Assembly (NCBI GenBank): GCA_903926465.1
Contig: CAIYJE010000078.1
Span: forward strand, 1-38,960
Source: an uncultured Planctomycetales bacterium
GTDB lineage: Bacteria; Planctomycetota; Planctomycetia; Isosphaerales; Isosphaeraceae
DNA length: 38,960 nucleotides
Direction: 5' to 3'
The notes beneath the pieces are model-generated. The model searched no databases. It saw nothing but the letters and a program-made list of their open reading frames with translations, and was not told the origin of the DNA. Of the stretch, positions 1-38,960 are shown piece after piece. The position numbers and the translations under genes were made by a program. Position 1 is the first letter of the stretch; every line of letters starts with the position of its first letter.

Positions 1-101
1 ATCGGCTCCGCTTCGCTACGCGATGAGAAAAGCCTTATCTATTCAAGTGGCTTTTATCATCGGCTCCGCTTCGCTACGCGATGAGAAAAGCCTTATCTAT
101 T
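1..101. repeat. 43-bp direct repeat pair with internal dyad
   Basis: Positions 1-43 and 59-101 are identical (43 bp), separated by 15 bp, so the period is 58 bp. Positions 22-34 can pair with 49-61 (12 of 13 positions, 14-nt loop), so the unit also forms a stem-loop across the two copies. The second copy ends exactly where recognisable DUF1559 coding sequence begins (about position 102). The left window edge is the first base of a copy, which suggests an assembly break in a repeat family. I do not recognise the family; a short non-autonomous repeat (REP or MITE-like) or an assembly artefact are both possible. Confidence 0.75.
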
Positions 102-117
102 AGTCGTCATAGGCATT

Positions 118-1077
118 GTGGGAATTCTGGTGGCGTTGATTCTCCCCGCCGCTCAAGCCGCGCGTGAGTCAGCAAAACGCGTCTCTTGCGCCAACAACCT
201 CAGGCAACTCGCCTTGGGAATGAATTCTTACCATGAATCTCATGGCAGTTATCCATCGGCGGCATGTACCGCCGAAACGAAAAAGCATCAGCTCTACTTC
301 GGCTTATATTCCATTCATGCTCGCCTCTTACCGTTCATTGAGCAACGACCCCTGTACAACTCCATCAATTTCTCAGTTGGAACCTGGCCGCCAGATACCT
401 TCAAGGTTGGCGCAAAGGACATGACCGGTGGAATGAACCCGCTTAATCAGACGGTGGCGGGTACGGCAATTGGGCTGTTTCTTTGCCCTTCCGATGGCGG
501 CATGTTCGCTGAAACTGGGAACAATTACCGGGGCAATGCAGGGGTAGGCCCTTCATTATCGACGTTCATTGCCACACCAGACAGTGGCAATGGTATCTTC
601 CCCGAAGCAGAAACTATCAGTGCCAGACTGATTACGGACGGCTTGAGCCAAACCATTGCGCTGAGTGAGCGTGTGCGCGGATCCAACATGGGCAATGGCC
701 AGGAACTTGACCCTGAACGGGATGTCTTTCCTCGACTTGCGCCGGCACAAACAGGCGATCAACTCGTGACGGCCTGCTTGATCTCCGGTCGACCAACACC
801 TGCTTCCGAGGGTTTTACCACGAGTGGCCGGTACTGGTTCTGGACGGGCCGCGAACGAACGCTCTATGTGCATGCCCAAACGCCCAACGGATCCATCCCA
901 GACTGTAGTTACGGCGGTATGACTCCAGCCATGGACATGGCAACCGCCCGGAGCCGACATCCCGGGGGAGTTCAAGCCGCGTTCGCCGATGGCTCCGTGC
1001 GTTTCATCCGTTCAGGCATCAGTGTCGCAATCTGGCGCGCGTTTGGCACGCGAAACGGAAGCGACTTGACAGAATAA
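118..1077 (+). CDS. DUF1559 domain-containing prepilin-like protein, leader missing
   Basis: This is a member of the planctomycete DUF1559 family, type II pseudopilin-like surface proteins of unknown function. The protein starts in the middle of the hydrophobic helix (GILVALILPAAQAARESAKR), followed by the family's SCANNLRQLALGMNSYH segment. It ends with the typical RHPGGVQAAFADGSVRFI and an IWRAFGTRNG tail, so the C-terminal end is complete. In frame upstream, the codons for LLVVIGIV (positions 100-117) are still readable, but a stop lies at 82-84 and no ATG exists. The usual basic segment and GFTLIE prepilin peptidase site are absent, replaced by the 43-bp repeat. GTG at 118 is the only start in frame, but it is unlikely to be the ancestral one. 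The gene is either 5'-truncated by the repeat or damaged by misassembly at the contig edge. About 320 residues is within the family's normal range apart from the missing leader. Confidence 0.85.
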   Translation: MGILVALILPAAQAARESAKRVSCANNLRQLALGMNSYHESHGSYPSAACTAETKKHQLYFGLYSIHARLLPFIEQRPLYNSINFSVGTWPPDTFKVGAKDMTGGMNPLNQTVAGTAIGLFLCPSDGGMFAETGNNYRGNAGVGPSLSTFIATPDSGNGIFPEAETISARLITDGLSQTIALSERVRGSNMGNGQELDPERDVFPRLAPAQTGDQLVTACLISGRPTPASEGFTTSGRYWFWTGRERTLYVHAQTPNGSIPDCSYGGMTPAMDMATARSRHPGGVQAAFADGSVRFIRSGISVAIWRAFGTRNGSDLTE

Positions 1078-1158
1078 ACAAACGATCAAGCAAATGCCGT
1101 GATTCTTGAGGTCACAGACCATGCTCTGGTGACATTTGCACATGAAGAGAGCAAACCA

Positions 1159-2283
1159 ATGGTAGCGATGTTACTGGGGTTGCTGGTGAACCTGATCGTT
1201 CAGAACGCGGACACGCTGGACACCCTGAAACTTGCGGGGCGACTGGCCGGGGTTCATACTCCGCTTCGTGACGTGGAATTCATCTATGCAGGAGAGCAAC
1301 GGCTGCTTTTCAGGGATCAGAAGAGTTATCCAAAGCTGGACCGTTCGTTCCTGGGCAACTATGTCTATCGCGCAGACGGCGCTGGATACCTGGAGTTGTA
1401 CGAAAAGCTGACCCGGGGCGAACCCGAGCTTTTTTATGGATCCAAGGCAATGCTTGGCTGGGAAGTGGTGGAAGCTCAGTGGAACCCTGGCCGAAAACCG
1501 ATGCCAGGATGGCCGTTGCAACGCCCAGGGGGATCGCAGGCCATTGGTGGCCCCGAAGCAATTTTCTTGCTGCCCTTTTGGGAAGAACTCAAGCGCAATC
1601 CTGCACTCTGGAAAGTTCAATCCAAAGGGCTTGTAGACCTCAACGGCCATTCGACGGTTCTCTTAGACATCGATAAATACCCAGACACGAAGCTTGCGCC
1701 AGCCCTCAAGATCACACAACGGATCTGGCTAGATTTGAATCGCGGTGGTCATGTGCTTCGTCTAGAGGCCTATCAAGGACGACACTTGTCTTATCGCATG
1801 GACGGAATTGAACTCGAACAGTTCGAAGCTCTCGACAAGGAGACAATTTGGTTGCCGGTTCGCGGTACCTACCATTCTTATCGCCACCTCGACGATTTCC
1901 GTGATGATCCCGTCTTAGAAGCGGAATATCATCTGGTTCGAGAATCCGTTGCGATCAATCAAAACTTATCAAACTCCAGGTTCAATATCACGTGGGACGG
2001 AGTGCGTCGTGGAGCCGAGCAATTCAATCAAATGCGAAGAGAGTTCGACGCCTCGCCACCAAAACTCCCACCTCCGATTGTTCGGCTTCCCTCCGACCCC
2101 GAAAGTATACGAAAGTATCAGGCCTCACAACTTGAAGAGGCTGACCTGCAGGGTCAAAGACTCAATGCTTCACCCGATGGACGGCTTAACTTGTTAGGCC
2201 GCATAGGTATCTCTTGGTTCATTGCTCTGCTGGCGTTGACCGCCTTGGCAACCGCAATACATCTGCGGAGGAGGGCAGCCTGA
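1159..2283 (+). CDS. hypothetical secreted/membrane protein with C-terminal TM helix
   Basis: The protein is 374 residues from ATG 1159, chosen because a purine-rich GAAGAGAG lies about 7 nt upstream and the N-terminus MVAMLLGLLVNLIVQ then reads as a signal peptide or anchor. A GTG at 1099 would add 20 residues. The body is a soluble domain rich in beta-like segments (EFIYAGEQRLLFRDQ, KITQRIWLDLNRGGHVLRLE, TIWLPVRGTYHSY). This is reminiscent of LolA/outer-membrane lipoprotein-sorting folds often seen in planctomycete unknowns, but that is only an impression. A Pro-rich stretch near residue 300 leads to one C-terminal membrane helix (ISWFIALLALTALATAI) followed by LRRRAA, a tail-anchor layout. 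It follows the DUF1559 gene by about 80 bp on the same strand and could be co-transcribed with it. I cannot name a function. Confidence 0.7.
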   Translation: MVAMLLGLLVNLIVQNADTLDTLKLAGRLAGVHTPLRDVEFIYAGEQRLLFRDQKSYPKLDRSFLGNYVYRADGAGYLELYEKLTRGEPELFYGSKAMLGWEVVEAQWNPGRKPMPGWPLQRPGGSQAIGGPEAIFLLPFWEELKRNPALWKVQSKGLVDLNGHSTVLLDIDKYPDTKLAPALKITQRIWLDLNRGGHVLRLEAYQGRHLSYRMDGIELEQFEALDKETIWLPVRGTYHSYRHLDDFRDDPVLEAEYHLVRESVAINQNLSNSRFNITWDGVRRGAEQFNQMRREFDASPPKLPPPIVRLPSDPESIRKYQASQLEEADLQGQRLNASPDGRLNLLGRIGISWFIALLALTALATAIHLRRRAA

Positions 2284-2412
2284 GAGTTCTCAGAGTTTCT
2301 ACAACGTGTGCCCACGTAATCGCTCAAACCCACTTGGTGTTCAGCTTGAAGCCATCAAATGGTCCACAGCCAAGGCGAGAAGCCAGACTAGAAGCGAACG
2401 CCTGACGGAGCT

Positions 2413-2925
2413 TCACTTGGCCGACTTCTCATGCTCGGCCTTGCGCGCCGGGAACTCCACCACCACCAGTTGGCGGTTCGCCTCGTCGTAGGCGAATTCC
2501 TGGTAGTAGGGCAACATTGGAAGCTGGATGCCGTCTGGCTGATCCTTCTTGATGACCCCAGACATGAACTCGTCGTAGGTCTTGACCGGTCCATTGTTCT
2601 GGATGTCATAAATCTGAAGCGCCTGCTGAACCTGCTGTACGGCAATGGCACCCACCGACGAGCGGTACGCCTGGGCCACGCTCCCCAGATACCCCTCGGT
2701 GTTCCCAGACGGGCCCACCTGGCCACTTCCCTGAACAAGTTGCCCGCCTTCGGCCAGAGCGCTCTCCAGTTTCAAGACATTCTGCGTCGTTTTCCGGATC
2801 GTCTCACGGGGCTGAACCGCCGTCGGAGCGACCGGCTTGGGCGGGCCTGAATCACCACAACCGGCCATCAGCATGGCAGTGACAGGAAATACGAACGGAA
2901 CAGTCCAGATAAAAAGTAAGCGCAT
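2413..2925 (-). CDS. small exported lipoprotein, hypothetical
   Basis: The protein is 170 residues from ATG 2925. Longer in-frame starts exist, but this one puts a clean lipoprotein signal at the N-terminus: MRLLFIWTVPFVFPV, then AMLMAGC with Cys at about residue 22. The mature part starts with a Pro/Ala-rich linker (SGPPKPVAPTAVQP). It then has a helical segment (TIRKTTQNVLKLESALAE), a Gly-rich patch, and a C-terminal part with DEFMSGVIKKDQPDG and YYQEFAYDEANRQLVVVEFP. That part looks like a small domain often found in planctomycete lipoproteins, of unknown function. It lies 77 bp downstream of the NHL-repeat gene on the same strand and is probably in its transcription unit. No enzymatic motif is visible. 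Confidence 0.75.
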   Translation of the reverse strand: MRLLFIWTVPFVFPVTAMLMAGCGDSGPPKPVAPTAVQPRETIRKTTQNVLKLESALAEGGQLVQGSGQVGPSGNTEGYLGSVAQAYRSSVGAIAVQQVQQALQIYDIQNNGPVKTYDEFMSGVIKKDQPDGIQLPMLPYYQEFAYDEANRQLVVVEFPARKAEHEKSAK

Positions 2926-3002
2926 AAGAATCTTGGTCCCAAGTCTTGTCTGTAAAAAAACGTTTTTGCAAAAGGAAAAGCCAAGGAACCACACAGTCAA
3001 AC

Positions 3003-4094
3003 TCAAGAGAGTTTTCGCAGCTTGCTGATCCGGCCTGGCACCACCCATTCGGCCACGATGATATTCCCCTGGTGGTCAAAGCAGGCGTCGTGCGGATGCA
3101 CGAACCGGCCATCGGTCCATTGCTCGGGCTGCGTGCGAACCTTGAAACCATCGAGCACCGTCTTGGTCCATGCAGGATCATAGCCCAGGTGGCTGATCAC
3201 CTGATTCTTGGGGTCCATGAGCGTAAGCCGGGCATGGAGATCCGGAATCAGCAGCACGTCGCCCTGAATGTCAAAGTGGGCCGGAAAGCTGACGTCGTGA
3301 TTCTCGCTCTGGAAAACGCCATTGAGATCGGTGTATTGCAACCGGGCGTTGGCCCGGTCGGCAATCACCAGGCTCACATCACGGCCTGGCCGGTTATCCA
3401 GCCAGATGCCGTGCGGCGTACGATATTGCCCGGCCGCTTCACCGGTACCACCCCAGGTCTTCACGTAGGTATCCGACTTATCAAATTGATGAACATAGTT
3501 TGACCCATATCCATCGGCCACATAAAAGCCGCCGTCTGGCGCAAACGCCACATTGGTGGGCGAGAAGGCCACCTTGGGATCATCGTAAACGCCGGTAACC
3601 GACGTCCGATCCTTGATCCAGACAACCTCCCCCTTGAGGTCGGCCTTGACCACCAGATTCACGGGAAACATGAACGCCAGATACAGAAACTCCTGGCCGT
3701 TCTCTTCACGAATATCAATACCATGGCCGCCACCGTGCCACTGCTTGCCAAACGAGTGCACAAACTTGCCGGCGGGGTCAAACACCACCACCGTGTCTTG
3801 AGCCTCGGCGTCAGACTTGGGCCGATCGCTGCCCGCGCGATGGGTGATATAAACCAACCCCTGCTTATCAACGGCCACTCCGTGCGTCTCAAACCACTGG
3901 ATATGGTCGGGCTTCTGACCCCAGTGATGATCACACTCATAGCGATAACTGCTCGTTCCCACCACCGCTGAAGCTATGCTGCCCTTGCTCGGGGTCTGGA
4001 TGAAGAACGAAGCCGCGGCCATTCCGGCAGCCGACGACTTGAGAAACGAACGACGATTCGGTTCAGACCGATCCAGAAACTGGAGTTCGCTCAT
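3003..4094 (-). CDS. Tat-exported NHL-repeat six-bladed beta-propeller protein
   Basis: The 363-residue protein has an N-terminal twin-arginine signal (NRRSFLKSSAAGMAAASFF), so it is probably exported folded to the periplasm. The rest contains repeated NHL-type blades: HGVAVDKQGLVYITHR, HGIDIREENGQEFLYLAF, TNVAFAPDGGFYVADGYGSN, PHGIWLDNRPGRDVSLVIADR, and a last blade HPHDACFDHQGNIIVAEW. This pattern matches NHL propellers such as those related to the lyase domain of peptidylglycine alpha-amidating monooxygenase. Family members bind metals or act as lyases, but many planctomycete copies are uncharacterised. The conserved His and Asp at the blade starts are visible. It is the first gene of a likely two-gene unit with the lipoprotein at 2413-2925. 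The substrate is unknown. Confidence 0.88.
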   Translation of the reverse strand: MSELQFLDRSEPNRRSFLKSSAAGMAAASFFIQTPSKGSIASAVVGTSSYRYECDHHWGQKPDHIQWFETHGVAVDKQGLVYITHRAGSDRPKSDAEAQDTVVVFDPAGKFVHSFGKQWHGGGHGIDIREENGQEFLYLAFMFPVNLVVKADLKGEVVWIKDRTSVTGVYDDPKVAFSPTNVAFAPDGGFYVADGYGSNYVHQFDKSDTYVKTWGGTGEAAGQYRTPHGIWLDNRPGRDVSLVIADRANARLQYTDLNGVFQSENHDVSFPAHFDIQGDVLLIPDLHARLTLMDPKNQVISHLGYDPAWTKTVLDGFKVRTQPEQWTDGRFVHPHDACFDHQGNIIVAEWVVPGRISKLRKLS

Positions 4095-4267
4095 GGCATA
4101 TACCGCCGAGGAAGTTAGGGCTCAGGACGGCTCTTGATCGCCAATCAGCATCCGATCACGTGACAGACAATCCACGCTCGACTCAACCCACCAACCGCCA
4201 GAAACGTTGGCCGGAGCCCACAGCAAGCAAACCCTATGAGATCCGGCCCGAACTTTGCCCCAGCAGG

Positions 4268-4314
4268 GGACCACCAAACTCACGCCAGGTCGCTGGCAAC
4301 AAGCCTGGTGGTCC
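4268..4314 (-). terminator. stem-loop downstream of the DUF2325 gene
   Basis: The arms 4268-4276 and 4306-4314 are complementary (9 bp), and the loop contains a second small hairpin, GCCAG-GTCG-CTGGC. It begins 9 nt after the stop codon of the minus-strand gene ending at 4323. No U-tract follows, so it may be a 3'-stabilising or Rho-assisted element rather than a classical intrinsic terminator. Confidence 0.4.
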
Positions 4315-4322
4315 AGCTTGGG

Positions 4323-5837
4323 TCAGCCCGCGCGAACCAGGCCTTTACGCAGAGCGTCGGCCACATTCGATGGGCCATAGCCCTTATCGACCAGAACCAG
4401 CGGAACCTCGCTGTGCTCACAGGCGGGCCGCATCCGTGCGGTCACGGTATGACCCACCAGCGCCTTGAGGATAATGACCAAATCCACGCTTCGGCTCCGT
4501 ACCCGCTGCTCGATCGAATCCAGCAGATTGGGACGGTTGGTTCCCAGGCTCTCCCAGTCAAGCGACTCAAACTCAAAGGCGTGCTCAAGCGTGCGCCGCA
4601 TATCTTCGCGGGCCGTGCCGCCAATCAGGAGCGCCCGCTTGCCCCGGGTTCGATCCACCAGATCACGAACCTGGTCCTGAATCGAAGTGTCCAGAGGCTC
4701 TTCTTCATCGTCCTGTCTCAGAGCATCCAGGTACTTGCGAACCCCGCGGTACTCGGCACCGGTGAGCAGATCCCGATAGGGGCTGATCAGTTCCAGAACC
4801 TCGGTGTCGGTTTCACCCCGGCCGGCCAGGATGATATCCAGAGCCTCATAGAACGGCTCAATGCCTTCCTCATCTTCGGGAAGGTCATAGTGGATCAGAA
4901 TGGCCTTGAGGTCTTCGAAAGCATGGTCGGCATCCGAACGGCTCACCCGCTGGCGATCATCACCACGTCCGCCGTGGTCTCTCCGGCGCGGCTGATCGGT
5001 CTCACGACGCAGGCCGGCGGTCTCGGTGGCTTCCTTGAGTTGCTCTTCAGCCTCGCCCACGTACACATCCCAGTCGGTATTGAAGCTCTGGCGGAAGGCT
5101 TCGATATAACCAGGCTCATACTGCTTGGAAATGCTGACAAGCTTGGGGAAAACCCGCTGCAGGGCGGTCGTTTCCTCTTCGGTCAGATTCTCGGCCTCGT
5201 ACGCTTGAAGGCGACGGAACCGACCAATCCAGATGGTGAGCTGGGCCAGCCGCTCGCGCCCATCAAGCTGAGCGAAGTGAGGTGCCGCATCTTCCACTTC
5301 CCGACCGAGGGCCCGAACCTGACCACCGGGGGTCAAAATTTCGGCGGCGCGAGCAATCTTGTCCGATTCCACAAAATCGGCCGCCAGATGTGGCAGCAGG
5401 CGATCCAGTTCCCGGCGCAGGGCCAGGTAATGTTCCATCGCATTTTCGAGGTTGCGGCGGGTATCAATCACGTCTCGGTTGAGTTTCTCGATCTCATCCT
5501 TGGTCGTGCGTCGCCGAATCTCAATTTCTTGCTTCGTCTCTTCGATTTGTGACGTGAAAACCGTGCTGTCTGCGGGGGAGAGTGTGGCTGTTCCCATCAA
5601 AACCGCAACCTTCCGGGTCAATTCCCGGAGTTGCTGCTCTTCCTCGGAGACATCGGTCAAAACCCGCTGAAGCAATACCCGACGCTCACGGTGTAAGGTA
5701 TCGGCCTCACGCGCCTTGAGTTCGGCCTCCTCAAGAGCATCAGCGGCATACTCGGTTTCACTACCAAGCTTCTGGGCCCGGGTCTTGGCCTCAGCCTGAC
5801 GAACCATTTCCGCAAGTCGATCAATGGGCTTGGGCAT
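4323..5837 (-). CDS. coiled-coil protein with C-terminal DUF2325 domain
   Basis: The protein is 504 residues from ATG 5837 (MPKPIDRLAEMVRQ). The open frame extends further upstream, but that part has no protein-like character. Residues 1-170 are strongly charged heptad-like helix (AKTRAQKLGSETEYAADALEEAELKA broken into segments, IEETKQEIEIRRR, DEIEKLNRDVIDTRRNL), so a coiled coil is expected. A helical middle follows, then a short basic, Arg/Asp/Gly-rich linker (RRRDHGGRGDDRQR). Residues about 395-500 match the DUF2325 pattern: RALLIGGTAREDMRR at the start, SVDLVIILKALVGH in the middle, and PLVLVDKGYGPSNVADAL near the end. This is a small Rossmann-like domain of unknown function. No signal peptide is visible, so it is cytoplasmic. 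The gene stands alone between a stem-loop and a 414-bp gene-free stretch. Confidence 0.8.
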   Translation of the reverse strand: MPKPIDRLAEMVRQAEAKTRAQKLGSETEYAADALEEAELKAREADTLHRERRVLLQRVLTDVSEEEQQLRELTRKVAVLMGTATLSPADSTVFTSQIEETKQEIEIRRRTTKDEIEKLNRDVIDTRRNLENAMEHYLALRRELDRLLPHLAADFVESDKIARAAEILTPGGQVRALGREVEDAAPHFAQLDGRERLAQLTIWIGRFRRLQAYEAENLTEEETTALQRVFPKLVSISKQYEPGYIEAFRQSFNTDWDVYVGEAEEQLKEATETAGLRRETDQPRRRDHGGRGDDRQRVSRSDADHAFEDLKAILIHYDLPEDEEGIEPFYEALDIILAGRGETDTEVLELISPYRDLLTGAEYRGVRKYLDALRQDDEEEPLDTSIQDQVRDLVDRTRGKRALLIGGTAREDMRRTLEHAFEFESLDWESLGTNRPNLLDSIEQRVRSRSVDLVIILKALVGHTVTARMRPACEHSEVPLVLVDKGYGPSNVADALRKGLVRAG

Positions 5838-6251
5838 CACAATATTCTTACTAAAGCTATGAAAAGGAGAGAGAAGATTTCTGGGCGCCTGGCAAGCCTG
5901 GGGAGTACCAGCCCAACGGAACGACAGACCTCTCTCGGAGACGTGGAGTGGCTTTGAGTCATGCGGAGAATCCACCCCAGAACCCAAGAATTTGAGCAAA
6001 GCGAGGGTAGAGCGACTGGGTGTGGCCGGTTAAACCGCCCAACAACCACTAAAATTAACACAGCACCCAGAGTCACATCTACACCTAACCGCAGTTTTCG
6101 TAACCCAAGCCAACCAAACACCCAAGGTTTAGCCAGGGCTGGACCGGACCCAGGCTTACCTGGAGGTCTGGCCAGGGGCGTTTCTGAACGCCCCTGGCCG
6201 GGTGCAACCCTCACGCCGCCCATCCGGTTTTGGCAGTGGCAGCCCCGTGGC
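5838..6251. other. 414-bp gene-free stretch
   Basis: This lies between the start of the DUF2325 gene and the end of the cytochrome c peroxidase gene, both on the minus strand. It must hold the promoter of the former and the 3' end of the latter. The only clear structure is the perfect stem-loop at 6170-6199. The 6030-6125 part is A/C-rich on the plus strand, with no coding pattern. No RNA gene was recognised. Confidence 0.6.
6170..6199 (-). terminator. perfect 13-bp stem-loop after cytochrome c peroxidase gene
   Basis: The arms 6170-6182 and 6187-6199 are perfectly complementary (13 bp, mostly G/C) with a 4-nt loop. It lies 52 bp past the stop codon of the minus-strand gene ending at 6252. 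There is no U-run on either side, so termination may need a factor. Confidence 0.65.
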
Positions 6252-7325
6252 TCAGTGCGGGAAATCCGCAGCCTTGGGGGTTTTGATCTGCTGCCAGCCT
6301 TCGCCATTGAGGCCATTTTTGAGGAAGTCAATCAGATCCGCCTGCTCCTCGTCGGTCAGGCCCAGTGGTTTCATCGACTGGCTCAAATAGGGATTCTTGA
6401 TCCCGCCCTGGTTGTAATGCTCAACCACTTCCTCCAGGGTCGCCATGCTACCGTCGTGCATGTAGGGGCCGGTCAACGGGATATCGCGCAGGGTTGGGGT
6501 TTTGAAGGCCCCCTTGTCTTCCTCGCGACCGGTGACCTTGAACCGTCCCAGGTCGGCCGGTTCACCCTTCTCCCAGCCAATCCCGATGTTCATGAACGAT
6601 TCATCAGAGAAATTGAAGCCAAGGTGGCAGCTATCGCACCGCGCTTTGCCAAAGAAGAGCTTCATGCCATTCACCTGGGCGGTGGTCATGGCCTTGGTCT
6701 CACCCGCCTTGTACCGGTCATAAGGGGCATTGCCAGAGACCACCGTGCGTTCAAACGTGGCAATGGCCTTGGCCACCTGGTCCAGGGTCACCGTGCGATC
6801 GCCGTAGGCTTTCTCAAATAGCGCCACATAACCAGGAATCTGGCGGAGCCGGCCCATGGCGGCATCGTGGGCCTTATCTGCTTCCTGCTCATTGGTCATT
6901 TCGATGGGGTTGGCCAGCGGCCCTTTGGCCTGCTCTTCGAGCGAACTGGCCCGGCCATCCCAGAACTGGAGCGTGGTGTATGCCCGGTTGATCACCGTGG
7001 GAGCCGATCGGCCGCCCTTTTGTTGTTTGATGCCCGTGGAAACCGGCGCACAGTCGGTGTACCCCTTCTCAGGCGCGTGGCAAGAGGCGCAAGAAACCGT
7101 GGCGTCCGAAGACAATCGGGGGTCAAAGTACAGCAACTTACCAAGTTCGGCCTTCTCGTGGGTGTACGGATTATCGGCCGGCCATTGAACGGGTGGCAAT
7201 CCCAGCGGAACCGGCGGCGGGGTCTGATCTTGATTGAGGCCTGGCGCACCGGCCGCAACCAGGGCCCCCACGGAACCACCGACTACACCCAACCCCAAAA
7301 ACCAGCCGAATATTCGTCGATTCAT
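6252..7325 (-). CDS. di-heme cytochrome c peroxidase (CcpA/MauG family)
   Basis: The 357-residue exported protein starts with a signal peptide (MNRRIFGWFLGLGVVGGSVGALVAAG). Two haem c attachment motifs are visible: CASCH at residues 79-83 and CDSCH at 230-234. They match the N-terminal high-potential/low-potential layout of bacterial di-heme peroxidases. Other family landmarks are LGKLLYFDPRLS before the first haem, RSAPTVINRAY and FWDGRASSLEEQA after it, ATFERTVVSG in the linker, and FKTPTLRDIPLTGPYMHDG with the Met ligand region near the C-terminus. Length is normal. Members reduce H2O2 in the periplasm with electrons from small c-type cytochromes; some MauG-like members oxidise proteins instead, and sequence alone does not separate these. 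The gene is flanked by strong stem-loops on both sides, so it is probably transcribed alone. Confidence 0.93.
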   Translation of the reverse strand: MNRRIFGWFLGLGVVGGSVGALVAAGAPGLNQDQTPPPVPLGLPPVQWPADNPYTHEKAELGKLLYFDPRLSSDATVSCASCHAPEKGYTDCAPVSTGIKQQKGGRSAPTVINRAYTTLQFWDGRASSLEEQAKGPLANPIEMTNEQEADKAHDAAMGRLRQIPGYVALFEKAYGDRTVTLDQVAKAIATFERTVVSGNAPYDRYKAGETKAMTTAQVNGMKLFFGKARCDSCHLGFNFSDESFMNIGIGWEKGEPADLGRFKVTGREEDKGAFKTPTLRDIPLTGPYMHDGSMATLEEVVEHYNQGGIKNPYLSQSMKPLGLTDEEQADLIDFLKNGLNGEGWQQIKTPKAADFPH

Positions 7326-7379
7326 CGATCACGCCTTCGGGTTTCTTTGCGGACGCCTGTGTGAAGGGAAAATCAACAG

Positions 7380-7419
7380 AGGCCTGGCAATCCAACCCCT
7401 GAGGTTTGATGCCAGGCCT
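7380..7419 (-). terminator. long stem-loop between exported Cys protein and peroxidase genes
   Basis: AGGCCTGGCA at 7380-7389 pairs perfectly with TGCCAGGCCT at 7410-7419. The stem continues inward for about seven more pairs with one bulge and one mismatch. It lies 70 bp after the stop codon of the gene ending at 7489, and about 55 bp before the peroxidase start at 7325. It should separate the two transcripts. Confidence 0.6.
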
Positions 7420-7488
7420 GGATCGGTTGCAACTCAGTTCAAAGACAGCCCCAACGACCGAGGTTTGTCAGAGCTGGCCCGAATGGGC

Positions 7489-8010
7489 TCACTGCTTGAC
7501 AAAGCCCTGTACGTACAGAACCTTCTGGCCTTCCACTTCGGAAAGCGTACCGTTAACGGTGATCACGTAGGCCATGTGCTCGATCAGCACTTCACGCAGG
7601 GTGGTCTGGCCGTCCCGGCGAGGGTTGTGCTCTTCGGCAATCAGGGTGTAAACGCTGCCGTCATCGGTCAGCAAACCGATCGGTTCGCCGCTCTTGGCAC
7701 ACTTCTGGCCACAATCACGGTGCTTATCACCGTGCTTGCCAACCTGCAGGTAGCAAGACAGGTCGACCACTTCACCCACGGCCGTCTTGGGTGCTCCCTT
7801 GAGGGTTTTGCCTTCAATGGAACTGGTGACCGTGGTCACGCTCCAGGGCTGCGCTTCGGTGGCGGCCTTACCGACGGCTGCGGCAGGCGCCTTGTAGGTT
7901 CCCTTGGTCGGAGCCGACCATTCTGGGAAAAGAATGCCCTTGCCCTGAACAAACGCCAGTGAGGCCACTACAAGCAAGCCGCCGGTGGCGAACATCTTGC
8001 CTTTGGTCAT
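7489..8010 (-). CDS. small exported protein with conserved Cys/His cluster, hypothetical
   Basis: The 173-residue protein has a signal peptide (MTKGKMFATGGLLVVASLAFVQG) and a good ribosome binding site (GGAGAG about 8 nt before ATG). After an Ala/Pro-rich linker, the core reads GEVVDLSCYLQVGKHG, then HRDCGQKCAKSGEPIGLL and DGSVYTLIAEEH. It ends with a beta-rich part (AYVITVNGTLSEVEGQKVLYVQGF). The spacing of the three Cys with Lys/His-rich flanks recalls small periplasmic OB-fold-like proteins found in several environmental phyla, of unknown function. The Cys/His cluster could bind metal or haem or form a disulfide. Its position upstream of a cytochrome c peroxidase suggests a periplasmic redox setting, but the stem-loop between them argues for separate transcripts. 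Confidence 0.8.
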   Translation of the reverse strand: MTKGKMFATGGLLVVASLAFVQGKGILFPEWSAPTKGTYKAPAAAVGKAATEAQPWSVTTVTSSIEGKTLKGAPKTAVGEVVDLSCYLQVGKHGDKHRDCGQKCAKSGEPIGLLTDDGSVYTLIAEEHNPRRDGQTTLREVLIEHMAYVITVNGTLSEVEGQKVLYVQGFVKQ

Positions 8011-8413
8011 GTGAGTCTCTCCGGTTTGGGAGTCTGAACGATCGCACGGGCCTCAAGGCCCGCCACGCTCGCCGTTGTGCTCGAAGCAAATCGAGATCTA
8101 AAGTACACCTTATAAATGGGTTTATCATAGCCCCCAGGCCGAAACAAGGGGACAGACGCACAGATGGGAAAACCGGCTCCCCACAGGGTTTCTTCAGAAC
8201 CGGGATCAGCGCGTTCACGGCCATCGAGCCACGGCCGGTTTGGAAACGACCTCTCAAGCGTGTGGGCCATCCTCCCGGTTGCTTGGCCTACGCTCAAGCT
8301 GGCAACCCATGATAGAACTGTAGGTCGGCCAGCATTTGGGCCAAGCCGGGAACCGGGCTGAACCGATCGTCGATGACTGCAGCACCCCTCGAAGCCAAAA
8401 GGTCGATACCGCC
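8011..8413. other. 403-bp divergent intergenic region
   Basis: This lies between the minus-strand exported Cys protein and the plus-strand GNAT gene, so it should hold promoters for both. A small hairpin, CGGGCC-TCAA-GGCCCG, lies at 8047-8062, in the probable 5' leader of the minus-strand gene. An AT-rich patch at 8096-8130 contains, on the minus strand, TATGAT and TATAAG hexamers that could serve as -10 elements. No well-spaced -35 partner was found, so I do not call a promoter. Confidence 0.5.
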
Positions 8414-9202
8414 ATGGTCCCTCTAAGACCCGAGGGTCGGGTTCATGCTCTTGAGCAACTCAGCGATGTCGATTCACCCGAATTGCTGGCGGTCCGACAT
8501 GCTTTGATTTATGCGCGGCCCTCGCTGTGGGGCGATGACGCCTGGCGGCCCCGGAGCGTGGTGCTGCTCAGATCAGAACCGAGCGGACGAGGCAGTGAGG
8601 CGTTCGGACTGGGTGAGCCAGAGCCCGCCGTGCCCTGGCTGGTGGCCCGAACCCGGCGCGTGGGTGGGGCCCTGGTGGCCCCCGCGGCTTGGTCTCCCTG
8701 GATCGAGGTGGCCCTGGGCTCCACAGCCCTCCAAGCTTCTGAGATTGAGACCTGGCATGACCTGGGCCCACCACCCCGCCCAAAATCGCCGCAACCCGCC
8801 ATCACCGTCGAGCGTCTGACCGAACACCATCTCACCGGATTTCAGCGGGCCGCCCCAGACTGGGCTCTGCAGGGCTGGGGAGACTTCCAGGCCCTGTTGC
8901 GTCATGGTGCCATTTGGGGGGTCCCCCACCAGGGCGGCTTTGCCAGCCTAGCGTGGATTTATGATCAGACCGAGCAGTTTGACGCGGTGGGGCTGTTCAC
9001 CGTGCCCAGGTTCCGCCGGCTCGGCCTGGGCCGCGCCTGCGCCGCCCCCCTGATCGACCACATCCGCAGGGGTCGGAACAAACAGCCGCTGTGGTCAACG
9101 GCCGCCGGCAACGAGGTCTCCCGGCATCTCGCCCAGATCCTTGGCTTCACCCAAAGCACTACCCAGCCCCTGTGCCGATGGCCGGCTGCCAGCCAGGACT
9201 AA
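8414..9202 (+). CDS. GNAT family N-acetyltransferase
   Basis: The protein is 262 residues from ATG 8414. A TTG at 8336 would add 26 residues without family features. The C-terminal half carries the acetyl-CoA binding pattern of GNAT enzymes: VGLFTVPRFRRLGLGRACAA, where RRLGLGRA is the R/Q-x-x-G-x-G/A loop. It is preceded by a beta strand (GFASLAWIYDQTEQFDAV) and followed by STAAGNEVSRHLAQILGF, the usual motif B helix with Asn. The N-terminal half (about 140 residues) looks like a degenerate first GNAT or GCN5-like subdomain, as in the FR47/GNAT_acetyltr-type proteins. The substrate is unknown. It is the only plus-strand gene between 2.3 and 15.8 kb and is transcribed alone. A stem-loop overlaps its stop codon. 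Confidence 0.82.
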   Translation: MVPLRPEGRVHALEQLSDVDSPELLAVRHALIYARPSLWGDDAWRPRSVVLLRSEPSGRGSEAFGLGEPEPAVPWLVARTRRVGGALVAPAAWSPWIEVALGSTALQASEIETWHDLGPPPRPKSPQPAITVERLTEHHLTGFQRAAPDWALQGWGDFQALLRHGAIWGVPHQGGFASLAWIYDQTEQFDAVGLFTVPRFRRLGLGRACAAPLIDHIRRGRNKQPLWSTAAGNEVSRHLAQILGFTQSTTQPLCRWPAASQD

Positions 9203-9218
9203 CAGACTGGCCAGCCGG
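9182..9218. terminator. stem-loop in the convergent GNAT/ugd junction
   Basis: CCGGCTGCCAG (9182-9192) pairs with CTGGCCAGCCGG (9207-9218) with one bulged base. It spans the GNAT stop codon and sits directly after the stop of the opposing gene ending at 9237. As the only structure in a 34-bp convergent gap, it may serve both transcripts. Confidence 0.5.
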
Positions 9219-9236
9219 ACGGACGACAGCCAACAC

Positions 9237-10565
9237 TCAACCAGAGACGGGCGGAACCGGTGTCGCCACCCGACCGATCCCATCGTACACGAAGCCGAGT
9301 TCGGCAATTTCTTCAGGATCGTACAGGTTCCGGCCATCAAAGATGACCGGTTGCCGGAGCAGCCGCTTCATCACCGTGAAATCCGGGCTCCGGAACTCGT
9401 TCCACTCGGTGGCAATGGCCAGCGCATCGGCCCCTTCCAGGCAACCATACGGCCGGTCACAGTAAGAAATTTTGTCACCGTAGATCGCCTTCACGTTGGG
9501 CATCGCTTCCGGGTCATGCACCCGCACCTGCGCTCCCGCGGCCAGCAGCGAATCAATCAGCACCAAGGCTGGCGCTTCGCGGATGTCATCGGTCCTGGGC
9601 TTGAACGCCAGTCCCCAAATGGCCACCGTCTTATCCGCCAGGTTGCCCTGGAAATGGTTACGGATCTTCTGGAACAGCACATCCTTCTGCGCTTCGTTGA
9701 CCGCGTCTACGGCCTCCATCATCTTGCAAGACACACTCTTGCTCTGGGCCATGTGAACCACAGCGCGGATGTCTTTGGGGAAACAGCTTCCACCATAGCC
9801 AACCCCCGGAAACAGAAACGCAAACCCAATCCGCTGGTCGTGGCCAATACCACGCCGCACCTCATTGATATCAGCGCCATAGGCCTCGCACAGATTGGCC
9901 ATCTCATTGATGAAGCTGATCTTGGTGGCCAGCAAGCAGTTGGCCACGTATTTCGTCATCTCCGCACTTTCGGGAGTCATCACCAGAAACGGCCGATCGG
10001 TCCGCAAAAAGGGAGCATGCAGCCGGTGCAGGGCTTCAGCCACATCGGGATGCCGGACCCCCACCACCACCCGATCAGGTTTGTTGAAGTCGTCGAGGGC
10101 CGCCCCTTCCTTGAGAAACTCAGGGTTGTTGGCGACGTGGAATGGGAACTTCGCCAGCGGGGCCATCCGCCGAGCCACCTCGGCATTGGTCCCCACCGGA
10201 ACCGTACTCTTGATCACAATCGTCTTGGGCCCGTTCAGGCTCCGGGCAATCGCCTCACCCACCGCATACACGCCAGACAGGTCGGCCCCGCCGTCATCCC
10301 CCTGAGGCGTTCCCACCGCAATAAAAACCAGCTCGGCGTCCGCAATTCCTTCCGCCAGGTTGGTGGTGAACTTCAGGCGGTCTTCCCGAGCGTTCCGATG
10401 CACCAGTTCCGACAGACCAGGCTCGTAAATCGGGATCTCGCCCCGCATCAGTCTGGCAATCTTGGCTTCATCTTTATCAATGCAGACAACATCATTACCC
10501 CCCTCGGCAAAGCAGGTCCCACTCACCAGCCCCACGTAACCGGTTCCCACCACAGCGAGCTTCAC
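9237..10565 (-). CDS. ugd: UDP-glucose 6-dehydrogenase
   Basis: This enzyme oxidises UDP-glucose to UDP-glucuronate with two NAD+, supplying acidic sugars for polysaccharides. From GTG 10565 the protein is 442 residues, the normal length. The start is set by a strong GGGGAG ribosome binding site and by [15 protein letters not shown], the family's usual N-terminus with the GxGxxG NAD loop at residues 7-12. Further landmarks are [41 protein letters not shown], the helical central domain with [20 protein letters not shown], and [12 protein letters not shown] with catalytic Cys261. In the C-terminal domain [21 protein letters not shown] is visible. It is monocistronic or first in its unit, and no glycosyltransferase genes are nearby. 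An 11-bp-spaced direct repeat lies about 126 bp upstream. Confidence 0.97.
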
Positions 10566-10690
10566 GGCGCGGCTCTCCCCAAGTTCGACAACCAGCAGCA
10601 CAGGCGCAAGGGCCCAGGCAAGATCTCTATTGTCTGGAGTTGCAGGCCAAACCGACAAGCCCAGCCCTATCCAGGAGCGGATCAACGAAA

Positions 10691-10709
10691 CGTGAAACCT
10701 TCGTGAAAC
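10691..10709 (-). promoter_or_regulatory. direct repeat upstream of ugd
   Basis: On the minus strand GTTTCACG occurs twice (complements at 10691-10698 and 10702-10709), with an 11-bp centre-to-centre distance, one DNA turn. It lies 126-144 bp upstream of the ugd start and 77 bp after the preceding gene's stop. The layout fits a dimeric regulator site, but no regulator family is recognised. Confidence 0.25.
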
Positions 10710-10785
10710 GCCACACCCAGGGCACATAACCCCCAAAACCTCACCCGTGCGCCAAAAAAACTGATATGAAAACGGGTCCCAGCAC

Positions 10786-11427
10786 TCAGCCGGCCCCCGT
10801 CACTTGCTCGATCTCCGCCACCATCGCCCGGCGAACGCCGTCGGCACCTTCACTCTCAATCCTGGTCAGCCAGCCGGCACCCGCCCAGCGTTTGAACAGA
10901 CCGGCTCTCAACGCGGGGTCGGCCACTCGGGCCAGCACCAGCGGGCGCAGCTCGGCCAGCACGGTTGCCAGTACCCCAAAGCCGGGCCCAAGCGCAAGGG
11001 CGGCACGGGTGCGGGCCAGGGCCGCCAGGCTTGGGCTGGCACCACTGGTGGAAACCGCCAATTGCACGGGCCCATCTTGCCAGAGGGCAGGAACCCTGAG
11101 CGTGCCTTGGCAGGGGTCACTCGCCGAGTTGACCCACAGGCCAAGCCGGCGGGCATCTTCGACCACCCGGCGGTTGATCTCTGGCGGGGCGGCCGCAAAC
11201 ACCAGGCGAGCCCCCCCCAGCTGGCTCGCCTCGTAAGCCGCTTCCACGACTTCCACAGAACTCGCCAACGTCGCCGCATACGCCCGGTCCACGGGACCTG
11301 GTTCCACCACCCGGACCAACGCACCGGCCTCGACCAGAAGGCCCAATCGCCGTTTTCCAACCACGCCCAGGCCCACCAGCACCACCGGGCAATGACTCAG
11401 TTCAAGTTCCAGAAGCAGGGGAGGCAT
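10786..11427 (-). CDS. precorrin-2 dehydrogenase / sirohydrochlorin ferrochelatase
   Basis: This NAD-dependent enzyme (CysG N-terminal or Met8 type) converts precorrin-2 to sirohydrochlorin in sirohaem synthesis; many members also insert iron. From ATG 11427 the protein has 213 residues, typical for the stand-alone form. The sequence shows the N-terminal Rossmann loop [13 protein letters not shown] (GxGxxG at residues 19-24), [20 protein letters not shown] in place of the usual AATND segment, and WVNSASDP with the conserved Asp. [14 protein letters not shown] corresponds to the family's STGGxSPxLAxxxR. Its start lies 17 bp after the stop of the glycosidase-like gene, so it is likely co-transcribed with it. 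No uroporphyrinogen methyltransferase (CysG C-terminal part) is fused or adjacent. Confidence 0.9.
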
Positions 11428-11444
11428 GGCGTTGGTCTTTCCAC

Positions 11445-13583
11445 TCAACGAGGGCGCGGAAGCGGAACGGTTTCTCCAGCCTTGCACCGGACCGTGATGG
11501 GTACGGCCGCTCCATCCACACGCACCTGCAAGGTGGTGCCATTGGCCGGGGCACGACGGGTCGAAACGTAAATCGCGGTTGGCGTGGCTTCCAGGTCCAG
11601 CACCACATCTTGCACAGCCACCCGGGTAACGGCCAGGGAAGGCCAGCCGGTTGGCAATTGGGGCGCAATCGCAAACCCGCCCGGTTCGGGCTCAAACCCC
11701 AGAAAGCCGTCCAGCACGACCTGGGGCACGAGCAAGCTCTCAAAAAACTCGGCGTCCAGGCCCAAGCCGCCAGGCGGACCGCCCCCTTGCAACGTGCCGC
11801 GGTCTGGCTTGCGGTAATACGCGCGATAGCCCCCTTCGGCCTGAACCTCATCAAACCAGGCAAGAATCTCAGAGAGGCGGGTCCAGGCGTCGTTGGGACC
11901 CAGGGTCCTGAGCCTGGCCATCAGGTCAAAGTAGCTGAAACCAAGCACAGCGCCTCCATCCTGAACCTGATTCCCCCAGGGGATGGTTTCCGGTCCCGAC
12001 CAGACCCAGCAATAAATCGACGTGTTCCGCACCGTGGTGGCCCGCGGCGCGAACCGCCAGTGGTACAGGTCGGCACCCTGAGAGGTATCGGTGGCCACCT
12101 CACGCCGGCCACTCAGCCAGTCAAGGATCGAGCGGGCCTGATCGGCCTGGGCAAATCCATAGGTAATCGCCTCGGTGTTCAGGGTGGTGAACCCAAAGTC
12201 ATGGGCCTGCCCATCACCGTCAATCCAGCCCACAAACCGACCGGTTGCCTGGTTCCAGAACCGGCGTCCGCCCTCCCGCCGCATCAACTCCGCCAGATCA
12301 TCCAGTTGCTGAGCAGGGCAAGGGTTGGGGCCATCGAGAATCCCCCATTCTGGATGAGCGGCCACCGCCCGATCCAGGGCGGCCAGTTGCCTGAGCGCAT
12401 GAAACAGATAAAGCGTAGCCTGAAAATCACGCGCACCAAATGGAAGCAGGTCCCAGTAGTTGTTGCCAACGCCCCGGCCATACAGCAGCGTGGCTTTGCC
12501 GCCGTCGGGTCGAACCAGGCCTGTGCGGCCATCGTGCCCGACCCAGGGCACAACCACCATCCCCTGCTTCTTGACGTCAAACTCGTACAAGGCAAACTGC
12601 AAGGCCGTGCGCATCCGCGCGGTATTCGCCTTCAGAAATTCCAGATCGGTGGTGATCTTGAAGTAGTCACAGCAGGCGGTCAGATACAACGCGTTGTTGA
12701 TGGGATGGCGGGTGTCGATGGCGGTGATCAAGGACTTGAGCACAAGGGTGGCTGCAGGCGCGGCCTCAATGCGCAACCGCAGGCGGGTGAGCGTGCCCCG
12801 GGCCTCTGGGTGGCGATACAGCGGAATGTTCAGGTATTGCATGGCTGCGCCCGGGTGGGCCAGCTCCATCCGGCGGCTGGGGTGAAATTCGGGGTCGCGG
12901 CTGGTGGCCCATTCCAGATAAATGCGTGCTGAGGGGTGCAGATCTCTGGCCAACCACTCCAGCCGAACGAACGGCCAGACCTCGGGCGGAACCTCGCAGG
13001 GGGGCGTGGTCAGCAAGGCCTCGGGGGCAACCACCTGAAAGGTCGCGCCCACGGCGGGGTCGATGGGATGAGAGTCCAGGCCCTGAACGTCCCAGCCGTT
13101 CAGGCTGGTGGTGTGCGGAATGCCAAGCTGCACAGCGTAGTCGTCTCCCTCCAGCGAGAAGTGCCAGCCAATGCCGCGTGACTGGGCCCAGGTAGGGAAC
13201 GGCCAGCCATCACTGTGAGCCAACCCGCGGTGCTGCTGGGTGGCCACGTACCCCTCGGCGTCGATTTTCCGGTTCAGCAGCGAGTCTCGATAGTAGCTCC
13301 GCATGGACTCGGCCGATTCCTGGCCAGCCGGGCCCACCGCTTCCCACAGTGAGGCGCGGGGAATCCAGCCATCCCACAAGGTCGTCTGGATGCGCGGTCC
13401 ATAGTGCAAGCGCAGCAGAGACTCCAGGCTGTGCATTGCCGGCTGAGAACCGGGAACCCGGAAGCTCGGAAATTCGTCTTCTGCCCGCGTTGCGCTGGTG
13501 CACAGGGCCAACCAGGTGAACCAGAGGGCCGGTAACGCCCGGAAGCGGTTTGCCCGCCGTGGTAGTTGGAACGTGGCCGTCAT
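11445..13583 (-). CDS. exported alpha/alpha-barrel glycoside hydrolase-like protein
   Basis: The protein is 712 residues from ATG 13583. A TTG two codons earlier is less likely. A signal peptide (ALPALWFTWLALCTSATRA) precedes the mature ED start. The central and C-terminal parts look like the six-hairpin glycosidase fold of MGH1/trehalase/GH63-type proteins: TLWDGWIPRASLWEA near the N-terminus, YDFFKIT-like YFKITTDLEFLKANTARMRTA, GRGVGNNYWDLLPFGARDF, FWNQATGRFVGWID, and AEFFESLLVPQVVLDGFLGF close to the end. A C-terminal beta region (LAVTRVAVQDVVLDLEATPTA) is of the sort that follows such barrels. The protein is probably periplasmic and acts on a glycan, but family and substrate cannot be fixed from sequence. 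It lies 61 bp downstream of the multihaem cytochrome gene and 17 bp upstream of the sirohaem gene, a likely operon of unlike functions. Confidence 0.75.
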   Translation of the reverse strand: MTATFQLPRRANRFRALPALWFTWLALCTSATRAEDEFPSFRVPGSQPAMHSLESLLRLHYGPRIQTTLWDGWIPRASLWEAVGPAGQESAESMRSYYRDSLLNRKIDAEGYVATQQHRGLAHSDGWPFPTWAQSRGIGWHFSLEGDDYAVQLGIPHTTSLNGWDVQGLDSHPIDPAVGATFQVVAPEALLTTPPCEVPPEVWPFVRLEWLARDLHPSARIYLEWATSRDPEFHPSRRMELAHPGAAMQYLNIPLYRHPEARGTLTRLRLRIEAAPAATLVLKSLITAIDTRHPINNALYLTACCDYFKITTDLEFLKANTARMRTALQFALYEFDVKKQGMVVVPWVGHDGRTGLVRPDGGKATLLYGRGVGNNYWDLLPFGARDFQATLYLFHALRQLAALDRAVAAHPEWGILDGPNPCPAQQLDDLAELMRREGGRRFWNQATGRFVGWIDGDGQAHDFGFTTLNTEAITYGFAQADQARSILDWLSGRREVATDTSQGADLYHWRFAPRATTVRNTSIYCWVWSGPETIPWGNQVQDGGAVLGFSYFDLMARLRTLGPNDAWTRLSEILAWFDEVQAEGGYRAYYRKPDRGTLQGGGPPGGLGLDAEFFESLLVPQVVLDGFLGFEPEPGGFAIAPQLPTGWPSLAVTRVAVQDVVLDLEATPTAIYVSTRRAPANGTTLQVRVDGAAVPITVRCKAGETVPLPRPR

Positions 13584-13644
13584 GGTCAATCAATCCTGGC
13601 GCCCAGGCTCAAGGCTGGAGTTTGAGTTCGGTTCAACCCCACAC

Positions 13645-15567
13645 TCACTCGGCCGGTAGCGCGCCGGTTGGGGTGGGATGGACCCTGATAAAATGGTCGG
13701 TGAATTTCGTATGCGGTAGCGCGTCTTTACGTGTAGGCATGTGGCACTCAATGCAGCCATCGCTGGGATTGATCGGGCAGGGCTTCCGGATCACCGAATC
13801 GGCAAGCTCGATTGGCCGGGCCCCATCGCCGGCCAGGTGCTTGGTGGCGGGGGCGTTCGTTGCGGCGTGGCAGGTCAGGCACTTTTGCACGTAATAGGCG
13901 GGATCGGTCTGGGCATCGCGATGCGGGTCATGGCAAGAGAGGCAACTGAGTGCCCCCTGGCTCTGGGTAGCGCACCGGCTCCAGGTCAGGGTGGTGGCCT
14001 GAAATCGGATCGAGGCCGGATCATCGCGCCGGACATCGACCCCCCGGGGGCTATGACAGCGGGCGCACAGTTCCAGGGTTTGCTGGCTGGACGCCAGATG
14101 GGGGCGGGCAATCGCCAGGTCGGAAAACGCAGGGGCCGCGTTCATTGCCTTCACATGATTCGAGGCCGGCCCGTGGCAACGCTCACAACCAATCCCCAGA
14201 TCCAGCCCAGCCGGCGCACGCTGCTCTTGCGCAGCCCGGGCATTGGTGGTGTGGCAATCAAAACAGCGCCTCACCCCGTCTTCGGTCAGGGCACGGCCCA
14301 GAAAACAGGCCGGATCATTGCCTGGGCAGTCGGCGGGCGGCTTCTGGCCGGTGGTCATGTCCCAGCCCTTGTGATCGTGGTAATAAGAAAGCCGCAGCTC
14401 TCGAAAGTTCCCAGCCGGATCTCGGCCAACCGGCGTGGCCCCGCGGTCTCCCGAGCCAAACCCGAACTCGGCCCGAAGCATGGCCTGCCTGGATCCCACC
14501 TCGCTCGTCAGCCGCAGGCCGTCGGCGGCACGCTCAACCAAGTAACTCACGCCCGGCACCTGGGTATCGGCCACGGGTGCCGTAGTGGTGGGCAAAGCCA
14601 GCAGCCCGGACGCGGTCTGAAAGGTTTGCGCATGGTGGCTGGCCTGCTGCGCCCTGGTAATTTCCTTATGACACTCTGCACAGGCGGCCGCTCCGCTGTA
14701 GGGGGCCGGCTCTGGGTCCATGGGTTTGAGCGCAAATGGAGCCGCCTGGGCCAGGGAACTGCCGGCCGCCGATAGGTTGCCGAGCTGGAGCCAGGCCCGG
14801 CTCAGCAGCCAGTTCGCCTCGGGCGAGGCCCCACCTCCATTGGCACCCCCCAGAATCTGCCGGGCTCGGTCGGCCTGGCCAGACGCCAGTAATGCACGCG
14901 CCAGCCGGGTTTCAAGCTCGGCCTGACTCATCCCCACCGGGTTGCCCCCTGCGCTCAGAACCTGCTCATACGCCAGGGCCGCCTGTTCCGGGTTAGACTC
15001 GGCGTCGGCAATTTGAGCCCTGAGCAGCCACCCTTTGGCCGACCATTTCGGCACCTGGCAAAGCTGTTCGGCCAGTGGCCTGGCCTCGGCCAGCCGGTCA
15101 CTGGCGGCCCAGAGCCGGGCCCGCAGATACAGCGCGTGCGGATGTTCGGGGCCCAGGCTCAGCCCCTCTTCCAGCAACCTGAGCGCAGAATCACTCTCTC
15201 CGGTCCCCATCAAGAACTCGGCGAGCAAGGCCCGGTCTTCGGACAGCATCCCCCCCGCGCCCAGGCGTTCATAAATTCCTTGAGCCACATCCATACGCCC
15301 GAGCTGAATCGAGGCTCGCGCCAGGGCACGCAACGCATCGCGATCGTCGGGGACCTCGCGAAGCCGACGTCTGGCCAGTTCGGCCACGCGCCGCCAGTCG
15401 CCTTGGTCGGCCGCCTGCTGAGCTTCAGAAATCGGGGCCGTGGCATTCTGGCCACAACCAGACAATCCGGTCATTCCGGCCACAACCAGCAGAACGAGCA
15501 GGCTCATCAGCAGGGCCGCAACGGCCAGTCGTCGGTCCGTGGGCGGGCCGCCAGGGGGGCTCGACAT
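13645..15567 (-). CDS. TPR-containing seven-haem c-type cytochrome lipoprotein
   Basis: The protein is 640 residues from ATG 15567. GAGAAA about 8 nt upstream supports this start over a GTG five codons earlier. A hydrophobic segment (VAALLMSLLVLLVVAGMTGL) ends in the lipobox LSGC with Cys38. Residues about 45-275 are helical tetratricopeptide repeats (GDWRRVAELARRRLREVPDD, PHALYLRARLWAASDRLAEA). The C-terminal half holds seven CxxCH motifs: CAECH 296-300, CFDCH 435-439, CERCH 461-465, CARCH 501-505, CLSCH 542-546, CLTCH 563-567, CIECH 605-609. Spacing and the NHVKAM and HDPH segments recall cytochrome c554/NrfB-like electron carriers common in planctomycetes. It is likely membrane-anchored at the periplasmic face, with the TPRs docking partners. 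It heads the unit with the glycosidase-like and sirohaem genes. Confidence 0.92.
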   Translation of the reverse strand: MSSPPGGPPTDRRLAVAALLMSLLVLLVVAGMTGLSGCGQNATAPISEAQQAADQGDWRRVAELARRRLREVPDDRDALRALARASIQLGRMDVAQGIYERLGAGGMLSEDRALLAEFLMGTGESDSALRLLEEGLSLGPEHPHALYLRARLWAASDRLAEARPLAEQLCQVPKWSAKGWLLRAQIADAESNPEQAALAYEQVLSAGGNPVGMSQAELETRLARALLASGQADRARQILGGANGGGASPEANWLLSRAWLQLGNLSAAGSSLAQAAPFALKPMDPEPAPYSGAAACAECHKEITRAQQASHHAQTFQTASGLLALPTTTAPVADTQVPGVSYLVERAADGLRLTSEVGSRQAMLRAEFGFGSGDRGATPVGRDPAGNFRELRLSYYHDHKGWDMTTGQKPPADCPGNDPACFLGRALTEDGVRRCFDCHTTNARAAQEQRAPAGLDLGIGCERCHGPASNHVKAMNAAPAFSDLAIARPHLASSQQTLELCARCHSPRGVDVRRDDPASIRFQATTLTWSRCATQSQGALSCLSCHDPHRDAQTDPAYYVQKCLTCHAATNAPATKHLAGDGARPIELADSVIRKPCPINPSDGCIECHMPTRKDALPHTKFTDHFIRVHPTPTGALPAE

Positions 15568-15685
15568 GATTTTTTCTCGCACTGGGGCCGGGTCCAGACG
15601 TATTCTTGGATGAAAGGTCCAGGAGTGTCAAACCAAAGCAGCCCCGGACCGCCCCCCACCATTGCCAACCAAACGCTCCTCACAT

Positions 15686-15726
15686 GAACTTTTCCCTACC
15701 AGCCGTCTGGTGCCTGGGGAAAGTTC
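15686..15726. promoter_or_regulatory. interrupted dyad in the divergent cytochrome/LEPR-protein promoter region
   Basis: Positions 15686-15696 and 15716-15726 are complementary except for one mismatch (11-nt arms). The interior contains ACCAG/CTGGT as a second dyad. It lies between two divergent starts (15567 minus, 15832 plus) and no gene ends here, so it is unlikely to be a terminator. It could be an operator or a 5' leader structure. Function is not established. Confidence 0.35.
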
Positions 15727-15831
15727 CAAGAGCCCGCCCGCATCCGTCGATCTCCTGTAGAGGATGAACCGCACGATTCGTTCCCCACGGGCTTTCACTC
15801 TGGCTTCCACGCTTGCCTCCGGAAGACCACC

Positions 15832-17808
15832 ATGTTTCCTCCCGCTGTTCCCAAGTTCAAGCGCAGCAAGCAACCCCGCACCCGGCTGCAATTCGAGAAC
15901 CTCGAATCGCGGTGCCTGCTGTCTACGCTCAGCCTGAACTCGGCAGGACCGCTTTCCAGCGTGACCGTGGGGAGCGACGGCTCGTTTCAGGTCCAGCTTT
16001 CGACCCCTGGCACAAGTGGCGGCCAGGTGTACCCGGGGACCGGAACTCCGGGCGATGCCGGCCTGTTTCTGAGACAGCTCGATGGCACGGTGAACGGACT
16101 CGACCTGCTCGGCCGCGCGGGCCAGGCTCAGTCTCGCGCCCAAGACACTCATAGCCAGGCCCTTCACCCCCTGGCGTTCACCCGCACCGACCCCAACGGC
16201 GCACTTCAAACCACCCTGATTGCCGACAACCAGGGGGACGGCAATACCCTGGGCGACTCGTTCCAGACCATTGAGGTGGTAACCTACCGACCTGGAGATT
16301 CCTGGTTCCGGGTTGATACCACCATCGTGAACCTGGGTGCCTCGACCCTGAGGCTTGATGGGTTCCAGGCCGCCGACCTTCACCTGGCCGGCTCAGATTC
16401 CGGCGTCGGGTATCGAGATCCAACCACCGGGGCCGTGGGCGGCCTGAGCCTCTCTGGCAGCGAACGCGGGTTTGTGCAGACAAACTCCACGGGGGGCGCC
16501 TCTGCCTCCAATTTCCAGGCCGGTGATTACCGCAACATCTGGCAGGCCATTGGCGCGGGGGCCGGCTTTGCCCTGGATAGTACGGTGAACTTGCCCGTGG
16601 GCGGTGCCCCCTACAACGGCGACCCCTCCAACGTGGATAACGGGGTGGGGCTACAGTGGCAATCTCTGGCCATTGACCCACATCAGGTGGCCCGGTTCTC
16701 GGCGTTCTGGTCGTTTGGGGCCACCGGGCCGGTGAAAACCGAACCCGCGCCGGCGGGTACCCCCCGCAATCTCACGGCCGCAATTGGAAAAACGCAAACG
16801 CAAACGGTTGCCCAGTTCTCCTTGCCGGCCGGCGTGAAAGATGCCCAGGGATACCAGGCGCTCATCGTTTGGGGCGACGGTTCCTTACCCGAGTACGGTA
16901 AGATTACGCCCCAAGCCGCAAGCTACAGCGTAACGGCCAGCCACGCCTACCACACGCCCGGTAAGTACCCGGTTTCCGTCAGTATCGTGGGACCAGGCGG
17001 TGGGGCCACCGTTGTGAAATCGTCGGTCACGGTGCCAGATTCCCCCGACGTCGTTCTGGCCCTGGCCGGAACGCTGGCAAAGAGCAGTGATCACGGCGTT
17101 TCCTCAAGCGACGGAGTGACCAATGTGGCCACCCCAGGCTTTTCAGGGCAGGGGACGCCCGGCGGAACCGTGCAACTGGTGGCCCAGGCGCTCGCCTCGC
17201 CCAAGCTGGCTCCCATCACGCTGGGCTCGGCGATCGTGAATTCCCAGGGAACCTGGGCTGTGAACAGCCAGCAAGCTTTACCCGATGGTTCCTACACGGT
17301 TCTGGCCACCATTCAACTGGGAACCCTCCAGAACCGTGCCACCCTGATGGCGACCAGCCACCCCCTGGTGATTGATACCCAGGGCCCGAGCATCAGCCAG
17401 TTCACGGCCACCATCCGCCAGGGAAAGATTGTCTTGAAGGTGACCGACGCCGGCAGCGGCCTCGACCTCGGCTCAATTGCGAACGCACCCCAGGCTTCCC
17501 TTGGGCTGCCTCAAGGGAAATCGGTCCGAATCCTGATGATCATGCCAACTCTGGCCCCAGGAGCCGCCAGCCCAATGGCCAAGTTGGTCCTTCAGGCCAA
17601 ACCCACCGTCTCACTGGGTCGCCTGTTTGCACTCTCCATCACCGGCAGCCTGCAAGACCGGGCCGGCAACCTGCTCGATGGCACCTACACCCGCGCATTC
17701 CCAACCGGCTCACATCAGCCGGGCACGCCGTTCCAGGTTTTGGTCAGGACCGACGGCACCCGCATCCGTTCAATCACCGCCTGGAACGGTAGCACCAAGG
17801 CTCTGTAG
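15832..17808 (+). CDS. LEPR-XLL-type surface protein with PKD and Ig-like modules
   Basis: The protein is 658 residues. ATG 15832 is preceded by GGAAGA at a suitable distance. The N-terminus is not a classical signal peptide. After a basic stretch (KRSKQPRTRL) comes FENLESRCLLSTLSL, a variant of the LEPR-XLL motif that marks large exported proteins in planctomycetes. Residues about 30-300 form a beta-rich domain (IEVVTYRPGDSWFRVDTTIVN). A PKD-like module follows with VWGDGS and HAYHTPGKYPVSVSI (about 340-400). An Ig-like/BIg-type module holds GGTVQLVAQ and DGSYTVLATIQLG. The last part has SITGSLQDRAGNLLDGTYT, as at the end of Big_5-like domains. No C-terminal anchor is seen. It is transcribed divergently from the cytochrome cluster and faces the sulfotransferase gene. 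A role as cell-envelope or matrix protein is inferred. Confidence 0.82.
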   Translation: MFPPAVPKFKRSKQPRTRLQFENLESRCLLSTLSLNSAGPLSSVTVGSDGSFQVQLSTPGTSGGQVYPGTGTPGDAGLFLRQLDGTVNGLDLLGRAGQAQSRAQDTHSQALHPLAFTRTDPNGALQTTLIADNQGDGNTLGDSFQTIEVVTYRPGDSWFRVDTTIVNLGASTLRLDGFQAADLHLAGSDSGVGYRDPTTGAVGGLSLSGSERGFVQTNSTGGASASNFQAGDYRNIWQAIGAGAGFALDSTVNLPVGGAPYNGDPSNVDNGVGLQWQSLAIDPHQVARFSAFWSFGATGPVKTEPAPAGTPRNLTAAIGKTQTQTVAQFSLPAGVKDAQGYQALIVWGDGSLPEYGKITPQAASYSVTASHAYHTPGKYPVSVSIVGPGGGATVVKSSVTVPDSPDVVLALAGTLAKSSDHGVSSSDGVTNVATPGFSGQGTPGGTVQLVAQALASPKLAPITLGSAIVNSQGTWAVNSQQALPDGSYTVLATIQLGTLQNRATLMATSHPLVIDTQGPSISQFTATIRQGKIVLKVTDAGSGLDLGSIANAPQASLGLPQGKSVRILMIMPTLAPGAASPMAKLVLQAKPTVSLGRLFALSITGSLQDRAGNLLDGTYTRAFPTGSHQPGTPFQVLVRTDGTRIRSITAWNGSTKAL

Positions 17809-17901
17809 TGGTTCATATTGAGAATTGAATTGAGCGAGCGTCATCACTTGGATCTGGACCCCGTAAGAGCCATGAATCACAATTCCCGGGGATGATCGTT
17901 T

Positions 17902-20112
17902 TCAAGTGTCCTCAAAGCGATGACCTGCGCGGCTGAGCGCCTCGATCAGCGGACCCAGTTCACGCTCATAGTTCTTCCATTTCGCTATCGAACTTTTGTA
18001 AATGGGCTCACGCACCTGAGACAGGCTAGCCGTGCGCACCTGCCGCTTGGTTTCATGGAATTTGATACAGTTCGGATGCCAGTCCAGGCCGGCATAAGCG
18101 ATCAACGTGCGAGCCTGTTTTTCGGGATCGGCAATCACGGACTCATAAGGGAATTCGAGGACTTCCAAACCTGGTATCGTTTTCCAATGATTCACAACCC
18201 GAAGAGAGTTGATGAACCGACCGGCGATATGGCTCCAGTCATTCGCCCAGCGAATGGCCCCAAACGATGTCTGCCAGCAAGACAACGCAATATCACGCAG
18301 GTCACGCTGGCAATGAATGATCCGGGCGTTGGGGAACAGCAGGTGAATCCAGCCCAGCAGGTTCACGTTATCTGGCATCTTGTCGACAACAAACGGTGCG
18401 TTGGCATCTAGCTTCTGCAACTCCCGGAGATAGGCCTCTGCACTGGCCCGTAACTCAGGCACGTTCAACTGCTTGAGCGCCTGAAAGCTATCAAGCTGGT
18501 TCAAGCCCAGGGTGACGGGCAGGTCTTGGAAAGACGTGTTGATCTCGGCCAGTTCGCCCGCACCATGCACGGCAGGGTGCGAGGCCAGTATTTGCTCGGT
18601 GAGTGTAGTGCCGGACCGGGGTAGGCCGACAACAAAGATGGGCCGATGCGAGGGGTCACCCTGTCCCTGAAATTTGGCGATGAACTCGGGTGTAAACGCC
18701 TCGATCACATTGTGAATGTATCTGGTGAACAATTCAGGATCGTAGGTCTCGCTCCGTTTCAGACGGGCGGCCGTCTGGTTCTCATTCGCCACCCGGAAAT
18801 TCTGGGCGGCCGCCTCATAATTCTTACGCTTGTCATGAACCGCCCCCAAGGCAAAATTGAGCTGAGAACGGCCCCCTTCGCCCAGGTACTTCTGCTTCAG
18901 AAGCGTTTGCATCATGTTCAGGTCTGCGTCAGATACTTTGCCTTTGTGATGGGTGGCGCGCTGGTAGTAAATTTCAATCGCCTTGGGCTGTGTTTGCAAG
19001 ACCAGGGCATATTCCTGCTCAGCGCGGTCGAACTCGCCCAGTTCAGAGTAAAGCCCGGCCAGACCCATGCGCGGGGCCATAGATTCGGGGTCTATCTCAA
19101 GCGCCTTTCGGAAGCACTCCTCTGCCTCTGCCGTTTTCATGAGCTGGATATACACCCGCCCCATTCCGCACAATGATTCAATATGTTCAGGATCAATCAC
19201 GAGCGCATGCTGGAACCGTTCCAGGGCCTCATCAAACTGATCTTCGTCTTTGTACAGGCTGGCAAGGTTAGCGTGGAACCGGGCCGAGTTTGGCTCAAGC
19301 GCCAGGGCATTGAGGTAAAACTCAATAGCTTCGTCGTACCGGGCCCGACCGTGCAACGCCTGGCCCATATTGTTGATGGGCATGGCCATGCTCGGGGCGA
19401 TGGCCATGGCCTTGTTGTAGCACTCTAGCGCCTCTTCAAACCGACCCATCGAGCGATACACATTCCCCAGATTATTGATGGGGTGGGGTCGCCCGGGGGT
19501 AAGCTGGATCGCCTTCTTACACAGCATTTCGGCTTCATCAAGATCGTCATGCTCGCCAATTTCAACCAGGATCTGACCCAGGTTGGAAAGGCCCATCGGG
19601 TTCTCTGGGTCTAGCGTCAGGGCCTGCCGGAACCAATCGGCGGCTTCCTTCTCTTGCTTTTTTTCCTGAAGCACCATCCCCAGGTTGATCATGGCCATGG
19701 GATAGTCTGGCCGTAATTGCAACGCCTGTCGCAGGGTTGCCTCGGCTTCATCGCCCTTCCTTTGCGCATGGTAGACCAAGCCCAGGCTGTTGTACGCGTC
19801 TGGCTGGTCGGCGTCGAGCGAGATCCCTAGCTTTAACTGGGTAGTGGCTTCTTCCAGACGACCAGCTTCGCGAAGGCATTCACCCAGATTCGAGTGATTG
19901 GAGGCCACGCCTGGGCTGAGCGCCACCAGCCTGGAGAAATGGCCTGCCGCCTCCAGGAACCGGCCCCGCTGGTGCGCCAGCACGGCCAAACCCAGTACGG
20001 CATCTGCAAACTCGGGCGACTTGAAGGCAATCGAGCGATAATGCCGTTCGCTCTCATCAAATTGACCATTCTGGAACGCCTGGATGGCCGCCTGTAACAC
20101 CGGTTGACTCAT
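17902..20112 (-). CDS. TPR-sulfotransferase fusion protein
   Basis: The 736-residue protein has about 12 tetratricopeptide repeats in its first 430 residues (for example YNSLGLVYHAQRKGDEAEAT, INNLGNVYRSMGRFEEALEC, HANLASLYKDEDQFDEALER). A linker follows, then a C-terminal PAPS-dependent sulfotransferase domain. The 5'-phosphosulfate loop GLPRSGTTLTEQILASHP is near residue 495, and GAGELAEI follows. The 3'-phosphate site (CQRDLRDIALSCWQTSFG) is near residue 602, and FPYESVIADPEKQ closes the fold. This TPR-sulfotransferase architecture resembles tyrosylprotein sulfotransferase-related enzymes of bacteria. The acceptor may be a protein or a glycan. No signal peptide or membrane segment is visible, so it appears cytoplasmic. 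It lies between the LEPR-XLL protein (convergent, 93 bp) and the giant surface genes (upstream, 425 bp, same strand), which makes surface proteins candidate substrates by context only. Confidence 0.93.
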   Translation of the reverse strand: MSQPVLQAAIQAFQNGQFDESERHYRSIAFKSPEFADAVLGLAVLAHQRGRFLEAAGHFSRLVALSPGVASNHSNLGECLREAGRLEEATTQLKLGISLDADQPDAYNSLGLVYHAQRKGDEAEATLRQALQLRPDYPMAMINLGMVLQEKKQEKEAADWFRQALTLDPENPMGLSNLGQILVEIGEHDDLDEAEMLCKKAIQLTPGRPHPINNLGNVYRSMGRFEEALECYNKAMAIAPSMAMPINNMGQALHGRARYDEAIEFYLNALALEPNSARFHANLASLYKDEDQFDEALERFQHALVIDPEHIESLCGMGRVYIQLMKTAEAEECFRKALEIDPESMAPRMGLAGLYSELGEFDRAEQEYALVLQTQPKAIEIYYQRATHHKGKVSDADLNMMQTLLKQKYLGEGGRSQLNFALGAVHDKRKNYEAAAQNFRVANENQTAARLKRSETYDPELFTRYIHNVIEAFTPEFIAKFQGQGDPSHRPIFVVGLPRSGTTLTEQILASHPAVHGAGELAEINTSFQDLPVTLGLNQLDSFQALKQLNVPELRASAEAYLRELQKLDANAPFVVDKMPDNVNLLGWIHLLFPNARIIHCQRDLRDIALSCWQTSFGAIRWANDWSHIAGRFINSLRVVNHWKTIPGLEVLEFPYESVIADPEKQARTLIAYAGLDWHPNCIKFHETKRQVRTASLSQVREPIYKSSIAKWKNYERELGPLIEALSRAGHRFEDT

Positions 20113-20537
20113 GTATCAAAACCAGTTTTCTGGATTTATGAACCAGGATCGAGAGTAGCGGTGGGTTCGAGCAGTTAACCTTGCGATTGCATCTGAGAAG
20201 CGTACGACCTGCGGCTGCATTTCGTCGTCCGGTGTCGGACCAAGAGGCAAATTGGTAGACATCTCTCGCTTCTGTGTGCAACGCAAAGGAGAGCCGCTCT
20301 GGCTGGCTCTTCCTGACAATCAACGCCAATCCACCATCTGGTTATTTTCACAGAAGCCAACCTAATCAACAACATGCATTCCCAGAGTTCCACAACAAAC
20401 TAGAAGCCAGAATGAGAACCGGAACCCCAAAGCCGTCGGAACCGGTCCGCATTTTGAGCCCGCCCCAAGCGAACGAAGCAGAGCAAGGGCATGCTCAATT
20501 CGCCAGGATTTCATTACTATACGACCCAGATCAGGTT
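20113..20537. other. 425-bp gene-free stretch
   Basis: This lies between the start of the sulfotransferase gene and the end of the first giant gene, both on the minus strand. It should contain the sulfotransferase promoter. A weak stem-loop lies at 20287-20314. No convincing small gene, RNA gene or repeat was seen. Confidence 0.5.
20287..20314 (-). terminator. possible terminator hairpin downstream of first giant gene
   Basis: AGGAGAGCC (20287-20295) pairs with GGCTCTTCCT (20305-20314) with one bulged base and a 9-nt loop. It is 224 bp past the giant gene's stop, and no U-tract follows on the minus strand. Confidence 0.25.
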
Positions 20538-23500
20538 TCAGCGGGTTGCCGGACGCCTGACTGTGAAGCCAGAAACCCGCGGTACGGCCTGGCCGACTGC
20601 GTGCTTCAAAGCTTTGGGATGGACAACGTGCGACGGAGGTGAGATTGGCGGTGACGTGGGGGTGGCAATGAAGCCAGACAAAAGCACCTTACCGGAATGG
20701 CCCCCGATAAGTATCTGCGCGTAACCATGATGCAAATTGTTATAGGTGTTGCTGGTAATCGCTAAATTAAGGTCTCTGGTATCATTGGCAGAGATATAAT
20801 TCACGTTCATACCACCGGAAACGTACCGTTGGGAAGACCACGAAACACGAAGAGTCTGGGTATTGATTACGGTGATCTGGCCAGACGCTCCATAATTTGG
20901 GATTAGAACCAGGTCAGGAAGACCATCAGAGCCAACAAGGTTCTGCGCCTGTGCCGTGAAGCCTTTCCTCAGATTATTTGAAACATACCCCTTGATTTTC
21001 TGAACAACGCCGGTTCGACCGTCGATCAGGAACGGGGTTGCTGGACCGGTCTTCGGGATAACCACATAGTCAGGGGAGCGATCTCCATTGACATCAATCT
21101 GAGAGACGGTGAACCCACCGGTATATGACCCAGGCGCAAGCTGCCGACGCCAGCAATCTTTGCCTGTCTCTTTGTTCGATAGTTGCACAAAGTTCGGACC
21201 GGTTATTAAAGCAGACTCATACTTATGAAGAACCAGGTGAACTTGCTGGTTGAACAGTTGACCAGATACAAATTGCATCTCGTCGGACTTGCCAGTCGTT
21301 GCATCGAACGTTGAAAGGATGCCAGCGTTGGTCATGGTGCCGCGGGGCGCAAGCTTGTGGGTTGGAGGCAATTTCACTTGCAGGTAACCCATGCCGGTGT
21401 ATTTGGTCTGGAAATGAAATTGTCCAGTACTATCGGACGCTGTCTTTGCAATCAGGCTTCCATCAGCACTGTGAAGTTCCAGAACAAGGCCGACCATGGG
21501 CGTGCCATGATTCCGTGTAACGGCCGACGGTGTCACGCCACCAGAAATCACACGAATTGGTGGAACAGCCAGGGAACCTGTGCTCTGGTACATCCCCGTG
21601 ACGGCAAGCGGAGAAACATTGGAACCTGAAGAACTTTCCGCATGACCAGCAGACGAGTAATTGTTGCAGCTACTGCTACCCCAGTTCGTTCCGGATCCTC
21701 CCGCCTTCCCGCCACCATGACCACCACCGGCAGCGCCACCACTGCCCGCAGTTTGTGAATTGCCAGAAAACCGTTGTGGGAGATTGGAAAGAGGATCATA
21801 ATACACATATCCATCATATTCTAATCCGCCACCATTGGCATCTCCGCCGGTACCGCCAGTTCCGGAGGTTTTATTGGTACTGTAACCACCTTGCCCACCC
21901 TTACCACCGTTGGCCTTATTACTTTCAAAACCAGATCCAGGACTGATGTAAAGGTTACTACCCGAGTTGACAAACATACCACCACCGAAAGCGGAACCGC
22001 CTGGCAATCCATTGGCTCCATTAATGCCATTACCTTCGGTGCCATAGCCGCCCACACCACCAATTGCAGAATTACTTCTGATGTTGCTATTTAAGAGGTA
22101 GAGACTACCAGCCGCCTGATAGATTCCGCCGCCATAAGCATTACCACCCGCACCAGCACCTTTGATATGATCGCCGGCCAGGATCTCGCCATTCGAATTC
22201 CAGGAGGCATCATGTGTAGGACTCGAACCGGTTCCACCCACAGCCTGATTATTCTGGACATTACTATTATTGATCTTCAGCGTGCCACCCCCGTGATAAA
22301 TCCCGCCGCCAACTGCGGTACCGCCGGTTCCGGCAGTCACGTTACCACCCGTGATATTCACGCTATTGAGAATGAATGAGCCATGCCAGGTGGCGTTGCC
22401 AATCGTCATGTTCCGGCCATTCCCGTGCGACGAGATTGTCGGGGTGCCACCGCCCTGGCCAGAGACCGTCACCTCGCCGGCTGTCAGCATGTATAAAGGG
22501 GAATTCAGACTGTAAGTGGAATTACTACCCAGGATCACACCCACAGACGCCCAGCCATCATCGGCAAGGCCTTGTGCCCAGTTAAGAGCACTCCGTAAGC
22601 TACCACCCGATGTGGAAAAATTGGCTAACCCTGCCGTAGTACCTCCATCATCCGAGGTACTGAATACACCCCACGCCAAGTTATTACCGCCCGCAGGCGC
22701 ACTATTCCCAGAGAGAGTCGGCATACCGCCCGTCAGATTGGAACCATTCCAGAATGATAGGCCCGCGCCAACACCATTCATAACGCCAGTTATCGTATTA
22801 CTGGTAACTGACCAGGACCCGCCTGGGGCATTCATCACCCCCGCAGTATTGACCCGAACACCTGCCCCACTCGCATTGCCACCACTTGGACCCGATAGGG
22901 TATTCCCACTAATATTCAACGAGCCACTGAAATTCATGGTCGCCGCACCATCGAAGATCCCACCCCCCTGAACCTGGCCCGTGGCGCCCGTGGTGGTTGC
23001 CGCGTTGCTCTTCACGTTCAGAGCCTTCGCGTTCAGCGTGCCGCCGCTCAGAAACAGTCCACCACCATAGCCGGCGCCCGGCGTGCTAATCGTGTTCGAA
23101 CTGATGCTCACCGTGGTCATTTTGGCCGCTGGAATCGACGCCAACGCCACCCCAGCTCCAGGGGCACCCGCAGAATTGTGATTTTTCTTGATCGAAACGT
23201 TCTTGAGGCCAAGCGATCCTTTATAGACATACAGCCCACCGCCGCCATTACTCGATGACCATAAGGCAGAGCCACCCGTCACACTGTTCGACTTGGCATA
23301 GCCTCCGGTCATCTTGACCGTGGCACTTACGGCCGCAAGGCCACCACCCGCGTAACCGGCCTTGTTCAGCTTGAAATGGTCCCCCTTCAGGCTCAGGCTG
23401 CTATTGGATGCATAGAGGCCACCACCAGAACCACTGACCGTATTCCCCGTGATTGTGGCATTAGAAACCGTCACCACCGGCTTTCCGCCATTCCACTCAG

Positions 23501-26500
23501 TCGCGGCAATCGCACCACCGTTCACAGCCGTATTCGCAACTCCGTTCCCCGTGGGTGCAAAGCTGCCACCACTCACAATCAGGAGCGACGTCCCATTCAC
23601 AAACACAGCGCCACCGTTTCCTAGCGAACTGTTGCCCGTGAATGTGCAACCGGAAAGCGTGAGCGGAACATTGGTCCCCTGAATCCCACCGCCAGCACCA
23701 CTCGCCTTGTTGCTGGATACCGTGACCGAGGATAAGGTCATCGGGACTTTCGGGCTATTGGACACATATACGCCACCACCGAGACTCGTGGCGATATTAT
23801 TGTTGATGGTACCATTTAACATGCTGAACGTGGTGCCATTCAGGTAGATACCCCCACCCCAGATTGCTTTATTTCGCCTGATGTTCGTGTTTGAGAGTGC
23901 CAGACTACCGCTCGACTGGTAAATCCCACCGCCACCATTGCCACCCGATCCCGAAGTGGCCGTATTCGAGCTAACATTCACCGTGTTCAGCTTGAGCTGG
24001 GCACCACTGTTCGCAGCAATCGCTCCCCCCATATAGGCTGAATTCTTGGTGAAACTTGTGCCCGTGACCGTGACTGTTGACCCTACATTGGCATAAAGTG
24101 CACCGCCAAGGCTGAGTGACGTTGTGTTACTGGTGAATATATCGTTAGTCAACGTCAGGGTGACGGCTGATACGCAGATCGCGCCGCCCACATTCGATGC
24201 GCTCTTGTTGCCCGTTAACGTTACACCTGAAAGGGATATCGTTCCCGTCGAGTATCCTGACTCGTTGGAGAAGATGGCCCCCCCATACACACCGGCCGTG
24301 TTATTGGAAAGCTGCCCCCCCGTGATAGTTACGGCACAGCCATACACAGGCATGATGGCCCCGCCACTACCACCCGCGGCATTTTGTTCGATGTTGGTGT
24401 TGGTGAGCTTGAGCGAACCGCCAGACTGATAAACGCCGCCGCCATTGCCGCTGGCGGTGTTGCTGAGCACGCTTACACTTGCAAGCGCAACCGCCTGGGC
24501 AGCATTGGTGTTGGTCGCGTCGATCGCACCACCAGTGGTGGCATTGCCGTGTTCCAGTGTAAGCTTACTCAGGCTCAGAATCGAATTCGAAACTTTGAAG
24601 ATCGAACCTACCGTACTACTGTTGTTTCCACTGATCATGGTCGATACGCTCGGCGACGTTCCAGCCCCCACCCCCTGAATGGTCAGCGAACCGGTTTCTA
24701 CCGACGTCACCAATAAACTACCCTGGGTCAGGGTGTAGGTGCCGGCTGATAGCTCCAGCGTGGTGGCCATTCCACTATATGCCAGCGAACTCGCGGCGGT
24801 TACGGCCGTGCGCAGGTTCCACAGCCCGACGCTGCTCACCGCAGCATCGGCGACCGTGGTGAGCGGCACCGGCAGATCCAGGTTGGCGGTGGTCGAAGCG
24901 CCGTTCACAATGCTCTGGTTCAACTGGGGAGCCACGCTGACCTGGTCCAGGAAGGTCGTCTGGTCGAGGTTCGAAGGATCCAGGTTCGTGAACGTGAGCG
25001 TGGCCGAGTTGGACGTGGGAACAAACGAGAGCGTGGTGAATGCCTGATAACTGGTGGTCGGTTTGTAGGTACCCAGCACAGTGCCGTTGATCGACACGGT
25101 GAATGTCGAGGGCCCCCCTGAAGACCCCACTCGGGTGGCGGCATCAAAATGCACCACGTAGGCAAGCCCTGGCCGGAAACCGGTCAGGGACTGCGAGATC
25201 GTTCCTGCAGCCTGAATTAAAGCCACCTGGTTTCCCTGGGGCGCAGTGGCATTGGCACCCGTAAACCCGCTGCCATTACTGGAAATACCGGCACTTCCGG
25301 AAAAGCTCCAGCCCAGGCCACTGCCAGTCGGCGGTTGCACAAACACACCAGCCGCAAGTGTGGGCGTTTCAAACCCAGAATTGGCTACCGTTATCGCCGA
25401 AGCCGAAAAATTGAACATGCCGGCACCCGCAGGTGGATTACTCACGCTGACCTGGCCGGGTGTCAGGTAAAGAACACCGCCAGATGTACCAACGGGGCCA
25501 GGCGTTACCGTGCCGTTGCTGTATCCCTTGCCGGGAGACTGAACGTTTCCGACCACGGTCACCGATCGAGCCTTGTTCCCGCTGTTGAAAACCAACTCTC
25601 CAGAATACATATACAAACCCGCGCCGAAGGCGTTGCCACCGGCCCCACCTGTTCCCACGCCATTGCTAATGGTGCCACCAGTACCGCCCAGGGTCACGGT
25701 TTTCGTGCCGGCCGCATTGGGAGCCCGGTTCAGCATGTTCCCGCTAATCGAGGCACCGCCGTCGAGTGTCAGAATCGACACCTTGGTGGGTGCCGTCTGC
25801 ACCGAACCGCTCTGCGGGGCACCAATCGCAATGGCACCGCCGTAGGCGCCACCGCCAGTTCCACCCATGGTCAGGAGCGCATTATTGACATTGCCACCCT
25901 TACCGCCGATCACGCGACAACCACTGATCGCCGAATTGCCGTCGATGGTGATATTACTACCAGCCGCGCCATAGATGCCGCCGCCGGCCGCATTATATCC
26001 CACACCGTGACGACCGCTGGCTACAGCGGCCGTTCTGGCCCGCGTGGTAACCTGGGTCCCTTTCAATCCACTGGCCACACAGTTCTGGATCCGAGAGTTT
26101 TTCAGGACCAGAACGCTACCGGCATTCACATACACTCCACCGCCCAGCGCGTCTGGTCCTGCGGGCGAGAAGTTTGTGGTGCCACCATGCTCATACCCGT
26201 TTTCAACCAGCACATTTTCAAGGTAAAGGCTCTGCCCGCCCGAGACCGAAAAAGCTCGACTGACAAAGTTGGCGTTAATCGTACCGTTAGAGATCACCAG
26301 CGGGACGCGGCCGGTACCGAGCTGGCCAGCATCATTCACAGAAAGCTGGTAGGCATAATCATTGGATGTGGTGTACGGCGAATTCACAAAAGTGTATGTA
26401 CCACCCCCGAGGTTAATATTGAATGCACCCAGAAGTGGCTGGGCGGTGTTAACCTTGGTGTAGATATAAAGGTTATAATAATTCACGAGCTGGCGCACCG

Positions 26501-29138
26501 TGTACGCCACACAGAACTGGCCTACGGTTGAGGATGTATTCCCTGCATAAGCGGTATACACCTGGTTCGTGGGAACCGGCAGCGTCACACTATCAACCAT
26601 CGAGACCACATACGCCGCAATCGGGATTGTGAGCGACGGCGCGACATTGGATCCGGTTGTGGTGTTGGTATAGCCGGCAGGTAGCGTAATGGTGGGTGCG
26701 GCCACGGGTGCCGCCACGCCGTTCACGCCCGATTGCTCTGGCGGCAGGGTTCCCGCGCTTGTGATGTAAGAAGCCATGGGGATGGGCGCTGCCGCGTAAA
26801 TGGTTACCGACATTGTGCTGGTGCCGGTGGGCAGGTTCTTGAGCTTGAATGCGATACTGGACGTATTTGTGACTTGATAGCTGCTGGAGTTTGGCGCCAC
26901 GGCATTCACAATTGCGTAGCCTGCGGGCGCCGTATAGTTAACCAGGGTGGTACCAGCCAGGCTGGCCGACCCGGAATTATTGACGGAAAACGTGTAAGTG
27001 AGCTGGTTTCCAGGCACATACAGCGTGGATGAACCTACCACATAGGGGGTTTTTCCAAGCGTTGCCGAAATCGACAGCGATACTCCCACATTGACCAGCG
27101 GATTGACGGTCTGAGTGTACACCGCGCTAGTACTGGCCGCGTAATTGCTATCGCCCGAATAACTGGCGGTGATACTTTGTGAGCCTACGACCAAAGCCGA
27201 GGTGGTTAACTGGGCGATTCCAGACGCCATCTCCACCGGAAGACCGAGCGCCGTGGGGCCGTTGTAGAACTGAACGGTGCCCGTAGGCGTGAGGGGAGCC
27301 GTTGAACTGCCAGCCACGGTGGCCGTGAACGTCACGGAAGTACCGGCGTAACTTGAACTCGATGAACTGAGCAGAGTGGTTGTTGAAGCGTTCAGGTTGA
27401 CCGTCTGGGTCAGGGCAGGGCTCGTGGTACTTTTGGCATAATTTCCCTGATAAGACGCGGTAATGCTATTGCTACCGCTGGGTAGCGAGGTGCTGGAATA
27501 CGTGGCCGTACCCGCGGCAGAGAGCGTGACCGCAGACCCAAGCGGGATTCCATTGTTATAGAATTGAACACTTCCGGTGATCGGCGAGCCACCCGAGGTA
27601 CCGGGCAGAACGGTTGCCGTGATGTTGACCGTGGTGCCCAGCGTTGAGGGGTTATCCAAACTGATAATACCGATTGTGCTGGCAACTACGGTTGTAGATG
27701 TGATTGTTTGGCTTAACTGGCTGCTTTTTTGTGTGGCGTAGCTAGAACTTCCACTGTAAACGGCCGTGATAAACTGGTTACCAGCGGCCAGTGAACTGGT
27801 GCTGTAACTGGCGATTCCACCGGATAGGGCGACTGCGGAACCCAGCGGTGTGGATCCCTCATAAAACTGCACCGTACCCGTGGGAGTGGGTGCACCCGAG
27901 GATCCAGCCACCGTGGCCGTGAACGTGACCAAAGATCCAGCAATGGCCGAACTATTAGAACTATACAGGGTTACCGTGGGAACAGGCAGATTGACTGTCT
28001 CGACCAGCGCGGAACTAATGCCTGTTGTGTAATTACCATCGCCCGAATACGAAGCCGAGATCGACTGAGAACCCACGCCGAGCGCCGACGTGGAGTAGCT
28101 GGCGGTTCCAGAGCCACTTACCGTGACCGGAGCGCCTATTGGCGTGCTTCCATTGTAGAACTGCACGGTGCCGGTGGGAGTGACTGAGCCTGTGGTTCCA
28201 GCCCCCACGGTGGCGGTAAAGGAGACCGAGTTGCCGGCAGTCACCGGATTGGTGGCACTGACCATGCTAACGGTGGGCACATTCAGTTCAACGGTTTGTG
28301 TAATGTTCGGACTGGTGCTGGCGGCATAGTTACTATCGCCACTGTAAACGGCGGTAATTTGATAAGGGCTGGAACCGGCAACCAAGGCATCCGTATACGT
28401 GGCTGTACCCGCGGCAGAGAGCGAGACCGCAGACCCGAGGGCCGTGGTGCCATTGTTATAAAACTGTAGAGTACCAGTGGGTATGGCCGTATTACCGGTA
28501 CCGCTAAGCACGCTGGCGGTGAAGGTGACCACATTGCCTGAATAGCTGGTGCTGGCCAAGCTCGCAAGGGAGGTGGAACTGGGTGCTGAGGCAGCCTGGT
28601 AGTTATCGGTCACGCTGGCGGTTGTGCTGCCGCTTGAATTGGTGGCACCTGCGGGCATGGTCAGTGTGGCGATGTTCGTCACGGTGCCCGCCACATTGGT
28701 GGGCGGAGCAGAAGCTGTGGTTGGTTTTTCCACCACGCTCACCGACAGCATGCCACCGGGGGCAATGGCTGGCAGCGTCCAGGTAATCGAAGAGCCGGAA
28801 GACTGATAGGTTCCGCCCCCCACGCCGGTGGTGGGGCTGGCTCCGCCGGTGCTGGTGCTGAACAGGCCCGTATTGACAGTTTTCGAAAATGCCATGCCCG
28901 CAGGTAGCAGATCCGAGATTTGCGCACCGGCCGGCACCGTGCTATTCCCTTGATTCTCCACCGTAATTGTGTAGGCAATGGGAATGCCGGGCGTGTACTG
29001 GTTCTGCCCACTGTCCCACATTGAATAAAAACTCAGATCGACCGTGGAGAGCAAGATCCGATCTTCCATCCTCTCGATCTGCCTGAGGGTCATATTTTTG
29101 GCACGGACATTTCTGGCTGAACGCTTAGGCTTATGCAT
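20538..29138 (-). CDS. giant adhesin-like surface protein: LEPR-type, DUF11, Ig-like, Pmp beta-helix, DUF642-like, FG-GAP
   Basis: The 2866-residue protein starts with basic MHKPKRSARNVRAKN and then IERMEDRILLSTVDLS, a LEPR-XLL-like N-terminus. The modules in order are: a DUF11-like domain (about 33-180, IAYTITVENQGNSTVPAG); five Ig-like repeats of about 85-95 residues (185-680), each with TPTGTVQFYNGS and ITASYSGDSNYA-type strands; and a second DUF11-like domain. Then come a right-handed beta-helix stretch, a DUF642-like domain (NSGFETPTL, GWSFSGSAG, about 1250-1400), and a long beta-helix with Chlamydia Pmp-style repeats (FTSNTTSLSLGGAL, FTKNSAYMGGAIAANSG). A Gly/Asn-rich helix part follows, then a CNA_B-like fold (VLELHSADGSLIAKTASDSTGQ) and FG-GAP-like repeats (DVNGDRSPDYVVIP). 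No autotransporter barrel, LPXTG or PEP-CTERM is present. It lies 81 bp after the second giant on the same strand. A role in adhesion or cell surface structure is inferred. Confidence 0.88.
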   Translation of the reverse strand: MHKPKRSARNVRAKNMTLRQIERMEDRILLSTVDLSFYSMWDSGQNQYTPGIPIAYTITVENQGNSTVPAGAQISDLLPAGMAFSKTVNTGLFSTSTGGASPTTGVGGGTYQSSGSSITWTLPAIAPGGMLSVSVVEKPTTASAPPTNVAGTVTNIATLTMPAGATNSSGSTTASVTDNYQAASAPSSTSLASLASTSYSGNVVTFTASVLSGTGNTAIPTGTLQFYNNGTTALGSAVSLSAAGTATYTDALVAGSSPYQITAVYSGDSNYAASTSPNITQTVELNVPTVSMVSATNPVTAGNSVSFTATVGAGTTGSVTPTGTVQFYNGSTPIGAPVTVSGSGTASYSTSALGVGSQSISASYSGDGNYTTGISSALVETVNLPVPTVTLYSSNSSAIAGSLVTFTATVAGSSGAPTPTGTVQFYEGSTPLGSAVALSGGIASYSTSSLAAGNQFITAVYSGSSSYATQKSSQLSQTITSTTVVASTIGIISLDNPSTLGTTVNITATVLPGTSGGSPITGSVQFYNNGIPLGSAVTLSAAGTATYSSTSLPSGSNSITASYQGNYAKSTTSPALTQTVNLNASTTTLLSSSSSSYAGTSVTFTATVAGSSTAPLTPTGTVQFYNGPTALGLPVEMASGIAQLTTSALVVGSQSITASYSGDSNYAASTSAVYTQTVNPLVNVGVSLSISATLGKTPYVVGSSTLYVPGNQLTYTFSVNNSGSASLAGTTLVNYTAPAGYAIVNAVAPNSSSYQVTNTSSIAFKLKNLPTGTSTMSVTIYAAAPIPMASYITSAGTLPPEQSGVNGVAAPVAAPTITLPAGYTNTTTGSNVAPSLTIPIAAYVVSMVDSVTLPVPTNQVYTAYAGNTSSTVGQFCVAYTVRQLVNYYNLYIYTKVNTAQPLLGAFNINLGGGTYTFVNSPYTTSNDYAYQLSVNDAGQLGTGRVPLVISNGTINANFVSRAFSVSGGQSLYLENVLVENGYEHGGTTNFSPAGPDALGGGVYVNAGSVLVLKNSRIQNCVASGLKGTQVTTRARTAAVASGRHGVGYNAAGGGIYGAAGSNITIDGNSAISGCRVIGGKGGNVNNALLTMGGTGGGAYGGAIAIGAPQSGSVQTAPTKVSILTLDGGASISGNMLNRAPNAAGTKTVTLGGTGGTISNGVGTGGAGGNAFGAGLYMYSGELVFNSGNKARSVTVVGNVQSPGKGYSNGTVTPGPVGTSGGVLYLTPGQVSVSNPPAGAGMFNFSASAITVANSGFETPTLAAGVFVQPPTGSGLGWSFSGSAGISSNGSGFTGANATAPQGNQVALIQAAGTISQSLTGFRPGLAYVVHFDAATRVGSSGGPSTFTVSINGTVLGTYKPTTSYQAFTTLSFVPTSNSATLTFTNLDPSNLDQTTFLDQVSVAPQLNQSIVNGASTTANLDLPVPLTTVADAAVSSVGLWNLRTAVTAASSLAYSGMATTLELSAGTYTLTQGSLLVTSVETGSLTIQGVGAGTSPSVSTMISGNNSSTVGSIFKVSNSILSLSKLTLEHGNATTGGAIDATNTNAAQAVALASVSVLSNTASGNGGGVYQSGGSLKLTNTNIEQNAAGGSGGAIMPVYGCAVTITGGQLSNNTAGVYGGAIFSNESGYSTGTISLSGVTLTGNKSASNVGGAICVSAVTLTLTNDIFTSNTTSLSLGGALYANVGSTVTVTGTSFTKNSAYMGGAIAANSGAQLKLNTVNVSSNTATSGSGGNGGGGIYQSSGSLALSNTNIRRNKAIWGGGIYLNGTTFSMLNGTINNNIATSLGGGVYVSNSPKVPMTLSSVTVSSNKASGAGGGIQGTNVPLTLSGCTFTGNSSLGNGGAVFVNGTSLLIVSGGSFAPTGNGVANTAVNGGAIAATEWNGGKPVVTVSNATITGNTVSGSGGGLYASNSSLSLKGDHFKLNKAGYAGGGLAAVSATVKMTGGYAKSNSVTGGSALWSSSNGGGGLYVYKGSLGLKNVSIKKNHNSAGAPGAGVALASIPAAKMTTVSISSNTISTPGAGYGGGLFLSGGTLNAKALNVKSNAATTTGATGQVQGGGIFDGAATMNFSGSLNISGNTLSGPSGGNASGAGVRVNTAGVMNAPGGSWSVTSNTITGVMNGVGAGLSFWNGSNLTGGMPTLSGNSAPAGGNNLAWGVFSTSDDGGTTAGLANFSTSGGSLRSALNWAQGLADDGWASVGVILGSNSTYSLNSPLYMLTAGEVTVSGQGGGTPTISSHGNGRNMTIGNATWHGSFILNSVNITGGNVTAGTGGTAVGGGIYHGGGTLKINNSNVQNNQAVGGTGSSPTHDASWNSNGEILAGDHIKGAGAGGNAYGGGIYQAAGSLYLLNSNIRSNSAIGGVGGYGTEGNGINGANGLPGGSAFGGGMFVNSGSNLYISPGSGFESNKANGGKGGQGGYSTNKTSGTGGTGGDANGGGLEYDGYVYYDPLSNLPQRFSGNSQTAGSGGAAGGGHGGGKAGGSGTNWGSSSCNNYSSAGHAESSSGSNVSPLAVTGMYQSTGSLAVPPIRVISGGVTPSAVTRNHGTPMVGLVLELHSADGSLIAKTASDSTGQFHFQTKYTGMGYLQVKLPPTHKLAPRGTMTNAGILSTFDATTGKSDEMQFVSGQLFNQQVHLVLHKYESALITGPNFVQLSNKETGKDCWRRQLAPGSYTGGFTVSQIDVNGDRSPDYVVIPKTGPATPFLIDGRTGVVQKIKGYVSNNLRKGFTAQAQNLVGSDGLPDLVLIPNYGASGQITVINTQTLRVSWSSQRYVSGGMNVNYISANDTRDLNLAITSNTYNNLHHGYAQILIGGHSGKVLLSGFIATPTSPPISPPSHVVHPKALKHAVGQAVPRVSGFTVRRPATR
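21650..24800 (-). repeat. Pmp-like beta-helix repeat region (coding)
   Basis: Within the 2866-residue protein, short units of about 25-30 residues recur. They have the pattern (F/I)xxNxAxxGGAI/GGGIY and an intervening hydrophobic-Thr/Ser-rich strand, as in Chlamydia polymorphic membrane proteins and other parallel beta-helices. The boundaries are approximate. DNA copies are divergent, so this is old repetition rather than recent expansion. Confidence 0.75.
27100..28590 (-). repeat. five tandem Ig-like modules (coding)
   Basis: Five units of about 85-95 codons carry the shared strands VTFTATV, PTGTVQFYN, and ITASYSGD(S/G)NY. They match the Ig-like fold repeated in many bacterial adhesins (Ig_3_5 type). 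The copies are similar but clearly diverged at the DNA level. Confidence 0.8.
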
Positions 29139-29219
29139 AGATACTCACTTGGATGTGGGAACCAGGGTTACAAATTGGGTTATGGATTAACTGGGCAATG
29201 AGACATGCTAGCCAGCGGA

Positions 29220-30500
29220 TCAGAGCAAGCGTGCAGTCCGTTGCCTCGCCCGGAATTCAGGAGTGGAAAGAAGCTTGAGCGTGATCGCTTCGTCGCTTAA
29301 TGCGTGGGCTTGAGCACTCTTGAGCTGAGACTGGAGTTCAAGCTGGGTGGGGTCTCTCAGGAGTATGCCTGCATAGCGATGATCAATCTGGCCAATCTGA
29401 CCGCCGCGTGAGTGAGCCACCGATTGCAGGAAATGAGCCACCGTGGTCGCTGCATTCAATTGCCGTATGGCCAGGGCTTGCGTGGATGCCGAGGCAGCCT
29501 TGCCCGTAAGCACCAGGTAAACCGATTTGACATAACTGGCAGTAGTGGCGAACCGGGCTTGATACTCAGAGCTGGCCAGAATATGGATTTGCGTGGCCTC
29601 AGACTGATTATCGGCCGGCAACAGTTTCTGAAGCTGGGTAAGCTCGGCAGGTGTGGCTTTGCGCTGAAGCAGGTTCTGATATTCGGCTTGAATCCGTTGA
29701 GTTTGTGCGGCCTGGCTACTGTACACGGTTTTGCTGACCGAGTTCTGACCATGACCGGCCGTGGCCTTGGCCTGCAATGCATCAAGCTGAGTTCGACTTG
29801 CATCTGCGCCGGTGAGGGTGTACGTCAACTGATTCAAGCGGTTGTACGTCTGGCTCACGCCTGGCAAGCTGGATGGCAGGTTGATCACCGACTTGGTCTG
29901 GGAATTGGAATGGAACGTGTTGCTGAGCAAGAGTCGGGTTGCGACCTGGTCGCTGTTCAAAGTTCCCGTCATCATCGAACGGACCAAGGAGGCGGAGTTG
30001 GCCAGGCTGGCAGGCTGACCCAGAAGCAGATTGGTCTGCTGATTGACGTTTTGCTGGCAAGCGGCCTGGCTGAGCATGATCGACCGCACCAGTTTCAGCC
30101 GCGACTGGCCCAGACCCAGCATGAGCACCTCTTTGTGCGCGGTCAGTGCCGAAACGCCATCAGGAATCAAGATCCGGTTTACAGCCGCCACATAATCTGA
30201 GTTGTGCGGGTATTGACCTGAGAACAGCCGCCCGGTCAGCAGGCTAAGCATGAGCTGATCGGAATTTCCGCCATGCTTGAGCGCGGCCACCGAAGCCGCA
30301 AGCTCGGTAGGTGTGGGACCACGTGAGAAGACTCTGAGGTAGATGTTGGTGCTGATCCGCTCAAGACTTTCGCTCGATTTTGCCACGGAGGATACGAGTT
30401 GCGAACCATTGGGCGAGCGTGCCAGGCTGGACACGCCAGCGGCCAATTCCGTGGTAGAGGGTAGCCGGCCTAGCAGGGCTCCGTAGACGGACCGCACATA
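29220..30500 (-). other. C-terminal DUF4214 region of the second giant
   Basis: This region encodes about 420 C-terminal residues with at least four copies of the DUF4214 helix pair. The pattern is a Tyr/Val-rich helix (YVRSVYGALL, IYLRVF, EYQNLL, YVKSVYLVL), then GRxPTxxEL, then a second helix ending in LLxSxEF. DUF4214 occurs in large extracellular and RTX/S-layer-associated proteins. A C-terminal block of this size without another anchor suggests a role in surface attachment or secretion (inference). Confidence 0.7.
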
Positions 30501-33500
30501 GGCAGTCTTGGGAGAAACGCGGTTCACTTCAAGCTGAAGGGTCACAGGTATCATGGCGAGCGCTGAGCGGCTGGCCACATTGGTGATTTTGACGTCAATG
30601 CTGACGGTTTTTCCTTCCAGGCTTGCCGGAGCAACCCAGGTGATAACGCCCGTGCGTACGTTAATACTCATTCCGGCCGGCACCGACCCGACCAAGGCAA
30701 AACGGGGTAGGCACCCCGGGGGTAGAGCCGTAGCAGAAGCAAGCCGGATAGACGATTCGACCTGGGGATCGACCTGAAATACGGTCTGAGTGGTGATCCA
30801 GACGGGATTCAAACCAAACGAGCGTTCGACCAGCGTGGTACTGGCATGGAAGCTGGGGACCAGTTCTTGCGGCTGGGCCGGCATGGTGCCTGCAGGGCTG
30901 ACCACGCGAATGGTGTAAAGCTGACCCACGTTCAGGTGGTTGAAGGAGTACATGCCATTCGCGTTGGTGAGCGCGGTGGGATCGACACCAGGATCGGACG
31001 TACCGTTACCGTTTAGGTCCAGGTAAACCTGAATACCATTGAGGGGCAGTTCGGCGGAGTCGTACTGTTGATTGAAATTCTGATCCTGGAACACTCGTCC
31101 GGTCAGAATCACGTTCGCATCGACAAAAGGGGCCGACACCGAAGTCACCGCCATTGGCTGAACCCCGCCAGGAGCGGTGGTGGTCACCAAGGCCGGTGTC
31201 ACGGTTCCGCCCGAGCCGCCAGCTCCGGTGGAACTGAAGGCAAAGTTGCTGAAGTTTTCGGATGTGAGGGTCTGGCCATCGGTGGGGTTGTAGCTGAAAT
31301 AGGACACGTTGATCGTGCCGTTCAGGACCTCGTTCGGGGCCAGCGAACTTGCGGCTGGAATAACCAGGTCGGGATAACCATTCATGGCAAAATCAGCGAC
31401 CGCGAACTGGCCAATGTCTCCAGCGGTCAAGGCCAGGGTGTTTTGGGTGTAAGCCGCAACCAGTGGGGCTGCGTTGGTAATAAGCAAGGTGAGCTGGCCC
31501 ACATTGGGGTCCAGCTCTGCAAGGTCTGGCAATCCATCGGCATTGAGGTCTACGGCGGTCAGTTGCGCGGGGAAGTATGAGGTGGGCAGAATGGTTGTGC
31601 CGCCCGGTCCGGGCGACGAATAGACGTCGAACGACCGGCTATTGGGAATAGAAACCTGAGCGGAGAACGCAAAGGTATCGGGCGTTGTTTGCATGAGCAA
31701 GAAGATGTTGGGCTGAAGCGAGGCGTTGTAGGCAGAGATTTCGAGGTCTGGAATGCCATCGCCCGAGATATCGGCGGCCGCAAGCGAGATTGGCAGTGGG
31801 TACAAAGGCGCAGCCACACCCGTGGTCAGGTACGTGCTACTGACACTGAACTGCTGGAACGTTTGCTGGGTGGTGGTAGAGCTAACTTCGCCGGTGCTGG
31901 TTGAGTAAGAACCGCTGGTCGTATAGGTCACACCCGAGCCATTACCGTAATAAATCTCGTAAGTGGACAGCACCGTGAACGTGGTCCAGGTCGATTGGTA
32001 CGAACCACTGAGAAAGGCAGTTCCCGGTTGATACTGAACCCCCACGGTGGCCAGGTCTGGGTTCCCATCACTGTTGAAGTCGGCAATAACCACGCCCGCG
32101 TTATAACCCGATGCGCCCGCCGCGGTAAGCGATGGCGTGGAGATGGGCGCTGCGGTACCAACCGGGTTCACCAGCCAAGCGGTTGAAGGGGCCAAGTTTG
32201 CCAGTGAGAGAGTCCAGACGCCGCCGTATGTGGATGTGACAATATTGTCAAAACCGATATTGCCAAGATCTCCCACAACCACATTGTTGATGGTACTGAA
32301 ACTTCCCTGGGTGGCCGCACTGCCACCAGCGGGATCCACCACCGTGTTATTCACTTCAATAGCGTTGATCACGGTGGCGGTGTAAATATCGTAAATGATG
32401 ACCACGTTGCCACCGTTGGCCATGGTGGCAATGTAGGCAATGTCATCGCGATTGGAGGTTGTCACACCACCGGTGGTCGTGACGAAGTGGCCGGCCACAA
32501 TGTGGGCGTCGAAGGCACTAAAAGTGCTGGGGGTGGCCAGCTTGGGAGCGCCTGTGGTGGGTACCGGCATGGTCACCAGGGTCGGCGTACTAAATCCACC
32601 TGTGCCATTGCCGTAGGCATAGGCAATGGCGTACGGGATGCCGTTGCTTAAAGATAAGGCGTATGCCACGTCGGGATTGCCGTCTCCATTGAAGTCGCCC
32701 GTGGTCACGCTGGCGGCTGATTTACTGAGCGAGGCCAGCGACACCTGAGAATAGATACCCAGGGCGGAGAGGGGGGAAGACTGGACCTGCCCGGTGGGTA
32801 CCACCTGGTTCACGGTGTAAGCGGTGCCTGGCATCAGCCCGGTGAAGTTGTAGTTACCAGAAGCATCGGTAACAACCGACGAGGTATTGAGTGCGGAAAA
32901 GGTCCAGCTATTGATAGCAACAGCCAGGTTGGCGGGTGCCGTAGACGTGCCTGACGCGGTTCCGGCCGTAAAACCGACATAGGCCGAGGTGGAGGTTCCC
33001 AGGTTCAGGAGCATACCCAGATTAACCACGGCCGAAAGTATAGGAGTGGAACCGCCCGTGGGATCGGAGCTGAAATACACGTTCAGCGTGCCAGCGCCGG
33101 CCGTGGCGGTGGGGGTATAGGTCACGCACACCGTGTATGTGTGTCCGCTGGCCAGCGTGAAACCAAGTTCGCTGCTGGTCAAGGCGGCAAGCGGAGAAGT
33201 GGTGGTACTGTTACCATCGGCTTCAAGCATCAGTTCGTTATTGGTGGCATCAAACACCAGGGCAAGGCTGCTGGCCATGCCCCCGTAACCGAAATACGTA
33301 TTGCCGCGTGTGGTAGTGGTCTGGTTCTGCAGCACAAACGCGAAGCCGGCACCCGTCAGGCTGGCGGCCGATGGGGCAGCCATGGTGTACTGGAAGGTGC
33401 TGGTGAAACCCGCCGTAACTGGGAGCGCTGAACTGTACCAGGAGGCGGTCTTGGAATTATACAGCGTGGCGCTGAACAGGTTCAAAGCGCCACCAGTATT

Positions 33501-36500
33501 GTTCACACTACCGTTGTTGACCAGTCCACTGGTTGAACTAAAATTGCTATAGCTGGGCACGGTGATGCTGGTGTTGGGTGTTGAAAGATTGATGGTGGTA
33601 CCGGTTTGCACGGCCGATGTACCGGTTATGGAGGTTGCGCTCACGGTTCCAGTGACACTGGCCAGACTGATCACACCGAACTGATATCCGGTAAGCTGAG
33701 GCGCATCACTGGCCACCGGCACCAAAAAGGTGCCGCTGGCCGGCGTGGTTACCACATACTGATTGCTACCATTGATGACGGAATTACCCACCGTGGTGGC
33801 ATTAACAATGCCCACGGTGTAGGTGGTTACCGGCAAGATCTGGATATTATCCAGAAGCGTGGTTTGACTGGCGTCTGAGGAACTGACACCAGAAAGCGTG
33901 AGCGTGATCGAGCCGGCCCCTGGGATAAAGCTTGCCGTTGTGAAGGTGGTATAACTGGTGGCCGGCGAGAATGTTCCAATGCCGACGCCGTTATAAGAGA
34001 CCGTGAATGTGGACCCAGCCAGACCGGTTTCCGCGGCCGCTTGAACCGTGAGGTAATAGCTGGTTCCGGCCTGAAAGCCAGAAATGACCTGAGAAATGCT
34101 GGCCGCACCTTGCAGATAGGCCACCTGGCTGGCCTGGGGCGCGTTGCCATTACCAGCGGTGAGGCTGCTGCCGTTGCTGGCAACCCCGGCGCCCAATGAG
34201 AAGGTCCAGTCTGCCCCTGTGCCCGTGGGTTGGGCCAGCGAGGAACTGACCGCCAAGGCCGGCATCTCGAACCCATTGTTCCCCACGTCTGGCACCGAGA
34301 GGCCATAAAAGCTAAACAACCCGGTGGGGCCGGTCACCACGGTAGAGTCGCCGGCTTGATACGTACCGGAACCCGAACTATCTAGGTAGACCGTGGCACC
34401 ACCCAGGGCAGGGTCGGTTGCCAGATACAAACCTGTGCGCGGAAGGTCGCGGAAGGTGGAGCCGGAGATTGACGCCAGCCGATTCACAGAGAAGTTCGCA
34501 ACCTGAGAACTGGTGGGATTGCTGGCCGAAGCCGTGGTAGAAATGGTGACGGTGTTCGAAGCGATCACCGGATAACTTGGGTTATTACTGGCGGCAGCCA
34601 ACGGGCTGATGGGTGTGAACGAGGGGCTTGGCATCTGAACATCGACCTTGAAGTTCGGGTAGCCTAGATCGCTTCCCGAATACGCTTCAAGCCCACTGAA
34701 GTAATATGCACCATTCACACCGGTAATGGCGCTTGGCTCACCCGTATTGGTGGTTCCGCCGCTGTATCCGCCAGGTGCGTCGTACAAGCCATTGCCATTG
34801 ATGTCCAGGAATACCGTCACACCACTGATCGGGTTGCCGAACTGATCGATAACCTGGCCCACAATGTCGGGCTCGGGGATCACAGCAGTAGAGTACTTGG
34901 AGTAAACCGCCGAGTTTGTACCGTCGTTAATCACAGCGTAGATGTAAATCGGTACCCCAGGACTGAACGACGAGAGGTCGATGGTCGGTACGTTATTCAA
35001 CACGCCAGCCGCGGTTGCGGAGTACGCAAACGAACCCGCAGATTTCCCCTGGTAGCCCGAAGGATTGGAGTCTGCGTACAGGGTGATGGTGGTGTTGGCC
35101 GCCAGTTGAGACGCAGCGAAACCGGTCATGGCCGGCACAAACGAGAGCGCTTTGGTGGGAACGCTGGTAATGGCAACCGTGGGGGCCGAATAATAAATTT
35201 GCTGTGACCAGGAAATGTCACTACCACTACTGAACTGGTAAGAGCTTTCCACCTCAAACGTATACGTTCCAGGCGCCAGTGGTACCGTGGTACTGGCCGT
35301 GGTTGTGCCACCGCTGGTGGTTGCGGAACCTACCACCATGACCGACTGAGACGTGCCATTGACGGTCTGGAAGCTGTAATAGTCGGTGGAGGGAACGCTG
35401 GTGGACGAAAGCGACGTGGCGGTGGCCGAATAATAGTTCAAGCCACCAGTCGCATTGGTATCGTTCGGTCCACTGATCAAGAGTTGTTGCGCACCCGAAT
35501 TGCTAGGCCAGGTGGCCTGGACCGAAAGACCATATTCACCCGTGGCCGTCGATGGGATGGTTACCGTATACGCGTAAGTGTAAATGGGGGGAACCGAACT
35601 ACTGGCCGACGCAATGTTATTGACCTTACTGTTGAGCGAGCTGACCTGGCTAGCTCCAATAATTTGCAGGCCGCCATCCTGACTACTCTTGGAATCAAAG
35701 GTGTACTGGAAGCCGCTGGTAACCGAGACGAAGCCCAGGTTCACACTGGCCCAGGCGGCCACCGTGCCCACACCAGACGAAGCCGTATAGATGAACGCAA
35801 ACCCCATTGAGCCCAGTCTGGTTCCACCAATGAACGGAACACCATTAGGAATATTGACACTGGCCGTGGCAATAATTCCCAGGTCTCCGCTGTTATCAAA
35901 CGCAATCTCAGCGGAAATCACAAACGTACCGTCGTAGAAGCTCATGCTGATATCGGCCGAGTACACACCGGCGGCCCAGTTCAGATCGACGGTGGCGGTC
36001 CCTGTTCCAAGGATTCCATTCCACTGACCGTTGGTCTGATACGCACCTTCATAATAAGACCCACTGATCACGAGTTGCTGGGAGTCTGCGCTAAATGAAC
36101 CCGTAGCGGCAAACAGCGAGCAGGTGGTGCCGGCAATGGAGATCTTTTTGCCAAACACGGCCTCAATAGTACCAGAAGCAATAATATTGGCAGGTTGGTT
36201 CAGGTTTTGAAGTTCGGCTGACATCTCGGTGATAAACATCCCTGTATCGCCAACGGCAATACCCGTGGAAGTACCAGCGCTGTAACTCACGCCAATCTCT
36301 TCAAGCTGACCACTGACAAATGTGATACTAGCCCCGACCGCGAACCCTGTGGGAAACGTGACCTGAGCCGCGCCATACCATTCATCATTCGACGCTTGAT
36401 AACTGATCGTCAGGTAATTCAGCGTAAATGCGCCAATGGGAACGTTGTCGAGGTTGAAGGTGATGGCATCAACCACGAACACACCATTGGTAATGGTGAT

Positions 36501-38960
36501 ACCTGGGTTGCTGGAACCGGTCCCTAGTTGCACCGTGGCGGTAAACACGTCTGTGAGCGTGAAGGTACCAAAAATTGAATACGAAGTACTGCCGTTACCA
36601 GTCGTATAGGTAATTCCAGCGTCCTGAATGGCGAACCCGAAGCCATCGACCTTGAACGACCCACTGATCGCCATGTTGATCTGGGTGACAGTGCTACCCT
36701 GAACGATCAAGCCTGGGTCTGCCTGCGTCCCCAGATTGGCGGCAATTGTGTTTCCACCCACCAAAACCGAAAGGCTGCCGTACAGAACATATTCGGGCGT
36801 ACTGCCAGCCTGATAGAAGAAGGTCAGGTCATTGATATCGCATGTCAAACCGAACAGGGTAAAATTGGCACTCACGCCCAGGTTCAGCTCTGTCAAGGCG
36901 CCATTGACCACGGTCAGGCCGGGCAGGGCGGCGGTTCCAAGGTTCCCGGTCAGGTTCACGCCCGCCACAGCCACACTTACACTCCCGTACAGTGAGAACA
37001 GAGCAGGGGAACTACCTGTGGCCGCCGCATAGTTAAACGATAGATCGGTGGCCGTCATCGCCAGCGAGCTAAAATTCACCGTGCTGTTGATGCTAATGGC
37101 CAGCGATTGCAACACATTATTCCGGATAATCAAACCGTACGTCGATGTTGTGGGGTCTCCGATGGTGCCAGTGAACGACACATTGGAGGTACTCACGCTC
37201 ACAGTGCCAAACATGGCGTATTCGCCGGCACTGTAGCTCATGGCCACATCAGTGACGCCAATCTGCAAGCCAGCTACGGTGAAACTACCGGTAAGCGAAG
37301 CATTGAGTGCTGTCAACGTACCATTGACAATGATCAGACCGGGCAGCATCACGCTGGAATTGGTCGGACTTGGCAGCCCAAACGATGCGCTAAAAGTAAA
37401 ACCTTCAGATGTACTGAATGCGATCGAACCGGTATCAATTTCGTACTGATTTCCGGTTGCGTTATACACAAAGTTCAGATTCATGACATTGAACGTGACG
37501 CCGCTCGCCACAAAATTCGTCGATACCGTGATATTCAGTTCCGACAGGCTGCCGCCGGCAACCACAAGGCCAGGATTGGTTGTGGAGACGCCACCTGCGA
37601 TGGTTGTGGTTCCAAATGTACCCGTAAAGCTAAAGTCTTTATTCGAGTCGGTCACCAAGACTGTGCCGCTGGGTATCTCAAACGTGTTTGAACTGGCCAC
37701 ATACGTGAACACCAGGCCGGTAGTTGCCAGTGTCAGGCCGCCCAGACTCATACTGGAGGAAACCGTGATGTAGAACGACTGGAGCACACCGTTATTGATC
37801 ACCAGACCGGGTAAGGCTGTAGCTCCCGTCCCCTGACCAAACGTGCCAGAGAACGATAGTGGGCTGGCTGTACCAGCACTCAGGCCAACCGTGCCCCCAG
37901 CCGCAATCGAGAAGTTACCATACGTCTGGCCACTCACAGACGCATAGTCGAACTGCATGTTCGTGATCGCCAGGGTCATCCCGCTTACCGTCAGGCTACT
38001 ATTGATCTTGATGTTGAGCGCCTGGAGTACACCGTTACTGATCTCAAGCCCAGGGGCTCCGTTGACCGTTACAAACGTGGCGGAACCAAATTGAATAGCA
38101 CCCGAGGTAATCGAAACCGAACCCGACCCAATTTCAAAGTAGTTGCCCGTGGCAACGTACTGAAATTGCAGACTCGATACCGAAAGCGTGAGCCCTTGCG
38201 CATTGATGGTGGAACTGACCGTGGCGTAAAGCGACTGCAGGACACCATTCTTCAGGACCAGGCCCGGCAAATTAGATACCGTTGACCCAAAGGTCGCGGC
38301 GAATGAGGTATCTCCAGCGACCGTTGCAATGGTGACACTACCGCCAATACCAATAACAAAGTCACCGTTGTATGCGCCTCCGAACGCCGTTGAATTACTA
38401 CTCTCATAGATAAACTGGAGATTGCTGACCGATAGATTCATCCCAGAAACCGACATCGAGCTGGAGATAGTAATGTCCACGCCATCCAGCGTGTTGCCCG
38501 TCATCCGTAACCCAGGTACCGCCGCGGCCGTGGCTGTGGCCGTTGTTCCAAACGTACCCTGAAAATAGAAGGCACTGCCGCTTGTACCCACCGTCACAGT
38601 GCCCGTGGCAATCTCAAACACACCGGCACTGTACAGGAACTGCACGCCGCTGGCCGTCACGCCCAGGCCGGCAATCGTCATCGAGCTCGATACCGTGATG
38701 TCAAGGCTCGTCAAGGCACTGCCCGTCATCACCAGACCAGGAATGGCGGTACTACCCGAACCCTCACCGAACGTGCCCGTGAAGTAGACCGGGCTGGTGG
38801 TATCGCCCACCGTCACCGTGCCCGTGGCAATCTCGAACACGCCCGCACTGTACAAGAACTGCACCCCGCTGGCCGTCACGCCCAGGCCGGCAATCGTCAT
38901 AGATCTCGATACCGTGATGTCAAGGCTCGTCAAGGCACTGCCCGTCATCACCAGACCAGG
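29220..38960 (-). CDS. giant surface protein, partial at right edge: novel 73-aa repeats, lectin-like, SdrD-like, FG-GAP, DUF4214
   Basis: At least 3246 codons are in the window. The frame is still open at base 38960, so the N-terminus is missing. The modules in order are: twelve repeats of about 66-83 residues beginning PGLxxxNGxLxxL (36.3-38.96 kb); a beta-rich region; SdrD_B/CNA_B-like domains (GNPISGVTVFLDINGNG and GGATVYLDSSGSG); a DUF642-like domain (NNGFEMPAL, 33.84-34.29 kb); and an L-type lectin-like domain (AGFAFVLQNQ, 32.89-33.57 kb). FG-GAP repeats follow (TGDFNGDGNPDVAY, VDLNADGLPDLAELD), then another SdrD_B-like domain (GRVFQDQNFNQQYD) and a cadherin-like fold (GSVPAGMSINVRTGVITW). 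About 420 C-terminal residues of DUF4214-type helices (YVRSVYGALLGRLPSTTEL, YLRVFSRGPTPTEL, YQNLLQRKATPAEL) close the protein. No barrel or LPXTG is seen. It is upstream of the other giant and possibly in one transcript with it. Confidence 0.88.
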   Translation of the reverse strand, partial: PGLVMTGSALTSLDITVSRSMTIAGLGVTASGVQFLYSAGVFEIATGTVTVGDTTSPVYFTGTFGEGSGSTAIPGLVMTGSALTSLDITVSSSMTIAGLGVTASGVQFLYSAGVFEIATGTVTVGTSGSAFYFQGTFGTTATATAAAVPGLRMTGNTLDGVDITISSSMSVSGMNLSVSNLQFIYESSNSTAFGGAYNGDFVIGIGGSVTIATVAGDTSFAATFGSTVSNLPGLVLKNGVLQSLYATVSSTINAQGLTLSVSSLQFQYVATGNYFEIGSGSVSITSGAIQFGSATFVTVNGAPGLEISNGVLQALNIKINSSLTVSGMTLAITNMQFDYASVSGQTYGNFSIAAGGTVGLSAGTASPLSFSGTFGQGTGATALPGLVINNGVLQSFYITVSSSMSLGGLTLATTGLVFTYVASSNTFEIPSGTVLVTDSNKDFSFTGTFGTTTIAGGVSTTNPGLVVAGGSLSELNITVSTNFVASGVTFNVMNLNFVYNATGNQYEIDTGSIAFSTSEGFTFSASFGLPSPTNSSVMLPGLIIVNGTLTALNASLTGSFTVAGLQIGVTDVAMSYSAGEYAMFGTVSVSTSNVSFTGTIGDPTTSTYGLIIRNNVLQSLAISINSTVNFSSLAMTATDLSFNYAAATGSSPALFSLYGSVSVAVAGVNLTGNLGTAALPGLTVVNGALTELNLGVSANFTLFGLTCDINDLTFFYQAGSTPEYVLYGSLSVLVGGNTIAANLGTQADPGLIVQGSTVTQINMAISGSFKVDGFGFAIQDAGITYTTGNGSTSYSIFGTFTLTDVFTATVQLGTGSSNPGITITNGVFVVDAITFNLDNVPIGAFTLNYLTISYQASNDEWYGAAQVTFPTGFAVGASITFVSGQLEEIGVSYSAGTSTGIAVGDTGMFITEMSAELQNLNQPANIIASGTIEAVFGKKISIAGTTCSLFAATGSFSADSQQLVISGSYYEGAYQTNGQWNGILGTGTATVDLNWAAGVYSADISMSFYDGTFVISAEIAFDNSGDLGIIATASVNIPNGVPFIGGTRLGSMGFAFIYTASSGVGTVAAWASVNLGFVSVTSGFQYTFDSKSSQDGGLQIIGASQVSSLNSKVNNIASASSSVPPIYTYAYTVTIPSTATGEYGLSVQATWPSNSGAQQLLISGPNDTNATGGLNYYSATATSLSSTSVPSTDYYSFQTVNGTSQSVMVVGSATTSGGTTTASTTVPLAPGTYTFEVESSYQFSSGSDISWSQQIYYSAPTVAITSVPTKALSFVPAMTGFAASQLAANTTITLYADSNPSGYQGKSAGSFAYSATAAGVLNNVPTIDLSSFSPGVPIYIYAVINDGTNSAVYSKYSTAVIPEPDIVGQVIDQFGNPISGVTVFLDINGNGLYDAPGGYSGGTTNTGEPSAITGVNGAYYFSGLEAYSGSDLGYPNFKVDVQMPSPSFTPISPLAAASNNPSYPVIASNTVTISTTASASNPTSSQVANFSVNRLASISGSTFRDLPRTGLYLATDPALGGATVYLDSSGSGTYQAGDSTVVTGPTGLFSFYGLSVPDVGNNGFEMPALAVSSSLAQPTGTGADWTFSLGAGVASNGSSLTAGNGNAPQASQVAYLQGAASISQVISGFQAGTSYYLTVQAAAETGLAGSTFTVSYNGVGIGTFSPATSYTTFTTASFIPGAGSITLTLSGVSSSDASQTTLLDNIQILPVTTYTVGIVNATTVGNSVINGSNQYVVTTPASGTFLVPVASDAPQLTGYQFGVISLASVTGTVSATSITGTSAVQTGTTINLSTPNTSITVPSYSNFSSTSGLVNNGSVNNTGGALNLFSATLYNSKTASWYSSALPVTAGFTSTFQYTMAAPSAASLTGAGFAFVLQNQTTTTRGNTYFGYGGMASSLALVFDATNNELMLEADGNSTTTSPLAALTSSELGFTLASGHTYTVCVTYTPTATAGAGTLNVYFSSDPTGGSTPILSAVVNLGMLLNLGTSTSAYVGFTAGTASGTSTAPANLAVAINSWTFSALNTSSVVTDASGNYNFTGLMPGTAYTVNQVVPTGQVQSSPLSALGIYSQVSLASLSKSAASVTTGDFNGDGNPDVAYALSLSNGIPYAIAYAYGNGTGGFSTPTLVTMPVPTTGAPKLATPSTFSAFDAHIVAGHFVTTTGGVTTSNRDDIAYIATMANGGNVVIIYDIYTATVINAIEVNNTVVDPAGGSAATQGSFSTINNVVVGDLGNIGFDNIVTSTYGGVWTLSLANLAPSTAWLVNPVGTAAPISTPSLTAAGASGYNAGVVIADFNSDGNPDLATVGVQYQPGTAFLSGSYQSTWTTFTVLSTYEIYYGNGSGVTYTTSGSYSTSTGEVSSTTTQQTFQQFSVSSTYLTTGVAAPLYPLPISLAAADISGDGIPDLEISAYNASLQPNIFLLMQTTPDTFAFSAQVSIPNSRSFDVYSSPGPGGTTILPTSYFPAQLTAVDLNADGLPDLAELDPNVGQLTLLITNAAPLVAAYTQNTLALTAGDIGQFAVADFAMNGYPDLVIPAASSLAPNEVLNGTINVSYFSYNPTDGQTLTSENFSNFAFSSTGAGGSGGTVTPALVTTTAPGGVQPMAVTSVSAPFVDANVILTGRVFQDQNFNQQYDSAELPLNGIQVYLDLNGNGTSDPGVDPTALTNANGMYSFNHLNVGQLYTIRVVSPAGTMPAQPQELVPSFHASTTLVERSFGLNPVWITTQTVFQVDPQVESSIRLASATALPPGCLPRFALVGSVPAGMSINVRTGVITWVAPASLEGKTVSIDVKITNVASRSALAMIPVTLQLEVNRVSPKTAYVRSVYGALLGRLPSTTELAAGVSSLARSPNGSQLVSSVAKSSESLERISTNIYLRVFSRGPTPTELAASVAALKHGGNSDQLMLSLLTGRLFSGQYPHNSDYVAAVNRILIPDGVSALTAHKEVLMLGLGQSRLKLVRSIMLSQAACQQNVNQQTNLLLGQPASLANSASLVRSMMTGTLNSDQVATRLLLSNTFHSNSQTKSVINLPSSLPGVSQTYNRLNQLTYTLTGADASRTQLDALQAKATAGHGQNSVSKTVYSSQAAQTQRIQAEYQNLLQRKATPAELTQLQKLLPADNQSEATQIHILASSEYQARFATTASYVKSVYLVLTGKAASASTQALAIRQLNAATTVAHFLQSVAHSRGGQIGQIDHRYAGILLRDPTQLELQSQLKSAQAHALSDEAITLKLLSTPEFRARQRTARLL
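36300..38960 (-). repeat. tandem array of about 73-codon repeats (coding), 12 units visible
   Basis: Twelve successive units start with PGL plus a hydrophobic strand and NG or TG. They continue with a hydrophobic/Ser-Thr strand (DITVSSSM), a G(L/M)xxxxxxxxFxY segment, an E/F-IxxGxVxV segment, and a final FxGTFG. The two units nearest the edge are almost identical at the DNA level from 38587-38741 to 38806-38960 (offset exactly 219 bp). More internal units share only the pattern. The array runs off the window, so the full copy number is unknown. Confidence 0.85.

Follow-up and report, generated by a model that had tools for sequence, protein, structure and literature searches.

The IS91 family of insertion sequences (IS91, IS801 and ISCR) comprises HUH/Y2 rolling-circle elements, and its characterised members target the tetranucleotides GTTC or CTTG at the right end. 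Other family traits are a GC-rich stem-loop at the left end (terIS), a stem-loop beside the tip of the right end (oriIS) and insertion without duplication of the target site. According to excerpts of one report, IS91 and IS801 have the origin at the right end and the termination site at the left end, and one-ended transposition occurs; IS91 is said there to be without proper terminal inverted repeats (PMC3189936). Among the partial texts returned by a literature search, no paper pairing IS91 with Planctomycetes was found. For the DUF1559 family of prepilin-like proteins, excerpts of two reports give 74 genes in R. baltica (PMC2754498) and 68 paralogues in P. limnophila (PMC10632474).

The window, by which we mean the whole stretch of DNA analysed (38,960 nucleotides), is the entire contig C78, bases 1-38960, of a planctomycete genome in 207 contigs (G000, the window's own genome). 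It opens with a repeat that adjoins a DUF1559 gene without its leader. Very probably, an IS91-related element was inserted in this gene and the outer part of its right end makes up window 1-101, which would add one more IS91-related insertion in a planctomycete. The start of the window is a real and ordinary insertion-element junction at a contig end. A contig boundary in a repeated element can mimic a strange gene, and when a gene has lost its leader, the first thing to ask is if the contig starts at that point.

The start of the contig

The features at the left edge of the window are the following.

1..43, plus strand: right-end tail, copy 1, cut by the contig start (hairpin loop, right arm and tip CTATT), identical to 59-101
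44..101, plus strand: right-end tail, copy 2, complete 58 bp from CAAG through the hairpin to TTATCTATT, presumed oriIS-like end (alignment)
49..92, plus strand: imperfect hairpin of the right end (DNA fold)
82..84, plus strand: TGA stop, in frame with the DUF1559 gene, within the element end
101..102, plus strand: junction between the element tip and the interrupted gene (six-contig comparison)
102..1077, plus strand: 3' part of the DUF1559 (prepilin-like) gene, beginning with the third base of the second Leu codon (E-L-L-V-V) and running to the stop (PF07596, TIGR04294)
118..1077, plus strand: leaderless open reading frame of 319 aa, start GTG at 118 in the frame of the gene

Contig C78 starts at window position 1, inside a repeated element, because repeats break assemblies. 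Two exact 43-nt copies are located at 1-43 and 59-101, with a spacing of 58. The initial annotation described a 43-bp repeat; both exact copies are present, but the unit proper is 58 bp (CAAG to CTATT, with the tip TTATCTATT), and the first copy seems to be 43 bp long because the window starts inside that unit. The tandem arrangement is present in full on another contig, C147. The remaining letters-only readings, namely the TGA at 82-84, the LLVVIGIVGIL frame and the missing leader, were all confirmed in the sequence. Promoter and terminator scans of window positions 1-300 returned no hits, and an Rfam search of three loci returned one tRNA and nothing else.

The other end of the contig (38548-38960) is also a repeat, with two 194-bp copies that are 219 apart and 87% identical. 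These copies are inside a minus-strand open reading frame of 3243 aa that matches SdrD_B and FG-GAP. An open reading frame of 2866 aa with bacterial Ig-like domains (20538-29138, minus strand; PF16640, five stretches) adjoins this larger one, such that two giant proteins are encoded side by side.

The interrupted gene

The frame of the gene can be read from position 97, where CTA TTA GTC GTC ATA GGC ATT GTG GGA ATT CTG encodes LLVVIGIVGIL. The CTATT of the element supplies the first Leu codon and two bases of the second, and the in-frame Leu-Leu at the junction is possibly due to chance. As a separate idea, CTATT was considered as a target in the leader (GAR-CTATT); this pattern gave no matches in G000 and was rejected. 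From position 103, the protein matches DUF1559 (PF07596, E 7e-44) and the H-X9-DG C-terminal domain (TIGR04294). The frame is free of internal stops until the terminal one at 1077. The lack of decay in the fragment would fit a recent insertion into the DUF1559 gene.

A protein search gave matches in 45 of 45 genomes, from which 30 loci were given, one of them the window itself. The other 29 loci, one from each of 29 genomes and two of them nearly identical to each other, were all read upstream, and every one (29/29) carries a GFTLIE-type leader directly upstream, in GFT, AFT, GVT, GMT, GLT, GIT, GYT, AFS or GFS forms. In the window, such a leader is absent upstream of the fragment, and the element tip takes its place. 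The gene is a broken member of the DUF1559/prepilin-like family and not a member of a different family. The initial annotation was right in proposing that an insertion or recombination had cut the gene at its 5' end. The fragment would probably make no processed pilin, and the earlier statement that the product has no prepilin peptidase site stands as what the absent leader would imply. Loss of one copy is probably tolerated, because 50 matches to the DUF1559 protein were found in G000.

Right and left ends of the element in the same genome

The right-end tip ..AAAAGCCTTATCTATT occurs on six contigs (C43, C54, C78, C124, C147, and C192), each time followed by a different flank. A search for the unit elsewhere in the genome, as had been proposed, located it at the starts of C54, C124, C192 and C147 and near the end of C43; its recurrence at the ends of five other contigs makes the repeat more than a chance occurrence. 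With the tips of the six contigs brought into register, any two of them match without a difference over 42, 51, 58 or 141 bp on the left side, lengths that are limited by sequence variants and contig starts, and share 0 to 4 bases on the right. C54 and C124, for example, are identical across the full 141 bp present in both on the left of the tip, and diverge immediately after it. Approximately 141 bp up to the tip are common to C43, C54, C124 and C192 at 97% identity or more, and C43 continues 89 bp further inward. Counted on the alignment, the 58-bp tails of C192, C147, C124, C54 and C43 differ from that of the window at 0 to 3 positions. The window's hairpin has a predicted energy of -12.3 kcal/mol (DNA fold; z -3.4, 0/200 shuffles as good).

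Six contigs share the tip and then diverge, which identifies the repeat as the terminus of a multi-copy element. G000 thus holds at least six right ends of an IS91-related element. The boundary that had been placed at the end of the second repeat copy is exact, as the six contigs agree up to base 101. What changes is the agent: the 43-bp repeat is not itself the inserted unit but the right-end tip of a multi-copy IS91-related element, the body of which is off the contig.

A common left end, TTGGACGAAGCG, was found at four contig ends (C3, C22, C23, and C192) in a sample of 198 of the 414 contig ends (178 + 20). All four enter the left end at the same base, at TTGGACGAAGCGG, which is the inverted repeat of CGCTTCGTCCAA, a sequence located inside the right end. 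On C192, the contig start carries a right end and the opposite extremity a left end. The next ~100 bp of the left end resemble, by eye, the left end of a complete element in another genome of the family, G003 (see below). The left ends fold weakly: a short stem (GCGGC/GCCGC) in G000 reaches a z of only -1.1, and in G003 another stem is favoured, with a z of -0.3. At the C23 end (L159, 563-602), the left end follows immediately after a hairpin that resembles a terminator and has a T run.

Two other left-end patterns had been tried and were rejected. A pattern beginning AATAGAT gave no matches, and a long inverted copy of the right end gave five matches with no left end among them, namely four right ends already known and a single site with 3 mismatches. 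Both patterns rested on an incorrect assumption about the tip.

A complete relative in a second genome

The right-end sequence has matches in 2 of the 45 family genomes, G000 itself and G003. In G003, one complete copy (locus L032, approximately 2692-5158, or some 2.5 kb) contains, in order, a left end, recombinase ORFs, a transposase and a right end. Upstream of the transposase, a tyrosine recombinase is encoded in two ORFs (PF13495; PF00589). The transposase is a protein of 395 aa that matches the IS91 family model NF033538 (E 2e-108) as well as PF04986 (Y2_Tnp) and PF14319. It is thus an HUH/Y2 transposase with a zinc-binding N-terminus. The right end, 3' of this gene, consists of a hairpin and TTATCTA; a right end with a stem-loop next to the tip is therefore located 3' of the transposase in G003, and the same end occurs in G000. 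The G003 hairpin has a longer stem than the window's, with a z of about -6, and in the alignment, by eye, one stem pair is changed on both sides between the two genomes (T-A vs G-C). In the window's hairpin variant, one stem position is unpaired. At the flanks of the complete G003 copy (..GTGGCTA / ATGGTGT..), no clear target-site duplication was seen by eye; among the G000 copies, none could be matched to both of its flanks.

A transposase of the G003 type gave no matches in G000 with a query that does find G003, and the body of the element appears to be absent from the G000 assembly. Being repeated, this body may have dropped out of the binned assembly, and we infer that the G000 element encodes an IS91-type transposase. 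By the transposase of its nearest complete relative, the element would belong to the IS91 family, with upstream recombinase genes; 'IS91-related' is the safe wording for the G000 element, of which the ends were found.

In an order-level search (the same 45 genomes as the family), transposases of this type were matched in 6/45 at E 1e-60 or better, and G003 alone had an identity above 50%. The genus search contained G000 only. The right-end sequence gave no matches in genome_contigs or viral_contigs, collections from which G000 records may be left out. In genome_contigs, relatives of the transposase were found at two loci, the G003 contig itself and a second, partly masked one with 44% identity. 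A second, different IS91-type element is present in G003 (contig C512; L076, 2887-2920), with a strong hairpin after its transposase, which is 46% identical.

The doubled tail

The 58-bp tail is doubled in two of the six copies, in the window (1-101, first copy cut) and on C147 (L002, 1-125). Both have the same junction, CTATT|CAAG, without microhomology, at unrelated insertion sites. The hairpin variant of the doubled tails is ATCA in the window and CTCT on C147, and single tails are known for both variants (C192; C124, C54 and C43). The same doubling is found in two variants, each of which also occurs with a single tail. A single event does not account for this, whereas two duplications, or one duplication plus gene conversion, for example, would. 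Simple insertion does not explain the doubled tail. Candidate causes that would explain it are a lineage with tandem origins, insertion at CAAG in the right end of another copy, or a reaction of the transposase or the tyrosine recombinase. Insertion of one copy in another's right end is possible because CAAG is the complement of CTTG, an IS91 target. A site-specific process by which the element itself adds or duplicates its right-end tail is improbable. The doubled origin-like end is the sole part of this locus that could teach how such elements replicate.

Explanations of the junction

The shared tip, the coinciding junctions, the left ends and the relative with an IS91 transposase, all observed directly, are best accounted for by insertion. 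An IS91-related rolling-circle (HUH/Y2) element would have inserted in the Leu-Leu behind the GFTLIE-type motif. The hairpin, the TTATCTATT tip and the tandem 58-bp tail in window 1-101 would then form the outer part of its right end. Everything else in the element, together with the 5' end of the gene, would lie beyond the contig, which presumably broke at the repeated element, and the leader half would be on the far side of the same element copy.

An unlikely alternative, though the strongest of those considered, is that there was no simple insertion, and that an element end already present became fused to the gene through a deletion, an inversion, recombination between copies or one-ended transposition, with the leader half gone or elsewhere. 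The left half of the gene was indeed not found in the 198 of 414 contig ends sampled; at these 198 ends, one regular expression, which misses unusual leaders, matched no prepilin leader within 500 bp. According to excerpts of the IS801 report (PMC3189936), right-end fragments of this IS91-family element arise by one-ended transposition, and most fragments are thought to stem from reorganisations. The doubled tail of the window would also suit such a history. Against this alternative, the tip forms the junction here just as it does in the five other copies, and the downstream frame has not decayed.

An assembly chimera, in which an intact gene was falsely attached to the contig start, is very improbable. 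The junction is at a contig end, where errors gather. A comparison of 94 contig ends revealed 117 shared 25-mers in five pairs (141 bp if one piece) and 105-116 in 19 pairs, and we read this sharing as typical of a de Bruijn assembly that breaks at repeats. However, six contigs with six different flanks have the tip at an identical base, and the matches listed include no near-identical second copy of the gene (the best other own-genome match is 40% identical). With six contigs departing from the element at one common base, and four entering its left end at one common base, misassembly is unlikely. A free-standing short repeat (REP or MITE-like) can be largely dismissed: the unit has a hairpin, occurs in several places and spans just 101 bp on C78, but ~141 bp are common to four contigs, C43 extends 89 bp beyond them, and the same end closes the IS91 element in G003.

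Comparison with known systems

A hairpin near the right end is also a feature of IS200/IS605 elements (Y1, palindromic ends), and this family had been guessed from the hairpin; it was dropped once G003 showed an IS91 transposase, as the relative carries Y2_Tnp and not Y1_Tnp. Y1 matches in G000 number five, none on the six right-end contigs. At the C25 end of G000 (L016, 1300-2129), a Y1 transposase-like ORF (PF01797) is followed by ~93-bp direct repeats, which recur at the start of contig C30 (L106 start); this looks like a REP-associated transposase with its repeats.

IS91-type elements on plasmids of Caballeronia, Methylobacterium and Herpetosiphon have an integrase directly upstream of the transposase on the same strand. 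These three records were selected for naming an integrase under the match, as 3 of the 20 rows listed do, and in two of the three, the integrase-transposase pair is flanked by exact inverted repeats of 17-18 bp. Their transposases are 37-40% identical. No hairpin of at least 10 pairs was found in the 600 bp after these transposases by a simple scan, through which the window's imperfect hairpin was not put.

The IS91 family itself provides the closest likeness. An IS91-family transposase in the relative is followed on its 3' side by a hairpin-bearing right end, and ends of this type are multi-copy in G000. The element differs from IS91 in three respects. First, no tetranucleotide target is located directly at the outer tips in G000: the bases that follow the six tips are AGTC, TCCT, AGCT, AGTC, GGCC and TGTT, and GTTC or CTTG directly follows none of the six. 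CTTG is located two bases beyond the outer tip on C147, and its complement, CAAG, is next to the inner tips of the two doubled tails. Second, the G000 element has a 12-bp inverted repeat (TTGGACGAAGCG / CGCTTCGTCCAA), which is subterminal on the right. Third, tyrosine recombinase genes are located upstream of the transposase in the G003 relative.
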